From contig CAJXKC010000002.1 of the NCBI GenBank assembly GCA_913055685.1, positions 682,001 through 746,000 of the forward strand: a stretch of 64,000 nt of DNA. The letters are read 5' to 3'. Below, one piece after another: positions 1 to 64,000 of the stretch. The notes under the pieces are model-generated. The model saw nothing but the letters and a program-made list of their open reading frames with translations. It was not told the DNA's origin and ran no database searches. Position 1 is the first letter of the stretch. The number at the start of each line of letters is the position of its first letter. This DNA comes from an uncultured Flavobacteriales bacterium (GTDB taxonomy: Bacteria; Bacteroidota; Bacteroidia; Flavobacteriales; Schleiferiaceae). The position numbers and the translations under genes are program-made.

Positions 1-83
1 TTGTTATTATTACCCATAATCGCGCTTTGGCCGAAACGGCGGACCGGTTAATTGAAATGAAAGACGGTAAACTATTAGTATAA
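1..83 (+). CDS. ABC transporter ATP-binding protein, C-terminal end only (LolD-like)
   Basis: The window opens inside a gene. Reading in frame from base 3 gives about 26 residues ending at TAA (81-83), with the segment ITHNRALAETADRLIEMKDG. This is the usual end of an ABC ATPase: the H-loop histidine of the switch region in 'THN', followed by the 'ADR.I.M.DG.' beta strand. The wording is closest to LolD/MacB-type ATPases that drive lipoprotein release. Only the end is visible, so the Walker motifs cannot be checked and the exact subfamily is a guess. It stops one base before the kdsD start, so the two may share a transcript. Confidence 0.7.
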   Translation, partial: VIITHNRALAETADRLIEMKDGKLLV

Positions 84-84
84 T

Positions 85-687
85 ATGAGTCTGACCGAAA
101 AAATAAAACACCTTATTCAAAAGGAAATTGAAGCCATTGAAGGAATACCCGTAGATGGAGTTATTCAAAAGGCAATTGACCTCATTCACGAACAGGTCCA
201 TCAAAAAGGTGGAAAGGTCGTGGTTAGTGGTATGGGCAAAGCGGGCCAGATTGGGGTAAATATTGCGACCACCTTAAGCTCAACTGGTACTCCAGCCATT
301 TTCCTACATCCCAGCGAGTCGCAGCACGGCGACCTTGGAATGGTGCAGAAAAATGACGTGATGTTTCTGATTTCGAACTCGGGTAAAACCCGCGAAATCA
401 TTGAACTGGAGTACTTAGTAAAGAATTTACATCCCGGCATTAAAATCATCGGCTTAACTGGCCACCCCGACGGACCCCTATCCGAATTTGCAGATGTTTT
501 ACTCTACACCGGGAATCCGACCGAAATTTGTCCGCTCGGGCTAACCCCCACCACCTCTACTACGGTAATGACGGTCGTAGGTGATTTATTGGTTACCTTG
601 ATGATGGAAAAAATTAACTTCAGTAAAGAAGAATACGCCAAACGCCACCATAGTGGTTACCTTGGTGATAAAGCACGAACTAAATGA
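85..687 (+). CDS. kdsD: Arabinose-5-phosphate isomerase, SIS domain only
   Basis: This 200-residue protein interconverts ribulose-5-phosphate and arabinose-5-phosphate, the first step of Kdo synthesis in the cytoplasm. The whole length is one SIS sugar-isomerase fold: 'VVVSGMGKAGQIG' near residues 45-58, 'HPSESQHGDLGM' near 95-106 and 'LISNSGKTREI' near 114-124, which match KdsD/KpsF. The pair of CBS domains found in the usual ~320-residue KdsD is absent; the ORF ends right after the SIS domain. Identity as KdsD rests mainly on overlap with kdsA by 4 bp (ATGA) and on kdsC next door. Single-domain forms are known in this family. The ATG at 85 follows the previous stop by one base. Confidence 0.88.
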   Translation: MSLTEKIKHLIQKEIEAIEGIPVDGVIQKAIDLIHEQVHQKGGKVVVSGMGKAGQIGVNIATTLSSTGTPAIFLHPSESQHGDLGMVQKNDVMFLISNSGKTREIIELEYLVKNLHPGIKIIGLTGHPDGPLSEFADVLLYTGNPTEICPLGLTPTTSTTVMTVVGDLLVTLMMEKINFSKEEYAKRHHSGYLGDKARTK

Positions 688-1457
688 AATTCACGCTAAT
701 TGCAGGCCCTTGTGCCATTGAAGATCGTGAGATGGCCCATCATATCGCCAAAGAGGTAAAGGCCATTTGCGATGACTTAGATATTCATTATATCTTTAAA
801 GGTAGCTACCGCAAAGCAAATCGATCAAGGCTGGATAGCTTTACTGGCATTGGCGATACGGAAGCCTTGGAAATTTTAAAGGAAATAGGTGATACCTATG
901 GACTAGAAACGATCACAGACATCCATGAGAGTCACGAAGCAGCTTTGGCTGCGCATTATGTAGATCATCTACAAATACCCGCTTTCCTCTGCCGTCAAAC
1001 TGAATTATTAATTGCAGCTGGCAATACCGGCAAAGGAGTTAATATCAAAAAGGGGCAGTTCCTTTCACCAGAAGCGATGAAATTCCCAGTAGAGAAAGTA
1101 CAAAGCACCGGGAATAAACAGGTTTGGGCTTGCGAGCGAGGAGTAAGTTTTGGCTACTCCGATCTTATTGTAGATGCCACTAGTGTTGCCCGAATGAAAG
1201 AATTAGGGGTACCCGTTATCATGGATTGTACCCACTCGGTACAAAAACCCAATCGTACCGAAGGAGTTACTGGCGGCGATCCGCGTCTCATCGAAACCAT
1301 TGCCTTATCGGCTATTGCAACGGGAGCGGATGGTTTCTTTATTGAAACGCATCCAGCACCACATACTGCCGCCTCCGACCCTCACACCATGTTGGAACTG
1401 AGTAAACTTCGCGGTATCCTGGAAAAATGCATGAAGGTCCGTAAAGCCCTCAACTAA
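684..1457 (+). CDS. kdsA: 3-deoxy-8-phosphooctulonate (Kdo-8-P) synthase
   Basis: This enzyme condenses phosphoenolpyruvate with arabinose-5-phosphate to Kdo-8-phosphate. The 257-residue length is normal for the family. Visible KdsA motifs are 'IAGPCAIEDREMA' at the N-terminus, 'FKGSYRKANRSR' near residues 38-49 (substrate-binding Lys/Ser/Arg), 'IPAFLCRQTELL' near 97-108, 'NIKKGQFLSP' near 120, and 'FFIETHPAPHTAASDP' near 218-233. It starts inside the end of kdsD (ATGA overlap), and its stop shares a base with the kdsC start, so the three are probably translationally coupled. Confidence 0.97.
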   Translation: MKFTLIAGPCAIEDREMAHHIAKEVKAICDDLDIHYIFKGSYRKANRSRLDSFTGIGDTEALEILKEIGDTYGLETITDIHESHEAALAAHYVDHLQIPAFLCRQTELLIAAGNTGKGVNIKKGQFLSPEAMKFPVEKVQSTGNKQVWACERGVSFGYSDLIVDATSVARMKELGVPVIMDCTHSVQKPNRTEGVTGGDPRLIETIALSAIATGADGFFIETHPAPHTAASDPHTMLELSKLRGILEKCMKVRKALN

Positions 1458-2101
1458 TGAACATCCTGCTCGAAAATCTCCGTTACCTAAAAGCCAAAGG
1501 TCTCAATAGCAATTTATTAGACCAATTATTAGCCGCCCCCGAAATTAGCGCTACACGATTAATCGCTTTTGCGGAAGAGCAGAATCTTAGTCTAGACCAA
1601 TTAGCCTTTCAATCATTGCAAGGAGAACGTTTTAAGGCTAAAATGCTGGTAATGGACTGCGATGGAGTACTTACCAAAGGGGAAATGATTGTAAGTACTG
1701 ATGGAGAGCACACCAAAATATTCAATGTAAAGGATGGCATGGGAATTAAGAAGGCTCAAGCAGCCGGTTTAATAACCGCAATTTTATCGCATGGTCATTC
1801 TACTGGGGTGGTAGAAGCTAGGGCTCAGCAGCTGGCAATTCCCAAGGTATATGTGGGTAAAGAAGCCAAGCTAGAGGTTCTTCGCCGCTGGGCCGAGGAT
1901 GAGCAAATCGCTCTGAGTGATATTGCCTATATCGGCGACGATATTAATGACCTTCCGGTATTGGAGGCAGTGGGCAAAGGTTTTTGTCCAGCAGACGCTG
2001 TGGATGAGGTACGTCGAAATCCCAAGGTTATGTGCCTGCGTAATAAGGGTGGCGAGGCATGTATCCGCGAATTAGTTGATGAGCACCTTCACCTAATTTA
2101 A
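1457..2101 (+). CDS. kdsC: Kdo-8-phosphate phosphatase, HAD family, with an extra N-terminal segment
   Basis: This HAD phosphatase releases phosphate from Kdo-8-P to give free Kdo. The catalytic motif 'MDCDGVLTKG' places the two aspartates at residues 67 and 69, 'GDDINDLPV' near 160 is motif IV, and 'NVKDGMGIKKAQ' near 92 is typical of KdsC. The protein is 214 residues, against about 160-190 for classic KdsC, because about 60 helical residues precede the HAD core. The gene overlaps kdsA by one base, and its last nine bases overlap the convergent transporter gene. Confidence 0.93.
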   Translation: MNILLENLRYLKAKGLNSNLLDQLLAAPEISATRLIAFAEEQNLSLDQLAFQSLQGERFKAKMLVMDCDGVLTKGEMIVSTDGEHTKIFNVKDGMGIKKAQAAGLITAILSHGHSTGVVEARAQQLAIPKVYVGKEAKLEVLRRWAEDEQIALSDIAYIGDDINDLPVLEAVGKGFCPADAVDEVRRNPKVMCLRNKGGEACIRELVDEHLHLI

Positions 2102-2938
2102 TACGGGGTCTCTAAACTGCGCTAAGAGTCCCGCTCCTAATATTAGTATTCCCCCTAAAAATGTCTGCAGCGCTGGTATTTCGGCAAAGAGAAAATAAGC
2201 AGCGATTATCCCATAAACTGGTTCCAAAGCTGCTATTAATGCCGCGGTGCGAGCTTGTACCTTTTTTAAAGCCTGAATAAATAGACCGTGCGATAGGGCG
2301 GTAAACACTGTACCCAACAGTAGCATTAAAGCCAAATCCTGGCTGCTAATAATTACAGGGTAGCTCAAAGCAAATGGCAACAATAATAGGGCTGCCCAAA
2401 AGTCTTGGTAAAAGCTGATTTGCAAGGCGTGGTATTTCTGCACCATCTCTTTATTGAGAATGGCCATAAGCGCAAAGCTAAGTCCAGAGGCCAATCCCCA
2501 TAATACACCAGTAAAATTACTATCCAAAGGATCCCAGGGTACAATAAGCGCAGTGCCACTAAAGCTTACAAAGACCAAAAACCATTCTTTCCAAGTAAGG
2601 GCTAGTTTCCGCCAGATCGATTCTAGAAGCAGGGTAAAAAAAGGAAAGGAGGCAAAACTTAAAAGGGCCAAGGCCACCGTCGTTTCCTGGATTGAACGAA
2701 AAAAGGCATACCAATGAAAGGCCAATACCGCTCCCAAAAGAATAAAGCGCAAATGATCCTTAGTATCCTTGAGGCGAAAGCCTATTTTACCAAAGTAAAG
2801 TACTAGGGCTAAACTTAGAAATGCAAAAACTACCCTCCCCTCTACAATCCACAGGGGGTCAAGGTTTAGCCAACGACCGAAGAGTCCGGCTAGGCCAAAT
2901 AAAGCAACGGAAATATGCAGTCCGAAATAGGCTTTCAA
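2093..2938 (-). CDS. EamA/DMT-superfamily transporter
   Basis: This 281-residue integral inner-membrane protein has about ten hydrophobic helices in two repeated halves, the EamA/RhaT-like drug and metabolite transporter layout. The first half begins 'MKAYFGLHISVALFGLAGLFGR' (residues 1-22). The second half holds 'SHGLFIQALKKVQARTAAL', and the C-terminal EamA signature 'ALEPVYGIIAAYFLFAE' falls near residues 238-254. Substrate cannot be told from sequence; members export amino acids or nucleotides. Its start overlaps the end of the M14 peptidase gene by 4 bp, so the two are probably co-transcribed. Confidence 0.9.
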   Translation of the reverse strand: MKAYFGLHISVALFGLAGLFGRWLNLDPLWIVEGRVVFAFLSLALVLYFGKIGFRLKDTKDHLRFILLGAVLAFHWYAFFRSIQETTVALALLSFASFPFFTLLLESIWRKLALTWKEWFLVFVSFSGTALIVPWDPLDSNFTGVLWGLASGLSFALMAILNKEMVQKYHALQISFYQDFWAALLLLPFALSYPVIISSQDLALMLLLGTVFTALSHGLFIQALKKVQARTAALIAALEPVYGIIAAYFLFAEIPALQTFLGGILILGAGLLAQFRDPVLN

Positions 2939-4602
2939 GGCTTAATGATTAAGGGCTGGCCAACCTTACCGGTTTTCGATTGAATTTGCAGGAGATAATA
3001 ACCCGGAGCTAAATCCAAATCTAAATTCAATTTTTCAAGGAATTTGTATTTGCCCTCCCATACCTTCTGACCATTATAGCGGTAAAGACTTAAGTGGGCC
3101 TCCTCTACACCACCAGGCACCTCTATTTTAAATGAACCCTCATTAGGATTTGGATAAAGCTTAATGCTAAAACTATGTTCTGGCATATTCATATAAGGCA
3201 CATTTACCACCCTTTCGAAAACACAGCCATTGGCGTCGGTAATGCGCACCCGAGTTAAGCCACCTCCGAAAAATGATATAAAACGGGTGGTATCACTAGG
3301 GCCTCCTGCAAGTGACTCCCAGTAGAATTGATAAGGAGGCTTGCCTCCTTCGGCCGAAAGCCAAGCGCCCGAAATTTGAGATAAGGCCACAAATCCGCGC
3401 ATTGGTTCTATACTATCGCCCAAGTCGCGAAATCCCTTGGCCAAACTTGCTCCTGCCAAGCGATAGCGATCCACCCCTAAGGCATTGTCGCCCGAAAATC
3501 CTAAGGGTTCACTGGTAGGCTCAAAGGTAAAGGCCACGGCCCCACCACTACGGTAAAACCAATTGGCGGCCGTCTTAGAACTATTTACTCCATTGCCCTG
3601 AATATAATTTTGATAAAGGCTCGTCCCTTGATTGGAACTAGTATCCACCAATGCCACCGCTTGCACATAGTGCTCAGCTCGATTGAGAAGATTGCTATCT
3701 ACCCCAGAACTACTGGTAAAACCCCACCAATAATAGGCTAAGTTACTACCCGCATTAGCATGGATATCTATCCCATAATCAAAAGCTGAATCAGTTTTAA
3801 ACCAGATATCTTGCTTGATACTATCCACCTCTGGAGTGCCACCCCAAGCGAGGGAGTCGGCCCATTCTCGGTTTAAACCCTGACCCAGAGCGTTCTGCCC
3901 ACTACCATTATACACTCCGTCGGGATTGCACATCGGGTAAAAAAGAAAGCGAAAACGCTTGCGTAGTTCTGTTGCCAGGGAATCATTACTGCGCAAATAA
4001 TTGGCCATACCTTCGATAAAATAGCCATTAATATGCTCCACTGGATGCTGCCGAGCGGTAATTACCACCTTTTGCTTGTAGCAGTCCAAATAAGAGGTAT
4101 CACTAATTTCAAAGGCATATAAATTTCGGCCTTGATAGCTGGTTCCTGCGATCCAAGGAATCACATTGCGATCGTTTACCATACTATTCATAAATGCCTG
4201 TAAGTCGCTGTAGGTATAGGGTGCCCAATAAGCAAGGTAAATAGTATCAACAGTGAAACTCTGTTGATTTTGAAAATAATAATAACTGGTCGTGCCAGCC
4301 TTATAAGCGGTATCAAAGAATTGCCACTGATTAGTTCCTTCCTCGCGGTAAACCATATGATGATAAGATCTTAATTGATAACCGAGTGAATCGAAAATGG
4401 CAAATTGAGGCTGTTGCCCTTGTAGACCTGTCACTCTCGCATGGAGATTGGTGATGGGCCATAAGCGATAATGTCCTGAATATAAATAGGCGGTATCCAA
4501 GCGGCCATTTTCGAAATTGGCGTCAAACTGAAGATTCTGAGCGAAACCTAAGACGTTCAACATCACAAGACCTATGACCAATCCGTATTTATATGCCTTC
4601 AT
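2935..4602 (-). CDS. Secreted M14 zinc carboxypeptidase with T9SS C-terminal sorting domain
   Basis: This 555-residue secreted peptidase starts with a signal peptide (MKAYKYGLVIGLVMLNVLGF, cleaved after AQ). A beta-rich region is followed by the M14 domain at about residues 130-400. Zinc ligands fit H and E of 'TARQHPVEHING' and the H of 'YGIDIHANAGSN'; 'AVAFTFEPTSEPLG' supplies the candidate catalytic Glu. 'MCNPDGVYNG' is typical of M14 enzymes. A short SprB-repeat-like stretch precedes the C-terminal ~75 residues, which begin 'LYPNPNEGSF' and end 'PLIIKP', a type A T9SS sorting domain removed on export. The likely role is digestion of extracellular peptides. The ATG overlaps the stop of a small upstream ORF (ATGA). 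Confidence 0.93.
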   Translation of the reverse strand: MKAYKYGLVIGLVMLNVLGFAQNLQFDANFENGRLDTAYLYSGHYRLWPITNLHARVTGLQGQQPQFAIFDSLGYQLRSYHHMVYREEGTNQWQFFDTAYKAGTTSYYYFQNQQSFTVDTIYLAYWAPYTYSDLQAFMNSMVNDRNVIPWIAGTSYQGRNLYAFEISDTSYLDCYKQKVVITARQHPVEHINGYFIEGMANYLRSNDSLATELRKRFRFLFYPMCNPDGVYNGSGQNALGQGLNREWADSLAWGGTPEVDSIKQDIWFKTDSAFDYGIDIHANAGSNLAYYWWGFTSSSGVDSNLLNRAEHYVQAVALVDTSSNQGTSLYQNYIQGNGVNSSKTAANWFYRSGGAVAFTFEPTSEPLGFSGDNALGVDRYRLAGASLAKGFRDLGDSIEPMRGFVALSQISGAWLSAEGGKPPYQFYWESLAGGPSDTTRFISFFGGGLTRVRITDANGCVFERVVNVPYMNMPEHSFSIKLYPNPNEGSFKIEVPGGVEEAHLSLYRYNGQKVWEGKYKFLEKLNLDLDLAPGYYLLQIQSKTGKVGQPLIIKP

Positions 4603-4823
4603 CCTAAAATTTTGGTTTTCTGCTCATTATATCTAGAAGCTAAACTGGCACTCAGTTTTTCTATTTCGGAGCTTAAAGGACGGTCTTCACTTAAGCATGT
4701 ATGGGTGCCCATGATTTCTCAATCCTTCAGAATCCGCACCACCCCAAAATTTAAATTATGAAGGGCTTCTAAATCAAGTTTTTCTAGATACTGGTAAACA
4801 TCAGATTGTAAAAAAGACAGCAT
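4599..4823 (-). pseudogene. Probable decayed small ORF, PAS/PYP-like start interrupted by TGA
   Basis: On the minus strand an ATG at 4823 opens 34 codons and stops at TGA (4719-4721). The same frame continues through an ATG at 4712 for 37 more residues and ends at 4599, overlapping the M14 start as ATGA. The first part contains YLEKLDLEALHNLNFGVVRI, which resembles the N-terminal PAS segment of photoactive-yellow-protein-like sensors. The TGA sits where such domains have Gly in 'DG.I' (here D-stop-E-I), so a single GGA to TGA change would explain it. The resemblance is short and judged by eye, and the 37-residue ORF could instead be an independent leader peptide. Confidence 0.3.
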
Positions 4824-4896
4824 AAAATCTATTTGTCCCTAATTTACAATCTATTCAACAAATGAGGAATATGTTGAAGAAGTATTTTCTTGCGGT

Positions 4897-5403
4897 CTAG
4901 ACCTTGGTTTGCACCGCATTCCAATCTTTAATTTGCCAGCGGGCGATGGCGCTTGCGACCAGTTTATCCTCTGCGTCGAATAATTTAATAGGACAATTAA
5001 CGAAAACCCGGTCGTCTTGCTCTAAGGGCTCATAAACATGGTCCTGCAGCCATTCCGAATTGGCTTCAAAACGAGCGGTCACCGCAGTTTTGGCTTGATA
5101 ATGATAATCTAAATCTAGCTTTTGTAAGATGATGCGGTAGCGCTTTGGATCAAGGAGAGCAATTAACAACAGGCCCGAGCTAATTTCTGCAGCCGTGGCC
5201 TGAGCACAAGCATGAATTCCTTTTAAATGATTGAGATTAGCCCTTCGATAAGGGACCTTAATTCTAAGGAAATTTGGACCTAAGGCCTCCACCTTAAACT
5301 TGTGTGAGCGATTAAAGGGTACGAAACGATTTAAACTATAGCTCAATAACCAGCGGTGACGCTTACTTTCTATAGCTTTTTCAAATAAGGACTTGAGATC
5401 CAT
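4897..5403 (-). CDS. DUF4442 hotdog-fold protein (thioesterase-like)
   Basis: This 168-residue cytoplasmic protein matches the DUF4442/PaaI-like hotdog pattern: an N-terminal helical stretch, 'VEALGPNFLRIKVPYRRANLN' around residues 38-58, then 'GIHACAQATAAEISSGLLL' around 62-80, the long hotdog helix. Beta strands follow to the C-terminus. Relatives act on acyl-CoA or are uncharacterised, and no substrate can be assigned. The Asp or Glu of active PaaI enzymes is not obvious. The gene stands alone and is divergent from the MtfA-like peptidase, 51 bases between their starts. Confidence 0.75.
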   Translation of the reverse strand: MDLKSLFEKAIESKRHRWLLSYSLNRFVPFNRSHKFKVEALGPNFLRIKVPYRRANLNHLKGIHACAQATAAEISSGLLLIALLDPKRYRIILQKLDLDYHYQAKTAVTARFEANSEWLQDHVYEPLEQDDRVFVNCPIKLFDAEDKLVASAIARWQIKDWNAVQTKV

Positions 5404-5454
5404 CAGTTAAGCTTTCTCACAAATATAACAAGCTATATTGTATATCTTGCCCCC

Positions 5455-6354
5455 ATGATCGCTGCTTTCATTCTAGCCGAAGAACCGATAACCGGGCCGC
5501 AAACTGTAGGTATTATTTTCGCGCTTATAATGGCAGTACTACTACTAGTAGTTATGCCTTTAAGCTATCTCTTTCAAGGACTTACCAAATACCGAGCCTG
5601 GCGGCTTAAACCGCGCTATAAATCCCATCTTCAAAAATTAAATTATTACCGGCAATTAAAACCGCAACATCGCAAGCGCTTTGAGATTCGCGTTCAGAAA
5701 TTCATTAATCAGAAGAAGTTTATTTCAAGGTCTAAAAGCCTCATAGTGAGCGATGAAATGAAAACCAAGATTGCTGCCTCTGCGGTTGAGCTCACCTTTG
5801 GCTGGAAAGATTTTAGATTCGAGCATTTTGAACGGATTTTAATTTATCCCGACGATTATTATTCAAAGATTAGTAAACGCTATCACCGTGGAGAAGTGAA
5901 TCCGGGTGGAATAATCGTTCTTTCTTGGAAAGCTTTTGAAGAGGGTTATGCGGATCCGATGGACGGTATAAACCTGGGAATCCACGAAATGGCCCATGCC
6001 CTTAAATTAGAGAACACCATTCATAATGCCGACTACCAGTTTATTAGCGATAAACAAGGCCTAAGCATTGAAATGGCCTACGATAAGCTGCGCAATGGGA
6101 TGAGTCCCCTAGAGGGCTTTTTTCGAGCCTATGCCAAAAGCAATGTGCACGAGTTCTTTTCGGTTTCCTGTGAAAACTTCTTAGAACGACCAGAAGAATT
6201 TCAGTCCACTGATCCCCAATACTATGCCCTGCTTTGCGCTATCCTTCGTCAAAACCCCCTGGACTTAAGATATAATTCTACACCCCAAGTGCCCACACCT
6301 AGTACAATGACAAGTGAGGAGGCTTTTAGTAAAGGGCCGATTGAGAGGTATTAA
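5455..6354 (+). CDS. MtfA/M90-type zinc peptidase with N-terminal membrane helix
   Basis: This 299-residue protein has a hydrophobic helix at about residues 16-40 and a cytoplasmic or periplasmic domain carrying HEMAH at 177-181 (zinc ligands H177 and H181, catalytic E178), followed by 'LKLENTIHNADY'. A second conserved block 'VHEFFSVSCENFLERPEEF' near residues 230-248 provides the downstream acidic ligand. This is the DUF980 family to which E. coli MtfA belongs; MtfA is soluble and lacks the membrane helix. MtfA controls glucose uptake by binding Mlc, but no Mlc is visible here, so that role is not implied. Its end nearly touches the convergent gene at 6358. Confidence 0.85.
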   Translation: MIAAFILAEEPITGPQTVGIIFALIMAVLLLVVMPLSYLFQGLTKYRAWRLKPRYKSHLQKLNYYRQLKPQHRKRFEIRVQKFINQKKFISRSKSLIVSDEMKTKIAASAVELTFGWKDFRFEHFERILIYPDDYYSKISKRYHRGEVNPGGIIVLSWKAFEEGYADPMDGINLGIHEMAHALKLENTIHNADYQFISDKQGLSIEMAYDKLRNGMSPLEGFFRAYAKSNVHEFFSVSCENFLERPEEFQSTDPQYYALLCAILRQNPLDLRYNSTPQVPTPSTMTSEEAFSKGPIERY

Positions 6355-6357
6355 ATG

Positions 6358-6792
6358 CTAAAGCAATAATTGCAAACCAACCATGGTTGCACGATCTTCC
6401 TGTACTTTTAATTCGGCACCGGTAAATACCCAACCATGACTCACTTTTAAACGCACCTTCCCTAATAATATTCCCAAGTTTATTCGGGCTAACTTATCAT
6501 CTTCAATTATTCTCAACCCAAATCCGGTGCTTAAAAATGTGTAGTCATAGATCCGTAAAATGGGAAAATCAAAGTCTCCCCCAATCGCAAAAAGATTTTC
6601 AGTCATTCCTATTTCCACGGTCATACCCCTTCCATCGAATTGAAAACCAAAGCCGACTGTTGGCATTTCATATTCCAACTCATATCCAACTGCAAGGACC
6701 CCTCCTAAACCTAAATCTTTTAAGCCTTGAGCCTTCAGCGAGGCCCCAGCAATTCCCAAGCTTAAGAGAAGGGTACCTAAGAATTTAATCAT
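6358..6792 (-). CDS. Small secreted/outer-membrane beta-barrel-like protein, function unknown
   Basis: This 144-residue protein has a clear signal peptide (MIKFLGTLLLSLGIAGASLKAQ, residues 1-22). The mature part is short alternating beta strands rich in Gly and aromatic residues, such as 'EMPTVGFGFQFDGRG' and 'FLSTGFGLRI', ending in 'LQLLL'. That fits a small outer-membrane barrel or a periplasmic beta protein. I do not recognise a named family. It is divergent from nothing close and is convergent with the MtfA-like gene, which ends three bases away. Confidence 0.65.
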   Translation of the reverse strand: MIKFLGTLLLSLGIAGASLKAQGLKDLGLGGVLAVGYELEYEMPTVGFGFQFDGRGMTVEIGMTENLFAIGGDFDFPILRIYDYTFLSTGFGLRIIEDDKLARINLGILLGKVRLKVSHGWVFTGAELKVQEDRATMVGLQLLL

Positions 6793-6836
6793 AAATAAAA
6801 AATTTGAACTCTTCCAAAAATAGTGAGACTATAGGA

Positions 6837-8117
6837 TTAGCTAGCCTTCTCGCCATGCTGACTACTATCCAAGCCTCTTATTTCTTGATCTACGGTAACC
6901 CGCATGGGAATGGACTTATCCACGATATAATAAAGTAACCAAGCCCCAAAGAAAGTGAAGACACCGGTGATTACTAATGCCAATAAATGGTAAAGAAAAG
7001 TGCTAGTTTCTCCGTAAATCAATCCCACGTCACGGGCAAAAACGGCGGTTAAAAGCATACCCACTATACCACCAATTCCGTGGGAGGGAAAAACATCTAA
7101 TGTATCGTCGAGCTCCTTGCGGTTTTTATAACGGATGGCAAAATTGCTGGTAAGAGCAGCTGCAAAACCAATGAAAATAGATTGCCCCATGGTTACAAAA
7201 CCAGCCGCCGGGGTAATAGCCACCAATCCCACAATAGCCCCTATACAGGCGCCGAGGGCACTCATCTTTCGGTTTTGAAACCGATCGTAAAATATCCACG
7301 CCATCATACCTGCTGCCGAGGCCAGATTAGTATTTGCAAAGGCGGCTACCGCGTCGGCATTCGCCCCCAAAGAAGAGCCGGCATTAAAGCCAAACCAGCC
7401 AAACCATAGTAAGCCGGTACCTAAAATGATATAAGGAATATTAGCTGGATCGTGTGCGGTGTTTTTACGTTTGCCTAAATACAAGGCGCCGGCAAGGGCT
7501 GCAAAACCGGCCGACATATGCACTACTGTTCCCCCTGCAAAATCGAGCACGCCCCAATTTCTAAACAATCCATCGGGATGCCACGTCATGTGGGCCAAAG
7601 GCGCGTAAATAAATAAGGTGAACAACAAAATGTAAAAGATATAGGCCCTAAAACGAATACGCTCGGCAAAACTCCCGGTAATTAAAGCCGGAGTAATGAT
7701 AGCAAATTTTAACTGAAAAAGAGCAAAGAGTAAAAAAGGTATATTCTCGCTGAAGTCAGGATTAGGAGCCAGTCCCACCCCATTAAAATTTAAGTAGCTA
7801 AGTGGGTTTCCAATGATTCCGCCCATACTTTCGCCAAAGCATAAGCTAAATCCTACCGTAACCCACAGAATTGAAACTACCCCTAAGGCCACAAAGCTTT
7901 GCAGCATGGTGGAGATCACATTCTTCTTGTTAACCATTCCCCCGTAAAAAAAGGCTAAGCCCGGGGTCATCAATAATACAAAGGCCGATGCCACCAACAT
8001 CCAGGCCGTATCTCCCTTGTCGATCTGCTCCGCTCCCTCAAAGGAATAATCGCTTGCTCCGAAAAGAGCAAAGAGGACCAAAACACTTAAAACGATAAAG
8101 TTTAATTTTTTACCCAT
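6837..8117 (-). CDS. amt: Ammonium channel
   Basis: This 426-residue inner-membrane channel lets ammonium/ammonia cross into the cell. It starts with an Amt-type leader, then 'DTAWMLVASAFVLLMTPGLA' and 'FFYGGMVNKKNV', the usual first helices. The signature 'DFAGGTVVHMSAGFAALAGA' lies near residues 190-209. The twin pore histidines fit 'APLAHMTW' and 'FPSHGIGG'. Cytoplasmic tail 'RVTVDQEIRGLDSSQ' matches AmtB termini. No glnK/glnB gene is next to it, unlike many bacteria. A minus-strand TATTTTTG at 8136-8143 lies 19 bases before the ATG and is the likely -7 element. Nitrogen control could involve the dyad further upstream (8181-8241). Confidence 0.97.
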   Translation of the reverse strand: MGKKLNFIVLSVLVLFALFGASDYSFEGAEQIDKGDTAWMLVASAFVLLMTPGLAFFYGGMVNKKNVISTMLQSFVALGVVSILWVTVGFSLCFGESMGGIIGNPLSYLNFNGVGLAPNPDFSENIPFLLFALFQLKFAIITPALITGSFAERIRFRAYIFYILLFTLFIYAPLAHMTWHPDGLFRNWGVLDFAGGTVVHMSAGFAALAGALYLGKRKNTAHDPANIPYIILGTGLLWFGWFGFNAGSSLGANADAVAAFANTNLASAAGMMAWIFYDRFQNRKMSALGACIGAIVGLVAITPAAGFVTMGQSIFIGFAAALTSNFAIRYKNRKELDDTLDVFPSHGIGGIVGMLLTAVFARDVGLIYGETSTFLYHLLALVITGVFTFFGAWLLYYIVDKSIPMRVTVDQEIRGLDSSQHGEKAS

Positions 8118-8135
8118 AATTCAGTTTTACCCTAT

Positions 8136-8143
8136 CAAAAATA
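8136..8143 (-). promoter_or_regulatory. Putative Bacteroidota -7 promoter element for amt
   Basis: The minus strand reads TATTTTTG, matching the TAnnTTTG -7 consensus of the Bacteroidota primary sigma factor, 18 bases before the amt ATG. No clear TTTG -33 box was confirmed. Confidence 0.5.
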
Positions 8144-8180
8144 GTACTTAGTGTAGTAAATACAAATATTATTTCGAAAG

Positions 8181-8241
8181 ACCCCCTATTTATTTAGGGG
8201 TTAAACTCAATTTTTTCGTATTCTATTGAGTCTAACCCCTA
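8181..8241. promoter_or_regulatory. Strong dyad / alternative hairpin between amt and the 8310 gene
   Basis: AGGGGTTAAACTCAAT (8196-8211) pairs with ATTGAGTCTAACCCCT (8225-8240) at 15 of 16 positions across a 13-base loop. A third segment, ACCCCCTA (8181-8188), can also pair with TAGGGGTT (8195-8202), so arm B can fold with either side. Both predicted promoters point away from it, so it sits upstream of both transcripts. It could be a shared operator, or the end or body of an unannotated small RNA. Confidence 0.55.
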
Positions 8242-8297
8242 TTTCCACGAAACAGAATATTAGGTTTAAAAGGATCTGATTTAGCGGAGAGAGGAAT

Positions 8298-8305
8298 TAT
8301 ATTTG
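8298..8305 (+). promoter_or_regulatory. Putative -7 element, near-leaderless start of the 8310 gene
   Basis: TATATTTG fits TAnnTTTG and ends four bases before the ATG at 8310, implying transcription begins at or next to the start codon. Confidence 0.55.
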
Positions 8306-8309
8306 CGGC

Positions 8310-11081
8310 ATGCACCTTAAGCCTCTATTTCTATGCTTGGCCTTGCTATTTACGGCTGGCCTCTTTGCTCAAAACCGCTATTATCATGAGATAAGCTTGG
8401 ATAAAGAGGAGTCTACAGCTTACAGTCATATAATTCTCGATGAAGGCATAAAGGGTGATTCTGTTTATTTACACTTGGCATTAAATGCCTACAGCGACCC
8501 CCAGTCCTTTTTGCACGATCAATTGCGGGAATTTCAGGATGTTGATTTCCATTTTGCTTCTGCTTCCGAATTAGGCTTTTGCACTATTGATAGCCTATGG
8601 ATCGATGAGGAACTGATTGATCTCGATCAGCCTAAGCAGGAATTCATTGCTCTGCCTGCCGGTCATAAAATCGCGATCAAATACCGCTTCCGATTGCCCT
8701 CGGCCGAATTTACAGGTAATGGTAGCTCTGAAAACCAAAGCCATATCATAGACCTTTTGCCCCGTTTGGCTTATTGGAACGGCAAGGCTTGGTCTAAAGA
8801 TCCCGTAAGTTTTCATTACGATTTAAACCAAGCTTGGGATCATTTCAAGCTTAAGCTAAGGAGTAAGCAGGGTTTAAAGCCAGTGACTAATCTTGAACTC
8901 AAATCGGCCGCGCCAGTTGCCAATCCCTTTGATTGGTATTTATTTGAAGGGGAAGCACGTAGTTTACAAATCCACTGGGCTTATCAATGGTACCGCTATC
9001 CTATCCGGGAAAACCTAGCGCTTATCACTTCCTTTCAGGACGAAAAATATGCCGAGAAATTAAAAGGTCTCATTGAATCCAATGAATCCTTTTTCCGTTT
9101 GGAAATGAATGATCCTCTGCAAGGTTTTTCTAAGGTTTTAGTGCTGGAAAATAAAAAAGGAGAATACCAATCGGCACAAATGCTAACTCTTAGCGTGGAA
9201 AAGGACTGGTTCCAGACCGATATTAATCTGGTTCAGGCTCAGGCGGAGGCTTATTTCCGCTACCGACGCTATACCGATGGTTGGCGAGAAAGCTTTATAG
9301 CTCGCGGTATCCCCTACTATTTTAAGTATAAACTCATCTCAAAAAAATACAGCGCTAAACGTTGGGTCCCCTTTTCGAATCCAATTACGGATTGGCTCTT
9401 TGCGGTAGACCAATTCGACTATGGCTATCAGAATCGATTTCTGTTTCTTTTTCTGCAAAGGCAAGGTTTAGATCAATCACATAGCGAGCCAGTTGACTCC
9501 CTATCCCGCCTCAATTATGAAGCAATTGTTCAAGCCAAAAGTCACTTAGACTTTGCCCATTTACGTGCTTTTGTAGGCGAACAGGACTTTAAGCGTTCGA
9601 TGCGAAGGTTCATTACTAAAGACGATAGCATTAATGGAATCGAAAGTCTGCAAGAGAGTTTTCAATTCTATGCCAACCTACACTTAGACTGGTTCTTCGA
9701 CACCTTACTGCTTAGTAATGAAATCTACGACTATCAATTAAAGGATTACGATTATTGTCCCACCGTTAGCACCGCCACGGTTCAAAACACTGGTGATTTA
9801 AAGGTGCCTTATTCTTTAACGGGTTATAAGGATGGTAAAAAGGTTCTGAGTCAGTGGTACGAGGGTCACGAAGGAAAAAGAACCGTACAATTATACCACG
9901 AAGATTACGACAAAGTAGTTTTAAACGACCACCTAGTAAACCCGGAGTACCGTCTTAAAAACAATACCTATTACAATCGCTGGTTACTACCGCGGATGGA
10001 ACCCCTAAGCTTTCAATTATACAATAGCTTTGAGTCCCCAGATAAGACCCAAATATTTTACGTTCCCAGTGTTTATTACAATGCCTACGATAAACTTTTA
10101 CTGGGTCTCAATTTTTCCAACAAGTCAGTTCTAGTTCAAAAGCCTTTTGAGTACCTGCTTATTCCTGAATTTAGCTTTGGCACCTCTAAACTAACGGGCT
10201 CGGCTTCATTCCTATATAATTACACCACCCCTAAAAACCACTTTTTCCGACAAATTAGCTTTGGCTTCTACAGTCGTTATTATCATTACGACCAAGACCT
10301 AGCCTACTCGCGCTTCAGCCCCAGCATTACTTTTAAAATACGTAAACCCAGTCCGCGTAGTCCATATATCCAAAGTATTCGCCTGCGTGGCGTACAGGTT
10401 AACCGAGAGCTTCCGGCCAATTTTGAAGGAGCAGCCGCCAGCTTTGGACGAGCAAGCTTTTCCCTTATCAATGCCAATTACCGCCTGGAATACACTAATA
10501 TTCTTAGACCTACCATACTGCGCTTTCACGTAGAAACAGCTGAGCAGTTCGGAAAAGTTTTCATTGACTTAGATCAGCGCTGGATGCTGGGCAATAAAAA
10601 ATGGCTTATCTGGCGAAATTATGCCGGGCTATTTCTCTACAACAATTTGAGAGACCAAGGCTTAGAAGACAATTTTTACAGTATTGGTGTTTCGGGTACC
10701 CAAGACTATTTATTCGATTATTACCTTATTGGTCGCAGCGATACCAAAGGAATATGGAGCCGACAGTTCTTTACCAGCGACGGGGGCTTTAAAAGTGAAA
10801 CTGGTGCATTTGCAGATCGCTTTTTACTAAGTTCTAACCTAAGTGTGCCCATCATCGGACCCCTAGGCCTATTTGGCGATCTGGCCCTTAGCGAAGAACA
10901 GCTGTATTGGGATTATGGTATTCGCCTGGCTTTCTTAACCGATTTTCTTGAACTCTACCTTCCCCTGCAGAACCAAGATCGAAACTTTGTGAATGAGGCC
11001 AATTATTTTTCAAATTTGCGCTTTGTAATCGACTTAGACTTAGGAAATATTATTAATCGCGCCCGCAGAGGATTCTATTAA
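8310..11081 (+). CDS. Large envelope protein: degenerate M1-peptidase-like domain plus outer-membrane barrel-like C-terminus
   Basis: This 923-residue protein has a signal peptide (MHLKPLFLCLALLFTAGLFA, cut before QN). Residues ~25-480 follow the layout of M1-type gluzincins in Bacteroidota: a beta N-domain, then a helical core. Where M1 enzymes have V-HE-L-A-H-Q-W-F, this protein reads VQAQAEAYF (residues 308-316), and the third zinc ligand site 'EG..Y' reads 'ARGIPYYF' (331-338). All three ligands are lost, so it is unlikely to be an active peptidase. Residues ~550-923 are alternating aromatic strands ending in 'RRGFY', consistent with a barrel whose last residue is aromatic. The M1 alignment is by eye. 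The phosphatase gene follows 10 bases later. Confidence 0.6.
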   Translation: MHLKPLFLCLALLFTAGLFAQNRYYHEISLDKEESTAYSHIILDEGIKGDSVYLHLALNAYSDPQSFLHDQLREFQDVDFHFASASELGFCTIDSLWIDEELIDLDQPKQEFIALPAGHKIAIKYRFRLPSAEFTGNGSSENQSHIIDLLPRLAYWNGKAWSKDPVSFHYDLNQAWDHFKLKLRSKQGLKPVTNLELKSAAPVANPFDWYLFEGEARSLQIHWAYQWYRYPIRENLALITSFQDEKYAEKLKGLIESNESFFRLEMNDPLQGFSKVLVLENKKGEYQSAQMLTLSVEKDWFQTDINLVQAQAEAYFRYRRYTDGWRESFIARGIPYYFKYKLISKKYSAKRWVPFSNPITDWLFAVDQFDYGYQNRFLFLFLQRQGLDQSHSEPVDSLSRLNYEAIVQAKSHLDFAHLRAFVGEQDFKRSMRRFITKDDSINGIESLQESFQFYANLHLDWFFDTLLLSNEIYDYQLKDYDYCPTVSTATVQNTGDLKVPYSLTGYKDGKKVLSQWYEGHEGKRTVQLYHEDYDKVVLNDHLVNPEYRLKNNTYYNRWLLPRMEPLSFQLYNSFESPDKTQIFYVPSVYYNAYDKLLLGLNFSNKSVLVQKPFEYLLIPEFSFGTSKLTGSASFLYNYTTPKNHFFRQISFGFYSRYYHYDQDLAYSRFSPSITFKIRKPSPRSPYIQSIRLRGVQVNRELPANFEGAAASFGRASFSLINANYRLEYTNILRPTILRFHVETAEQFGKVFIDLDQRWMLGNKKWLIWRNYAGLFLYNNLRDQGLEDNFYSIGVSGTQDYLFDYYLIGRSDTKGIWSRQFFTSDGGFKSETGAFADRFLLSSNLSVPIIGPLGLFGDLALSEEQLYWDYGIRLAFLTDFLELYLPLQNQDRNFVNEANYFSNLRFVIDLDLGNIINRARRGFY

Positions 11082-11091
11082 TTCGAATGAG

Positions 11092-11799
11092 ATGAAGATT
11101 TTAAACCTAGTTTATTGCTTTTTATTCGCTTTTCAATTAAGTGCTCAAGACTCCACTTCTTCCGTACAATTAGTCGAGAAACTCCAAGTATATGTAGATA
11201 GTTTGGAAAGTGAATTTGATCAGATTGAGGAAGAGCGTAGAATTCAATTGCAAGAGATTGCTGAGCATATCGCCAAGGAAGGCAAGGCCAAGCTAACCTT
11301 CATTTGCACGCATAACAGCAGACGCAGCCAATTTGCGGAAGTGTGGGCAGCGGTAGCCGCCTATTATTATCAACTCGAAGACATTGAGACCTTTTCGGGC
11401 GGAACCGAGGCCACCGCCTTTAATCCGCGCGCGGTAAAAGCGCTAAAACGTGCCGGTTTTAACTTGAAAAGTAAAGGGGCCAAAAACCCTACCTATCGAG
11501 TTTATTTCAGTTCTGAAGTTCGACCAAAACGTTGCTTCAGCAAGGTTTACAAGGATAATTTCAATCCTCAGAAAGATTTTATTGCGATTATGGTTTGCTC
11601 CGATGCCGACAAAGCTTGTCCCCTAGTGGATGGTGCCCAGGCTCGCTTTGCCCTTCCTTATATCGACCCCAAGGTTTCGGATGGCTCTTTTCTAGAAAAG
11701 GAGACCTACGACGGCCGGTGCCGACAAATTGCCAGAGAAATGTTCTTCCTAATGTCCTACACCCACGGTATAATTCAGTCTAAAAAATCGGAGGGGTAA
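11092..11799 (+). CDS. Low-molecular-weight phosphatase / arsenate-reductase-like protein with a signal peptide
   Basis: This 235-residue protein has the P-loop C-T-H-N-S-R-R-S with C72 as nucleophile and R78 as the CX5R arginine, and 'VCSDADKACPLVDGA' and 'YIDPKVSDG' (candidate general-acid Asp) as in ArsC/LMW-PTP enzymes of Bacteroidota. Cytosolic relatives are about 200 residues and begin directly with the helical segment seen here at ~25-65. This copy adds MKILNLVYCFLFAFQLSAQ (residues 1-19), which reads as a signal peptide. An exported arsenate reductase would lack thioredoxin-type partners, so a phosphatase role or a wrong localisation guess are both possible. It ends 25 bases inside the convergent PrsW-like gene. 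Confidence 0.78.
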   Translation: MKILNLVYCFLFAFQLSAQDSTSSVQLVEKLQVYVDSLESEFDQIEEERRIQLQEIAEHIAKEGKAKLTFICTHNSRRSQFAEVWAAVAAYYYQLEDIETFSGGTEATAFNPRAVKALKRAGFNLKSKGAKNPTYRVYFSSEVRPKRCFSKVYKDNFNPQKDFIAIMVCSDADKACPLVDGAQARFALPYIDPKVSDGSFLEKETYDGRCRQIAREMFFLMSYTHGIIQSKKSEG

Positions 11800-13112
11800 A
11801 CCAGTAACCACTCTGCGATGCGCATTTTATTGAGATCCAGACTAGGATACAAACTCGCATCATCGAAATCCTCTTGCCATTTTAGCAAACCAACTATGGG
11901 GCGATTATCTTCATTAAATGCCTTGCCTTTAAGTTTAGGAATCAAGAGGTAATAGACAGGGTTCTCACCATTAGCATCGTAAACTTTAGTTTTAAAAGCA
12001 CGGCGTTGATCTTTAAAGAATATTATTTCCTCCATCATTGCCTTAGCCACCCAATTAACATAGCCTTTCGAGCGACTCATCGGTCTTAACAAAATTTCTT
12101 CTTGAAAATGTGCTTGTAAATAAGAGGCATTGTAAGAATAGCCGCGGATCTTCAAATAAGAATAGCCGCCTTCACTCGTCGAAAAGCTTATGGGTAATTC
12201 GAAGCGAATCGGAAACCAATGTTTATGCACCAGCTGCATATGACTGAGTCGGATCGTGGATGTAATCGCTACAAAGCCCACTAAATATACCTCTGATTGA
12301 AAATTATAGAGTGCATTCATTAAATCACTTTCCACGGCCACAAATGCCAATTGAACTAAAAAGAGTATGCCGTAATAAACTAATAGGAATCCGGATACTC
12401 GGGTACTGTGAAGCGCTTTTCGGTAATCAAAAAACTGTGATTGATTAAGGGCATTGTTTAGAATTACCGCATAAATAGAAATGGTAAAAAGAAAAAACAG
12501 GACGGTAACCCAATAACCATAGGGCTTAAAGCCTGGGAAGAGTAACCAGAAATTATAAAAACTATGGGCACTCACTGATAAAATGAAGAACAAAGGCACC
12601 AACCAAAAGCGCCTTTTCTGATAACGAAATCTATAAAGGATAATCCCGTAGGCAAATAGGGCCGTGTCAAACATGTGACCTACTGTGGATAATATCCCCC
12701 GACCTACAAATAAGCCTGCGCCATGGTTTCGGAAATAAAGAAAGTTTTCGAGCGCGGAGAAACCTAAAGCCGCTAAAGAACAGTAAATCAAATAGTCTAA
12801 AGGTTCATTATAATGCTTGCGGAAAACGATAAAGCTAAGCGCAAAGGCAAGGACTTTTACCAATTCCTCAGGACCGGCAATTCGTAAAAAAATAAAGGCT
12901 AGATCCGTAAACCATTGACCATTAAAACTATACTGCCAGGTAAGGAAAACCGTCGATTCGGCTAAGAAAATAAGAAATACGGAGGCCGCTCCAAATAAGA
13001 AGCTAATCAGCATAGGCCCAAACTTCTCCCTTTCGAAGAGGTCAATCATCCTAAAATAATGGATCCAAATCCAGGCTATAAAGAGGGCTACGAGTAAGTA
13101 AATAATTGTCAA
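11775..13112 (-). CDS. PrsW-family intramembrane metalloprotease
   Basis: This 445-residue protein has about eight membrane helices in residues 1-290 and a soluble C-terminal part of ~150 residues. The PrsW signature residues are present: E82-E83 in 'AGPEELVKVLAF', E122 in 'GFSALENFLYF', and H146/D149 in 'STVGHMFDTALF'. PrsW cleaves membrane-bound anti-sigma factors (Bacillus RsiW), but no anti-sigma factor lies next to it here. The soluble tail ('SLDLNKMRIAEWLLVYPSDF') is not recognised. It overlaps the end of the phosphatase gene by 25 bp and is 17 bases downstream of the MBL-fold gene on the same strand. Confidence 0.85.
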   Translation of the reverse strand: MTIIYLLVALFIAWIWIHYFRMIDLFEREKFGPMLISFLFGAASVFLIFLAESTVFLTWQYSFNGQWFTDLAFIFLRIAGPEELVKVLAFALSFIVFRKHYNEPLDYLIYCSLAALGFSALENFLYFRNHGAGLFVGRGILSTVGHMFDTALFAYGIILYRFRYQKRRFWLVPLFFILSVSAHSFYNFWLLFPGFKPYGYWVTVLFFLFTISIYAVILNNALNQSQFFDYRKALHSTRVSGFLLVYYGILFLVQLAFVAVESDLMNALYNFQSEVYLVGFVAITSTIRLSHMQLVHKHWFPIRFELPISFSTSEGGYSYLKIRGYSYNASYLQAHFQEEILLRPMSRSKGYVNWVAKAMMEEIIFFKDQRRAFKTKVYDANGENPVYYLLIPKLKGKAFNEDNRPIVGLLKWQEDFDDASLYPSLDLNKMRIAEWLLVYPSDFLD

Positions 13113-13129
13113 AACGCGCTAATTCATGG

Positions 13130-14242
13130 TTAAGGGTTCCACCATTCCTCCTGAGGTAAGTCTCTTCCTAAAACAAATCGATCGCCAATGTAAGGATGAA
13201 TCATCCTACGCTTTTCTTCCTTTGCTTTGGCTTTGAAGCGCTTAATAGGGTCGGTCCATTCATGCACCGCCAACTGAAAAGCCCCCCAGTGAATCGGCAT
13301 AATTAGATCCGCATTAAGGTCTATTCCAGCTTGAACACTTTCTTCGGGCATCATGTGAATATCGGCCCAAGCCTTGTTGTACTGACCACATTCCAAAAAA
13401 GCCAAATCAAAAGGGCCATACTTTTCCCCTATTTCCTTGAAATGCGATCCATAACCACCATCGCCTGAAAAATAGATTTTCTGGTGCTTGCCCACTAGCA
13501 CCCAAGAGGCCCAGTGCGAACTATTGCGCTTGGTGAGGCCACGACCGGAAAAATGTCGGGCGGGCGTAGCGGCGATGTTCAGACCTTTCCAGCTTATTGA
13601 CTCCCACCAATCCAATTCAGTGATCGCGCTTTCAGCGATGCCCCAATATTTTAAATGCGAACCTAAGCCTAGGGGCGTGAAATAATGTTTTACCTGACCC
13701 TTGAGCTTAAGGATGGTCGGGTAATCGAGATGATCGTAATGATCGTGGGAAAGAATTAGGAGGTCGATATCCGTCAATTCTTCGATAGGAATTGGTTGCT
13801 CGTAGGGAAAGCGCTTGGATCCGAAACTTACTGGTGCGGCATATTCACCGAGCATAGGATCGATGAGGATGCGCAGACCGTCCATCTCAATTAAGAAGGC
13901 AGAATGGCCGTACCAAGTAATGGCCGCGAAGCTGTCAATTGGAAGTTCTGGCGGACCAAAACGAGTGGGTAATACAAAATCCGGACTAGTGTTCACATTG
14001 CCAAAGAACTGGTCTCTATTGTTCCATATCGTGGAGAGCGTCCCTTCTTCAGTGGGAATTTCATTTACAAATTTCTCCCCATCGTGATGGGGCGATTGTG
14101 AAATGCGTTCCAGATCCTCCCCTTCAGGAGCCTTTCCAAATTGCGGCGCAAAACCTATGAAAAGTCCGACTCCTAATCCCATTAGACCTAAGAGACCTAA
14201 AATCACCTTTAAAACCATAAGGCTCAAGCGTCTAAGCTTCAT
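13130..14242 (-). CDS. MBL-fold hydrolase (UlaG / NAPE-PLD-like), membrane-anchored
   Basis: This 370-residue metallo-beta-lactamase-fold protein starts with a hydrophobic helix (about residues 5-30, with LMVLKVILGLLGLMGLGVG) that may anchor it. The metal motif 'LSHDHYDHLD' appears near residue 163, followed by 'HFSGRG', 'YFSGDGGYG' and 'PIHWGAF'. This set is the pattern of N-acyl-phosphatidylethanolamine phospholipase D-like/UlaG-like enzymes. Substrate is unknown; a lipid or phosphodiester is plausible from the family. The next upstream ORF ends on the first base of its ATG, so they form a unit. Confidence 0.85.
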   Translation of the reverse strand: MKLRRLSLMVLKVILGLLGLMGLGVGLFIGFAPQFGKAPEGEDLERISQSPHHDGEKFVNEIPTEEGTLSTIWNNRDQFFGNVNTSPDFVLPTRFGPPELPIDSFAAITWYGHSAFLIEMDGLRILIDPMLGEYAAPVSFGSKRFPYEQPIPIEELTDIDLLILSHDHYDHLDYPTILKLKGQVKHYFTPLGLGSHLKYWGIAESAITELDWWESISWKGLNIAATPARHFSGRGLTKRNSSHWASWVLVGKHQKIYFSGDGGYGSHFKEIGEKYGPFDLAFLECGQYNKAWADIHMMPEESVQAGIDLNADLIMPIHWGAFQLAVHEWTDPIKRFKAKAKEEKRRMIHPYIGDRFVLGRDLPQEEWWNP

Positions 14243-14778
14243 TAAAATTGATGTACTAAGCTAAGTGAAACAAAACGGGAGTCAACATTTAAACCCGTGA
14301 TGTAAACAGGATCATTTCCATTCAGGAAACTACCGGTGAAGCCCAAGCTTGGCACTACTTCAAGGTTAATGTAGAAACGTGGATGAAAATTATACTGCAG
14401 GCCTAATACATAGCCCAATTGAAAACTAAGATTTTGTCCATTAGGCCTAAAGTCCGCTAATAAAGCCGGCTCAAAACCATGGATAAAAAAGGTTTTATCC
14501 GCCAAGCTCTTACGTTTCTCATAGCCATAGGCGATACCGAAACCCAAATTAACATCGGTCCCGGTAGTTCGACTAAGGGCCGAGGCATTTACGGCCGCAA
14601 TGCGAAAGCGGTGAAAATTACCGGCGGCACTTTGCTTCTTATAGATAAAGTCGAAATTGGAAAGACTGCTAAAACGGATGCCGGCTTCGTGTGATTGGGC
14701 CTTAGCACCAAGCAGTAAACCGAGAAAGAGTACAATGGTGATTTTTATCTTGGAAGAATACATACTTAATATTTGCAT
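14242..14778 (-). CDS. Secreted beta-barrel-like protein of unknown function
   Basis: This 178-residue protein has a signal sequence (hydrophobic core 'ITIVLFLGLLLGAKAQ', residues 13-28, cut after AQ) and then a small beta-rich protein with strands such as 'NLGFGIAYGYEKR', 'LSFQLGYVLGLQYNFHPR' and a final 'SRFVSLSLVHQF'. The terminal Phe and alternating strands fit an outer-membrane barrel. It shares a single base with the MBL-fold gene start, indicating a common transcript. No named family recognised. Confidence 0.7.
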   Translation of the reverse strand: MQILSMYSSKIKITIVLFLGLLLGAKAQSHEAGIRFSSLSNFDFIYKKQSAAGNFHRFRIAAVNASALSRTTGTDVNLGFGIAYGYEKRKSLADKTFFIHGFEPALLADFRPNGQNLSFQLGYVLGLQYNFHPRFYINLEVVPSLGFTGSFLNGNDPVYITGLNVDSRFVSLSLVHQF

Positions 14779-14834
14779 CTAATCTATAAATAAATGATTA
14801 GCTACCTTCCCCTCCAATTTTAATTTAACATCCC

Positions 14835-15623
14835 TTGAACTACCAGGAAATAAATCGCAAACTGTGGAATAATAAAGTGGAGGCTCACTTAGCATCTGAC
14901 TTTTACGACCAAGCTAATTTTATGGCTGGTAAGAATAGTTTAAATTACATCGAACTCGATTTACTGGGGAATGTGGAAGGCTTAAAGATTTTGCATTTGC
15001 AGTGTCATTTTGGTCAAGATAGCCTCAGCTTAGCCCGCATGGGGGCGAAAGTTACTGGCGTAGATCTGAGTGACAAGGCTATTAAAACCGCCAAAGACTT
15101 AACTAATGAATTAGGTTTAAATGCCCAATTTATTGCCTGTGACCTCTATGATCTCCCTAATCATCTAGAAGATCAATTTGATATCGTTTTTACCTCCTAC
15201 GGCACCATTGGTTGGCTGCCGGATTTAGATCGCTGGGCCGCGGTCATCAATCATTTCTTAAAACCTGGGGGCAGATTCATCTTTGCTGAATTCCACCCAG
15301 TGGTTTGGATTTTTAATGATGATTTCACCCATATTAAATACCCCTATTTCAATCGCGGGATTATATCCGAAACCGAAGAAGGGACTTATGCCGATCGGGA
15401 GGCCGATTTAAAGCAAGACTATATTTCCTGGAACCACCCTCTAGACGAAGTACTAAGCGCACTTTTGAAGCAAGGGCTGAGCTTGCAAAGCTTTCAAGAA
15501 TTTGATTACAGCCCCTACAACTGTTTTAATAATACCGAGCAGGTGGGCGAAAAGCAATGGCGCATCAAAAGCCTAGGGGATAAAATTCCTATGGTTTACG
15601 CGCTTGAAGCGAGGAAGTCTTAA
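14835..15623 (+). CDS. SAM-dependent methyltransferase
   Basis: This 262-residue class I methyltransferase has motif I in 'LHLQCHFGQDSLSLA' near residues 52-66, then 'GVDLSDKAI' near 75 (acidic residue binding ribose) and 'DIVFTSYGTIGWLPDL' near 115-130. The start is TTG at 14835; the read fits the N-terminal 'NYQEINRKLWN' that typifies this subgroup. The substrate is unknown. It is divergent from the 14242 gene, 56 bases apart. Confidence 0.85.
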   Translation: MNYQEINRKLWNNKVEAHLASDFYDQANFMAGKNSLNYIELDLLGNVEGLKILHLQCHFGQDSLSLARMGAKVTGVDLSDKAIKTAKDLTNELGLNAQFIACDLYDLPNHLEDQFDIVFTSYGTIGWLPDLDRWAAVINHFLKPGGRFIFAEFHPVVWIFNDDFTHIKYPYFNRGIISETEEGTYADREADLKQDYISWNHPLDEVLSALLKQGLSLQSFQEFDYSPYNCFNNTEQVGEKQWRIKSLGDKIPMVYALEARKS

Positions 15624-15635
15624 AAAACCCTCCTC

Positions 15636-15683
15636 TTCTATTCTTCTATTCTTCTATTCTTCTCTTCTTCTCATCTTCTCATC
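15636..15683. repeat. Octanucleotide microsatellite
   Basis: Six back-to-back 8-base units: TTCTATTC three times, TTCTCTTC once, TTCTCATC twice. It ends inside the stop codon of the epimerase gene. Related CT-rich stretches occur at about 16737-16788 and 23965-24030. Confidence 0.7.
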
Positions 15684-16608
15684 ATTCCTCAGCCTGCACC
15701 GTCGCCAACAATCCTTCCCGATAAGTGGTCGGCTTCATCCCAAAGGCCTTTTCAAACTTGTCGCTATTAAAACGATAGGGCTGCTTGTATTGATAGAGCA
15801 TTTCCGGGAATTCGCGCATGACTGGGATAAAAAGCCCCATAATTCGGAGTAGAAAAGCATTGGCCACCTGAATTTTAGCCTTTTTACCAGTGAGGGCCGC
15901 CAATTGTTGCACAAAGTCCTCGCCAGTTAATTCCTCCTTGCTGGTCGGTAAATGCCATTCTTCGCCCCAAGCTTTATCTGAATTACCCAAAATTGCGGTG
16001 GCTTTCGCGGCATCTTTGGTGTAAGTGAAAGAATGAGGAACCTTTTTAGAACCGAACCAATTAGCGGGCTTTCCTGCTAAAAGTGGTTTTAAAGCCCCTT
16101 CATTGAGAACGCTTACCGCCCCCGCGTTTGGCCCATAGAAATCAGCGGCTCGGGCCACCGTGGCTTGAATTTTACCATCTTCATGGGCTCGCCATAATTT
16201 AGCTAAGATGGCGGCTCTTACCTTGCCCTTCTCGGATTGGGGATCCTTGGAAGCAGCCTCTGTAATATTAGGCGTCACCAAAGGATGATACATATAGATA
16301 TTGTCGAAAAAAACCAATTTGGCCTTATGTTCGGCACAGGCGACAATGATATTGTCCATAATCCGCGGCCAAGAGGCTTGCCAAACTTTGATATTATACT
16401 CCAAACCCACACAGAGGTATACCACTTCCGAGCCCTCCACCGCTTTAATAGTTGCTTCACGATTCAAGAGATCGGCCGAGACCAATTCTTCATTGCCCAC
16501 AACCGCTTTAGGATTTCGAGCCACCAAACGAATGCTATTGGTGTATTGCGGTAAAACCTGAGCTAATTCCCGACCGATAATGCCGCCGGCGCCTAGTATA
16601 GTTTGCAT
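15682..16608 (-). CDS. NAD-dependent epimerase/dehydratase-like (extended SDR) protein
   Basis: This 308-residue Rossmann protein opens with 'TILGAGGIIGRELA' (residues 3-16), the nucleotide-binding glycine pattern, then 'LVARNPKAV' and 'VSADLLNREATIKAVEGSEVV', the order seen in extended SDR epimerases. 'ARAADFYGPNAGA' near residues 155-167 is typical of NmrA/NAD(P)-binding epimerase-like proteins. The catalytic Tyr-x3-Lys is not obvious; the segment at about 85-125 reads 'FFDNIYMYHPLV'. The substrate is unknown. Gene stands alone on the minus strand between two plus-strand genes. Confidence 0.8.
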   Translation of the reverse strand: MQTILGAGGIIGRELAQVLPQYTNSIRLVARNPKAVVGNEELVSADLLNREATIKAVEGSEVVYLCVGLEYNIKVWQASWPRIMDNIIVACAEHKAKLVFFDNIYMYHPLVTPNITEAASKDPQSEKGKVRAAILAKLWRAHEDGKIQATVARAADFYGPNAGAVSVLNEGALKPLLAGKPANWFGSKKVPHSFTYTKDAAKATAILGNSDKAWGEEWHLPTSKEELTGEDFVQQLAALTGKKAKIQVANAFLLRIMGLFIPVMREFPEMLYQYKQPYRFNSDKFEKAFGMKPTTYREGLLATVQAEE

Positions 16609-16786
16609 GTCTTAGTTTTCAACGAATATCATTCAATCTATAAGATATCAAAATCAAATAGGCCTGTAAGGGAATAATAGGGTTGTGAACGGGTGTTTTA
16701 AGGGGATGAAAGGCATTGGGCCAAAGCTCATATTTCGCTCTTCTCCTCTTCCGCTCCTCATCTCATCTCCTCTGCCTCTTTTTCCT

Positions 16787-16794
16787 TACCTTTG
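16787..16794 (+). promoter_or_regulatory. Putative -7 element of the fused E1 gene
   Basis: TACCTTTG matches TAnnTTTG and ends 25 bases before the ATG chosen at 16820. It follows a CT-rich stretch. Its position supports the ATG at 16820 over the upstream in-frame ATG at 16685. Confidence 0.5.
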
Positions 16795-16819
16795 CACCTC
16801 TCAAAAAAGAAAGCATTCC

Positions 16820-19237
16820 ATGAGTGAATCCAAGGTAGATAGCGCTAAGAATAATATGTCATTTGAGGAGTTCAAAAGCAGCGTACTAAACGATTACCGC
16901 TTAGCGGTGGAAAGTCGCGAGGCCAGCTTAATTGGACGCCGAGAAGTTCTTACCGGGAAGGCCAAATTTGGCATCTTCGGAGACGGTAAGGAATTACCCC
17001 AAATTGCTTGGGCTAAGGTCTTTAAAGACGGTGATTTCCGTTCGGGTTATTACCGCGACCAGACCTTTATGATGGCCATTGGCGCTTTGAGTACCAAGGA
17101 ATTCTTTGCCAGCTTATACGCAGATACCAATCATGAGCATGAACCCGCATCCGCCGGAAGGCAAATGAACGGACACTTCGCGACCCAAAGTTTGGATGCA
17201 AATGGCAACTGGAAGGAATTGACCGCGCAAAAGAATAGCTCGGCAGACATTTCCCCTACCGCCGGTCAAATGCCTCGTTTAGTTGGTTTAGCGGAAGCTT
17301 CAAAGCACTATCGTAACAATAAAGGGCTTAAAGATTGGAAGCAATTCTCTAAGAATGGGGATGAAATCGCCTGGGGAACCATTGGTAATGCCTCTACTTC
17401 GGAGGGTCCATTCTTTGAAGCCATAAATGCCGCTGGGGTTTTACAAATCCCTATGGTTATATCGGTTTGGGATGATGATTATGGAATTTCGGTTCACGCC
17501 AAGCATCAGACCACCAAAGAAAATATTTCGGAAATCTTAAAAGGTTTCCAACGTGATGGCGACAGCAATGGCTATGAGATTCTGCGGGTAAAAGCTTGGG
17601 ATTATTCAGCCTTGATTGAAACCTACGAGAAAGCGGAAAAAATTGCCCGTAAGAAGCATATTCCGGTACTCGTACACGTGAGTGAAGTAACGCAACCGCA
17701 AGGGCACTCTACTTCGGGTTCACATGAACGTTATAAAAATGAGCAACGCCTAAACTGGGAACGCGAATTTGATTGCATCAAGAAGATGCGCGAGTTTATG
17801 ATCACCTCGGCCATTGCTAGTGATGAAGAACTCGACGAATTAGAAAAGGGAGCCAAAAAAGCGGCTCGAGAAGCTAAAGCGGAAGCTTGGAAAGAATTTA
17901 TTGGCCCTATTAAAGCGGAAATCAAAGAAGCGATAGGTCTTCTGGAAGAAGCGCAGAGTATCGCCTCTAATCCTGCCGCTATTGAAACGATGCTAAACGA
18001 CCTAAAGGCCAACACCGAACCTTTACGTCGCGATGGCATTAGTGCCCTGCGCAAAGCGCAACGCTACTTAATCAATGATACTAGTGGCTTAAAAGAGCGT
18101 ATCAAGTCTTGGTTATCGAATGCCGAAGCACTTAATCACGATCGCTACAGCTCGCATTTAATGAGTGAGTCTGAAGCTTCACCCATGAATATTGCTGGCG
18201 TGGCACCGACTTATAATGAGGAATCAGCGGAAGTTGACGCTCGTATTATCCTGCGCGACAATTTCGACCGTATCCTAGGCGAACGCCCCGAAGTGATGGT
18301 CTTTGGTGAAGACAGCGGTAAAATTGGCGATGTAAACCAAGGTTTGGAAGGCTTACAAGATAAGCATGGCGAGAACCGGGTTTATGATACTGGTATCCGT
18401 GAAGCAACGATTTTAGGTCAGGGTATCGGCTTAGCGATGCGCGGCTTACGGCCGATTGCGGAAATCCAATATCTAGACTACCTACTCTACGCCCTGCAGG
18501 TAATGAGCGATGATTTAGCTACGGTACACTACCGTTCTAAAGGTCGTCAAAAGGCACCGGTAATTGTACGTACGCGTGGTCACCGTCTTGAAGGTATTTG
18601 GCATTCGGGTTCTCCAATGGGTGCCATTATCAATGCAGTACGTGGTATCCACGTATTGGTTCCCCGTAACATGACGCAAGCCGCTGGTTTTTACAATACC
18701 TTATTGGACGGTGATGATCCCGGTCTAATCGTAGAATGTTTAAATGGCTACCGTCTGAAGGAAAAAATGCCGGCGAACTTAGCGGAGATGCGCACGCCCT
18801 TAGGGATTCCTGAAACCTTAAGAGAAGGTGTCGATATTACTATTGTTTCCTACGGCTCTACCCTGCGCATTGTAATGGAAGCGGCCGAGCAATTAGCCGA
18901 ATTTGGTATTGAGGTAGAAGTAGTTGACCCACAATCTTTACTTCCTTTTGATATCAATCACAGTATTGTCGAAAGCGTGAAGAAAACCAATCGCCTTTTA
19001 GTGGTGGATGAAGATGTTCCTGGCGGTGCTTCGGCTTTCATCTTACAAAAGATTGTAGACGAGCAAGAGGCCTACCAGTATTTGGACAGCAAACCTCAAT
19101 GCTTAAGTGCCAAGGATCACCGCCCGGCTTACGGTAGTGATGGCGATTATTTCTCCAAGCCAAGTGCCGAAGACATTTTCGAGCAGGTTTATGCGATGAT
19201 GCACGAATTCAACCCTGAGCAATACCCCGCTCTTTAA
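16820..19237 (+). CDS. Fused E1 alpha/beta subunit of a branched-chain 2-oxoacid dehydrogenase-type enzyme
   Basis: This 805-residue protein joins the alpha and beta subunits of the thiamine-diphosphate E1 component. Alpha half: 'GSHERYKNEQRLNWEREF', the segment 'GNASTSEGPFFEAINAAG' and 'SVWDDDYGIS' for the ThDP/Mg site near residues 190-225. A helical, Lys/Glu-rich linker spans ~300-450. Beta half starts about 475 with 'RIILRDNFDRILGERPEV', then 'FGEDSGKIGDVNQGL' and 'DTGIREATILGQGIGLAMRG'. Such fused E1 proteins are common in Bacteroidota. The substrate, branched-chain oxoacids, is the family guess. The start at 16820 is used because the 45 codons upstream are a CT-rich, promoter-bearing region. 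No E2 is here; lpdA (48303-49691) could be its E3. Confidence 0.88.
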   Translation: MSESKVDSAKNNMSFEEFKSSVLNDYRLAVESREASLIGRREVLTGKAKFGIFGDGKELPQIAWAKVFKDGDFRSGYYRDQTFMMAIGALSTKEFFASLYADTNHEHEPASAGRQMNGHFATQSLDANGNWKELTAQKNSSADISPTAGQMPRLVGLAEASKHYRNNKGLKDWKQFSKNGDEIAWGTIGNASTSEGPFFEAINAAGVLQIPMVISVWDDDYGISVHAKHQTTKENISEILKGFQRDGDSNGYEILRVKAWDYSALIETYEKAEKIARKKHIPVLVHVSEVTQPQGHSTSGSHERYKNEQRLNWEREFDCIKKMREFMITSAIASDEELDELEKGAKKAAREAKAEAWKEFIGPIKAEIKEAIGLLEEAQSIASNPAAIETMLNDLKANTEPLRRDGISALRKAQRYLINDTSGLKERIKSWLSNAEALNHDRYSSHLMSESEASPMNIAGVAPTYNEESAEVDARIILRDNFDRILGERPEVMVFGEDSGKIGDVNQGLEGLQDKHGENRVYDTGIREATILGQGIGLAMRGLRPIAEIQYLDYLLYALQVMSDDLATVHYRSKGRQKAPVIVRTRGHRLEGIWHSGSPMGAIINAVRGIHVLVPRNMTQAAGFYNTLLDGDDPGLIVECLNGYRLKEKMPANLAEMRTPLGIPETLREGVDITIVSYGSTLRIVMEAAEQLAEFGIEVEVVDPQSLLPFDINHSIVESVKKTNRLLVVDEDVPGGASAFILQKIVDEQEAYQYLDSKPQCLSAKDHRPAYGSDGDYFSKPSAEDIFEQVYAMMHEFNPEQYPAL

Positions 19238-19240
19238 GCC

Positions 19241-20455
19241 TTGAGTCAGGGTCCTCGCTTACACAAAAACCTAGTGGCCGCCGTTATTGAGGCCCTAGAG
19301 ACTTCTTTTGGCAAAGGGTACTATGCCGATAAGGTTATTGAACGGATTTTAAAGCGCAATCCTAAATGGGGTTCGCGTGATCGCGGCTTTATTGCCGAGA
19401 ATACCTACGAAATGGTGCGTTGGTGGCGTTTGCTGTGGGATCTTTATGGCAAGGAGCCCAGCTTAAAGCGCAAGGAATTATATCGCTTATTCGGCATTTG
19501 GTGGCAGTGGCAAGGCTATGAGCTTCCTCAAGACTGGCCACAATTTGACACCGTAAGAGAGCTCGATTTAAAGGCGCGTTATGCCGATCTCAAAAATCAT
19601 TTGGCCATCCGCGAAAGCTGGCCCGATTGGTTAGCCGAATTGGCGGAAAGCGAATTAGGCGAGGCTTGGCCCGAAATTGCTAAAGCTTCGAATATCCCAG
19701 CCGAAGTTTTCTTACGTACCAATACTTTAAAAATTGACCGCAAGAGCCTTCTAAAGCAATTGGAACATGAAAACTGTCCGGCCCGACCTATGGAGGCCAA
19801 TGAGGTAGGAATTGTCTTAGAAGAGCGTAAAAACACCTTCCGTTTCAAGACCTTCCAATCGGGATTTTTTGAAGTGCAAGATGGCGGTTCACAAATGATT
19901 GCCCCCTATTTAGAGGTAGAACCTGGCATGCGGGTAATCGATGCTTGTGCAGGAGCCGGCGGTAAATCCTTGCATTTAGCGGCCATGATGGAAAACAAAG
20001 GTTCCATTATTGCTATGGATGTAGAAGCTTGGAAGCTGAAGGAATTGCAGAAACGTGCGCGTAGAAATGGCGTTCACAATATCGAAACCCGCCCCATCGA
20101 AAATTCCAAGAGCATTAAGCGCTTGCATGATTCGGCCGATCGTTTATTACTAGATGTACCTTGTTCGGGAACTGGGGTTATTAAGCGCAATCCTGATACC
20201 AAGTGGAAATTACGTCCCGAGCATTTAGACCGAGTGCGTAAGATTCAGGCTGATATCATCAACGACTATTCTAAAATGCTGAAAAGCGGTGGTAAAATGG
20301 TTTATGCCACTTGTAGCATCCTACGTTCTGAAAATGAAGAGCAAGTAGAAAAATTCTTGGCCAATCATCCCGAATTTAGCCTTATTAGCGATCAGCGTGT
20401 AAACCCTAGTGAGTGGAGCGATGGTTTTTATATGGCCCTCCTTCAAAAGGCTTAA
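19241..20455 (+). CDS. RsmB/NOL1-family RNA (cytosine-5) methyltransferase
   Basis: This 404-residue protein methylates cytosine in rRNA or tRNA. It has an N-terminal NusB-like helical region (about 1-130) and a catalytic domain with motif I 'DACAGAGGKSLHLA' near residues 231-244, motif IV 'DVPCSGTGVIKRNPD' with catalytic Cys and 'VYATCSILRSENEEQV' (motif VI, second Cys). The TTG start at 19241 follows the E1 stop by three bases, so it is probably co-transcribed with it. RsmB is the best guess; RsmF or others are less likely because the NusB-like N-terminus is present. Confidence 0.9.
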   Translation: MSQGPRLHKNLVAAVIEALETSFGKGYYADKVIERILKRNPKWGSRDRGFIAENTYEMVRWWRLLWDLYGKEPSLKRKELYRLFGIWWQWQGYELPQDWPQFDTVRELDLKARYADLKNHLAIRESWPDWLAELAESELGEAWPEIAKASNIPAEVFLRTNTLKIDRKSLLKQLEHENCPARPMEANEVGIVLEERKNTFRFKTFQSGFFEVQDGGSQMIAPYLEVEPGMRVIDACAGAGGKSLHLAAMMENKGSIIAMDVEAWKLKELQKRARRNGVHNIETRPIENSKSIKRLHDSADRLLLDVPCSGTGVIKRNPDTKWKLRPEHLDRVRKIQADIINDYSKMLKSGGKMVYATCSILRSENEEQVEKFLANHPEFSLISDQRVNPSEWSDGFYMALLQKA

Positions 20456-20466
20456 TCCCTTTGTCC

Positions 20467-20474
20467 TATTTTTG
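20467..20474 (+). promoter_or_regulatory. Putative -7 element upstream of murQ
   Basis: TATTTTTG fits TAnnTTTG and lies 26 bases before the GTG start at 20501. No -33 box was confirmed at the expected distance. Confidence 0.4.
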
Positions 20475-20500
20475 AAAAGCGTATTTCAAAATTTTCAATT

Positions 20501-21310
20501 GTGAGCATCAGGACTACTGAATCCGACAGCCGGCACGATAATATCGACCAAATGCAAACCCTACAGATTTTGGAGGGTATAAATCAAGAAGATCATTTAG
20601 TACCGCAGGCCATAGCAAAGGTTTTACCTGCCATCGAAGCGGCGGTAGATCATATCGCAGCAAAGATGAAAAATGGTGGACGCTTATTTTATCTAGGTGC
20701 CGGTACCAGTGGGCGTTTAGGGGTCGTTGACGCTTCGGAACTCCCTCCTACTTTTGGGGCTGATCCCAATTGGGTGGTAGGCCTCATTGCCGGTGGCGAT
20801 ACCGCCATTCGCACCGCGGTGGAATTTGCTGAAGATGATGAAGCGGGTGCTTTTAAAGATTTGGAACCATATCAAGTCAGTGAAAAAGACGTGATTTTAG
20901 GCATTGCTGCCTCAGGCACCACCCCTTACGTGGTAGGCGGACTCAAAGAGGCACGCAGTCGTGGTATTAGCACCGCCTGCATTGTTTGCAATAATGACTC
21001 TCCCCTCGCTGCTCAGGCCAATTTTCCCATTGAAGTGATTGTTGGTCCTGAGTTCATCACCGGCTCTACCCGAATGAAAGCCGGTACCGCCCAAAAATTG
21101 GTCCTGAATATGATTTCTACCGCGGTAATGGTAAAGCTAGGACGCGTTAAAGGCAATAAAATGGTGGACATGCAGCTCAACAACAATAAACTGGTAGACC
21201 GCGGCACCCGTATGGTTATGGCGGAAACGGGCTTAGAGGCTGCCGAGGCTGAAGCGCTCTTGAAAGAACATGGCTCGGTGAGAGCAGCGGTGGAGGCTTT
21301 TAGGGCCTGA
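20501..21310 (+). CDS. murQ: N-acetylmuramic acid 6-phosphate etherase
   Basis: This 269-residue SIS-domain enzyme cleaves the lactyl ether of MurNAc-6-phosphate during cell-wall recycling. The family signature is clear: 'MTPPTFG'-like 'DASELPPTFGADPNWV' near residues 83-98, 'RLFYLGAGTSGRLGVVD' near 66-82, and 'TGSTRMKAGTAQKLVLNM' near 187-204. Conserved Glu for catalysis is in 'ASELPPT'. The GTG start gives the expected 'TTESDSRHDNID' N-terminus. It is slightly shorter than the ~300-residue enzymes of proteobacteria. No murP or anmK neighbours are visible; the convergent repeat region follows. Confidence 0.95.
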   Translation: MSIRTTESDSRHDNIDQMQTLQILEGINQEDHLVPQAIAKVLPAIEAAVDHIAAKMKNGGRLFYLGAGTSGRLGVVDASELPPTFGADPNWVVGLIAGGDTAIRTAVEFAEDDEAGAFKDLEPYQVSEKDVILGIAASGTTPYVVGGLKEARSRGISTACIVCNNDSPLAAQANFPIEVIVGPEFITGSTRMKAGTAQKLVLNMISTAVMVKLGRVKGNKMVDMQLNNNKLVDRGTRMVMAETGLEAAEAEALLKEHGSVRAAVEAFRA

Positions 21311-21442
21311 GGAGGCTCAGGGGCTCAGAAGATGAGTGGATGAGAGCTGCCGGGAGGCCGGGAAGGTGTCGTTCTTAGTCCTTTAGGCTATGTATTTAGC
21401 CTTGTAGCCCAATCCTTTACTCTTTACCCCCACTCCTTTACT

Positions 21443-21609
21443 ATGGTCGATGGCTTCATTGACTCCGACACACCATTCCCTGAGCATGGTCGATGGCTTC
21501 ATTGACTCCGACACACCATTCCCTGAGCATGGTCGGTGGCTTCATTGACTCCGACACACCACTCCCTGGGCATGGTCGGTCGCTTCCTTGGCTCCGACAG
21601 ACCAATACC
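21443..21609. repeat. 43-bp tandem repeat, four copies
   Basis: Copies start at 21443, 21486, 21529 and 21572 (period exactly 43). Copies 1 and 2 are identical; copy 3 has three changes; copy 4 diverges in its right half. Each unit holds an imperfect dyad, ATGGTCG near its left end and CGACACACCAT in its right half. It is not CRISPR-like because there are no spacers. Confidence 0.85.
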
Positions 21610-21935
21610 ATGGAAGGCGCAGACCAATGAAATTATAGGGTCGACTTATAAAATTAGCAGACCGACCAATACCCTTGAAGCGAACCACCAATACTTAGGC
21701 TAAGCGAGGCCAATCATTTATTGCATGCCACCATTAATTTAGAGCAGACCACCAATCAATTTATACATCGCTCCTTGGCGAGGAAGCGATCGACCATAAG
21801 CAAGGAAGGGAACGACTTCTCAATGCCAATGCTCGTTCAATTAATTTATTGCGCCGACCAATCAAATGAAGCGATCGACTTATACCAAGGAAAGCATCGA
21901 CCACTATCAAGCAAAGGAGAGACTAGCAAAATGTT
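21610..21935. repeat. Degenerate ~22-bp repeat array
   Basis: Words of the type GAAGCGATCGACCATAAGCA recur with 21-22 bp spacing. Clear examples start at 21783, 21805, 21868, 21890 and 21912, each 22 apart in the pairs given. Between 21602 and 21752 CCAAT-type cores repeat every 20-22 bases. The left arm of the upstream 43-bp unit reads as this word in reverse orientation, so both arrays belong to one family. Confidence 0.65.
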
Positions 21936-22075
21936 AGAGGCGGCTATAGGACCTTAACACGCTGACCATAGGCCACGATAGGAACGGCATATACCTTTGC
22001 GATGGACTACCATAGCCCAGGTATAAAACGGAGGCTTTATTTAAAGCGGCAGTCCATAGCCGCTTAAAACAGGCT

Positions 22076-23872
22076 TTACTCCACCATTAAACGCTGTACT
22101 GCCGAGCGCTTTCCGCCTTGTTCTAGAAAGTAATAATAGATACCTGCTCCTAATTGATAGCGATAATTATAGCTATTGGCACCATAGTTTAGGTCTAGCG
22201 CTACCTGATGCACTTCTCTTCCTTGGTAATCATAAACCCTAAGATTCGCAGGTCCTGTCCAGGATTTATCACGTAACCAGAAAACCAATTCCGCCATGCC
22301 GGCGCTAGGATTGGGACGAGGAGGTAAAACTTCCAAATTACTTTCCGCCTGGGCGTTCCATTCATATAAAGAAACCTGGGCACAATTGTAATCATAGGGC
22401 ATATTGTCGGTAGTTCCCGCTGGGGTGCTTACCGGTGCGGTGGCGCGTTCATCCTGACTAAAAGCACTCATCAAGCCATTGCTATCCAAAGCAGCCACGC
22501 CCACCAAATAAAGCTGATTGGCATTGAGTCCGGGTAAAAGGAAGCTACGCCCTTGGAAACGATACAATGAATCGTATTCACCGCCGGCAAAACCTTTGAC
22601 TCCTACTCGGTATTCAAAGGCTAAATCGGCATCATCGATTTCCACGCGTAAGCCGGTCGCTTCATTGTGCAAGGTGAAAGTAGGAGTAGCTGGGGCTGAT
22701 GCGATCATCGCCGCAGCAGTACCATTAATCATGGCATTACGGGCCAAATAATTCATATCTACGTAGAAGCTATCTATTTGCCCATCACTATTAAAGTCCT
22801 CGCCGATGATATCATTAGAAGTGTGCTGATGGTCTTGATAATTGGGCGTTCCCAAAGGATTACCATTGCCATGTTCATGGGCCGAAGTAAAGCGTACGTT
22901 CAAGAAATCGTTTTCACGGAAGGCGATATGATCTCCCCCTCTACCGGAGCGATCTTCTTGGTTTACCAATTCAATTTGCATAGGAACCTTCATATTGGGA
23001 AGGATCTTTTCCTCGTAATTAAGCTTTACACTGCGCGCATAGCCTTGATATGGGTTGCGATCAGATAAAGGATTACTGTACATCCGTACCCGCATAGAAT
23101 CGATATCTCCTGCAGGCGAGCAACCAGGAGGAGAAGCGGTCTGACCACAGATAACCCCGCCTACAATATCATTATTCAATACTGCCTTAACTTCAATACC
23201 ATTATTAGCACAGAAATCAGAAAAAGCCCGGGCCCCTAAAAGACCCTGCTCCTCACCCTGCGTAAGCATAAAAACCAAAGTGTGGTCGAAAGTATAGCGA
23301 CTTAAAGTGCGGGCTAATTCCATCACCAATACCGTTCCGGAACCATTGTCATCGGCACCGGGAGCAATACAAGTTGAGTCACAGCGCTCCGCACAACGGG
23401 AGTCCATATGCGCCATCATAAGAATTACCGATTTATCGCTGGTATCCGCACCCGGTAAAACGCCCAGTACGTTTTTGGTACCATAGAGATCACCACAAGT
23501 ATTATTGAGAATGTCAAAGGTGAAATACCCAGGTCGCAGGCGGTTCTCGTTTTCGAGCGAATACTGCGCAAAACGACTGTGAATCCAACGCCTTGCCGCT
23601 CCGATACCTACATTCTGACTCACCGTATCCGACCAAGTATGTCGCGTGCCAAAGGAGCTAAGAATTTGTAAATTTAGATGCAGGGTATCAGGGTCAACCA
23701 GGTTTAATAGTTCACAAGCAATTTGATCGCTGGCGCTAATAGGCTGACTAGCGGCGTAATTAGCCGGATTATAATTGCCTTGTAAGACATTAAGGAGCTC
23801 GTTACTGGAAAGGCTTTGCGCCTGAAAGGAAAGACTAAAAATTAATAAGAATCCTAGGTAAATCTGCTTCAT
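22076..23872 (-). CDS. Secreted M28 peptidase with T9SS C-terminal sorting domain
   Basis: This 598-residue protein has a signal peptide (MKQIYLGFLLIFSLSFQAQS, residues 1-20). The M28 domain (~90-390) shows the metal site residues: 'MMAHMDSR' (His and Asp), 'PGADDNGSG' (Asp), 'TQGEEQGLLGARAF' (catalytic Glu pair) and 'AHEHGNG' (C-terminal His). A fibronectin-type stretch follows at ~400-480. The final ~90 residues, 'PPRPNPSAGMAELVFWL' to the C-terminus, are a type A T9SS sorting domain. The gene lies upstream of repeats and same-strand as the hemolysin gene, 167 bases away. Two secreted peptidases (M14 and M28) suggest extracellular protein degradation. Confidence 0.93.
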   Translation of the reverse strand: MKQIYLGFLLIFSLSFQAQSLSSNELLNVLQGNYNPANYAASQPISASDQIACELLNLVDPDTLHLNLQILSSFGTRHTWSDTVSQNVGIGAARRWIHSRFAQYSLENENRLRPGYFTFDILNNTCGDLYGTKNVLGVLPGADTSDKSVILMMAHMDSRCAERCDSTCIAPGADDNGSGTVLVMELARTLSRYTFDHTLVFMLTQGEEQGLLGARAFSDFCANNGIEVKAVLNNDIVGGVICGQTASPPGCSPAGDIDSMRVRMYSNPLSDRNPYQGYARSVKLNYEEKILPNMKVPMQIELVNQEDRSGRGGDHIAFRENDFLNVRFTSAHEHGNGNPLGTPNYQDHQHTSNDIIGEDFNSDGQIDSFYVDMNYLARNAMINGTAAAMIASAPATPTFTLHNEATGLRVEIDDADLAFEYRVGVKGFAGGEYDSLYRFQGRSFLLPGLNANQLYLVGVAALDSNGLMSAFSQDERATAPVSTPAGTTDNMPYDYNCAQVSLYEWNAQAESNLEVLPPRPNPSAGMAELVFWLRDKSWTGPANLRVYDYQGREVHQVALDLNYGANSYNYRYQLGAGIYYYFLEQGGKRSAVQRLMVE

Positions 23873-23964
23873 ATCCCTGGTGTTTAGGGTAAATATAAGT
23901 CAGACTGAGGAATATTTGTTCGCGATTATCGACTTGGACGACAGCTCAATAAGCTCTTTAGCAA

Positions 23965-24036
23965 AAGCAGGAAAGGACATCTCCTCCTCTTCTCTTCTTC
24001 TGAGCTTCTCAGCCCCTGAGCTCCTGAGCTTCCTAA
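23965..24036. repeat. CT-rich, CAGCCCCTGAGCTC-type low-complexity stretch
   Basis: The stretch runs from a CT-rich run into tandem TGAGCTTC/TGAGCTCC-like words. The reverse complement of similar words occurs at about 21308-21336 behind murQ. It lies between the M28 and hemolysin genes. Confidence 0.5.
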
Positions 24037-24039
24037 AAG

Positions 24040-25293
24040 CTAGTCGTCATTCGTCTCCCGAATGCGCACCACTTCAATTTTATTACCACTTACTTCCTCT
24101 ACTTTAATGAGGTAACCATCGATGCGTAATTCCTCGCCCTTTTCAGGAATCGATTCTAAGTGACTAATAATGAGTCCGCCTAGTGAATTAAAATTATCGT
24201 CTTCCGGTAATTTGAGATTGTATTTCTCGTTGAGATAATCTATTTCCTGACGGGCCGAAAACAGGTATTCTCCCTCCTTCACTTCTTGTTCCAAAAGTTC
24301 TTCAACATCGTGCTCGTCATCAATCTCGCCAAAGATTTCCTCCACTACGTCTTCAACCGTCACTAATCCCGAGGTACCACCAAACTCATCCAAAACCACC
24401 GCAATACTGCGACGTTCGCGCATAAGCAAGTTTAAGGTTTCATGCGCTGGCATTGACTCAGGTATAAAACTTACGGGTCTTAGAATAGCTCTAATCTCTT
24501 TGGGCCTTTTAAACAACTCAAAGGAATGAACATAGCCAATAATATTATCTACCGAACCAGTATAGATTAAGATTTTGGAAAGATTGCTCTCAATAAACTC
24601 TTCCTTAAGCTTTTCAATATCTTCTTCTACATCCATGGCCACCACCTCGGTACGAGGCACCATGAATTCCCGGGTTTTTACTTCACTAAAGTCCAGGGCA
24701 TTACGGAAAATCTGAATTTCATGATCTACCTCCTCTTCATCGGGCGAAGCCTCGGTGCGTTCCCGGATATAATTATCGAGATCCACTTTGTTGAACACCT
24801 TCTGATCTTCATCGATATCGGTGCGCATTATGTATTTCATTACAAAATTGCTCACCCCAATCATTAACCACACAATAGGCGCAAAAAGGAAGTAAAAAAT
24901 CCCGGCCGGCAGGGCAAAGAATTCGAGCAAGGGCGTAGCATTGGCATTAAAAATCGCCTTAGGTAAAAACTCCGCAAAAATGAGAATGAGTATGGTTGAA
25001 GCGATGGTTTGAACCAATAATAGCAGGTAGGGACTTTCTATAGGAATATAGGGCTCTAAAACTATAGGCATAAAAAGGCCATAGATTACCAGGGCGATAT
25101 TATTACCCACTAGCATGGCCGCAATAAACTTGGAGGGATACTGCACCAAATAGGCAATGATGCGGTAAATAAAATTCCCCTTCTTGCTTTCTAACTCAAT
25201 GTGAAAGCGATTCGAAGAGATAAAAGCAATCTCAATCCCGGAAAAAAATGCCGAGGCCAGGATCGACAGGCTAATGATTAAAAACAGTTCCAA
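24040..25293 (-). CDS. CNNM/CBS-domain (hemolysin C/CorC-type) membrane protein
   Basis: This 417-residue protein has three to four N-terminal membrane helices (residues 1-135, CNNM/DUF21 domain), then two CBS domains at about 200-325 ('FMVPRTEVVAMDVEEDIEKL' and 'VLDEFGGTSGLVTVEDVVEE'), then a CorC_HlyC domain at about 335-417. Members are associated with Mg2+ transport or membrane integrity; GldE of gliding Flavobacteria is one relative. It follows lptC in the order common in Flavobacteriia; the small gene between them ends one base before this ATG. The name hemolysin is historical. Confidence 0.9.
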   Translation of the reverse strand: MELFLIISLSILASAFFSGIEIAFISSNRFHIELESKKGNFIYRIIAYLVQYPSKFIAAMLVGNNIALVIYGLFMPIVLEPYIPIESPYLLLLVQTIASTILILIFAEFLPKAIFNANATPLLEFFALPAGIFYFLFAPIVWLMIGVSNFVMKYIMRTDIDEDQKVFNKVDLDNYIRERTEASPDEEEVDHEIQIFRNALDFSEVKTREFMVPRTEVVAMDVEEDIEKLKEEFIESNLSKILIYTGSVDNIIGYVHSFELFKRPKEIRAILRPVSFIPESMPAHETLNLLMRERRSIAVVLDEFGGTSGLVTVEDVVEEIFGEIDDEHDVEELLEQEVKEGEYLFSARQEIDYLNEKYNLKLPEDDNFNSLGGLIISHLESIPEKGEELRIDGYLIKVEEVSGNKIEVVRIRETNDD

Positions 25294-25524
25294 TTAAGCG
25301 TCTCCTTTTTGCTCTTTCTCCCGCTGTATTTGCTCGTAGCGCAAGCGCGTGCGTTTGCGGAAGAAGTACATAAAGATAGACACAATCACGCCACCACCAA
25401 ATATGTATTTCATATTCCCTTCCACCGAAAGGTGATTGATGAACTCATATGCACAGATTACTCCCATGATAATCCATACAAATTCAACAATTTTAAGCAT
25501 TCTAAGCATCGTCTTCTTCTTCAA
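25294..25524 (-). CDS. Small membrane protein, one or two helices, function unknown
   Basis: This 76-residue protein has hydrophobic helices at about residues 12-30 and 39-55, followed by a charged tail 'RKRTRLRYEQIQREKEQK'. I do not recognise a family. It lies between lptC and the hemolysin gene, overlapping lptC by 23 bp and ending one base before the hemolysin start, which makes it likely to be translated. Confidence 0.65.
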   Translation of the reverse strand: MKKKTMLRMLKIVEFVWIIMGVICAYEFINHLSVEGNMKYIFGGGVIVSIFMYFFRKRTRLRYEQIQREKEQKGDA

Positions 25525-26071
25525 TATTTATTATCCCCGAAACCTTATTAATCTCGTACTTGCTAAAGTTTTGGTCGGCCTGAAAGCCTTCTCCCATAAT
25601 AATTTCCGTTGGAGTAGTAATTTTCACGAATTCATCGCTGTAAATGATTTCCTTGCGCGAATCCCAAAATAATTTCTCGGTATTTAGCTGCTCTCCTTTC
25701 TTATTTATCACCACAACATCGCCGCGCGCTTCCCATAAGTCCTTCTCAATAAGCTGTAAGGCATACTGCGCCCTTAAGCGACTGTTTTCAATACCCAACT
25801 CGTCTAAAAACCGCACTTTAATGCCCTCACGGAACTCCCGCTGTGGAATATCCAATTGAGGATAACTCTCAGCCAGGGGAGCTTCTAAAGACATACGCAC
25901 ATAAGTCGAATCGGAATAGGTAAGTACGAAGTCGCGCTGGATTTCCATAGGAATTCGCTCATCTGCGCCCAGCTTCTGTACTTGCTTTACCTCATTTTCG
26001 CAGGCAGCAAAAGAAAAGAGCATCGTTCCCAAAAGAACGATGCTCCGAATATGCTTTAACCTCCGCTTCAT
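25502..26071 (-). CDS. lptC: LPS export ABC transporter periplasmic protein LptC
   Basis: This 189-residue protein bridges LptB2FG and LptA in LPS transport. A lipobox-like 'LFSFAAC' sits at about residues 18-24, so it may be a lipoprotein rather than a transmembrane anchor as in E. coli. The LptC/OstA-type beta-jellyroll follows: 'ARGDVVVINKKGEQLNTEKL' and 'FWDSRKEIIYSDEFVKITTP', with 'GEGFQADQNFSKYEI' close to the end. The gene starts as the TPR gene stops (sharing one base), and its end overlaps the 76-residue gene. Confidence 0.9.
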   Translation of the reverse strand: MKRRLKHIRSIVLLGTMLFSFAACENEVKQVQKLGADERIPMEIQRDFVLTYSDSTYVRMSLEAPLAESYPQLDIPQREFREGIKVRFLDELGIENSRLRAQYALQLIEKDLWEARGDVVVINKKGEQLNTEKLFWDSRKEIIYSDEFVKITTPTEIIMGEGFQADQNFSKYEINKVSGIINIEEEDDA

Positions 26072-27489
26072 TAGAAGCTTACGGTAACCGTTTCATTAAT
26101 CCAACAACCGATGGTGTATTTCTCGCCACTAGTATGACCTAGCTGGAAGCTTACCCCTTTGTCTGGAAGCTGTTGTTTGTAGATATTAATCAATTTATTG
26201 GCTTTGCCGCTCACGCTGGCATCAATAGATTTTGCGTATTGCAATTTGTCGATTGCCGCCCAATAAACTGCCTTCTTTTCAAATACGTTAGAACCACATT
26301 TACCATCCGCCGCAGCGTAAATAGTACCTAAAAGGATATAAGGGTCTCCCGATGATTTATTCAAATTAGCGGCTTGAATAGCAGCACCTTTGGCAGAAGA
26401 CAATAAACCACGCTTCAAGTAAACCGAAGATAATTTAATGTAGTCGTTTGAACGTTTTATTGGGTCTACCTCAAAACCGATTGCTTCTTTGATGTATTTA
26501 GTCGCTACATCGTAATCGCCATTACGGTAAGCCATTACAAACATACCACGAGCTGAAGGTGCAGAAGGCTGCAATTTGTAAAGGGCATCCGAAATCTTAA
26601 AGAAGATAGGCGCATCAGTACAATCTTCATAGTCACCCTCGTCATTTTTACGTTCTTTCTGCAACATTTTTGCAGCACGCTTTAACCAAAGCGTATCACC
26701 AGAATTAGCAGCAAAAGACTCCTCATTATAAATAAGGTTTAGCTTATCGCAAGTAGCAATAGGTCCTAAGATCTTTTCGATATTAGACTCAACCTTTACA
26801 TAGCGATCCAACTCCCGGTCGGCTTTTGCCAATTCGCGCTCCTCTTTTTGATCTAAGGCTACCCCGTTCGAGTCGCGCTTCTCCACTAAATCAGCGATAG
26901 TAATGTTAAGTGCATTGGTATTAACCTCGATGCCCTCCATTACCACGTTGTAAGAGTTAAATACGTCTTCAACGGTAAAGATCTTATCGTTAAACAAGCG
27001 AGCCGCAGTAACGAAATAATAGTTGTAGAAAGCGGCGCTTTGCTCGGGACCATCTAATTCTAAAGCCAGTTTGAATAGATCATAGGTAGCTTTGGTACTA
27101 TCTGGGAAGTTGCGCAGCATATCTAGAGCCTTACGTGCCGCAACATAGCCTTCTTTACCAGGGAAGTATTGGTTGCGCTTGTCGTAAACCTCCATTAACA
27201 TGTTCTTGTACTTCTTCTCAGCCGCAGCGTCTTTGGCTTTTTCCGCCTCATCGATTTTGGCATTTACGATGTAAGGGCCGTAGATAAAGTTATTCTTGCT
27301 AGAAGCCGGACAATTATTGTACACATACTCCCATCCAGGATAGGCCTCTAACCATTGTTTCTTCTTTGCTAATTCGTAATAGATGTAAAGGTTCTCTCTA
27401 CACTTTACGCTATCCTCGCCATAGTCCTGCGCTTTAAGCACACCGCCTAAGCCAAGGATAAGTGCTAATGCGTATAGGGTCGTTTTCAT
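26071..27489 (-). CDS. Secreted TPR protein, ~472 residues
   Basis: The ATG at 27489 gives a clean signal peptide (MKTTLYALALILGLGGVLKA, cut before Q), so this start is preferred over a GTG-like upstream start giving 13 more residues. The mature protein is helical with degenerate TPR motifs, such as 'DYIKLSSVYLKRGLLSSAKGA' and 'ANLNKSSGDPYILLGTIYAA' near the C-terminus, and a helical 'KEERELAKADRELDRYVK' in the middle. The position between the barrel gene and lptC is conserved in Flavobacteriia. A scaffold or assembly role at the envelope is plausible but not shown. Confidence 0.8.
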   Translation of the reverse strand: MKTTLYALALILGLGGVLKAQDYGEDSVKCRENLYIYYELAKKKQWLEAYPGWEYVYNNCPASSKNNFIYGPYIVNAKIDEAEKAKDAAAEKKYKNMLMEVYDKRNQYFPGKEGYVAARKALDMLRNFPDSTKATYDLFKLALELDGPEQSAAFYNYYFVTAARLFNDKIFTVEDVFNSYNVVMEGIEVNTNALNITIADLVEKRDSNGVALDQKEERELAKADRELDRYVKVESNIEKILGPIATCDKLNLIYNEESFAANSGDTLWLKRAAKMLQKERKNDEGDYEDCTDAPIFFKISDALYKLQPSAPSARGMFVMAYRNGDYDVATKYIKEAIGFEVDPIKRSNDYIKLSSVYLKRGLLSSAKGAAIQAANLNKSSGDPYILLGTIYAAADGKCGSNVFEKKAVYWAAIDKLQYAKSIDASVSGKANKLINIYKQQLPDKGVSFQLGHTSGEKYTIGCWINETVTVSF

Positions 27490-27500
27490 TTTGGGTGTAT

Positions 27501-28844
27501 TTATCGGTATTTGTATTCTATAAACCATTTATCGTTGAAGGTTACAGCTAAGTAGAAACTTAAATACTCCTCACGGATTAAATTGTTCTCAAAAGTTCCT
27601 CGTCTACCTGCAATTACTCCAATATTTAAAGTGCTCACTTTGTACTCGCCGGGCGCTAAGTTCCGCTGCCGAATCGGTAATCCTAGTCCAAAAGTGATGC
27701 CATAATTGTATAAATCTGTGCCAGAGATATTTATAGGGGTCTTTTCATAGAACGCGCCAAAGCGATATTCCGTATTATTAAAGAAGCCTGTTCCCCGTTC
27801 TAAGTTTTTAAAAGTATAACGCGGCGTAAAGAAGCCACCTAGCTCCGCTTTGTAGCCGTCGACCAAAGGACTGTAAGTCAGCGGTGAGCTAAACTCAGAG
27901 CCGCTATAGCTTTCATAATCGAGGTTGATAGCCCAAGCGGCTTGCAGTGCACTCTCGGTTTGTTTTCCATAGCTTAAGCCAAAGCCAAATTCGGAGGGTA
28001 AATTAAAGTCCCCTTCCGAGGTGGCACCACCGATCAAGGTGTCGAGCGCCCGCGTTCCATCTAAAGTATATTGGAAACTGCTATTGGTGGAACTTAAGCC
28101 TGTACCGTTTTGGAAATAAGCCCCTAAGGCAATAAACTGATCATTGCTCATGGTATACTTATAAGACATACCATAATTTAAAAACCAGCCCTTGATTAAG
28201 CTTTCTTGATCGGAACGAGTATCTAAAAATGTAAAGTCGCTAAAGTTTACGGTGGTACTCTCCCGCAATGAACCAAAAAGGTAATTGAAATTAAGCCCTA
28301 AGCTCAATCCTTTTGCTACCGCGAAGCTATTACCCCATATAATGGAATTAAGTCCACCTTCCCCTTTAAAAATATCGGTAATGGTCTTGCTAGGGTCATT
28401 CGCCATGCTGCGCTCGCTGCTAATTTCATAACCCTTAAAACTGTATGGTTTTAAGGCTAAAGCAGAACCCCACCAATCGTAAAGGGGTACTCCTACCGAT
28501 AGGTTGCGCATGCCCGAACGATTGTTAATAAGGCTAATAGCCGGATTCTCTTGTTCCTGTCGAATAAAACTTCCTTCGAAGCCCACATTAAAAGTGGTAA
28601 GCTCCAGATTATGATAGGAAGCAGGATTGGCGAAGTTTATATTCAATCCATCGGGTAAAGCGATGGAAGCTCCGCCCATACCGAGATAACGGGCATTAGA
28701 AACCGGATAAGGGTCGCCAAAACCAAATCTTGAATAAGGTGAAACAGAGTTCGTTTGCGCCTCAGCACTGAAGCCAATAGCAAGCAAGGCACCTAGTACT
28801 AGGCTTTTAGTTTTGGTGGAGATGGTACTCAAGGATGTAATCAA
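27501..28844 (-). CDS. Outer-membrane beta-barrel protein (Bacteroidota, PorV/FadL-like layout)
   Basis: This 447-residue protein has a signal sequence ending 'IGFSAEAQ' near residue 31. The mature part starts 'SPYSRFGFGDPYPVSNARYL' with 'GMGGASIALPDGLNINFANP', a pattern of Bacteroidota outer-membrane barrels in the FadL/PorV superfamily. Alternating strands run to the end ('FYLAVTFNDKWFIEYKYR'). The function, probably transport or scaffolding, cannot be assigned. Its end overlaps the first residues of the TPR gene by 28 bp if the longer TPR start is used, and its start overlaps coaX by 38 bp. Confidence 0.85.
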   Translation of the reverse strand: MITSLSTISTKTKSLVLGALLAIGFSAEAQTNSVSPYSRFGFGDPYPVSNARYLGMGGASIALPDGLNINFANPASYHNLELTTFNVGFEGSFIRQEQENPAISLINNRSGMRNLSVGVPLYDWWGSALALKPYSFKGYEISSERSMANDPSKTITDIFKGEGGLNSIIWGNSFAVAKGLSLGLNFNYLFGSLRESTTVNFSDFTFLDTRSDQESLIKGWFLNYGMSYKYTMSNDQFIALGAYFQNGTGLSSTNSSFQYTLDGTRALDTLIGGATSEGDFNLPSEFGFGLSYGKQTESALQAAWAINLDYESYSGSEFSSPLTYSPLVDGYKAELGGFFTPRYTFKNLERGTGFFNNTEYRFGAFYEKTPINISGTDLYNYGITFGLGLPIRQRNLAPGEYKVSTLNIGVIAGRRGTFENNLIREEYLSFYLAVTFNDKWFIEYKYR

Positions 28845-29532
28845 GACCGTTCAGCAAAAAATTTGAAGGTGCAAATATGTCATTTTTCAGCCAGCGTAGC
28901 AACAAAGATGTGTCTCCACCGGTAATTACCGTCTTAATAGCGCCAAATTCGGCCTCATATTGTGCAATCCAGGAGGAAATTTCGGCCGCATAACCCCTTA
29001 CCACTCCGCTTAGGATGCTATTTTCGGTACTATCGCCAATAAGATTTGGAAAATTTAAACCCGACCAATCTACTAAAGGCAAAGAAGCGGTGAAACGATT
29101 TAAGGCTTTGAAACGCATTTTCAAACCAGGTGAAATAGCTCCCCCGTGGTAATTCCCGTGCGAATCCACAAAGTCGGCGGTTAAGGCCGTACCTAAATCT
29201 AAGACCAAAACATTCTCGCCAGGAAAAGATTTAAAGGCGGCAGCGGCTAAGGCCCTTCGGTCGTTGCCAAGGGTATCTGGACTCGCATATAATATAGGCA
29301 TGGGCATCGCTAAGGCCGGACTAAGCTCAAAATAGGTTTTAAAATGGGCTTTGGGGACCTCCATAGACCATGATCCAACGCAAGAACTGATGCAAGGTAG
29401 GTCGCTGAAAAATTTTTTTATAAAATTTTCGAAGGCTTCTTGCTCCTCAAAACTGTCGACTTGCACACAGCTTTGATTCTGAAATTGAGCCACTTTGATT
29501 CGGGTATTCCCCGCGTCTATAATTATATGCAC
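28807..29532 (-). CDS. coaX: Type III pantothenate kinase
   Basis: This 241-residue enzyme phosphorylates pantothenate in the first step of CoA synthesis. Family motifs are 'IIDAGNTRIKVAQF' near the N-terminus (phosphate site), 'LDLGTALTADFVDSHGNYHG' near residues 115-134, 'GGAISPGLKMRFKAL' near 133-147 and 'VITGGDTSLL' near 207. Type III enzymes are standard for Bacteroidota. It begins a minus-strand unit coaX - barrel - TPR - lptC - small protein - hemolysin. Confidence 0.96.
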   Translation of the reverse strand: MHIIIDAGNTRIKVAQFQNQSCVQVDSFEEQEAFENFIKKFFSDLPCISSCVGSWSMEVPKAHFKTYFELSPALAMPMPILYASPDTLGNDRRALAAAAFKSFPGENVLVLDLGTALTADFVDSHGNYHGGAISPGLKMRFKALNRFTASLPLVDWSGLNFPNLIGDSTENSILSGVVRGYAAEISSWIAQYEAEFGAIKTVITGGDTSLLLRWLKNDIFAPSNFLLNGLDYILEYHLHQN

Positions 29533-29573
29533 TTAGTTTGTCTTAAATTCTAAAGATAGAATGTAATTTTTTG

Positions 29574-29604
29574 TTTTGCACGAATGTAAAAAGTTTTACA
29601 TTTG
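29574..29604 (+). promoter_or_regulatory. Promoter of tRNA-Phe (-33 and -7 boxes)
   Basis: TTTTG (about 29574-29578) and TACATTTG (29597-29604) with an 18-base spacer match the Bacteroidota TTTG-N~19-TAnnTTTG promoter. The tRNA body starts 31 bases later, at 29635. Confidence 0.6.
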
Positions 29605-29634
29605 CCCCCCGTTACGACAGAGTAACACACCAAT

Positions 29635-29707
29635 GGTGCTATAGCTCAGTTGGTAGAGCAAAGGACTGAAAATCCTTGTGTCCCCGGTTCGATTCCTGGT
29701 AGCACCA
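29635..29707 (+). tRNA. tRNA-Phe (GAA)
   Basis: A 73-base cloverleaf: acceptor GGTGCTA/TAGCACC, D stem GCTC/GAGC, anticodon stem AAGGA/TCCTT with loop CTGAAAA (anticodon GAA), T loop TTCGATT. The CCA end is not encoded (the DNA continues ACC after the discriminator A). One T-stem pair is a C.T mismatch (positions 51 and 63). A terminator follows at 29712. Confidence 0.97.
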
Positions 29708-29711
29708 CCTC

Positions 29712-29745
29712 AAAATCCCGATCTTCTTCAAGGTCGGGATTTTTT
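29712..29745 (+). terminator. Intrinsic terminator after tRNA-Phe
   Basis: AAAATCCCGA (29712-29721) pairs with TCGGGATTTT (29734-29743), followed by a run of Ts, 5 bases after the tRNA. Confidence 0.85.
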
Positions 29746-29784
29746 GTTTCTGATCTTTTCATTTTAAATCGCTACCTTCTTCTC

Positions 29785-30171
29785 ATGAAAAGAATTCTTA
29801 GTCTCTTAGTGCTTTTAGCCCTATTAGCCTGCAATCCTGGCAGCATAAAAGAAGGGGGCGACTGTGATCCTGCCGAATTTGAGATTATTGAAACTATGGG
29901 TCATGCTTCTATCAGTGACCTTGACTCCATTTTAAATCAAGTTGACTTTCAATTTTATGAAGCACAAGGCGATACCTTCATTTATGTGGAGGACTTTGCG
30001 CAATTAAAATGGCCCCCTAACATTCCTTTTCCACGTGCAATTAAGGATTCCTTTTCCCTTAGCATAAAACAATACGGCCGCTGGCATGGCTCCTGTGGCT
30101 TTAAGGTAGATAGTAGCCAAATTCATAGTGTAAGTGAAAAGCTTAATTGGATTGATTCCATTGATGGCTAA
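29785..30171 (+). CDS. Lipoprotein of unknown function
   Basis: The ATG at 29785 gives MKRILSLLVLLALLAC, a clear lipoprotein signal with Cys at residue 16. The 128-residue protein has no family I can name; 'GRWHGSCGFKV' and 'QFYEAQGDTFIYVEDFA' are the main visible features. The longer in-frame reading from 29650 starts inside the tRNA gene and is rejected. TACCTTCT at 29772-29779, ending five bases before the ATG, is a weak -7-like element. Confidence 0.7.
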   Translation: MKRILSLLVLLALLACNPGSIKEGGDCDPAEFEIIETMGHASISDLDSILNQVDFQFYEAQGDTFIYVEDFAQLKWPPNIPFPRAIKDSFSLSIKQYGRWHGSCGFKVDSSQIHSVSEKLNWIDSIDG

Positions 30172-30242
30172 ATGCTAATACCATTTCAAGTTCTTGAATT
30201 CGAGATAATTACTATCTTAGGAATTCATTAAACCAAACAAAC

Positions 30243-31217
30243 ATGAAAGTTCTACTCAAAGGGATTGGGGTTCTCTTAGTCCTTATCGTGGCCCTGGGCC
30301 TTTTTATTCAATTAAGCTATCAACAAGACTTTAGCGAAGAATATCCGGTAAATGAAGACTTAAAAGTCGAAACTACGGCCGCACGCATTGCGCTTGGTGA
30401 ATACTTAGCCTATGGTCCGGCCCATTGCGCCACGTGCCACGTGCCAGTTGATAAAATAGCGGCGGTAGAAGCAGGTGAAAAGGTGGCGATGATTGGCGGT
30501 GGGGAACTCACCCTACCACCAGGAATCCTTCGCGCACCCAATTTAACACCTGACCCAGAAACGGGTATCGGTAATTTAAGCGATGAGGAACTATACCGCA
30601 TGCTTCGATATAATATTATGCACGATGGCACCACTACCATCGAACTGATGCCGTTTTCCACCATGAGCGATGAAGATATCTATTCGATTATCGCCTATTT
30701 AAGGAGTCAGGAGCCCGTAAATCATGAAGTAGCCGCTTCCGATTGGACTTTTTTAGGTAAAGCCTTGAAGCGCTTTGTAATTAAGCCCATCGATGACGGT
30801 AAAAGCGAGCATCCCCCCATTGAAAAAGGGGCAAGCATTGCCTATGGAAAGTATCTGGCCGAAAGTGTAGCGAATTGCCGTGGATGCCATACCGAGCGTG
30901 ATTTAAAGTCAGGCGCCTTTACCGGTCCCGAATATGCAGGTGGCTTGCACTTTGACCCAAGTCCGGAGACCCAAGGTTGGGCCTTTAACACCCCTAATCT
31001 TACGCCTTGTGAAAAAACTGGAATTATGAAGGGATGGTCGAAGGAAGCTTTTGTGCAACGTATTCGTAATGGCCGCACTCAGGCTGGTTCGCCCATGCCC
31101 TGGGGTACCTTTAGCCGTATGGATAGCACCGACCTAGAAGCGCTTTGGCTCTTCCTGTCTTCCTTAGAACCTATAGAGAATTCTATTGAGCAAATAGCCT
31201 TCGCGCCAGAATCTTAG
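30243..31217 (+). CDS. Diheme c-type cytochrome
   Basis: This 324-residue protein has an N-terminal hydrophobic segment (residues 4-24) that acts as anchor or signal, and two class I cytochrome c domains with heme sites C62-ATC-H66 and C212-RGC-H216. Methionine ligands are plausible at 'ELMPFSTMS' (first domain) and 'AGSPMPWGTFS' (second). It resembles diheme cytochromes that pass electrons to oxidases or dehydrogenases in the periplasm. It is not next to an oxidoreductase subunit here; the lipoprotein upstream is 71 bases away. Confidence 0.92.
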   Translation: MKVLLKGIGVLLVLIVALGLFIQLSYQQDFSEEYPVNEDLKVETTAARIALGEYLAYGPAHCATCHVPVDKIAAVEAGEKVAMIGGGELTLPPGILRAPNLTPDPETGIGNLSDEELYRMLRYNIMHDGTTTIELMPFSTMSDEDIYSIIAYLRSQEPVNHEVAASDWTFLGKALKRFVIKPIDDGKSEHPPIEKGASIAYGKYLAESVANCRGCHTERDLKSGAFTGPEYAGGLHFDPSPETQGWAFNTPNLTPCEKTGIMKGWSKEAFVQRIRNGRTQAGSPMPWGTFSRMDSTDLEALWLFLSSLEPIENSIEQIAFAPES

Positions 31218-31230
31218 TTAAAAAAGGGGA

Positions 31231-32940
31231 TTATTGTGGAAGTCGTATTCTAACGGTAGTTCCCTTTTCCAATTCAGATTCGATCTCAAGACTACCACCA
31301 GTAGCCGCTAAGAATTCACGAGAAAGGGCAATTCCCATTCCCGTGCCTTTTTCGGCCGAGGTTCCTTCCGAGCTTATACTTTCATTGCTGCGGAGTTTTG
31401 CTAAGCGCTCCGGACTAATACCATAGCCTTGATCAATCACTTCCAAAAGGTGTTCCGAATTATTCTCGCTGCAAATAACCTCTATCTTAGAACCTTCAGG
31501 AGAAAATTTTAGGGCATTGCTTAAGACATTTCTAAAGGCAAAGGCGAGTATGTTTTCGTCGGCTTTAATTCGGTGATTAATACCAGCATCAGGAACCTCC
31601 ATCTCAATTCGCTTCAAGGCAATTTGAGCCTCCAAGCCTTTCAAAGTTTTATGAACCAATTCATTAAGATTAACCTCCTCAATATGAGGTTCAATCTTAC
31701 CGCTTTGGCTGCGCACCCAGTTTAAAAGGTTTTCCAGCAATAAATCGACATTAGCCACCGAACCCTCGAGTCCGTCCATCCACTCTTTTAAATCACCAGA
31801 CTCTACCAAGCCTTGATTGTAAAGTTGCAGCATTCCCTTAATGGAAGCCATAGGATTACGAATATCATGAGCTACTATACTGATAAGCTTATTTTTAAAC
31901 TCAAGGCTTTCCTGCATTTCGGCGTTTAAGGCCTCTTGTTCACGATGCCTTGATTTATAACTTTGCCGACTTAAATAAACTACCACTCCCACTAATAAGG
32001 TAGCAATGAGGAAAAAGGCCAATACTAATATTTGCAGCTGATCGCGGCTACGGTCTGCTTCTAAAACCGAATTCTTCAAACGCTCTGCTTCCAGTTCATT
32101 GGAAATTTTAAAGGCATCTACCCGGGAGTCTACGATGCGCTCCATATCCCCCAAACGTTGCTGATGCGCTGAGTCGAGATAATTATAGGCCCTTTCAAAT
32201 TTTTCTAAAGCCCTCGCGCAACGCGCGGCTAAATGCCAAACCTCTCCTTTCGTTTTCTCTAAACCTGGAACTTCAAAGCCGTTTATATAGTCCAAACAAA
32301 CCTCGATGCATTCCTGATACTCTTCTTCACGATGCAAGGTTAGCGCCAAATTGTACAGTGCCGATTGATACTCTGCGCTATCGAGATTCTCTTTAGCATA
32401 TTTTGCCGTTTTCCGCAGCACCGCTTTTGCTCTCTCAAAATCTCCTTGGTCACGATAAATTGCTCCCTCTATGTTCCAATTGGAATATTTAGTCCAGCTA
32501 AGATTAGCTAGCGAGTCTATTTCCTGCGATCGCTTTACCGCCTCGAGCGCATGGTCCTTTTCCTTGGCTTCAAAAAGAATTGCTGCCAGACGATTGTAAT
32601 ACATGGATTTTACCGTACCCAACTCTAGGGCCTCTGCTTTATCTCGGTGGTCCTCGATTAATCTTTGCGCCTCAGGAATACTATTAATACTGCGTAGTAT
32701 CTCGGCTCGGTGTACTAATGAACGTAGAAACTCCTTTTCATTTCCCGACGCTTGATAATGATTCATCAAGTCTAAACTGAGGTGAAGAGCCGAATCGATA
32801 TCATTATTGATAAGATGCTTGGTTAAATGCTCTTGAAGTTTTTGACTAATAGAATCAATAGCATTCCTCGCCTGTGCTCCAAGCAGAACTGGGATACAGG
32901 TAAGGATGATTAGCAGGGATAAATAAGGTATTCGCTTCAT
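31231..32940 (-). CDS. TPR-containing sensor histidine kinase
   Basis: The preferred ATG at 32940 begins a signal-like MKRIPYLSLLIILTCIPVLL and gives 569 residues. Periplasmic TPR-type helical repeats run from about 25 to 300; one membrane helix lies at about 303-323 ('LQILVLAFFLIATLLVG'). The cytoplasmic HisKA motif is 'SIVAHDIRNPMASIKG' with the phosphorylated His at 358, followed by an HATPase with 'FRNVLSNALKFSPEG' and 'GTGMGIALSREFLAATGG'. A separate response regulator is not adjacent. This TPR-kinase layout is common in Bacteroidota. Divergent from the alpha/beta hydrolase gene with 248 bases between. Confidence 0.9.
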   Translation of the reverse strand: MKRIPYLSLLIILTCIPVLLGAQARNAIDSISQKLQEHLTKHLINNDIDSALHLSLDLMNHYQASGNEKEFLRSLVHRAEILRSINSIPEAQRLIEDHRDKAEALELGTVKSMYYNRLAAILFEAKEKDHALEAVKRSQEIDSLANLSWTKYSNWNIEGAIYRDQGDFERAKAVLRKTAKYAKENLDSAEYQSALYNLALTLHREEEYQECIEVCLDYINGFEVPGLEKTKGEVWHLAARCARALEKFERAYNYLDSAHQQRLGDMERIVDSRVDAFKISNELEAERLKNSVLEADRSRDQLQILVLAFFLIATLLVGVVVYLSRQSYKSRHREQEALNAEMQESLEFKNKLISIVAHDIRNPMASIKGMLQLYNQGLVESGDLKEWMDGLEGSVANVDLLLENLLNWVRSQSGKIEPHIEEVNLNELVHKTLKGLEAQIALKRIEMEVPDAGINHRIKADENILAFAFRNVLSNALKFSPEGSKIEVICSENNSEHLLEVIDQGYGISPERLAKLRSNESISSEGTSAEKGTGMGIALSREFLAATGGSLEIESELEKGTTVRIRLPQ

Positions 32941-33188
32941 AAAGCGGGTTTGGCTGAGCAAATATGCAGAAATATCGTTTTACTACAAAATATTTACTAC
33001 CACCACAAATAACTGTATTACAGCATAATGAGGGCTGTAAACTTTCAAAAGTTTTATAAAGTCAATTTTGGAACTCCAATTCTTTCTTTCATTCTAACCT
33101 AAATCAAGAGTAATGGATATTGATCGCCACAGGAATAAGCTTCAAATTATTCTCAAAATTTGCACCTTTGTAGTTCCAAAAGCACCCT

Positions 33189-34040
33189 GTGAATCCCGAA
33201 GCGACTCCTAGTTTTAAATTGCCTTGGTTTATTAAAGTACCGGCTAAAGTTTTAAGTGCCTTAAGTGCCGAACTCGCCACCAAGTTTGCCTTATCATTAT
33301 TCTTCAAACCGCTTAAATTTAAAATTCCGAGTCGAGAATTAACGATGCGGGAATCGGCAGAGGTCTACGAACTCCTTACCGAGAAAGCTTCCGACTTTAA
33401 GGTTTTCGAACATAAAGGTCCTGGCCCCAAAGTGCTAATGATCCACGGCTGGAGTGGTCGTGCCAGTCAGTTTTTTAAAATTTGGGAGAGGCTTGCAGCT
33501 GAAGGTTTTCACTTGGTTGCAATTGAAGCACCGGGTCACGGTGACCATTTAGGCGGAAAAACCCATATGCTGGAATTTGTGGATGCTATTGATGATACCG
33601 TAAAACGATTTGGGAAATTTGATTATGCCATTGGTCACTCTTTGGGCGGTATGGCCTTATTCAACGCTTTGAAAAGGGACATCTGGTTTTCTAAATTGGT
33701 AATAATAGGATCTCCGGCCAATATCTCTAATGTGGTCCAGGATTTTGTTGGCAATATCCAAATGCCTTCTAAAATTGGAGCTAAAATAGTTTCCTACATC
33801 GAACAACGTTATCAGCTTAAAGCTTCCGAAGCTTCTTCCGATTACCTCTGTCAGATTTACCGTCCAGAAGGATTAATTATTCACGACCGGTTCGACCAAG
33901 ATGTACCGGTGGAGAATGCCCGCAATATGCACGCCAAGTGGAAAGACTCTCAATATCTGGAGACAGTGGGTTTAGGACACCGCAAGGTTCTAATGGACAG
34001 CAAGGTGATTGATAGAATTTATGACTTCTTTAAGAACTAA
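33189..34040 (+). CDS. Alpha/beta hydrolase
   Basis: This 283-residue enzyme begins at GTG 33189. The fold is visible: oxyanion-side 'MIHGWSGRASQFFKI', the nucleophile elbow 'AIGHSLGGMALF' (Ser in GHSLGG), a late Asp in 'LIIHDRFDQDVPVENA' and the catalytic His in 'TVGLGHRKVLMD'. The residue order Ser-Asp-His is complete. No substrate can be named; relatives are esterases and acyl hydrolases. 'CACCTTTG' ending 18 bases before the GTG resembles a -7 element. Confidence 0.88.
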   Translation: MNPEATPSFKLPWFIKVPAKVLSALSAELATKFALSLFFKPLKFKIPSRELTMRESAEVYELLTEKASDFKVFEHKGPGPKVLMIHGWSGRASQFFKIWERLAAEGFHLVAIEAPGHGDHLGGKTHMLEFVDAIDDTVKRFGKFDYAIGHSLGGMALFNALKRDIWFSKLVIIGSPANISNVVQDFVGNIQMPSKIGAKIVSYIEQRYQLKASEASSDYLCQIYRPEGLIIHDRFDQDVPVENARNMHAKWKDSQYLETVGLGHRKVLMDSKVIDRIYDFFKN

Positions 34041-34077
34041 AGCTGCACTTTGCTCGTATATATTGTAAAGAAACACC

Positions 34078-34590
34078 ATGAAGAAAGTTGTAAGCTTGAT
34101 TATGCTAAGCGTATTTAGTTTAGCCTGTACCGCACAGGAAAAAACAGAGGATAAAAAGAAAGACATGAGCGTAAAAGTGCAGAAATCAGATGAGCAGTGG
34201 AAAGAGGAATTAAGTCCGGAACAGTACTTCATATTAAGGCAAGCAGGGACAGAAAGACCACATACCGGTAAATACAATTTGCATTTTGAAGATGGAGACT
34301 ACAAATGTGCTGCCTGCGATGCGGTTCTATTTGATAGCGAATCGAAATTTGAATCCCATTGTGGTTGGCCTAGTTTCGATAAGGTAGCCGACAATGATGC
34401 GATAATTGAGCGAGTTGACCGTAGCCATGGAATGGTCCGCACCGAAGTTTTATGTGCCAATTGCGGTGGTCACCTTGGTCACGTTTTTGAGGATGGTCCG
34501 ACCGAAACCGGTTTACGCTATTGCATTAACTCAGGGGCTCTAGACTTCCAGGATGAAGGGACCAAGGCAGCTGAGTCAAAAGATGATTAG
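34078..34590 (+). CDS. msrB: Lipoprotein-type methionine sulfoxide reductase B
   Basis: This 170-residue enzyme reduces methionine-R-sulfoxide. The catalytic Cys is C149 in 'LRYCINSGALDF'; the zinc site is C77/C80 ('YKCAACD') and C126/C129 ('LCANCGGHLGHVF'). The N-terminus MKKVVSLIMLSVFSLAC is a lipoprotein signal with C17, so this copy is likely to work in the envelope, unlike the cytosolic form. It lies 37 bases after the alpha/beta hydrolase and 30 before trmD. Confidence 0.95.
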   Translation: MKKVVSLIMLSVFSLACTAQEKTEDKKKDMSVKVQKSDEQWKEELSPEQYFILRQAGTERPHTGKYNLHFEDGDYKCAACDAVLFDSESKFESHCGWPSFDKVADNDAIIERVDRSHGMVRTEVLCANCGGHLGHVFEDGPTETGLRYCINSGALDFQDEGTKAAESKDD

Positions 34591-34608
34591 ACCTAGCAAA
34601 TAAGGTTC

Positions 34609-34616
34609 TACCTTTG
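34609..34616 (+). promoter_or_regulatory. Putative -7 element of trmD, near-leaderless
   Basis: TACCTTTG matches TAnnTTTG and ends four bases before the trmD ATG at 34621, so the transcript would start at or near the start codon. Confidence 0.55.
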
Positions 34617-34620
34617 CCCC

Positions 34621-35307
34621 ATGCGCATAGATATTATAAGTGCCCAACCTCGCTTAATGGATAGCCCTTTTGAGCACTCCATTTTAAAAAGAGCCCAGGA
34701 AAAAGGTTTGGTCTCGGTACATCTTCATGACCTAAAAGAATATGGGATAGGAAAGCACAATCAAATTGATGATTATCAATTTGGAGGTGGTGCTGGTATG
34801 GTAATGATGGTGGAACCAATTCTAAATCTCATCCAAGATTTAAGCAAAGAGCGTAATTACGATGAGATCATTTACATGACCCCAGACGGAGCGCTTTTTG
34901 ATCAGAAAACCGCTAATAATCTAAGCCTCAAAGAAAATATCATCATACTTTGTGGCCATTACAAAGGCGTAGATCAAAGGTTAAGGGACCATGTTATCAC
35001 TAAAGAAATTTCGATTGGGAGCTATGTGCTGAGTGGCGGAGAGTTGGCCGCTGCCGTAGTAAGTGATGCCATTATAAGACTCATTCCCGGGGTTCTTAAC
35101 GACGAGTCTTCGGCGCTTTACGACTCCTTCCAAGATAATCTATTGGCCCCACCGGTTTACACGCGTCCGGCCGAAATAAATGGTTGGAAAGTACCGGAAA
35201 TCCTTACTAGTGGAAACTTCCCTAAAATTGAAGCATGGCGTGAGGCTAAAGCTTTGGAAATCACCAAAGAAAGAAGACCCGATCTTTTAGAAGGAGATTC
35301 TTTGTAA
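34621..35307 (+). CDS. trmD: tRNA (guanine-N1)-methyltransferase
   Basis: This 228-residue SPOUT-class enzyme methylates G37 in tRNA. Motifs are 'QFGGGAGMVMMVEPI' near residues 57-71, 'YMTPDGALFDQKTA' near 82-95, 'LCGHYKGVDQRLRDHVITKE' near 116-135 and 'ISIGSYVLSGGELAAAVVSD' near 136-155, forming the knotted SAM site. rplS follows 106 bases later, the usual trmD-rplS pairing. Confidence 0.97.
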   Translation: MRIDIISAQPRLMDSPFEHSILKRAQEKGLVSVHLHDLKEYGIGKHNQIDDYQFGGGAGMVMMVEPILNLIQDLSKERNYDEIIYMTPDGALFDQKTANNLSLKENIIILCGHYKGVDQRLRDHVITKEISIGSYVLSGGELAAAVVSDAIIRLIPGVLNDESSALYDSFQDNLLAPPVYTRPAEINGWKVPEILTSGNFPKIEAWREAKALEITKERRPDLLEGDSL

Positions 35308-35413
35308 GAAATAAATATTGTCGTAATATTGCCGCCCCAAACAGGGCTTGTGATAGCCAACCTCTGGCAAGAGTTGTGAATGTTGTCTGTCCGTAATCAA
35401 ATGAATTCAAAAG

Positions 35414-35761
35414 ATGGATTTAGTTAAGTACATTCAGGAGCAATACACCGAAACCAAAGAATTTCCTGAATTTTCAGCTGGTGACACCATCACCGTTTAT
35501 TACAAAATTAAGGAAGGTAACAAAGAACGTACGCAGTTCTTCCGTGGTGTAGTATTACAACGTCGTGGATCGGGTACTACCGAAACCTTCACCATCCGTA
35601 AAATGTCTGGTAACGTAGGTGTAGAGCGTATTTTCCCTGTAAACATGCCAGCGCTTGAGAAAGTAGAAATTAACAAACGTGGTAAAGTACGTCGTGCACG
35701 TATCTTCTATCAACGTGAGCGTACCGGTAAAGCTGCACGAATTAAAGAAAGAAGAATGTAA
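35414..35761 (+). CDS. rplS: 50S ribosomal protein L19
   Basis: This 115-residue protein is the L19 of the ribosome's large subunit, lying near the 30S interface. 'GDTITVYYKIKEGNKERTQF' and 'FRGVVLQRRGSGTTETFTIR' are characteristic. It is separated from trmD by 106 bases, which could hold its own promoter, and ended by a terminator 22 bases after the stop. Confidence 0.97.
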   Translation: MDLVKYIQEQYTETKEFPEFSAGDTITVYYKIKEGNKERTQFFRGVVLQRRGSGTTETFTIRKMSGNVGVERIFPVNMPALEKVEINKRGKVRRARIFYQRERTGKAARIKERRM

Positions 35762-35782
35762 GCTTTACGCTCAGATAATATT

Positions 35783-35811
35783 AAAGCCGCTATTTCGTAG
35801 CGGCTTTTTTT
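35783..35811 (+). terminator. Intrinsic terminator after rplS
   Basis: AAAGCCGCTA (35783-35792) pairs with TAGCGGCTTT (35798-35807) around a short loop, followed by a T run. Confidence 0.9.
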
Positions 35812-35824
35812 ATGCCTTATACCT

Positions 35825-36079
35825 ATGAAAAGACCTGCATTAGGCATTAGTATTATCGAGCGCCGTCGCAAGGGAAACAAATCCTTTAGCCTCTTGGCTC
35901 GCAATGGATCAGAATACTTGATTCTAGTGAATTACCGAATTTTAGGCCTCTGTCTTCGCTCAAAACTTTTTCAGTTTAACGACCAGTCGCAAGCCCAAAT
36001 GGTTTACCGAAAAATTACCGCCAAAGAGAAGTTTTGGTTTAGCGGGAGGTTAGCACAAAAACAGTTCGACGGTTTTTAG
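35825..36079 (+). CDS. Possible 84-residue protein of unknown function
   Basis: An ATG 14 bases after the rplS terminator opens 84 codons. The protein is basic with a central hydrophobic strand ('EYLILVNYRILGLCL'). I recognise no family. The last 41 bases overlap the end of the OmpA/PD40 gene on the other strand. Composition is coding-like, but length and lack of a promoter leave doubt. Confidence 0.4.
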   Translation: MKRPALGISIIERRRKGNKSFSLLARNGSEYLILVNYRILGLCLRSKLFQFNDQSQAQMVYRKITAKEKFWFSGRLAQKQFDGF

Positions 36080-38018
36080 CTCTCCCCTCCTCTTCGTCAT
36101 TGGAGGCAATAGGCTTAGTTTCTCCATAGCCATGCCAGCTCAAGCTCGAGGCTGAAATACCTTGGGCTAGCGCATAGTCATAGACCGCCTTGGCGCGTGC
36201 TTTCGATAATTGCAAATTGCTGGCACTATTACCGACATTATCGGTATGCCCTTGAATATCGGCTTTAAGCCCGGGGTTGTCCTTCATAAAAAGAACAAAC
36301 TCTTCGATAATATTGCGAGAAGCTAAATCCAATTCGGATGAATTAGACGCAAAATTGATATCATTCAATTTATATTCCCTCCCTACTTCCATAGGCGCTA
36401 GCTCTAGATCTGCGGCCACTACCGGCTTAAGGTCTAAAGACTGAGAGCTTATATAGCTCGAACTAAAGGCTGCTCCTTTTTTATCCACTTTTACGATATA
36501 ATCACTGCCTTCTTCCTTACGTATTACCCGGGCAAAATTTCCGGTCTGCTGGTCGACCTTTATTTTGGTAACCTCCTTGGTTTTTAGGTTTTTGATTTCA
36601 ATCGCAGCAGCAGATAGATCTTCTCCATCATTACTTTCTAAAGTTCCACTCAGCAGAAATACTTCATCGGGGCGAGCCGACTCAGGCATTTCAAATTGAT
36701 ATAAGTCCCAGCCGGTGTTTGCTCGTAAAGTGTTGGAGGCGAAATAACCCGTTTTACCGTCTAAACTCACAAAGAGCCCTAGATCATCTTCCTCACTATT
36801 AATGGGGTAGCCAATATTTAAGGGTTTTTCCCAAGTAGAATCATTGCTAGCTTTAGCAAAGAAAATATCAAAGCTTCCTAAACCAGGGTGACCATTGGAG
36901 GTGAAGTATAGGGTACGGGAATCACTATGAATAAAAGGGGATTTTTCGTCTCTCCGCGTGTTTATTTCTGCACTAAGAATTTCTGGAGCCGACCATGTGC
37001 CATCCTCCAAACGTTTGCAACGGTAAATATCTAAGCCCCCTACTCCGCCTGGTCGGTCGGAGCTAAAGTATAAGTAATCGCCATTAGCAGTTACTGAAGC
37101 TTGCGACTCCCAGGTATCGCGGCGGTTGATATGATCACCGACCGAACGGGGCGTGCTCCAATAACCTAAATCATCAATTTCCGTAAAGTAGATATCGCAA
37201 TTCTTATAGCCATCGAGGTCTTCGCATACTGTAAAATACAATTCGGTATTGTCGCCAGTAATACTCGGACCACCCTCATTATAACTAGAGTTAAATGGGC
37301 TGGGCAAAGGGGCGCCAGGCTCAAAGTCGCCGTCCTCTCTCCGGTCAGATCGGCAAAACTCCTCTACCATTCGGGCCTTAGCTGCTGGTCCATCTTTACG
37401 ATTAATTTTTCGGGAACGACGGGTAAAGAACATAATTTGTTGATTGGGAGAAATACTCGCCAAGTACTCATCAGCTGGAGTTGATAGTCGGCTTACCGGC
37501 TTGGGATCAAAGGGGATGGCATTGGCAAAAAGCGACTTCTTTAGACGTGCCTCCTTCAAGGCTTCTTTAGCCTCTCTATCGAATCCAAAATCGCGTTCTT
37601 GATTGGCTAAAAAGGCCTCTAAAAGCGGAATCGCCTTATCCATCTTATTGCCTTCCACATACATCACCCCTAGGTAAAAACTTATTTCTGGTTTGTAAGT
37701 CGGACAAACCTCAAGCAGCTTCTCCCATAAGAATTGGGCTTTGCGAAGGTCACCCTTACGCATATTTAGTTCCCCTAAGAGGTAAAGGGCATGGCCGTAT
37801 TCGGAATCCATCCGTACTGCCTTTTCCAGATAACGTTCTACCTCGCGGTAATTCTTGGCATTCCAGGCCCTTATTGCTTTGGGCAATTGCTTCTCGGCAA
37901 TCTCTTCTACCCTTTGTTCACAGGAACCTAATTCCGGTGCTTGGGCATGAATGGTATTAACACTAAATAAAACTAGACTTAAAGCCGCTAGCTTAGAGCT
38001 GAGCTTTTGCTTTAGCAT
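36039..38018 (-). CDS. OmpA-family protein with TPR, PD40 beta-propeller and OmpA domains
   Basis: Preferred start ATG 38018 gives MLKQKLSSKLAALSLVLFSV (signal peptide, cut after HAQ) and 659 residues. TPR-like helices occupy ~30-160. PD40/WD40-like propeller repeats run from ~180 to 440 ('STDDLYFSSDRPGG'-type words, for example 'YLYFSSDRPGGVGGLDIYR' and 'LYFTSNGHPGLGSFDIFFA'). A carboxypeptidase-like beta segment (~440-530) precedes the OmpA peptidoglycan-binding domain ('NSSELDLASRNIIEEF', 'IQGHTDNVGNSASN', 'NRRTVF'). Similar proteins in Bacteroidota are T9SS-linked (PorE/SprE types). Start overlaps the end of the AsmA-like gene by 26 bases. Confidence 0.88.
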   Translation of the reverse strand: MLKQKLSSKLAALSLVLFSVNTIHAQAPELGSCEQRVEEIAEKQLPKAIRAWNAKNYREVERYLEKAVRMDSEYGHALYLLGELNMRKGDLRKAQFLWEKLLEVCPTYKPEISFYLGVMYVEGNKMDKAIPLLEAFLANQERDFGFDREAKEALKEARLKKSLFANAIPFDPKPVSRLSTPADEYLASISPNQQIMFFTRRSRKINRKDGPAAKARMVEEFCRSDRREDGDFEPGAPLPSPFNSSYNEGGPSITGDNTELYFTVCEDLDGYKNCDIYFTEIDDLGYWSTPRSVGDHINRRDTWESQASVTANGDYLYFSSDRPGGVGGLDIYRCKRLEDGTWSAPEILSAEINTRRDEKSPFIHSDSRTLYFTSNGHPGLGSFDIFFAKASNDSTWEKPLNIGYPINSEEDDLGLFVSLDGKTGYFASNTLRANTGWDLYQFEMPESARPDEVFLLSGTLESNDGEDLSAAAIEIKNLKTKEVTKIKVDQQTGNFARVIRKEEGSDYIVKVDKKGAAFSSSYISSQSLDLKPVVAADLELAPMEVGREYKLNDINFASNSSELDLASRNIIEEFVLFMKDNPGLKADIQGHTDNVGNSASNLQLSKARAKAVYDYALAQGISASSLSWHGYGETKPIASNDEEEGRAKNRRTVFVLTSR

Positions 38019-40794
38019 CCTCAATGAGTTTTTGCTTTTGATTACGCGCTGCTTCAACCAGCTTATCTGCTTCCTTCTTGGCCTTATCTTCTAGGGCCTG
38101 TGCTTTTTCATTGGCCTCATTACGGGCCTTATCTGCCAAAGGTTTGGCCGCCATTTTCTTGAGCGGATTAGAGCCTGCTTCATCCATGATTTTCTTGGCC
38201 GCTTCTTCCCCTCCTTGGCGAATCTTATCGGCTTGCTTTTTGGCCTCAGCTTTAATTTTATCTGCCTGAGCCTGGGCCTGGGCAATTAAAGCATCACCCT
38301 TAGCTTCGGCCTCGGCCACGAGGGCTTCGAGCTTTTTATTAACGTCTTCCTTGGCCTTCTGAACCGTTTCCTCCACTTTGGCCTTTACTTGTTGCTTGGC
38401 CTCATTAACTAAAGAGCCAGTAATATCTCCTAAATTGGGCTTAATACTGGGCTTGGTAGCCGTACCACCAATCGCTACTTTAAGAGGAACTACGCCACTT
38501 GAGAATGCCGAAAAACGACTTTGCAAATTGCTTGCCTTCAGTGCACTGAGTGGAACATCCGTGCTTAAATCAAAGTCCAAGCTTTGATCCAAGCCCATAT
38601 TACCGCCCAAGGTCGATTTTTGACCGGCGAGCTTAAAGTCAAATGGTTCTACACTCACCTGCCCGTCAACAATTTTGAAATTCATATTTACCCCACTGAC
38701 CTTTATCTTTTCATAAGTAGGATTATTGAGGAAAGAGGCCAGCTGTTTCATAGTCGCGGTGCTACTTATCAATTCAGTGGTCCTCAAATTTCCAGCCCCT
38801 GCCAATGTCTTTAAAACCGGATCTAAATTCTGATCTAGGCTTGTGGAAAAATTAAACTGGCAGAAATAATTCCCCACTAAGTTTTCCATGATTGGCGCAA
38901 TGGACTTAACCATATCTAAATTGCGGTAGGTTTCCGCGAAAGAACAGTTCTGAAGGTCTAGTTTAAAGTTAGCGTTCGGATCTTGGGGTTTAGAGTCGTA
39001 GGATCCATTTAAGGCTACTTTTCCACCTAACATATTCATGCTTAGTTCTTGGTAGAGTTTCGCCTCTTTAAGTAAGACCATACCCTTAAGCTTTTTAATG
39101 AGCATCCCATCATAAATTAACTCATCAATAAGGGCATTAAACTTTAGATCAACATTTTCAGGAAGACGAATTACTGCAAGCGCACTACTGTCTGTAGAGC
39201 TGGTCTCCTCAGCACTGTTCTCGGCCGGCATAAAGTCGGCCATATCCATTTTTGGCGAATAGAGATTTAAGCTTGCTCGGAGCGGATCATCGCTCATTAG
39301 ATAAGCCAGCATGTTGTTCAGCTCACCGTCAATACTTAAATCCGTCGAAGCGACATGCAAGTCAGTTTTAGATAAAACGGCTTTTTGTGGGCTAAGGCTT
39401 AGCTCACCTTTACCGATGCGCACGGGCATTGGCACACTATCGCCATCCATTGCCAGTTCATTAACCTTGATAAAGCCTGAGGCCTTAATTCGATCGTATT
39501 GTTCTTTTTCGACAGAGGATAGCTTGCTAGCCATAGCAAAATCACCTTCAATAGTGCCACTTGCATTATAGCCAGGCATTGGGAATACCTCCAGCAAATT
39601 AGCCATATCAAGCCGGCCCATAAAACTCATCAACATACTAGGATCTCCTAAAGGATCGCTGAGTTGAAAGTTTCCTTTTATCGGACTACCTGCGATTACT
39701 GCTTCGAGACGAGATAGGTTAATCTTAGTACCCTCAAGCTTATTCGAATTATTGCTTATTGCTAAGTCCATATTTAGGCTCTGAATAGAGCTCGGTAAAT
39801 CTGGATATTGAATTAAGCCATTGCGCACTCTTAAATCATAGGCAAAAGCTGGATAAACCTCATTTTCCGAATTAAAAGTACCTTTCATAGCGCCAACCAG
39901 GTTAAAGTCACCGCTAGCCTTCAAATCCTCAAAGTCCTGATAATAGTAAGCTGGAATAAGGGATATTAAGTTTTTAAAGGCATTCTTTGGTGCATCGAAC
40001 TTCAAATCCATATCAATATCCTCACCAGGCATGGCCAGGCTACCGCTAAAGTTCAATACCAATTCATTAAGTCGAACTTGGTTTTCTCCAAAATTGAAAC
40101 TGAAACTTTCTTGATCAAAGTCTAGATCAAAGTCAGAGCCCAGCTGCACTTTCTTCAAATAAGCGATATCATCCATAAAGAAGGATAAAGCAGCTATCGA
40201 TGTTTCGGTTTTTAAGGCTACTAAGCTTTGACTGAAGTCACCTTTCCCCGTATGGTTAAGCTCTTTAATTTGCAGTTCCATATTTCCTTCTAAGTCTTCG
40301 TAATGAAGATTGAAGTTTTCTAAACTATAACTGCGTAATGCGAGTTGGAAGGGACTCGGACTTTCATCTGCAACGCTGACTGTATCTGCGCTCGGCTCGG
40401 TTTTAACAATATCGAAATTAGTTGAACCATCCTCATTAATTATGAGGTGTAAGTTCACATCACTTAATTCAATCTTTTCAATTTGGTAAGTCTCTCCCGA
40501 GACTACACTCATCAGATCTATCTTTAGGCCAAAATCACCCACCTCAACCAATCGCTTACCAGCAAAGGCGCCTTTTCCGTCGATACTCAAGCCTTCTAGA
40601 CTAAAACCAAAATAAGGGAAGGTGGAAATTAGCGATAGGTCCACCGACTCAAAATTTAACTCGGCATCCAAATTAGCATTTGCCTCAGCTTTTACCCTTT
40701 CAACGATGGCATCCTTAAATACCAGTGGAAATAGCCAAGCACCTAAAAAAAGCAATAGGAGAATAAAGAATAGAAAGCGGAAAATTCTTTTCAT
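37993..40794 (-). CDS. AsmA-like membrane protein with long coiled-coil tail
   Basis: The preferred ATG at 40794 gives 933 residues. One N-terminal membrane helix (MKRIFRFLFFILLLLFLGAW) is followed by beta-rich AsmA/TamB-type domains to about residue 780, including an AsmA_2-like part with 'NFKIVDGQVSVEPFDFKLAG'. These proteins are thought to help move or place phospholipids in the envelope. The last ~150 residues change to Ala/Lys/Glu-rich heptad-like sequence ('ADKIKAEAKKQADKIRQGG'), a coiled-coil tail not usual for AsmA proteins. The gene lies 11 bases after the symporter gene. Confidence 0.85.
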   Translation of the reverse strand: MKRIFRFLFFILLLLFLGAWLFPLVFKDAIVERVKAEANANLDAELNFESVDLSLISTFPYFGFSLEGLSIDGKGAFAGKRLVEVGDFGLKIDLMSVVSGETYQIEKIELSDVNLHLIINEDGSTNFDIVKTEPSADTVSVADESPSPFQLALRSYSLENFNLHYEDLEGNMELQIKELNHTGKGDFSQSLVALKTETSIAALSFFMDDIAYLKKVQLGSDFDLDFDQESFSFNFGENQVRLNELVLNFSGSLAMPGEDIDMDLKFDAPKNAFKNLISLIPAYYYQDFEDLKASGDFNLVGAMKGTFNSENEVYPAFAYDLRVRNGLIQYPDLPSSIQSLNMDLAISNNSNKLEGTKINLSRLEAVIAGSPIKGNFQLSDPLGDPSMLMSFMGRLDMANLLEVFPMPGYNASGTIEGDFAMASKLSSVEKEQYDRIKASGFIKVNELAMDGDSVPMPVRIGKGELSLSPQKAVLSKTDLHVASTDLSIDGELNNMLAYLMSDDPLRASLNLYSPKMDMADFMPAENSAEETSSTDSSALAVIRLPENVDLKFNALIDELIYDGMLIKKLKGMVLLKEAKLYQELSMNMLGGKVALNGSYDSKPQDPNANFKLDLQNCSFAETYRNLDMVKSIAPIMENLVGNYFCQFNFSTSLDQNLDPVLKTLAGAGNLRTTELISSTATMKQLASFLNNPTYEKIKVSGVNMNFKIVDGQVSVEPFDFKLAGQKSTLGGNMGLDQSLDFDLSTDVPLSALKASNLQSRFSAFSSGVVPLKVAIGGTATKPSIKPNLGDITGSLVNEAKQQVKAKVEETVQKAKEDVNKKLEALVAEAEAKGDALIAQAQAQADKIKAEAKKQADKIRQGGEEAAKKIMDEAGSNPLKKMAAKPLADKARNEANEKAQALEDKAKKEADKLVEAARNQKQKLIEDAKAKAQL

Positions 40795-40805
40795 AGCAGA
40801 GTTTA

Positions 40806-42251
40806 TCAATTAACGTCTGGTTCGAAGGTATCGTCTGTTTCTCGGTCCTTATCGAAGTGAATTAATTTTTCACCGGCGGCGATAACTGAAGATACAGTTG
40901 CGTCGCCGGTAACATTAACCACCGTTCGACACATATCCAAGATACGATCAACTGGTAGAATAATACCAATCCAAGCGGGATTTAAACCAACCGCTTGCAA
41001 AACAATAATTAACATAACTAGACCGGCACTGGGCACTGCAGCCGAGCCAATCGAAGCCAAAGTTGCAGTGAGCACTATGGTTAATTGCAGCCCTAGACTT
41101 AAATCAATGAGGTGCATTTGAGCCAGGAATACCACTGCTACCGCTTGATACAAGCTGGTACCGTCCATATTTACCGTTGCTCCAATGGGTAGCACGAAAC
41201 TGGTAATCTTTTTATCGACCCCTAAGTTGTCCTCTACACATTCCATCGTTACCGGTAAGGTGGCAGCCGATGAGCTGGTGGAAAAGGCTAAAGTTTGAGC
41301 CGGACTTATCGCTTTGAAAAATCCGGTATACGAAACGGATTTCACCAAAAACTTCATTACTAAAGGATATACGACGGCAACCATTAAGGCTAAGCCTACA
41401 AACACGGTTAATGAATACCAAGAGAGGCCTTTAAAGATTTCCAATACTTTGGAAACATCATCTCCGGCCATTTTACTGACTGTACCCGCCAATAGGGCGA
41501 AAACAAAAAATGGCGCCGCTTGCATGATAAGATCAACCATCTTTAGGAAGACTTCCATGATACTATCAACTAGTTTAACAACCGGCTCCCCCCGGTCTTT
41601 CGGTATAAATAGCAGGGCTATGCCAAAAAATAGAGCGAAGAAAATCACCTTTAGCATACTGCCATTATCGGATAGGGAATTAAAAATATTGTTAGGTACT
41701 AAGTCTATTAAAAATTGTAAAGGGCCAGAATTTTTAGTTGCTTCGGCAATTTCCATTTTCGATGCGACCTCCGCGTTAGCGGCTTCCTTCACCAAGGCTT
41801 GATCTAAGCTTGCAACTTGACTGGCATAATTAGGATCATTTAAAAAATTCTCAGCATCGGCGGTTGGGAGGCCTTGCTCAGCTGCCCACAACTCATAATT
41901 TAAGCGATTATCGATTCTTGCCTCCTCATCAATAAGCTTGCCCGGCGCTACCAGGTTTACCAAAATAAGCCCCAGAGAAATGGCAAAAACTGTAGTTAAG
42001 AAATACATCCCCAGGGTTTTAAGCCCTAATCGACCGAGACTGGATGGGTCGCCCAATCCTGCAACACCAGAGATTATACTAAAAAGCACCAGCGGCACCG
42101 CTATTAATTTTAGCAGGCTTATGAAAATGGTGCCAAAGGGAGCAATCCAGTCCATTGTAAAGGAACTCCAACCCAAAGAGCTACTTACAAGGGCCCAGAG
42201 TACACCTAAGAATAAACCAATAAGTATTTTCCAGTGTAAAGCTAATTTCAT
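40806..42251 (-). CDS. Dicarboxylate/amino acid:cation symporter (DAACS)
   Basis: This 481-residue transporter imports dicarboxylates or glutamate/aspartate with Na+ or H+. Diagnostic elements are 'AFSTSSSAATLPVTMECVED', the SSS hairpin, 'PIGATVNMDGTSLYQAVAVV' near residues 356-375 (NMDGT), and 'GSAAVPSAGLVMLIIVLQAV' near 405-424. The segment between the fourth and fifth helices (~120-185) is longer than usual and charged. It lies two bases after aroC and 11 before the AsmA-like gene on one transcript unit. Confidence 0.93.
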   Translation of the reverse strand: MKLALHWKILIGLFLGVLWALVSSSLGWSSFTMDWIAPFGTIFISLLKLIAVPLVLFSIISGVAGLGDPSSLGRLGLKTLGMYFLTTVFAISLGLILVNLVAPGKLIDEEARIDNRLNYELWAAEQGLPTADAENFLNDPNYASQVASLDQALVKEAANAEVASKMEIAEATKNSGPLQFLIDLVPNNIFNSLSDNGSMLKVIFFALFFGIALLFIPKDRGEPVVKLVDSIMEVFLKMVDLIMQAAPFFVFALLAGTVSKMAGDDVSKVLEIFKGLSWYSLTVFVGLALMVAVVYPLVMKFLVKSVSYTGFFKAISPAQTLAFSTSSSAATLPVTMECVEDNLGVDKKITSFVLPIGATVNMDGTSLYQAVAVVFLAQMHLIDLSLGLQLTIVLTATLASIGSAAVPSAGLVMLIIVLQAVGLNPAWIGIILPVDRILDMCRTVVNVTGDATVSSVIAAGEKLIHFDKDRETDDTFEPDVN

Positions 42252-42253
42252 GC

Positions 42254-43315
42254 TTAATATTTCGAAGTTCTTGCTAATAGTAAGTGGTCGGCCAAAACCA
42301 AGGCGGCCATTGCTTCTACGATGGGTACTGCACGTGGCACCACACAGGGGTCATGCCTACCCTTACCCTTTATTTCCGTCGGCTCCCCTTGATCGTCCAA
42401 ACCCCATTGGCCTTTCATAATGGTTGCTACCGGCTTAAAGGCCACTCGGAAATAGATTTCCTCACCATTGGAAATACCGCCCTCTATACCGCCAGCATTA
42501 TTAGATAAGCGCCGCCCATTAGAGTCGAAAGCATCATTATGTATCGATCCACGCATCCGGCTACCGGCAAAACCACTGCCAATTTCAAATCCTTTTACTG
42601 CATTTATACTAAGCATTGCTTTAGCAAGCTCAGCGTGCAGTTTATCGAAAACTGGTTCACCCAGTCCGGCTGGTACCTGAGTAATCCGACATGTGATGAT
42701 ACCACCCAAGCTATCCCCATCCTTACGCGCCTTATTAATTTGGTCTTCAAAACGGGACGCCGTTTCGGAGTCGGGACAACGAACGATATTGGAATCAATT
42801 TTACTTAAGTCAAGGTTTAATGCAGGATCTAAATCCAGTTCCCCCACCGATGACACATAAGCCTTAATTGAAATAGGAGCGATTAATTGCTGAGCCAAGG
42901 CTCCGGCAGCAACGCGGACTGCAGTTTCACGCGCCGACGATCTTCCGCCACCGCGATAATCCCTTAGCCCATATTTTTCTTGGTAAACCTTGTCGGCATG
43001 AGAAGGTCGAAAACTATGTTTTAAATGCTCGTAGTCTTTAGACTTGGCATCACTATTCGGAATAATAAAGGCAATGGGCATCCCGGTACTTTTACCTTCA
43101 AAAATCCCCGATAACCATTCTACTTGATCCGTTTCTTTACGTTGGGTAGTAATTTTTGATTGGCCAGGCCGGCGTCGAGCCAATTGCGCCTGCACTGCTT
43201 CCAGGTCTAAGCTCAAACCTGCTGGAAACCCGTCAAGGACTCCTCCGATAGCAGGACCATGAGACTCACCGAAAGAGCTTAAACGCAATAATTTGCCAAT
43301 ACTATTTCCCGCCAT
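42254..43315 (-). CDS. aroC: Chorismate synthase
   Basis: This 353-residue FMN enzyme makes chorismate from EPSP in the shikimate pathway. Signatures are '[19 protein letters not shown]' at residues 11-29, '[20 protein letters not shown]' near 104-123 and '[20 protein letters not shown]' near 123-142; '[13 protein letters not shown]' and '[17 protein letters not shown]' follow. All are complete. Sits 60 bases after a PID-CTERM-like small gene and 2 bases before the symporter gene. Confidence 0.98.
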
Positions 43316-43375
43316 ACCAGCAAAGAAAACAAATCCCTAGCTGAAAAGGAATAGGCTAGGGCCGGATTAGGCATA

Positions 43376-43549
43376 TTATTTTTCTTCCTCTTGCTTGTTT
43401 TGGTATTTGCGGTAAGCAATAAGAGCCCCTCCAGCGGCTAGATAGATTAATCCCGGTATAGGTGCAGGATTATGTGATGGAGGCGGTGCGGGCTGTGCCA
43501 TAACATTGATTGAGAAAAGAAACATGGCGAGGTAAATCAGATTTTTCAT
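43376..43549 (-). CDS. 57-residue PID-CTERM-like small protein
   Basis: Minus-strand ATG (43547-43549) to TAA (43376-43378) encodes a signal peptide (MKNLIYLAMFLFSINVMAQ), a Pro-rich linker 'PAPPPSHNPAPIPGL', a short hydrophobic helix 'IYLAAGGALIAY' and a basic/acidic tail 'RKYQNKQEEEK'. This architecture, a helix followed by charged residues, is the PID-CTERM sorting-tail form found in Bacteroidota small proteins. It sits nine bases after the large T9SS protein gene on the same strand. Processing or role is unknown. Confidence 0.75.
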   Translation of the reverse strand: MKNLIYLAMFLFSINVMAQPAPPPSHNPAPIPGLIYLAAGGALIAYRKYQNKQEEEK

Positions 43550-43558
43550 GATTATTAA

Positions 43559-46500
43559 TTAAGGTTTGATTAATACTTTTTGCTTGAACAAGGTCTGCGA
43601 GCTCTCCAGGTAAATACTTAGAATAGCGGGTTTAGGATAATGTCTAAGGTCAACTCTGCCTTGCCTTTGGCTCTGAATTGTGCGTTCGAGGAGTATTTTA
43701 CCCTCACTACTCACAAGGCCAAGTCTTTGTATTTCTAAAGAGCATTCCCAGTAGAGGTATCCTTGGCTCTGATAGACGGTGAAGGAATCCGGACTACCCT
43801 GAGTTTTGGTTTGTAGAGGAAGGCCTGAGCTATTGAAAATCAAAGCGAAACGTCGAGCTGAAGATTTTTCAGCCTGAACAAAAGGATAGTCTTGCAGAGA
43901 TAAAGGATGGACTATATCCAATTCTGAATCGTATAATTCCAGTACTAGACCTGAGTCTTGTTTCAGTTGAATCTGGTGCAAACCAGTATCTAATCTGGTG
44001 TAGAGCCAAATGGTATCGCCAATTGTGGGGTCAATGGTTTTTATGGCATAATTCACACTATCGAGCTGCGGTAAAATTGCCAAAGCACCACCACTGTTAA
44101 GCCATAGGGCATCTTCCGAAGCTAGAAATCCAGGGTTGATATGCTCCTTGAAGACAAGCTTAGAATGAGCTGATTCCTTACCGGACTTAAGGCTTAATAG
44201 TACTTCCCTCTTAGGAGGGCCTTGCTTAAAAAACTTAGGCCTTTGCAATACCTGCATACTGGGGGAATAAAAAATACTGTCTGCTGCTTGTAATGCCCTA
44301 ACAAAAAAAGCTTGGCATGAGGCTAAACTAGAATCGGGGGTTCTCGCTAGTGGGCTCGCGGCTAAACGGTGATTATTATTCCATATGGCATAGGCCTGAC
44401 TATTATAGCTGAGGCTATTATCCCAGAGATAAACGTTTCCATCTAAACTGGGATTAGCGGCCATAAAAAGTTCCTGGTCTAATGGCGCTGCATAAGGATT
44501 ACCCAATAAAAGGTAGTCGCCCGCTTGATGTGGTTCATAAATTGAAATAGATCCGGAATGTGGATTAGACTTAAAATATCGGCTTTCAGCAACCGATTGG
44601 AAGGGATTAGATTGTGGACTTGGACTGCAGATATAACCCCTCCCCGCTTTTAAAATAGTGCTATCGTTACCAGGAAGCCAGGCCTGTTGCGAAACGGACC
44701 AAGCGTACCAGTCTTGGGGATTAGTAGGCAAATTAGAAGCCTGTCCAAATATGTCCCCAAAAGTGATATTACTAACTGGAGAAGACCAAAAGCTAAAGCG
44801 ACGATGATCGGGTACCTCTATCTTAGCCTCGATGCAAAAATCCCCTGTACCTAAATACTCACAAGAATCCCGCAGCTTTAAGGAGGATGCATGTTCAAGA
44901 AAAAGCTCCCCATCATTTTTAAATTGATAAAAAACCTCCCATTTAACTCCTTCCATTAATTCTAACTTGGCCAAAGGACTTAGATTAAAAGAGCCAATAC
45001 TTAAATCCTGATCCATTCTTGATATCCCGGCCTGCATTAAGGCCGAGTAATTCTTTAGCGCTCCTAGTGGGGCGTAAGGATACCAATTAAGGCCATCAAA
45101 AATGAAATCGGCTCCCTTCGGGTGGGCCTGATAAGTTTTAAAAGGAAAAGGCTGGCTTAGCAAGCTGTTCTTCGCCGCTCCCGAAAATTTGTTTGACTCA
45201 GCGTAGTACCATGATTGAGATTGAAAGTTAGTATCAGTATTACCTGCCTTTCGATAGGCCCAGGCATCGCTATAGTCCCATTCAATTGATAGTAATAATG
45301 GATCCCCGAAAAGGTCCACTAATCGTTCCTGGCCATTGAAAGCTCTGGTGCTATCGTGAAAAAGCTCCACGGCATCGTCACCGTTTAGATTCATCGTCCC
45401 TGAACTCTGATTAGGACTGAATTCAAAAAAATCGACAAAAGCTAGCGAATCAGAACAGAGGAAATAATAATCCCCAGCCGTAATGCTAAGCGGCCTTAAT
45501 TGTATCTCGGGACCATCGCTCCCCCCTCCATTATTGGCAACTCCCACAGAATAAATGGAAAGGTCAGGGATATCTTGAAATGCAAATAGCTCAATTCCCT
45601 TAGGTTGGCCCCAGGCCAGGGGTCCGTCGTAAACGCCAGTAATTATTAAAGGTGACGAAAACTTAGGCGAGGCTAGATAAAAAGAATCTTGAATAGAGCC
45701 AAGATCACCATGACCATAAAATTGGTAGTATCCAGACTGGGCATTTAAACTTCTCAAGGAACAAATGGCTTTACCATTGATGAAGTTAAGGGAGTCGGCT
45801 TGATTAAGACTTAAACTAGTCCAGTAGCTCCACTTGCCTTCATAATCCTTATCGATATTCCCAAAGCTATCGAGAGCCAATATTTTGAGATTATTATATG
45901 GTAATAGAGAAAATAAAGTATCGGGAAGGTTTAAGATATGTGCCATGCTTGCTTGTACGTCTAGCCAAGCCTTACCGGAGTCTAATAAGTCATAAGAGCT
46001 AGCTTCAAACTGAGAAAAGCCTGGATCCGCCTTTAAATTGGTCACTTTTAAACTAAGCTTGCTACCATCTAATTGCGCTTCTTTAAAGCAAAGCCTAATA
46101 TCAAGAACCAAAGAATCATCATCTGGAATCCTTAATTGGAGATTGGAAAAACTTAAGCTTGTACTAGGGTTGTTATGCTCTGCCAATTTATGGCCAGATG
46201 CATGCAGACTAATTCGACTTATAGAATGTGCGGGTTCTAAGAGAAATTGCAGCTCATTTAAGTAACAATCAAGGCTATCGGAGTCGAACGGTTTCCCATC
46301 TTTGATTACAAATGTATTTAGCAAGACACCTGCCTGCGTAGTATCGCTAAAGTTTTTGAAATCTATGGAGCCGGTGGCCCGATATCTGGAAATAATATGG
46401 ACATCTGCAGAACTAAGGGAAACCGGGCTTTGCAGACCTTGATTTATGTTAAAACTGGCTGGAGATGCACTATCGAGGGTCCAATTAAAATTAGCTACAC

Positions 46501-46975
46501 CCAAGCCTTGTAATTGTAGGCTTTGCCCTAGTGCGGTAGAAGAATTTTCGCTGATTCCGATATCCACTGCATTTTGACCATTTGCGGGTCCGTCACCAGC
46601 TTGCAATGGCCCCTCATAGCAAAGGAATTGCAATACACTGTCGCCTGAGCTTTGTTGCAGGTATAAACAAAGACCATCACTCGGACCATTTTGTAAACCC
46701 GGCCAAGGAAGCCATGCCATGATGTAAGAGCCTATTGAATTTACGCTATCGGCTTGATCAACTTTTAGGGCTGTTCCATAGCTAAGCCCATTATTGCCGT
46801 TATAGGCTTGTACATAAAGTTGATGCCAGTTAAGGGCGTTAGTATCTACAAGTATTTCAAGCCCTTCGTTTTGATCGGTCCCCACATTATCGTAATGAAT
46901 TTCATTAATCCATGCCGATTGAGCAGGGCTATTAAAGAAAAGTAGCAGTAAGAGGAAAAGGAAATGGGCCTTCAT
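43559..46975 (-). CDS. Large T9SS-secreted protein with lamin-tail-like N-terminal domain
   Basis: This 1138-residue protein has a signal peptide (hydrophobic 'AHFLFLLLLLFFNSPAQS'). It starts 'AWINEIHYDNVGTDQNEGLE', the start of a lamin-tail/LTD domain that decorates surface and nuclease proteins; a second LTD-like copy starts near residue 475 ('LIITGVYDGPLAWGQPKG'). The middle (~140-480) is Ig-like. The C-terminal ~70 residues ('RLGLVSSEGKILLERTIQSQ' to 'KVLIKP') fit a type A T9SS sorting domain. A catalytic domain was not seen, so adhesion or surface binding is the likely role. Confidence 0.83.
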   Translation of the reverse strand: MKAHFLFLLLLLFFNSPAQSAWINEIHYDNVGTDQNEGLEILVDTNALNWHQLYVQAYNGNNGLSYGTALKVDQADSVNSIGSYIMAWLPWPGLQNGPSDGLCLYLQQSSGDSVLQFLCYEGPLQAGDGPANGQNAVDIGISENSSTALGQSLQLQGLGVANFNWTLDSASPASFNINQGLQSPVSLSSADVHIISRYRATGSIDFKNFSDTTQAGVLLNTFVIKDGKPFDSDSLDCYLNELQFLLEPAHSISRISLHASGHKLAEHNNPSTSLSFSNLQLRIPDDDSLVLDIRLCFKEAQLDGSKLSLKVTNLKADPGFSQFEASSYDLLDSGKAWLDVQASMAHILNLPDTLFSLLPYNNLKILALDSFGNIDKDYEGKWSYWTSLSLNQADSLNFINGKAICSLRSLNAQSGYYQFYGHGDLGSIQDSFYLASPKFSSPLIITGVYDGPLAWGQPKGIELFAFQDIPDLSIYSVGVANNGGGSDGPEIQLRPLSITAGDYYFLCSDSLAFVDFFEFSPNQSSGTMNLNGDDAVELFHDSTRAFNGQERLVDLFGDPLLLSIEWDYSDAWAYRKAGNTDTNFQSQSWYYAESNKFSGAAKNSLLSQPFPFKTYQAHPKGADFIFDGLNWYPYAPLGALKNYSALMQAGISRMDQDLSIGSFNLSPLAKLELMEGVKWEVFYQFKNDGELFLEHASSLKLRDSCEYLGTGDFCIEAKIEVPDHRRFSFWSSPVSNITFGDIFGQASNLPTNPQDWYAWSVSQQAWLPGNDSTILKAGRGYICSPSPQSNPFQSVAESRYFKSNPHSGSISIYEPHQAGDYLLLGNPYAAPLDQELFMAANPSLDGNVYLWDNSLSYNSQAYAIWNNNHRLAASPLARTPDSSLASCQAFFVRALQAADSIFYSPSMQVLQRPKFFKQGPPKREVLLSLKSGKESAHSKLVFKEHINPGFLASEDALWLNSGGALAILPQLDSVNYAIKTIDPTIGDTIWLYTRLDTGLHQIQLKQDSGLVLELYDSELDIVHPLSLQDYPFVQAEKSSARRFALIFNSSGLPLQTKTQGSPDSFTVYQSQGYLYWECSLEIQRLGLVSSEGKILLERTIQSQRQGRVDLRHYPKPAILSIYLESSQTLFKQKVLIKP

Positions 46976-47067
46976 ATTCTTTGATTTAAGAACACAAAAG
47001 TGGTTTCTCTTTACTGCTTAAGCTTATTGCAAATGATTGCTTTCGTTTGGGAAACGCCTAGAAAATG

Positions 47068-47093
47068 AAAGCCCGTCTTGCGAGACGGGCTTT
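47068..47093 (-). terminator. Intrinsic terminator after the AraC-type gene
   Basis: AAAGCCCGTC (47068-47077) and GACGGGCTTT (47084-47093) form a 10-bp hairpin. On the minus strand it follows the AraC gene and leads to an AT-rich tract. A weaker hairpin, CTTGCG/CGCAAG, lies at 47116-47133. Confidence 0.8.
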
Positions 47094-47218
47094 CGGGATA
47101 ACCAATAAATCAAAGCTTGCGATATCCCGCAAGATTTTAAATAAGGCCTATTGCGATAAATACTTAGGGAGGTAACGTAATCTCCACATTATGCGTTGGC
47201 CTTCGAATCGATTTTTTT

Positions 47219-48094
47219 TCAATTTTTTGCATTTTTCTTGCGCCACTGCATCGGACTAAGTCCTACCTCCCTTTTAAAAGCCTTTGAAAAGGTGGCCAAA
47301 TCGTTATACGCCAATAGAGTAGCTATTTCAAGTATTTGCAAATTTCCTGCCATTATTAATTCCTTAGCCTTTTTAATACGCTGCTGCACTAAGAAGCGGT
47401 TCGGACTTTCGCCGGTAGCCTTTTTATACTGACGTTGAAAATGAAAAGCCGACATGCCTACCTGCTTAGAAATATCTTCCAACTGAATAGGTTGCGCGAT
47501 CATATCAATCATGTAGGCATTGGCTCGATTGATCTTGTTTATTAAGGATTGTCTGGTTGCTGGAGCTAGATCTACTAATCGAGCGGCGTAATTTACATGC
47601 TCGGGTTTTATACTTTTAAGCGCTTCTAGCCAGGTTAAATGCAAGCTTTGTTTATCTATCGATTGAACTTGATTTTGGTAACTTTTATAAAAGCAAGCCA
47701 GAGCGGTACAGAGCTCAGATTCCTTTGAAAATTTATACTCAGGTAGTTTTCTTAATGAAGGATAAGCAATTGCACCAACGCTAAACAGACTGGTGCAAAG
47801 CCTTTGCATTTCCAGTTCGCTGTAATAAACACATAAACCCTGACTTAATCGGTCAGCTTGAAAACGGTTGGAAAAGGAAAATTGATGATTTATCAATAGA
47901 GCTTCACCCGGGGCCAAATGAAGTTTTTTTCCATTTAGCCAATAGGTTTCATGACCATTGCAGGCATACTTAATGCTAAATCCTTCCTCACGTTTAAAGC
48001 AGGGATCATGACTTGACTCGGAAACAGGGGCAGAATGCAAAGAACTTAGTAGCACTAATTCTTGACTTCCTTGCCTTAAACTTAAGCTCGCCAT
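47219..48094 (-). CDS. AraC-family transcriptional regulator
   Basis: This 291-residue protein has a C-terminal HTH_18 domain: 'ISKQVGMSAFHFQRQYKKAT' and 'IATLLAYNDLATFSKAFKRE' near the C-terminus are the two helix-turn-helix motifs, 'GLSPMQWRKK' the end. The N-terminal ~180 residues are not a clear cupin; a ligand role is unknown. A palindrome at 48171-48193, about 77 bases upstream of the ATG, may be its own operator. No target gene is obvious from the neighbourhood. Confidence 0.9.
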   Translation of the reverse strand: MASLSLRQGSQELVLLSSLHSAPVSESSHDPCFKREEGFSIKYACNGHETYWLNGKKLHLAPGEALLINHQFSFSNRFQADRLSQGLCVYYSELEMQRLCTSLFSVGAIAYPSLRKLPEYKFSKESELCTALACFYKSYQNQVQSIDKQSLHLTWLEALKSIKPEHVNYAARLVDLAPATRQSLINKINRANAYMIDMIAQPIQLEDISKQVGMSAFHFQRQYKKATGESPNRFLVQQRIKKAKELIMAGNLQILEIATLLAYNDLATFSKAFKREVGLSPMQWRKKNAKN

Positions 48095-48170
48095 ATTGCA
48101 GATATTGGTGAGCAGCAGTCATAGGTAAACGGTTAGTTCCGCTAAGTTTAGAATTAAAGCCAGTCCTAAA

Positions 48171-48193
48171 TGTTAAAGCTTTTTACTTTAACA
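48171..48193. promoter_or_regulatory. 8-bp perfect palindrome upstream of the AraC-type gene
   Basis: TGTTAAAG and CTTTAACA are perfectly complementary, separated by seven bases. It lies between the AraC gene start and lpdA end and could be an autoregulatory operator; the adjacent lpdA terminator is separate. Confidence 0.4.
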
Positions 48194-48246
48194 GAAATTA
48201 AGTGGACTTTTAACTTTTAATGCCCTACTATTTGTCAAGTCTTGCG

Positions 48247-48285
48247 CAAAAAAAAGCCCTGACGCGACATTGTCGGTCAGGGCTC
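48247..48285 (-). terminator. Intrinsic terminator after lpdA
   Basis: AGCCCTGAC (48255-48263) pairs with GTCAGGGCT (48276-48284), with an inner CGAC/GTCG pair. On the minus strand a T run follows. Same form as the terminator at 53229-53262. Confidence 0.9.
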
Positions 48286-48302
48286 CTTGAAAATTTGGTC
48301 AA

Positions 48303-49691
48303 TTAAAGGTGAATCACCTCATCATAAGCAGCAGCGGCTGCTTCCATTACCGCTTCACTCATCGTGGGGTGAGGGTGAACCGATTTAATGATTTCCATAC
48401 CAGTAGTTTCTAATTTACGCGCTACAACCGCCTCGGCAATCATCTCGGTAACATTAGCCCCGATCATATGACAACCTAGGAATTCGCCGTATTTAGCATC
48501 AAAGATCACTTTCACGAAGCCATCTTTATGTCCGGCTGCGCTGGCTTTCCCGCTGGCGCTGAATGGGAACTTGCCTACTTTAATCTCATAACCAGCTTCT
48601 TTGGCGGCCTTTTCGGTCATACCCACTGAAGCAATCTCGGGAGAGCAATAAGTACAGCCTGGGATATTTCCGTAGTCCAGAGGCTGAGGATGGTGCCCCG
48701 CAATTTTCTCTACGCAGATAATCCCTTCAGCAGAAGCTACGTGAGCCAATGCCTGACCAGGAACACAGTCGCCAATGGCATAATAACCCTCGACATTCGT
48801 TTTGTAGTAATCGTCTACAACAATTTTGCCTTTCTCGGTCTTGATCCCCACTTCTTCTAGGCCAATGTTCTCGATATTGGCCTGTACACCAACAGCCGAT
48901 AAAACTACGTCCGCATCAAGCACTTGCTCGCCCTTCTTATTTTTTACGGTAACCTTACAGCCCGAGCCAGAAGTATCAACATTGGTTACTTCACTGTCGG
49001 TCATAATTTTAATACCGGCCTTTTTAAAGCTTCGTTCCAATTGTTTTGAAACTTCTTCGTCTTCGACCGGAACGATATTGGGTAAGTATTCAACCACCGT
49101 AACCTCGGTTCCCATGGCATTATAGAAGTAAGCAAACTCAACGCCGATGGCGCCAGATCCTACTACTACCATTTTCTTAGGCTGCTCTGGTAAAACCATA
49201 GCCTGACGGTAACCAATAATTTTCTTGCCATCCTGCTTAAGGTTCGGAAGCTCACGACTGCGCGCTCCAGTGGCAATAATAATATTCTTTGCGCTGTATT
49301 CTTTTACCTCGCCCTTGTCATTAGTTACTTGAAGCTTTTTTCCAGGAAGGACCTTTCCCTCCCCCATGATAACTTCAATCTTATTTTTCTTCATGAGGAA
49401 TTTAACCCCATTACTCATTCCTTCGGCTACGCCACGTGAACGTTTCACAACAGCATTAAAATCCTTTTCTGCGCCTTCTACCTTAATGCCATAGTCTTCA
49501 GCATGGTTGATGTATTCAAATACATTGGCACTTTTTAAAAGGGCTTTGGTTGGGATACAGCCCCAATTAAGGCAGATACCTCCTAAGCTTTCACGCTCAA
49601 CTACCGCTGTTTTTAAACCGAGTTGAGAAGCACGGATGGCAGTTACATAACCACCAGGGCCACTACCTAAAACGATTAAATCAAATTCCAT
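48303..49691 (-). CDS. lpdA: Dihydrolipoyl dehydrogenase (E3)
   Basis: This 462-residue FAD enzyme reoxidises dihydrolipoyl groups of 2-oxoacid dehydrogenases. It has 'VLGSGPGGYVTAIRASQLGL' (FAD site), the redox pair C40/C45 in 'GGICLNWGCIPTKALLKSAN', the NAD site 'VVGSGAIGVEFAYFYNAMG' and the C-terminal 'HPHPTMSEAVMEAAA' with the catalytic His-Glu. A minus-strand TAAATTTG (49729-49736) is a likely -7 element, about 38 bases before the ATG. Its E1 partner may be the fused enzyme at 16820-19237. Confidence 0.97.
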   Translation of the reverse strand: MEFDLIVLGSGPGGYVTAIRASQLGLKTAVVERESLGGICLNWGCIPTKALLKSANVFEYINHAEDYGIKVEGAEKDFNAVVKRSRGVAEGMSNGVKFLMKKNKIEVIMGEGKVLPGKKLQVTNDKGEVKEYSAKNIIIATGARSRELPNLKQDGKKIIGYRQAMVLPEQPKKMVVVGSGAIGVEFAYFYNAMGTEVTVVEYLPNIVPVEDEEVSKQLERSFKKAGIKIMTDSEVTNVDTSGSGCKVTVKNKKGEQVLDADVVLSAVGVQANIENIGLEEVGIKTEKGKIVVDDYYKTNVEGYYAIGDCVPGQALAHVASAEGIICVEKIAGHHPQPLDYGNIPGCTYCSPEIASVGMTEKAAKEAGYEIKVGKFPFSASGKASAAGHKDGFVKVIFDAKYGEFLGCHMIGANVTEMIAEAVVARKLETTGMEIIKSVHPHPTMSEAVMEAAAAAYDEVIHL

Positions 49692-49728
49692 GGAATATAT
49701 ATTTAAGGATTGTAGAATTTGGAAGCCA

Positions 49729-49736
49729 CAAATTTA
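49729..49736 (-). promoter_or_regulatory. Putative -7 element of lpdA
   Basis: Minus strand reads TAAATTTG, matching TAnnTTTG, about 38 bases before the lpdA start codon. Confidence 0.45.
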
Positions 49737-49774
49737 GTAGAAAAGGCAGAAGCCTAGGCCAAATTCTAAGAATT

Positions 49775-50158
49775 TCAAAGACGATAAGCTATACAAGAGA
49801 TTTCTATATTGGCACCCTTGGGTAGTTCGGAGACCTGGACCGTTTCTCTGGCTGGGGCGGGATCTGACTTAAAATAGCTGGCATAGACCTCATTAATACG
49901 GCTAAAAAGGCCCATATCCTTAATGAAGATACTGCACTTTAAAACTTGCTTTAAATTAGAACCTCCGGCCTCTACAAGCGCCTTAAGATTATCAAGAACC
50001 AAGGCCGTTTCTGCCTCAATTTCACCTTCAAACAATTGTCCACTTAAGGGATCTATCGCAATCTGGCCCGAGGTGAATATTAAGTTTTGAAATGATATTG
50101 CCTGGGAATAGGGCCCAATTGGAGTAGGTGCTTGCTCGCTTTGTATTTCCTTTTGCAT
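49775..50158 (-). CDS. RidA-family deaminase (enamine/imine hydrolase)
   Basis: This 127-residue protein (start ATG at 50158 preferred; a 4-residue longer reading starts at 50170) belongs to the Rid family that hydrolyses reactive 2-aminoacrylate-type imines. The conserved Arg is in 'PAPARETVQVSELPKGANIE'; 'PIGPYSQAI' and 'FTSGQIAIDP' are family motifs. Its start is only 26 bases from the divergent glutamine amidotransferase gene, so their promoters must overlap. Confidence 0.9.
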   Translation of the reverse strand: MQKEIQSEQAPTPIGPYSQAISFQNLIFTSGQIAIDPLSGQLFEGEIEAETALVLDNLKALVEAGGSNLKQVLKCSIFIKDMGLFSRINEVYASYFKSDPAPARETVQVSELPKGANIEISCIAYRL

Positions 50159-50184
50159 TTTTTTCGTCAATTTGCCTGTAATTT

Positions 50185-50775
50185 ATGAAGCTTTTACTGA
50201 TCGACAACTACGATTCCTTTACCTACAATCTAGAGCATTATTTTAAGGCTCTAGACCAAGAGGTTACGGTACTGCGAAATGACGAGTTTGAGCTAGATGA
50301 GCTGGAAAGCTTTGATCTATTTGTCATTTCACCCGGGCCAGGTTTACCAAAAGATGCGGGTAAAACCATGGCCCTTATTGAGCGCTACGCCGATTACAAA
50401 GCAATTTTAGGGGTTTGTCTGGGCGCTCAAGCTCTTGCCGAATATTATGGCGGTGAATTGTACAATCAAAAAGAGGTTGCCCATGGCATTAGTAGAACCG
50501 CAGTACGGAAGGGTGAGTCTTGGTTATTAAACGGCTTAGAGCCTAGCTTCGAAGTAGGACTCTATCATAGCTGGGCCATTGAAACTAGAGCTGATTTTAA
50601 AGAGCATTTTAATCTCGTTGCTTTTCGCGAAAACGGAGTCTTAATGGCCTTTGAACACCCCACAAAGGCCATAGCTGGTTTGCAGTTTCATCCTGAAAGC
50701 ATAATGAGTGCAGACGGCAGGAAAATCCTGGAGAATTGGATTAGAAAGGCAGAAGCTCGCTTGCTAAATCAATAA
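50185..50775 (+). CDS. Glutamine amidotransferase, anthranilate/aminodeoxychorismate synthase component II
   Basis: This 196-residue class I glutaminase supplies ammonia to chorismate-using synthases. The triad is C78 in 'GVCLGAQALAEYYGG' and H-x-E in 'LQFHPESIMS'; 'LLIDNYDSFTYNL' is the N-terminus. Whether it serves PabB (folate) or TrpE cannot be decided; the usual partner gene is not in the window. Divergent from the RidA gene. Confidence 0.9.
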   Translation: MKLLLIDNYDSFTYNLEHYFKALDQEVTVLRNDEFELDELESFDLFVISPGPGLPKDAGKTMALIERYADYKAILGVCLGAQALAEYYGGELYNQKEVAHGISRTAVRKGESWLLNGLEPSFEVGLYHSWAIETRADFKEHFNLVAFRENGVLMAFEHPTKAIAGLQFHPESIMSADGRKILENWIRKAEARLLNQ

Positions 50776-50816
50776 TTATCACCATCTTGAGTAGCCTGAA
50801 TGATAAAAGGCCAGAT

Positions 50817-51137
50817 ATGATTTTTATTGGAGGAGTAAATAGTAAAGTGCGCGAGATTGGTCCGGGTGAACTAGAGACTTGCTCCCATTGTTCGAAAGAA
50901 AGCTATCAAATTATAAAAGAGAGCTACGACAGTTTTAGCCTTTTCTTTATTCCCCTGCTCCCCTTTAATCGCAAGATTTTCTCCTCTTGCAGTAATTGCG
51001 GTACGCAAAAAGCTATAAGCAGCGAGCAGCGAACTTATTATCGAGATTTAGCTCAGCTTAACCTTTTATATCTAAACAATTTGATTGAGGAAAAAGAATA
51101 CTTCCTTCGCAAGCAAACATTAAAAAAGCCCCAATAA
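50817..51137 (+). CDS. Zinc-ribbon protein of unknown function
   Basis: Start ATG at 50817 gives 106 residues; a TTG at 50787 would add 10. The cysteine pairs 'TCSHCSKES' and 'SSCSNCGTQKAI' form a zinc ribbon, with a hydrophobic Ile/Phe-rich segment between them that ends 'FIPLLPFNRK'. This is the zinc-ribbon_15-like form. The last 50 residues are helical. The stop codon lies inside the loop of the hairpin at 51125-51147. Confidence 0.75.
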   Translation: MIFIGGVNSKVREIGPGELETCSHCSKESYQIIKESYDSFSLFFIPLLPFNRKIFSSCSNCGTQKAISSEQRTYYRDLAQLNLLYLNNLIEEKEYFLRKQTLKKPQ

Positions 51138-51147
51138 ATGGGGCTTT
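51125..51147. terminator. Bidirectional hairpin terminator between zinc-ribbon gene and gyrB
   Basis: AAAGCCCC (51125-51132) pairs with GGGGCTTT (51140-51147); the loop AATAAAT holds the zinc-ribbon stop. T runs are on both sides, stronger on the minus strand for gyrB. Confidence 0.8.
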
Positions 51148-51150
51148 CTG

Positions 51151-53109
<1,959 letters not shown>

Positions 53110-53126
53110 CTAAATGTGATATCTTT

Positions 53127-53134
53127 CAAAGATA
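53127..53134 (-). promoter_or_regulatory. Putative -7 element of gyrB
   Basis: Minus strand reads TATCTTTG, matching TAnnTTTG. It lies about 32 bases before the gyrB ATG. Confidence 0.5.
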
Positions 53135-53228
53135 CTTTTTTCCCCGCAGGAGAAAAGACCTACACCCCTAGTATTTTCAGGCTTTTTCCACATGTTTTTA
53201 ACATTATTACTTTAAATGGAAAAACCAT

Positions 53229-53262
53229 AAAAAAACCCTGACACGACGAGGTCGGTCAGGGT
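53229..53262 (-). terminator. Intrinsic terminator after fabI
   Basis: ACCCTGAC (53235-53242) pairs with GTCAGGGT (53255-53262), with inner CGAC/GTCG pairs, and leads to a T run on the minus strand. It is the same shape as 48247-48285. Confidence 0.9.
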
Positions 53263-53285
53263 CTCATATGCTAATTGATTATTTT

Positions 53286-54104
53286 CTAGCTATCGCTGGA
53301 GAATGACTCTACTATTTCTTGACTAACGCCAGTATTGCTAAAGCCGCCATCGTGGAAGAGGTTTTGCATGGTTACCCGCTTGGTTAGATCACTAAATAAG
53401 CTGATACAGTATTCCGCGCAATCCTCTGCGGTAGCATTACCTAAGGGACTCATTTTTTCGGCGTAATTAATAAAGCCATCAAAGCCTTTTACTCCGCTAC
53501 CAGCGGTTGTTGGAGTTGGAGACTGACTAATGGTATTTACCCGCACCTTTTTAGCCTTACCGAAGTGGTATCCAAAGCTACGAGCAATGCTTTCCAAATA
53601 GGCTTTATTGTCGGCCATGTCGTTATAGTCTGGAAAGGTACGTTGCGCGGCAATGTAGGTTAGGGCTAAAATGCTACCCCATTCGTTCATTGCATCCCTC
53701 TTCCAAGCTACCTGCATTACCCTATGGAAGGAAACGGCGCTTACATCCCAACCTTTTTCGAGCCAGTCGTAATTTAATTCGGTGTAATGCTTTCCTTTTC
53801 GCACATTAACGCTCATGCCAATACTGTGGAGGATAAAATCCAATTTACCGCCTAAGATTTCCTCGGCCTTGGTAAAAAGGTTTTCTAAATCTTCCATATT
53901 GGTAGCATCGGCTGGTATTACTTCTGAACCAGTCTTTGAAGCAAGTTCATTGATTTCACCCATACGCATCGCAATTGGCGCATTGGTAAGCACAAATTTG
54001 GCCCCCTGCTCATGAGCCTTTTCGGCTACTTTCCAGGCGATCGAATCTTGATTAAGGGCTCCGAAAATAATACCCCTCTTTCCAGCTAGTAAATTGTTGG
54101 ACAT
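53286..54104 (-). CDS. fabI: Enoyl-ACP reductase (NADH), FabI type
   Basis: This 272-residue enzyme completes each round of fatty acid elongation. The divergent-SDR N-terminus reads 'GKRGIIFGALNQDSIAWKVA', with 'HSIGMSVNVRKGKHY' in the middle. The catalytic pattern Y-x6-K is in 'PDYNDMADNKAYLESIARSF', and the preceding Tyr in 'ALTYIAAQRTF'. 'VRVNTISQSPT' follows as in FabI. Downstream on the same strand: the end lies before the gyrB promoter region. Upstream the rhomboid gene ends 49 bases away. Confidence 0.96.
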   Translation of the reverse strand: MSNNLLAGKRGIIFGALNQDSIAWKVAEKAHEQGAKFVLTNAPIAMRMGEINELASKTGSEVIPADATNMEDLENLFTKAEEILGGKLDFILHSIGMSVNVRKGKHYTELNYDWLEKGWDVSAVSFHRVMQVAWKRDAMNEWGSILALTYIAAQRTFPDYNDMADNKAYLESIARSFGYHFGKAKKVRVNTISQSPTPTTAGSGVKGFDGFINYAEKMSPLGNATAEDCAEYCISLFSDLTKRVTMQNLFHDGGFSNTGVSQEIVESFSSDS

Positions 54105-54153
54105 AGTTATTGCTTTGGTGCGGCTAAATTAAAGCTTTTCATTCAGTCGCAAA

Positions 54154-54975
54154 TTAAAAATTGCCTTCTAAGAAATCCCTTTCCGCTTTGCTTAATGATG
54201 ATTCCCCTTGTTCTTTAACCTTTGCTAATATTCTATTAAGCTCATCTTCTTTGCCTTTACGCTCCTCACGGTAGCGATCTTCGACCCCATAATTATCGCT
54301 CGGCTTGGCTAAAACTTGCTTCAATAATTGCGGTCGGTAGAAAAGGATTACTAAAAAAACAAAAGTGGGTACCACCAAATACAGGATGGTTAGTGGATGC
54401 TGCTCAATAAGGCTTGGATACAATATCAGCGTAAGCATTAAGCCAAGCACGGCCCCGCCTAAATGAGCCTCATGCCCAATATTATCATTTTGCTTTCCAA
54501 TACCATACATGGAATAGAGCAAGAATAATAGGCCATAGATCCAGGCAGGGAAAAAGAAGGGTAAAAAGAGTAATGCCAATTGCATATCGGGAAATAGAAC
54601 AATAGCCGAAAAAATTAATCCGCTAATAGCGCCCGAAGCACCTACAGCCCTGTATTCCGGTTCTTGTCGATGGTAAAACCAGGCTAAGAGATTTCCTCCC
54701 ACTAAACTCACCAAGTACAGAGCCACAAATAAAATGGGGCCCAAGGCTCGTTCCAAAGCGCCACCAAAAATGAATAAGGAAAACATATTGAAGAAGAAAT
54801 GGGTCCAGTCGACATGAATAAAGCCAGAACTAAATAATCGGTACCATTGTCCCTGATTTAGATCTCCCACCCTAAGCTGCCACTTCGAGAAATTTCCATC
54901 CCTTTGAAAAGCTAGATAAGTTAAAAGCAAATTGAGTAAAAGCAGTCCTATTCCTGCGTATTCGAGTCGGTCCAT
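54154..54975 (-). CDS. Rhomboid-family intramembrane serine protease
   Basis: This 273-residue membrane protein has six core helices at about 5-205 and a soluble helical C-tail. The active site Ser114 is in 'GASGAISGLI', the His is 171 in 'GHEAHLGGAVLG'. 'WYRLFSSGFIHVDWTHFFFN' is the usual L1 loop to second helix. The function is unknown; rhomboids process membrane proteins. It starts one base before the DUF4199 gene stop, so they form a unit with it. Confidence 0.92.
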   Translation of the reverse strand: MDRLEYAGIGLLLLNLLLTYLAFQRDGNFSKWQLRVGDLNQGQWYRLFSSGFIHVDWTHFFFNMFSLFIFGGALERALGPILFVALYLVSLVGGNLLAWFYHRQEPEYRAVGASGAISGLIFSAIVLFPDMQLALLFLPFFFPAWIYGLLFLLYSMYGIGKQNDNIGHEAHLGGAVLGLMLTLILYPSLIEQHPLTILYLVVPTFVFLVILFYRPQLLKQVLAKPSDNYGVEDRYREERKGKEDELNRILAKVKEQGESSLSKAERDFLEGNF

Positions 54976-54976
54976 A

Positions 54977-55513
54977 TTATGATTTACTTTCCTGGCGTCG
55001 AGCGAGATAAGATTGTAAGAATCCGTTCAGCAAGCTTAGAAGTAATCCGACTGGGAAAATCTCGGTTACTGTTAAACTAAAACGCACTAAAAGGCTTTCT
55101 TGATAGGACTCCATTACTTGACGTTGACTAGCCAAACGACTCTCAATAACCTCTGGATCTAGAGTGGAAGGTTTTAGCTTCTCTTCTATACTAGTTAAGT
55201 AATTCTGCACAAAATCGGCTCCCGAGCTTTGAAAGTATAATTCCCACATTAATGTGTATACCACACTTGCTATTAACACGATGTAAATACTGGCCACAAA
55301 AGCTTGTGAAAACTGAATATGGCCATGGTATTTTTCCGAATTAATACGCTTTACTCCGAAGAACAAGGCTAAGCCTAAAAAGAGAAACATACTGGAAAAA
55401 CCCAACCACTCCAATGAGTCGTAGTTCTCACCGCTTAAGGCGGGAGAAATGAAGAAATTTGAACCAATTAATAATCCGGAAGAAAGTCCGGATACCCACA
55501 CAATTTTACGCAT
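54977..55513 (-). CDS. DUF4199 membrane protein
   Basis: This 178-residue protein has four helices: at about 5-25, 36-55, 70-95 and 142-168. The order and the long acidic loop ('EEKLKPSTLDPEVIESRLAS') before the last helix match DUF4199, a family of unknown function common in Bacteroidota. It directly precedes the rhomboid gene by one base and may be translated with it. The N-terminus starts with MRKIVWVSGLSSGLLIG. Confidence 0.8.
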   Translation of the reverse strand: MRKIVWVSGLSSGLLIGSNFFISPALSGENYDSLEWLGFSSMFLFLGLALFFGVKRINSEKYHGHIQFSQAFVASIYIVLIASVVYTLMWELYFQSSGADFVQNYLTSIEEKLKPSTLDPEVIESRLASQRQVMESYQESLLVRFSLTVTEIFPVGLLLSLLNGFLQSYLARRQESKS

Positions 55514-55608
55514 CGCCGCTTTTTACAAATTTGAGAATTTAAAGGAGAAATTTATAAAGCAATTAAACCTTTATATAATTTCCCCTTCAAAGCATGGAAA
55601 TAGCTCCT

Positions 55609-56748
55609 ATGAAAAAATCCATTTTGACTATCCTTATAGGTTTAAGCCTAATTGCTTGTACTAAAGAAAATACTACCGTGCAGGAACAGCCGAGCACTAT
55701 TAGCGAACCTGTTTTACCGGCAATGGTGGCAAATTATAGTCAGCCTAACCTCCCTCCCTTTTATCAAAATGGACCCGTAGCAGGAGCCGATAATACCCCT
55801 TTAAATAATCCAGTCACGGATGCAGGAGCTACTTTGGGGCGGGTTTTATTTTATGATAAGCAACTCAGCGCCAATGGAACGGTATCTTGTGGTTCTTGCC
55901 ATCAGGCTATCAATGGCTTTAGTGATCCAGCAACCTTATCCTTAGGTTTTGAAAACGGTTTAACCGGACATCATTCGATGTCCTTGGCTAATAGTCGCTA
56001 TTATGCCAATGGCTCCTTTTTCTGGGATGAAAGAGCCAGTAGTTTAGAGGCGCAAGTCTTAATGCCTATCCAAGATGAAGTTGAAATGGGGCTTAGCCTG
56101 AGTGAGCTAGTGGATAAGCTGGAAAACCTCGACTACTACCCATCACTTTTTCAAGCCGCTTTCGGTAGCAGTGAAATCAACAGCGACCGCATTAGTAGGG
56201 CTTTAGCGCAGTTTGTACGATCGATGGTAAGCGTAAATAGTAAATATGACCTTGGTCGAAACCAAGTAAATGCGCCTACTGATAATTTCCCAAACTTCAG
56301 CACCGAGGAAAATCGAGGAAAGCAATTGTTTTTTGACCCCGCTATTGGCTGTGCGGCTTGCCACGGAACCGATGCCTTTATTGCCCCCGGAGCGCGAAAT
56401 AATGGTCTCGATGCCGATAACAGTAGTGACCTTGGAAGAGGCGGTATTACAGGTGTTACGGCTCAGGAAGGCGTTTTTAAGGTGGGCTCATTAAAAAACA
56501 TCGAGTATACTGCTCCTTATATGCATGACGGTCGTTTTAGCAGCCTAGAAGAAGTTATTGAGCATTACAATTCTGGGGTTCAAAATAATCCAAACTTGAG
56601 TCCGCCTTTACGTTTACCTGGTGGTGGGGTGCGTCGACTAAACCTCAGTGTGGCAGATAAAAATGCTTTAGTGGCTTTTCTAAAAACTCTTAGTGATGAT
56701 GTGCTAATAAACGACGAAAAGTTTAGTGACCCCTTTCCCGAGTCTTAA
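55609..56748 (+). CDS. Diheme cytochrome c peroxidase / MauG-type lipoprotein
   Basis: Start ATG at 55609 gives 379 residues with a lipobox (MKKSILTILIGLSLIAC, C17). Heme sites are C94-GSC-H98 and CAACHG near residue 251. 'GRVLFYDKQLSANGTVSCGS' and 'FLKTLSDDVL' are typical of CcpA/MauG. In the MauG group the high-spin heme lacks a Met ligand; the second-domain ligand could not be settled. The likely role is periplasmic peroxide reduction or protein cofactor maturation. Convergent with the SdpI-like gene, overlapping by 4 bases. Confidence 0.92.
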   Translation: MKKSILTILIGLSLIACTKENTTVQEQPSTISEPVLPAMVANYSQPNLPPFYQNGPVAGADNTPLNNPVTDAGATLGRVLFYDKQLSANGTVSCGSCHQAINGFSDPATLSLGFENGLTGHHSMSLANSRYYANGSFFWDERASSLEAQVLMPIQDEVEMGLSLSELVDKLENLDYYPSLFQAAFGSSEINSDRISRALAQFVRSMVSVNSKYDLGRNQVNAPTDNFPNFSTEENRGKQLFFDPAIGCAACHGTDAFIAPGARNNGLDADNSSDLGRGGITGVTAQEGVFKVGSLKNIEYTAPYMHDGRFSSLEEVIEHYNSGVQNNPNLSPPLRLPGGGVRRLNLSVADKNALVAFLKTLSDDVLINDEKFSDPFPES

Positions 56749-57131
56749 CGCTTTTTGCGGGAAAAGCGCTTGAGCTTTTTCTCAGACCTATAAAGCTCCC
56801 ATCCGAAGGCGGCGAACATAAGGATTAGAAATAAAATCATTCCATTTTTCTCACCGTAACCCGGACTCAAATACCAAATTACCGCCACTAGGACAAAATA
56901 GAGGGCAATACGCAGAAACATTCCAGGTAGAAGCGATTGAGCATAATCCCAATTTTTCCTGCTACGCATAGCGCGATCGGTACGATAACCGTACAGGTGA
57001 TTAGGCTTTTTAGCTGGGAAGTACCTCGTAATTCCTGCTAAAAGCAGCATTAGCCCTGCAAAGCCTAAAAAAATGAAGAAAATCACATCCACCCTGGTAA
57101 ATTGAAGATGAGGTAAAGCTAAAAAAAGCAT
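56745..57131 (-). CDS. SdpI-family membrane protein
   Basis: This 128-residue protein has three to four helices and the SdpI signature 'KPNHLYGYRTDRAMRSRKNW' near residues 41-60. Bacillus SdpI protects against the SdpC toxin and senses it, but many members have no toxin partner and none is seen here. The C-terminus is basic ('KKLKRFSRKKR'). It is divergent from the beta-lactamase-like gene and overlaps the peroxidase end by 4 bases. Confidence 0.8.
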   Translation of the reverse strand: MLFLALPHLQFTRVDVIFFIFLGFAGLMLLLAGITRYFPAKKPNHLYGYRTDRAMRSRKNWDYAQSLLPGMFLRIALYFVLVAVIWYLSPGYGEKNGMILFLILMFAAFGWELYRSEKKLKRFSRKKR

Positions 57132-57212
57132 CGAAGCAGAATATTAATGGCCCCTTAAATTTTCCATTAGGTATTGAATATTGCTTTACTTTTAATTCTC
57201 CAAAAGAATGCC

Positions 57213-58496
57213 ATGTTTAAGTCAGTATCTGTTTTTTTGCTTCTCCTCTTAAGTCCCAGTTTTCTTGTCGCTCAGCCTAGCTACGATGATCTTATAAAGG
57301 TTTTAAAAGATCATGATCAAGTGAAAGGAGCGGTATGTATTCGGAAAGGTGACTCCATCCTTTATCAAAATTACTTTGATACCAAGTCCAGTAATCAAGT
57401 GTACCGGTATCGAATTGGCTCTATATCCAAAACTTTTACTAGCACTTTGGTTTTCATGGCTGTAGAGGAAGGAAAGTTATCGCTCGATGATTCATTAAAC
57501 CAATGGTATCCCTTTTCAAGTTTCAAGGGAATTCAGATAAAGCACTTGTTAGAACACCGCAGTGGCTTGCATAATTTCACCAATGACCCTAACTATAGCC
57601 AGATAATGGAAAAGGCGCAGACCGAGGCGGATATGCTTAAGCGCTTCGCCCAAATGGAAAGGGATTTTAAAGCCGATGAAAAGCAAGAATACTCTAATAC
57701 CAATTTCGTCTTACTTTCCTATATACTAGAGAAGGTTTATCAGCAAGCCTACTCACAAATTTTAGCCACTAAAATTGTAGGTCCTTTAAAGCTAGAAAAC
57801 ACCTACTACCCCGAAGAAAACCCAAGGGACAGCTTAGAGTTAAGTTCATTTACCTACCTAGGTAGCTGGACCAAAGCCAGCAATACCCACCCTAGCATTC
57901 CCCTTGGTGCAGGGGGCATTGTTAGTAATCCGGCCGACCTCTGCATATTCTTTCAAGCCCTACTGGAAGGTAAACTTGTATCTAAGGCCAGTCTTAAGGA
58001 AATGAAAGTGGAGAGTGGCCTGGGAAAAGGTTTAATGACTTTTCCTTTTTACGAGAAGCGTGCATACGGACACAATGGAGGAATAGACGGTTTTATGGCC
58101 CATGCGAGTTATTTCCCCGCCGAAAAAATGAGTATTTCGGTTTGCTTGAATGGTAGTCAATACCCTTTAAACGATTTATTAATCGATCTACTCTCAATAA
58201 GCTTTGATAAGGAAGGCTACCAATTACCTGAATTCAAAAGCATTCAGCTTGGGGAAGCCGAACTAAATCAATATGTTGGCAACTACAAAAGCGCTAATTT
58301 CCCCTTAGACATCAAGGTTTTCGTGGAAGGTGAGCAATTAAAGGCGCAAGCAACTAATCAAGCAGCATTTCCCTTGAACGCCGTCGGCAAGCATCAATTT
58401 GAGTTTAAGGCCGCTGGAATTAAAATGACCTTCGACCCAGAAGCCAATACCATGGCTTTTGAGCAATATAATCTAAAAGTACCCTTTAAGCGTTAA
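57213..58496 (+). CDS. Class C beta-lactamase-like serine hydrolase, secreted
   Basis: The ATG at 57213 (preferred to a TTG at 57174) gives 427 residues with a signal peptide (MFKSVSVFLLLLLSPSFLVA, cut before Q). The penicillin-binding fold motifs are S70-x-x-K73 in 'RIGSISKTFTS', Y160-S-N162 in 'EYSNTNFVLL' and H-x-G in 'YGHNGGIDGF'. A beta-rich C-terminal domain (~340-427) is like other members. Relatives include D-aminopeptidases, esterases and DD-peptidases, so the substrate is open. It ends 2 bases before the ATP-grasp gene start, making it the first of a five-gene unit. Confidence 0.87.
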   Translation: MFKSVSVFLLLLLSPSFLVAQPSYDDLIKVLKDHDQVKGAVCIRKGDSILYQNYFDTKSSNQVYRYRIGSISKTFTSTLVFMAVEEGKLSLDDSLNQWYPFSSFKGIQIKHLLEHRSGLHNFTNDPNYSQIMEKAQTEADMLKRFAQMERDFKADEKQEYSNTNFVLLSYILEKVYQQAYSQILATKIVGPLKLENTYYPEENPRDSLELSSFTYLGSWTKASNTHPSIPLGAGGIVSNPADLCIFFQALLEGKLVSKASLKEMKVESGLGKGLMTFPFYEKRAYGHNGGIDGFMAHASYFPAEKMSISVCLNGSQYPLNDLLIDLLSISFDKEGYQLPEFKSIQLGEAELNQYVGNYKSANFPLDIKVFVEGEQLKAQATNQAAFPLNAVGKHQFEFKAAGIKMTFDPEANTMAFEQYNLKVPFKR

Positions 58497-58498
58497 GC

Positions 58499-59527
58499 AT
58501 GAAAATTTGTTTTCTAATGTATCCCTGGGAGAAAGTAGATCCAGGGCAGGATTCGACCATTCGCATGATTCATGAAGCGGTAAAGCGCGGCCATGAAGTA
58601 GCAATTACCCACCCCTCAAATCTTACCATAAGGGATAGCGTAACGCTTAGTTTATGCAAGCAAGTGGTAAACAAGCAAAAGCCCAGCAATAGCATTAAAG
58701 CCTTTTACAGGGAGGTTGAGTTTCATACCGACATGATGGCTATGAATGGATTCGACGTGATTTTTATGCGCGACAATCCTCCCATGGATGGCTTGGTACT
58801 TAATTTCTTGGACTCTATTAAAGATGATGTTTTCATCATCAATAATATCAATGGCTTGCGTGAAGCCAATAACAAGATTTACACTGCCGCTTACCATGAT
58901 CCGAATCGCGAATTAATTCCTGCCACCCACGTTTCCAAGAACATCGACTATCTATTGCGTATCATTAATGAGTCGGATCAAGATAAAATGATCATGAAAC
59001 CACTGGATGGCTATGGCGGTTCTGGAGTGATCGTAATTGAAAAGTCGGCGATGCACAATATCCGCTCTCTGCTCGACTTTTACATTCACCGCGAGAAAGG
59101 CAAGTCTAATTATGTGATTCTACAAGATTATATAGAAGGAGCCGAAGAAGGTGATGTGCGCGTGCTGATGCTTAATGGTCAGCCTATCGGTGCCTTACGC
59201 AGACGTCCTGCGAGCGGCGATGTGCGATCCAATATTTCCGCCGGTGGTTCGGTTGAGAAATACAAGCTTACTAAGCAAGATAAATACCTCTGTGCGCAAA
59301 TTGGCGAGAAGCTGGTTAAAGACGGTATTTATTATGCCGGGCTGGACATTATCAATGGAAAATTAGTGGAGGTTAATGTAATGAGTCCGGGCACCTTAAA
59401 AGACATTAATAGGTTAAATAAAGTACGATTACAAGAAAAGATAATCGACTACCTAGAAACGGTAGTCGAAACGCGGCGCTCAATGAAAGATGACTTCCGT
59501 CCAGAGATACTGCTAGACAATGCTTAA
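58499..59527 (+). CDS. GshB-like ATP-grasp ligase
   Basis: This 342-residue protein has the preATP-grasp N-terminus (MKICFLMYPWEKVDPGQDST), 'MRDNPPMD' in the middle and ATP-grasp core: 'MIMKPLDGYGGSGVIVI' near residues 161-177, and Mg ligands in 'GLDIINGKLVEVNVMSPG' near residues 281-298. These match the glutathione synthetase (GshB) pattern. No gshA is seen in the window and glutathione is rare in this phylum, so ligation of a different amino acid to a peptide or protein tail is more likely. It overlaps the next gene by 8 bases. Confidence 0.85.
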   Translation: MKICFLMYPWEKVDPGQDSTIRMIHEAVKRGHEVAITHPSNLTIRDSVTLSLCKQVVNKQKPSNSIKAFYREVEFHTDMMAMNGFDVIFMRDNPPMDGLVLNFLDSIKDDVFIINNINGLREANNKIYTAAYHDPNRELIPATHVSKNIDYLLRIINESDQDKMIMKPLDGYGGSGVIVIEKSAMHNIRSLLDFYIHREKGKSNYVILQDYIEGAEEGDVRVLMLNGQPIGALRRRPASGDVRSNISAGGSVEKYKLTKQDKYLCAQIGEKLVKDGIYYAGLDIINGKLVEVNVMSPGTLKDINRLNKVRLQEKIIDYLETVVETRRSMKDDFRPEILLDNA

Positions 59528-61523
59528 ACTTAGCCTAAACGAGGTTCTTCGTCGCATCAAGGATGGACAAACCTTTGAAGCCACCTTAGAGGATAATTCT
59601 TTAAGTATTAAAATTAACCGTTATCTCCCCTACTGCTGCACCGCCATTCATGCTGGTTCTAACTTTAGAAAAGATTTAAAAGAGAAAATTGCCTTAGATG
59701 AGTATGAACGTTGGTATGAGGAAGACCCATATACCGACGCCTTTATTAGCTCCATGCCAATTACCATTGTAGGCCATGACTCTCGTTACGAATACGATTT
59801 AAATCGCCGCCCTGAAGAAGCCATCTATGAAATTGCCTGGGGAAAAAATGTATGGTCTAGTAAGCTAAGTCAGCGTGAAAAACAAAACAGTTTAAGCAAG
59901 CATAAAAACTATTACCGCATTATTGCTGCCCTGGTAGCCAAGCTGGAAGAAAAATTTGGCGCTTGCATAGTTTATGACCTGCATTCCTATAACTGGCAGC
60001 GTTGGAATCGCGAGGTCCCTTTGTTCAATATCGGTTGCGAGCGCATAGATATGAACCGTTTTGGGAAGTACATTGATTTATGGCAAAAAGAATTAGTGGG
60101 GATAGAAATTCCAGGAGTCGAAAATGAATGTGCCATAAATGATGTGTTTTATGGACGTGGTTACAATCTAGAATTCCTCACCGAAAAATTTCAAAATACA
60201 CTGGTACTAGCTACGGAGGTTAAAAAAGTGTATTGCAATGAATTAAGTGGTGAGGACTATCCCGACGTAATTAAAGGCTTACAACGGGGCATTAAAGAGG
60301 CCATTTTAAATTCAGCCCAAGCTTTTGCCAGCGCAGAAACCAATTATAAGCATCAAAAGCCAGGCTCGATGATGGATCGAAGTGAAGATCCTGCTTTGCT
60401 GAAAGTTGATGCCGCTCTGTATAAGCTATTACGCCAATTTGAATTATTGGCCTATGTAAACCCTATGAATACCGCGCGTGAACAGAAGCGCTTCATTAAC
60501 AACAAATTTAGCGAGCCTCCTCGATTTAAATATAGCCCCATAAAGATTAACTCCTACGAACTTAAACAGGCCTTGGGCAGCTTACGCACCCAGGATATCA
60601 GTGACGTTTCGATCCGTCATCTATATGAGTCCGTTATCAATAGCTATTTCGATAAAATTGATCTCCTCTCAAGTTTAAACACGGAGAAATTTCTCTACAA
60701 TTCCTTACGCTACTTCGGTCGCCCTGATCGTAAGGATTTAAAAAATGCCCAATACCTATTGCATTTACCGGCTATTCCCAGTGAACCTAAGCGGATGCCG
60801 CGTATTTCGGTAGAAAGAGCCATGGAGCTTTTCGAGGTAGCTATGAAGCAGTATGGCTTTAAGGGTAAAATTGAAATGAGTAAAAAGGTAATATCGCAAG
60901 TAATGGTCCTTAATTCCAAGAAGACCATTCTCTTTAGACCCGATGCCCGTTTTACTGAAAAGGAGGTAAAAGCGCTAATCGAACATGAAATTGGCGTACA
61001 TATGGTTACCACCCAAAACTCTGCCTTACAAGATCTGAAGGTATTTAATTTGGGATTACCCGTTAACACGAAAACTCAAGAAGGCTTGGCCATTCTTGCC
61101 GAATACTTAAGTGGAAACATTAGTCTTAAAAGACTAAAGAAATTAGCCCAAAGGGTCGTTGTAGTAGATATGATGTGTAATGGCGCCGATTTCATCGAAT
61201 GTTTTAACTATTTGCATTACGACCAAGGGCTTATTAGCGCTGAGGCCTTTACCATAACCACCCGCATTTTCCGAGGTGGCGGGTTCACCAAGGACTTTTT
61301 ATACCTCGCGGGCTTCGTAGAAATCTTAAAAGCCTATGATCAGGGCAAAGACCTAAAGCCACTGTTGGTGGGGAAAACCTCAATGGATTTTTACACGACC
61401 TTAAGTGAAATGATTGAACGAGAACTTATATACGGTCCTAAGTATGAAACCAAGAGCTTTATCAAACCCAGCAATCAGCAGCAAGATCCTATTTACAATT
61501 ACATTATAAGCGGACTAAAATAA
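59520..61523 (+). CDS. N-formylglutamate-amidohydrolase-like domain fused to DUF1704 (MATCAP/QEGLA) zinc carboxypeptidase-like domain
   Basis: This 667-residue protein has two enzyme-like parts. Residues 1-265 resemble FGase-type zinc amidohydrolases: 'TAIHAGSNFR' (41-50), 'DSRYEYDLNRRPE' (87-99) and 'VYDLHSYNWQRWN' (151-163). Residues ~285-667 resemble DUF1704, the family of eukaryotic tubulin tyrosine carboxypeptidases (MATCAP): the HExxxH motif H489-E490-...-H494 ('IEHEIGVHMVTTQN') plus the QEGLA Glu E521 ('TKTQEGLAILAEYL'). Zinc ligands are thus complete. The likely activity is release of a C-terminal residue from a peptide or protein. Both domains are usually separate genes; here they are fused, directly after an ATP-grasp ligase. 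Confidence 0.82.
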   Translation: MLKLSLNEVLRRIKDGQTFEATLEDNSLSIKINRYLPYCCTAIHAGSNFRKDLKEKIALDEYERWYEEDPYTDAFISSMPITIVGHDSRYEYDLNRRPEEAIYEIAWGKNVWSSKLSQREKQNSLSKHKNYYRIIAALVAKLEEKFGACIVYDLHSYNWQRWNREVPLFNIGCERIDMNRFGKYIDLWQKELVGIEIPGVENECAINDVFYGRGYNLEFLTEKFQNTLVLATEVKKVYCNELSGEDYPDVIKGLQRGIKEAILNSAQAFASAETNYKHQKPGSMMDRSEDPALLKVDAALYKLLRQFELLAYVNPMNTAREQKRFINNKFSEPPRFKYSPIKINSYELKQALGSLRTQDISDVSIRHLYESVINSYFDKIDLLSSLNTEKFLYNSLRYFGRPDRKDLKNAQYLLHLPAIPSEPKRMPRISVERAMELFEVAMKQYGFKGKIEMSKKVISQVMVLNSKKTILFRPDARFTEKEVKALIEHEIGVHMVTTQNSALQDLKVFNLGLPVNTKTQEGLAILAEYLSGNISLKRLKKLAQRVVVVDMMCNGADFIECFNYLHYDQGLISAEAFTITTRIFRGGGFTKDFLYLAGFVEILKAYDQGKDLKPLLVGKTSMDFYTTLSEMIERELIYGPKYETKSFIKPSNQQQDPIYNYIISGLK

Positions 61524-61526
61524 ATT

Positions 61527-62810
61527 ATGGCCAGTCTTAACATTCCTGATAGCAATTTAGAACGAGTAGTAATCATTGGCTGTGGTTTTGGCGGATTAAA
61601 CCTCGCTAAAAAACTTGACCATAATCGTTATCAGGTGGTTATGATTGATAAGCATAATTACCACACCTTTCAACCATTGCTGTATCAGGTAGCTACTGCC
61701 GGCTTGGAACCCGATTCCATTGCCTATCCAATTCGTAACATTTTTCGAAAGGTGCCCAACTTTTATTTCCGCTTAGCTGAAGCTCAGGAAATTGATAGTG
61801 ATCGAAAAGTACTGAAATGTAATATTGGTGAACTGGAATTCGACCATTTGGTAATCGCTACCGGTAGCAATACCAATTACTTTGGGATGGAAAATGTGGA
61901 AAAGCTCGCCATGCCAATGAAAACTGTGCCGGAGGCTTTAAACTTACGAAGCCTTATCCTCCAAAATTTTGAAGCCGCCTCCTTGAGTCAGGATTTAAAA
62001 GAAAGAGAGGCCTTAATGAACTTTGTAATTGTTGGCGCGGGTCCGACGGGAACTGAATTGGCAGGAGCCTTGGCGGAGCTAAAAAGTCATGTTTTACCGA
62101 ATGATTACCCCGATTTAGATTTTCGGCGCATGAGTATTCACTTGGTAGAAATGGCCGATAAGGTATTACCTCCTATGTCGGAGTTTTCATCTACTAAAGC
62201 CCTGCAATATCTCGAGAGCTTAGGCGTCCAAGTATGGCTTAATACTGCAGTAAAAGAATACAATGGCAAGGTGGTTAAAACCAATAAAAAAGACCTCCCC
62301 GCCTCTACCCTTATCTGGGCAGCCGGAGTAAGTGGCAATATTATAAAGGGCTTAAAGCCTGATGAAGATTTTAAAGGTGGTCGCTACTTAGTGAATGAGT
62401 ATAATCAAATCGGTGAACACCAATCTATTTACGCCTTAGGCGATGTCGCAGCGATGTGCAGTGAAGCCAAGCCTAAAGGCCACCCTATGCTCGCCCAGCT
62501 TGCCATCCAACAAGGTCAGAATTTAGCTAAAAACCTTAATCGTTCTAAACAAGACAAAGACTGGCGGAAGTTTCAGTATAAAGACATGGGAACCATGGCT
62601 ACTGTAGGTCGAAATAAAGCGGTTGCCGAGCTTTACAATAAAATCATGCTAAAGGGTTTCCCTGGCTGGGCGGTATGGATGCTGGTGCATTTAATCTCTC
62701 TAGTTGGCTTTAGAAATAAGCTCGTAACGCTTATGAACTGGGTAATTAATTACTTTAGTTACGATCGTAAAATCAGACTTATTATTAGGCCTTGGAAGTC
62801 GAAGCTCTAA
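61527..62810 (+). CDS. Type II NADH dehydrogenase (NDH-2)-like flavoprotein
   Basis: This 427-residue protein has 'VIIGCGFGGLNLAKKLD' (FAD site, residues 12-28), 'HNYHTFQPLLYQVATAGLEP' near 42-61, 'VIVGAGPTGTELAGALAELK' (NAD site, ~167-186) and a hydrophobic tail 'GWAVWMLVHLISLVGFRNKL' (~377-396) that anchors NDH-2 enzymes to the inner membrane. It passes electrons from NADH to quinone without pumping. It starts three bases after the fusion gene and ends directly before the TANGO2-like gene; whether it serves that system or just shares its transcript is unknown. Confidence 0.9.
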   Translation: MASLNIPDSNLERVVIIGCGFGGLNLAKKLDHNRYQVVMIDKHNYHTFQPLLYQVATAGLEPDSIAYPIRNIFRKVPNFYFRLAEAQEIDSDRKVLKCNIGELEFDHLVIATGSNTNYFGMENVEKLAMPMKTVPEALNLRSLILQNFEAASLSQDLKEREALMNFVIVGAGPTGTELAGALAELKSHVLPNDYPDLDFRRMSIHLVEMADKVLPPMSEFSSTKALQYLESLGVQVWLNTAVKEYNGKVVKTNKKDLPASTLIWAAGVSGNIIKGLKPDEDFKGGRYLVNEYNQIGEHQSIYALGDVAAMCSEAKPKGHPMLAQLAIQQGQNLAKNLNRSKQDKDWRKFQYKDMGTMATVGRNKAVAELYNKIMLKGFPGWAVWMLVHLISLVGFRNKLVTLMNWVINYFSYDRKIRLIIRPWKSKL

Positions 62811-63512
62811 ATGTGCAGCCTAAGCTACATACCAAAAAAGGGGGCATACATTTTAAGCCATAACCGCGATGAATTGCCACGTCGGGAAAGCTCCTCCAAG
62901 CTAGTTAGGAAAGAATTGGAGGGTCGAGAACTGGTCTATCCAAAAGACTTAAGCGCTGGTGGCACTTGGATAGGTGCAGATAGTAATGGATTAAGTGCCT
63001 GTATTCTAAACGGAGGCTCACTAAGCTATTTACGAAACACTCCCTATCGCGCTAGTCGAGGGACGGTGATCCCTGCTCTTTTAGAATTAGGTAGTATCGA
63101 AAAATTTAAAGGTCAGTGGAGCAGCGAAGGTATCGAGCCCTTTACCTTAATCATCTGCGAAGGTCTAGAACTCTGGCAGCTTATTCATAATCCCAAAGAG
63201 GATATATGGCAAGCTCTTGATGCCCAGAAAGCCCATTTTTGGTCAAGCACCAAGCTTTACCATCCACAAATTCGAGCCAACCGCGCGACGCGGTTTAATC
63301 ATTGGCTTGAGCAAAATAAGAACCCGAGTGCTCAGGAGCTCCGCAACTTCCACCTTAGCACCCAGATAAATGAGCTCGAAGGCGGATTAGTTCTACCCCA
63401 AGGATTCCCACTGAAGACAATGAACTTTTGCCAGATTGAGAAATCTGTCGATAAGTATCAAATCAATTATCATTATCTAGATAAGGGGCTCCGCGATAGA
63501 CATATTTGGTGA
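62811..63512 (+). CDS. TANGO2/NRDE-family protein
   Basis: This 233-residue protein is a bacterial homologue of TANGO2 with the NRDE motif at residues 18-21 ('SHNRDELPRR') and Cys2 after the start Met (MCSLSYIPKK), the Ntn-hydrolase-like candidate nucleophile. 'LSAGGTWIGADSNGLSACIL' near residues 49-68 also matches the family. TANGO2 proteins have been linked to lipid and heme handling; the biochemical role is unclear. The start follows the NDH-2 stop with no gap, the last gene in the unit. Confidence 0.88.
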   Translation: MCSLSYIPKKGAYILSHNRDELPRRESSSKLVRKELEGRELVYPKDLSAGGTWIGADSNGLSACILNGGSLSYLRNTPYRASRGTVIPALLELGSIEKFKGQWSSEGIEPFTLIICEGLELWQLIHNPKEDIWQALDAQKAHFWSSTKLYHPQIRANRATRFNHWLEQNKNPSAQELRNFHLSTQINELEGGLVLPQGFPLKTMNFCQIEKSVDKYQINYHYLDKGLRDRHIW

Positions 63513-63625
63513 AAATTCACCGACATTTTCCCTCCATTCAACTACGCTTCTTAGTCCTTTTTACCAGATTTTAAAATATCATGTAATTTTAAGTTACTGA
63601 TAAACAGTTACTTTAATTTTAATAT

Positions 63626-63648
63626 GGTACTTTGTTTTGCATAGTACC
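63626..63648. promoter_or_regulatory. Inverted repeat over the -33 box before the last gene
   Basis: GGTACT (63626-63631) pairs with AGTACC (63643-63648) across 11 bases. It covers the predicted -33 box of the downstream promoter, a good place for a repressor or activator. Confidence 0.4.
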
Positions 63649-63668
63649 TAAATATTGACATATCTTTG
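63635..63668 (+). promoter_or_regulatory. Promoter of the truncated last gene (-33 and -7 boxes)
   Basis: TTTTG (63635-63639) and TATCTTTG (63661-63668) with a 21-base spacer match the Bacteroidota promoter form. The ATG lies 20 bases downstream. Confidence 0.6.
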
Positions 63669-63688
63669 TAAAACAAAACAACATAAAA

Positions 63689-64000
63689 ATGAAAAAGCTT
63701 CTCTCTTTAAGTCTTCTATTAGTCCTCGGACTAGGAGCCTCTGCCCAGGGGGATGAACTCATTGAATCCATTTACCGCGAGTACAGCGGTAATAAATTAA
63801 GTCTCAATATAAATTTGGGAGAGGATTTTCTCGACGACATCGACCTGGACATTGACACAGACGAGCTTCGCCAAAATATAAGTGGCGAGGTACGTAAATT
63901 ACGCTTTATCAAATTCGATGATTTTGCTCCGGCCCTGCGGAATGAAAAAGAAATCATCGAAAGACTATTCGCGGGTGGATATGAATATGTGCCCGTAGAA
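63689..64000 (+). CDS. Secreted protein, truncated by window end (DUF4252-like?)
   Basis: An ATG at 63689 opens 104 codons to the window edge. A signal peptide (MKKLLSLSLLLVLGLGASAQ) leads into 'IESIYREYSGNKLSLNINLG' and acidic 'DDIDLDIDTDELRQN'. The layout resembles DUF4252 proteins (small secreted, often near ECF sigma factors), but only part is visible and the match is by eye. It is downstream of a promoter with an inverted repeat over its -33 box. Confidence 0.6.
   Translation, partial: MKKLLSLSLLLVLGLGASAQGDELIESIYREYSGNKLSLNINLGEDFLDDIDLDIDTDELRQNISGEVRKLRFIKFDDFAPALRNEKEIIERLFAGGYEYVPVE

Follow-up and report, generated by a model that had tools for sequence, protein, structure and literature searches.

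A GshB-type ATP-grasp ligase conserved beside MATCAP-family proteins: a candidate bacterial module for making and breaking amides of acidic amino acids

Overview

In the 64,000-nucleotide window (the whole stretch of DNA that was analysed), the gene of a GshB-family ATP-grasp ligase overlaps by 8 bases the gene of a protein in which an FGase-like domain is fused to a MATCAP domain (table 1). The two genes belong together, and distantly related bacteria have kept the pairing. We propose, in a reading to which we give an even chance of being correct, that they form a module making and breaking amides, namely adducts of an acidic amino acid with a soluble peptide or a small molecule as the acceptor. 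The presumed direction of flow would be: (i) the ligase (LIG-A here, LIG-B elsewhere) would use ATP to join an amino acid, glutamate and aspartate being the likeliest, to a carboxylate of the acceptor, most likely one of the two soluble types just named; (ii) the MATCAP domain would trim C-terminal residues off the ligase product; and (iii) the acyl-glutamate or acyl-aspartate bond would be hydrolysed by the FGase domain or, where other lineages have one instead, by an enzyme of the AstE/AspA type. Bacterial MATCAP homologues, which are filed under a flavohemoglobin-expression name and whose function is the subject of no study among the literature matches listed, gain in this way a context of one ligase and one further hydrolase family.

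Domain architecture of the two genes

Table 1. Features of the ligase/FGase-MATCAP locus, in window coordinates
Feature	Position	Strand	Basis
Serine-hydrolase gene, beta-lactamase fold, 2 bases upstream of ligase	57174..58496	+	PF00144
Ligase, GshB-family ATP-grasp, clade LIG-A, 342 aa	58499..59527	+	PF02951 + PF02955
FGase-MATCAP fusion, 667 aa	59520..61523	+	PF05013 + PF08014; TIGR02421
FGase-like domain, residues 1-273	59520..60338	+	PF05013; fold of 2q7s
FGase H44, predicted metal ligand	59649..59651	+	Invariant in 15/15 module FGases; putative ligand role
FGase motif DLHSYN, D153-N158	59976..59993	+	Alignment
MATCAP domain, residues 310-667	60447..61520	+	PF08014; fold of human MATCAP
HEIGVH (HExxxH zinc motif), H489-H494	60984..61001	+	H, E, H invariant in 16/16
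QEGLA motif, Q520-A524; E521 predicted third metal ligand	61077..61091	+	Alignment
NDH-2-like oxidoreductase gene, 3 bases downstream of fusion gene	61527..62810	+	Pfam scan
TANGO2-family gene, directly abutting the NDH-2-like gene	62811..63512	+	Pfam scan

The initial annotation, made from the sequence alone, had described the gene overlap, which the coordinates confirm, and had assigned the C-terminal half of the partner protein to MATCAP (DUF1704). Indeed, PF08014 matches residues 323-654 with 328.6 bits (cut-off 27), this being the only such match in the window's genome, and TIGR02421 (QEGLA) scores 365.7 against a cut-off of 338.65. What had been missed is the N-terminal FGase domain, on which PF05013 scores 56.4 bits (cut-off 28.9). 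Structure prediction, which had been suggested as a check, yielded for the fusion an AlphaFold2 model (mean pLDDT 91.2, pTM 0.89) whose MATCAP domain matches human MATCAP 7z6s (Z 25.2, rmsd 3.1, 295 aligned) and whose FGase domain matches the FGase 2q7s (Z 24.6, rmsd 2.3, 238 aligned); a PDB sequence search with the FGase profile found nothing, and it was structure comparison that did find FGases.

The catalytic motifs of both enzymes had been described as complete, and so they are. HEIGVH, which aligns with HEIGTH of human KIAA0895L, and QEGLA are intact, alignment positions H200, E201, H205, Q231 and E232 being invariant in 16/16 bacterial MATCAP sequences; D153, H155, S156, Y157 and N158 of the FGase domain are invariant in the 15 module FGases aligned. 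The fusion protein of the window has no match to the HutG equivalog TIGR02017 at E <= 0.01, and the module FGase of an alphaproteobacterium reaches a score of 28, the cut-off being 279.

The ligase

That the ligase is a GshB-like ATP-grasp enzyme is borne out by PF02951 (87 bits) and PF02955 (177 bits), both above cut-off, and by the nearest fold to its model (pLDDT only 72), which is E. coli GshB 1gsa (Z 30.8, rmsd 3.0, 306 aligned); other near folds are RimK (Z 23.1) and LysX/ArgX (Z 21-22). The TTL family is not among the six Pfam matches at E <= 0.01, so that the parallel with tubulin tyrosine ligase drawn at the outset is reduced to an analogy. Residues K160, R210, R225, R233, D273, E281 and N283 (E. 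coli GshB numbering) do not vary across the 85 type-A and 16 type-B rows of the ATP-grasp alignment, one row of each group having later been placed with canonical GshB, and they do not discriminate between the chemistries of GshB and RimK. R233, at which a change had been expected, was considered as a discriminating residue and dropped, being conserved in all rows. The score with PRK10446, the equivalog of the S6 glutamate ligase RimK, is 55.4, below the cut-off of 331.

The ligase could be a true glutathione synthase, the fusion protein then degrading glutathione or gamma-glutamyl peptides. Its NCBIfam names point that way (PRK12458, 421.9 > 408; PRK05246, 278.9 > the equivalog cut-off of 272), as do the best fold and the tree, where LIG-A, a clade of its own (support 1.0), is sister (0.947) to the canonical GshB clade (support 0.99). 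However, the equivalog cut-off of TIGR01380 is missed (238 < 299), LIG-A and LIG-B both group outside canonical GshB, and neither of the two gamma-glutamylcysteine-ligase families searched, PF04107 and PF04262, has a match in the window's genome (G000), so that glutathione synthesis, which the initial annotation had raised as an alternative, is unlikely here. PF04262 is absent in 23/23 MATCAP genomes tested, 21 of these with the ligase, and PF04107 in 6/11.

Co-occurrence of ligase and MATCAP

Co-occurrence of the two families, set beforehand as a test of the pairing, was surveyed in 392 Bacteroidota genomes with a ligase match threshold of E <= 1e-20. MATCAP is present in 22 of them, and a ligase match is found in 20 of these 22 against 2 of the 370 others, which excludes chance. 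The association is nearly exclusive: the two ligase-only genomes have canonical GshB by tree, and the LIG-A and LIG-B clades occur in 20 genomes of the sample, every one with MATCAP within 4 kb. The Fisher p values of 1.3e-31 without the two ligase-only genomes and 2.9e-29 with them are nominal, since the genomes are related; counted by genus, the figures are 19 and 18 of 179. The ligase is found in 74 of 77 related loci, always on the same strand (74/74). MATCAP occurs without it in genomes G186 and G391, locus L056 lacks it at that place, and one Vibrio record has the fusion with no adjacent ligase. An apparent MATCAP-ligase fusion in G231 was rejected, since the coordinates indicate that the long frame merely extends upstream in a different frame. 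In Photobacterium damselae at low salt, genes with next-in-series locus tags (RS17020/RS17025) and named 'GshB' and QEGLA are up 38-fold and 27.5-fold, respectively (PMC10308900).

Alternation of FGase and AstE-type hydrolases

An FGase is part of the module in 17 of the 20 ligase genomes. In the remaining three (G053, G352 and G273) PF05013 has no match genome-wide, and an AstE/AspA-family gene adjoins the ligase, convergently in G273 and in the same orientation in the other two; the clade of these module AstE genes (44-100% identity) is confined to the three among the 392, other matches being 30-40% identical. In a wider set of 33 genomes with the close ligase subclade B1, 31 were read, and in all 31 the AstE gene adjoins the ligase and is co-oriented with it; 23 of them were read with flanks of 7 kb, and these have no FGase within 5 kb. 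HutG and AstE are known to free glutamate from N-acyl-glutamate, and AspA to free aspartate. The alternation narrows the chemistry to a few acyl-acidic-amino-acid bonds and favours an acidic amino acid over tyrosine, which the tubulin parallel had brought in. Two eukaryotic MATCAP/TMCP enzymes, human TMCP2 and the TMCP of Tetrahymena, are deglutamylases (PMC10499314). The AstE equivalog scores of the three AstE-like genes are 45-61, compared with 306 for AstE itself; with scores below the equivalog cut-offs, the substrates of the module may differ from those of the HutG and AstE namesakes. Furthermore, the pair does not need to have an N-acyl hydrolase next to it, since 9 of 19 B2-ligase places have an FGase, and the other 10 have neither FGase nor module AstE within 5 kb.

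The N-terminus of long MATCAPs is a degenerate FGase (hhalign 95.4%, E 1.7e-8 versus FGase; 0.1% versus the ligase and 5.8% versus MATCAP): both FGase-conserved His positions are without His in 12/12 of them, and the His of the DLHSYN motif is gone.

A pathway running in one direction, towards a small peptide or low-mass thiol, in which the ligase forms the amide and FGase/AstE and MATCAP deprotect or trim, would also fit one operon with a ligase and two different hydrolases, and BshC (bacillithiol synthase) does adjoin the ligase in the 10/10 B2 loci without FGase or AstE, compared with 0/134 other sequences scanned. We hold it to be unlikely. BshC is convergent with the ligase and not co-transcribed, and its adjacency may be synteny, since guaA is also common to 9/10 of these loci; the rhodanese and transporter genes nearby belong to the background synteny, and no further conserved biosynthetic gene was found near the module.

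The initial annotation had suggested some C-terminal peptide tail as the target. In a protein-tail cycle of this kind, the ligase would add a residue to a protein C-terminus or a glutamate side chain and MATCAP would take it off again, much as happens in the tubulin code or with RimK and S6. FGase and AstE are, on the other hand, families of small-molecule hydrolases, and their alternation favours a small adduct over a protein tail. The conserved third protein that had been looked for was not found among clustered operon ORFs of at least 50 aa. FtsZ and ribosomal S6 were tried as tail substrates and rejected: their C-termini, compared by eye, have no consistent module-linked difference between 15 module and 13 module-less genomes. 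A protein-tail cycle therefore seems quite unlikely, even if the ligase model has RimK among its closest folds, RimK is induced 52-fold in the P. damselae low-salt experiment (PMC10308900), and the eukaryotic MATCAP family works on protein tails (PMC10499314).

Relation to known systems

With eukaryotic MATCAP/TMCP proteins (KIAA0895L, KIAA0895; PF08014) the window protein shares the fold, the HExxxH motif, the glutamate of EGLA and the motifs PxN...E...F...P.F.Y and G.F.KD..YL.G. It differs in being bacterial and about 20% identical, and in that bacterial forms adjoin the ligase and have an FGase fused or beside them, or a degenerate FGase fused. The ligase has the fold and ATP-grasp residues of GshB and RimK, but LIG-A and LIG-B are separate clades found in MATCAP genomes only (392-genome sample). 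Likewise, the module hydrolases score above the Pfam cut-offs of HutG (PF05013) and succinylglutamate desuccinylase/aspartoacylase (PF24827), with the fold similarity to 2q7s given above, but stay below the equivalog cut-offs and are fused to or beside MATCAP and the ligase.

Systems that add and remove residues include RimK with its peptidase and LysX/ArgX-LysW-LysK. These also pair an ATP-grasp ligase with a C-terminal hydrolase, whereas MATCAP is a different type of peptidase, and neither a LysW-like carrier nor an S6-like target is seen between or directly beside the two genes in the window. ATP-grasp ligases beside peptidases are also a theme of the amidoligase-peptidase neighbourhoods that Iyer et al. 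2009 reportedly described.

It is conceivable, though we rather doubt it, that the bacterial genes make up a glutamylation/deglutamylation cycle on a peptide or protein (ligase on, MATCAP and N-acyl-glutamate hydrolase off) that is the older source of the eukaryotic tubulin-tail carboxypeptidases; if real, such a cycle could be the origin of the enzymes by which part of the tubulin code is edited.

Gene neighbourhood

The serine-hydrolase gene is a local operon partner outside the conserved module, and the NDH-2-like and TANGO2-family genes are local partners only: among 105 loci clustered, the clusters of these three genes comprise the window and one other locus (L002). A glutamate symporter gene (SDF, PF00375) lies immediately beside the ligase in 61/77 related loci. 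SDF, whose position had looked like support for glutamate, and the mercaptopyruvate-sulfurtransferase-like (MST) neighbour were nevertheless dropped as evidence, being background synteny, since a close SDF is kept in 6 of 17 module-less Flavobacteriaceae control genomes, in five of these six beside aroC, MST or DCC. TerB may belong locally to the module, as it was not found at three module-less loci with MST retained. A general-stress sigma-factor promoter was not found upstream of the alphaproteobacterial FGase in 3/3 annotated loci. The S. meliloti locus has one match to the sigma-factor promoter pattern.

Domain composition of the two genes

The ligase and fusion genes lie on the + strand with an 8-base overlap. 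Pfam and NCBIfam profiles divide the protein encoded by the second gene into two enzyme domains, an N-formylglutamate-amidohydrolase-like domain (FGase) followed by one of the family of eukaryotic tubulin tyrosine carboxypeptidases (MATCAP); the initial annotation had recognized the latter half and overlooked the former. The predicted structure of the fusion protein is confident (pLDDT 91.2). In this model, residues 25-273 resemble FGases of known structure (2q7s: Z 24.6, rmsd 2.3, 238 aligned), whereas the part comparable to human MATCAP spans residues 310-667 (7z6s: Z 25.2, rmsd 3.1, 295 aligned). Furthermore, a bacterial MATCAP profile recovers the human sequence (E 4.9e-15), with the HExxxH, EGLA and C-terminal KD..YL.G motifs lined up. 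The ligase model is less confident (pLDDT 72), its nearest fold being E. coli GshB (Z 30.8), then RimK (Z 23.1).

Features in the window and in genomes (G) and loci (L) compared
Feature	Location	Strand	Length	Domains
GshB-family ATP-grasp ligase	window, 58499-59527	+	342 aa	PF02951, PF02955
FGase-MATCAP fusion	window, 59520-61523	+	667 aa	PF05013 (N-terminal); PF08014, TIGR02421 'QEGLA' (C-terminal)
Lone MATCAP, genome G186	L133:8931-10205		424 aa	
B2 loci adjoining bshC	L282, L287, L288, L290, L291, L294-L298			
FGase with GCS2-family ligase	G375:C27:50430-52114			
FGase with GCS2-family ligase	G211:C5:281408-283239			
FGase with GCS2-family ligase	G186:C3:209438-211257			
Frame between ligase and FGase	L024:4840-5994			rhodanese (MST-like), TerB-like
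Frame between ligase and FGase	L033:4840-5994			rhodanese (MST-like), TerB-like
Frame between ligase and FGase	L011:4829-6004			rhodanese (MST-like), TerB-like
Frame between ligase and FGase	L017:4848-6008			rhodanese (MST-like), TerB-like
MATCAP-like frame, phage Y1 record	L106:5158-6663			

Co-occurrence and distribution

Among 392 evenly drawn Bacteroidota genomes, MATCAP and the ligase (E <= 1e-20) are each found in 22, and the 20 genomes with both always carry them less than 4 kb apart, bearing out the pairing first proposed from the window (Fisher p 2.9e-29, or 1.3e-31 without the two GshB genomes, both nominal as the genomes are related). The ligase occurs without MATCAP only in G076 and G194, where it is placed within canonical GshB in the tree, and MATCAP without a ligase match only in G186 and G391. 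In G391, which also has no FGase, MATCAP adjoins a transporter; in G186 it stands alone, with neither ligase nor FGase at the locus and two FGases elsewhere in the genome. Named genomes, chiefly of Winogradskyella and Tenacibaculum, supplied 77 related loci; the ligase is found in 74, always on the same strand, and the other three comprise L056, which lacks it, and two loci whose upstream sequence is shorter than 4 kb. The pair constitutes a genuine, widely conserved and apparently uncharacterised enzyme module, and no study of bacterial MATCAP function was found among the matches listed in the literature searched.

Beyond this sample, rhizobial and Roseateles plasmid records carry annotations for the trio of ligase, FGase and MATCAP, and the ligase-fusion pair is present in Photobacterium (L100) and in a Verrucomicrobiales MAG (L006); a Vibrio record has the fusion gene with no ligase adjoining. 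An unverified Pseudomonas phage Y1 record, the sole match among 50,697 phage records, contains a MATCAP-like frame, possibly host DNA.

Two architectures

In type A, the order is a LIG-A ligase, an FGase and a short MATCAP, the latter two being fused in the window, at 7 of the 77 related loci and at L100, L101 and L139. Type B consists, in this order, of an FGase or other gene, a long MATCAP (about 605-645 aa) and a LIG-B ligase. Genomes G103 and G118 (L140, L141) have both ligases, flanking one FGase and one long MATCAP. The tree joins LIG-A (support 1.0) with canonical GshB (0.99) as sister clades (joint 0.947) and leaves LIG-B (0.80) outside them. At four loci (table), rhodanese (MST-like) and TerB-like domains are fused in a single open frame between the ligase and FGase genes.

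In one long MATCAP, the additional 250 residues matched no Pfam family, but a profile built from 12 stretches of this kind aligns by hhalign with that of the FGase (95.4%, E 1.7e-8, 203 columns), against 0.1% for the ligase and 5.8% for MATCAP as controls. None of the 12 has His at the FGase-conserved positions H44 and H155, that of L102 carrying one two residues away from the first. Hence, in both architectures an FGase domain, live or dead, lies ahead of MATCAP, either fused or as the preceding gene.

Probable replacement of the FGase

In 17 of the 20 genomes with the ligase, the module includes an FGase. PF05013 is unmatched genome-wide in the remaining three, G053, G352 and G273; there, a gene of the succinylglutamate desuccinylase/aspartoacylase (AstE/AspA) family (PF24827) directly adjoins LIG-B, convergent with it in G273 and on its strand in the other two. 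This AstE clade (44-100% identity) is limited to these three among the 392 genomes; some AstE/AspA match occurs in 61, at 30-40% identity outside the three.

The search was then widened to 397 genomes of this family, with the ligase of G053 as query (E <= 1e-45); 48 matched, of which 33 carry the close subclade B1 (at least 54% identity; B2, 38-43%). B1 loci were read in 31, including G053 and G352 and leaving out G627 and G413, with flanks of 7 kb in 23 and 1.5 kb in the rest. The AstE gene lies beside the B1 ligase on the same strand in 31/31, and no FGase lies within 5 kb in any of the 23. The B2 ligase, at 19 places, has an FGase at nine (seven plus G103 and G118), neither partner at ten and the module AstE at none. 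Four genomes (G650, G462, G619, G403) have both B1 and B2, and FGase and AstE were never seen together at any locus examined. Therefore, ligase and MATCAP form the core, with FGase or AstE a frequent partner. In exactly the ten loci with neither, bshC (bacillithiol synthase) is convergent to LIG-B2, and nine of these loci also adjoin guaA. Another ligase-FGase pairing is seen in three genomes, where a second FGase adjoins a GCS2-family (PF04107) ligase.

Possible function

The ligase residues examined do not fix the substrate. A role in glutathione synthesis is disfavoured by the window's genome, where neither of the two gamma-glutamylcysteine-ligase families searched, PF04107 and PF04262, was matched. 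PF04262 is absent from all 23 MATCAP genomes searched (21 with the ligase); PF04107 is present in 5 and absent in 6 of 11, and unmatched in three plasmid records, which are not genomes and stand outside the 11. The cycle on a C-terminal protein tail proposed in the initial annotation is one of several options, and has become less likely since no conserved third gene was found across the groups compared, and the tails of FtsZ and S6 do not differ consistently between genomes with and without the module.

N-formylglutamate deformylase (HutG) and AstE both act on N-acyl-glutamate to give glutamate, and AspA gives aspartate. Because families of these types alternate in the module, and a MATCAP relative is a deglutamylase in humans and Tetrahymena (PMC10499314), the analogy suggests that the ligase may attach an acidic amino acid, which the hydrolases (MATCAP, FGase/AstE) would then split off again.

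According to PMC10308900, Photobacterium damselae at 1% versus 3% NaCl raises a gshB-like gene 38-fold and a QEGLA gene, with the next tag in series, 27.5-fold, along with RimK (52-fold) and A0J47_RS17005 (18.6-fold), a hypothetical gene a few tags away that could be a partner of the pair. PMC3091676 places VV2_1203 (COG3930) and VV2_1204 (glutathione synthetase) of Vibrio vulnificus among the genes specific to clade 2.
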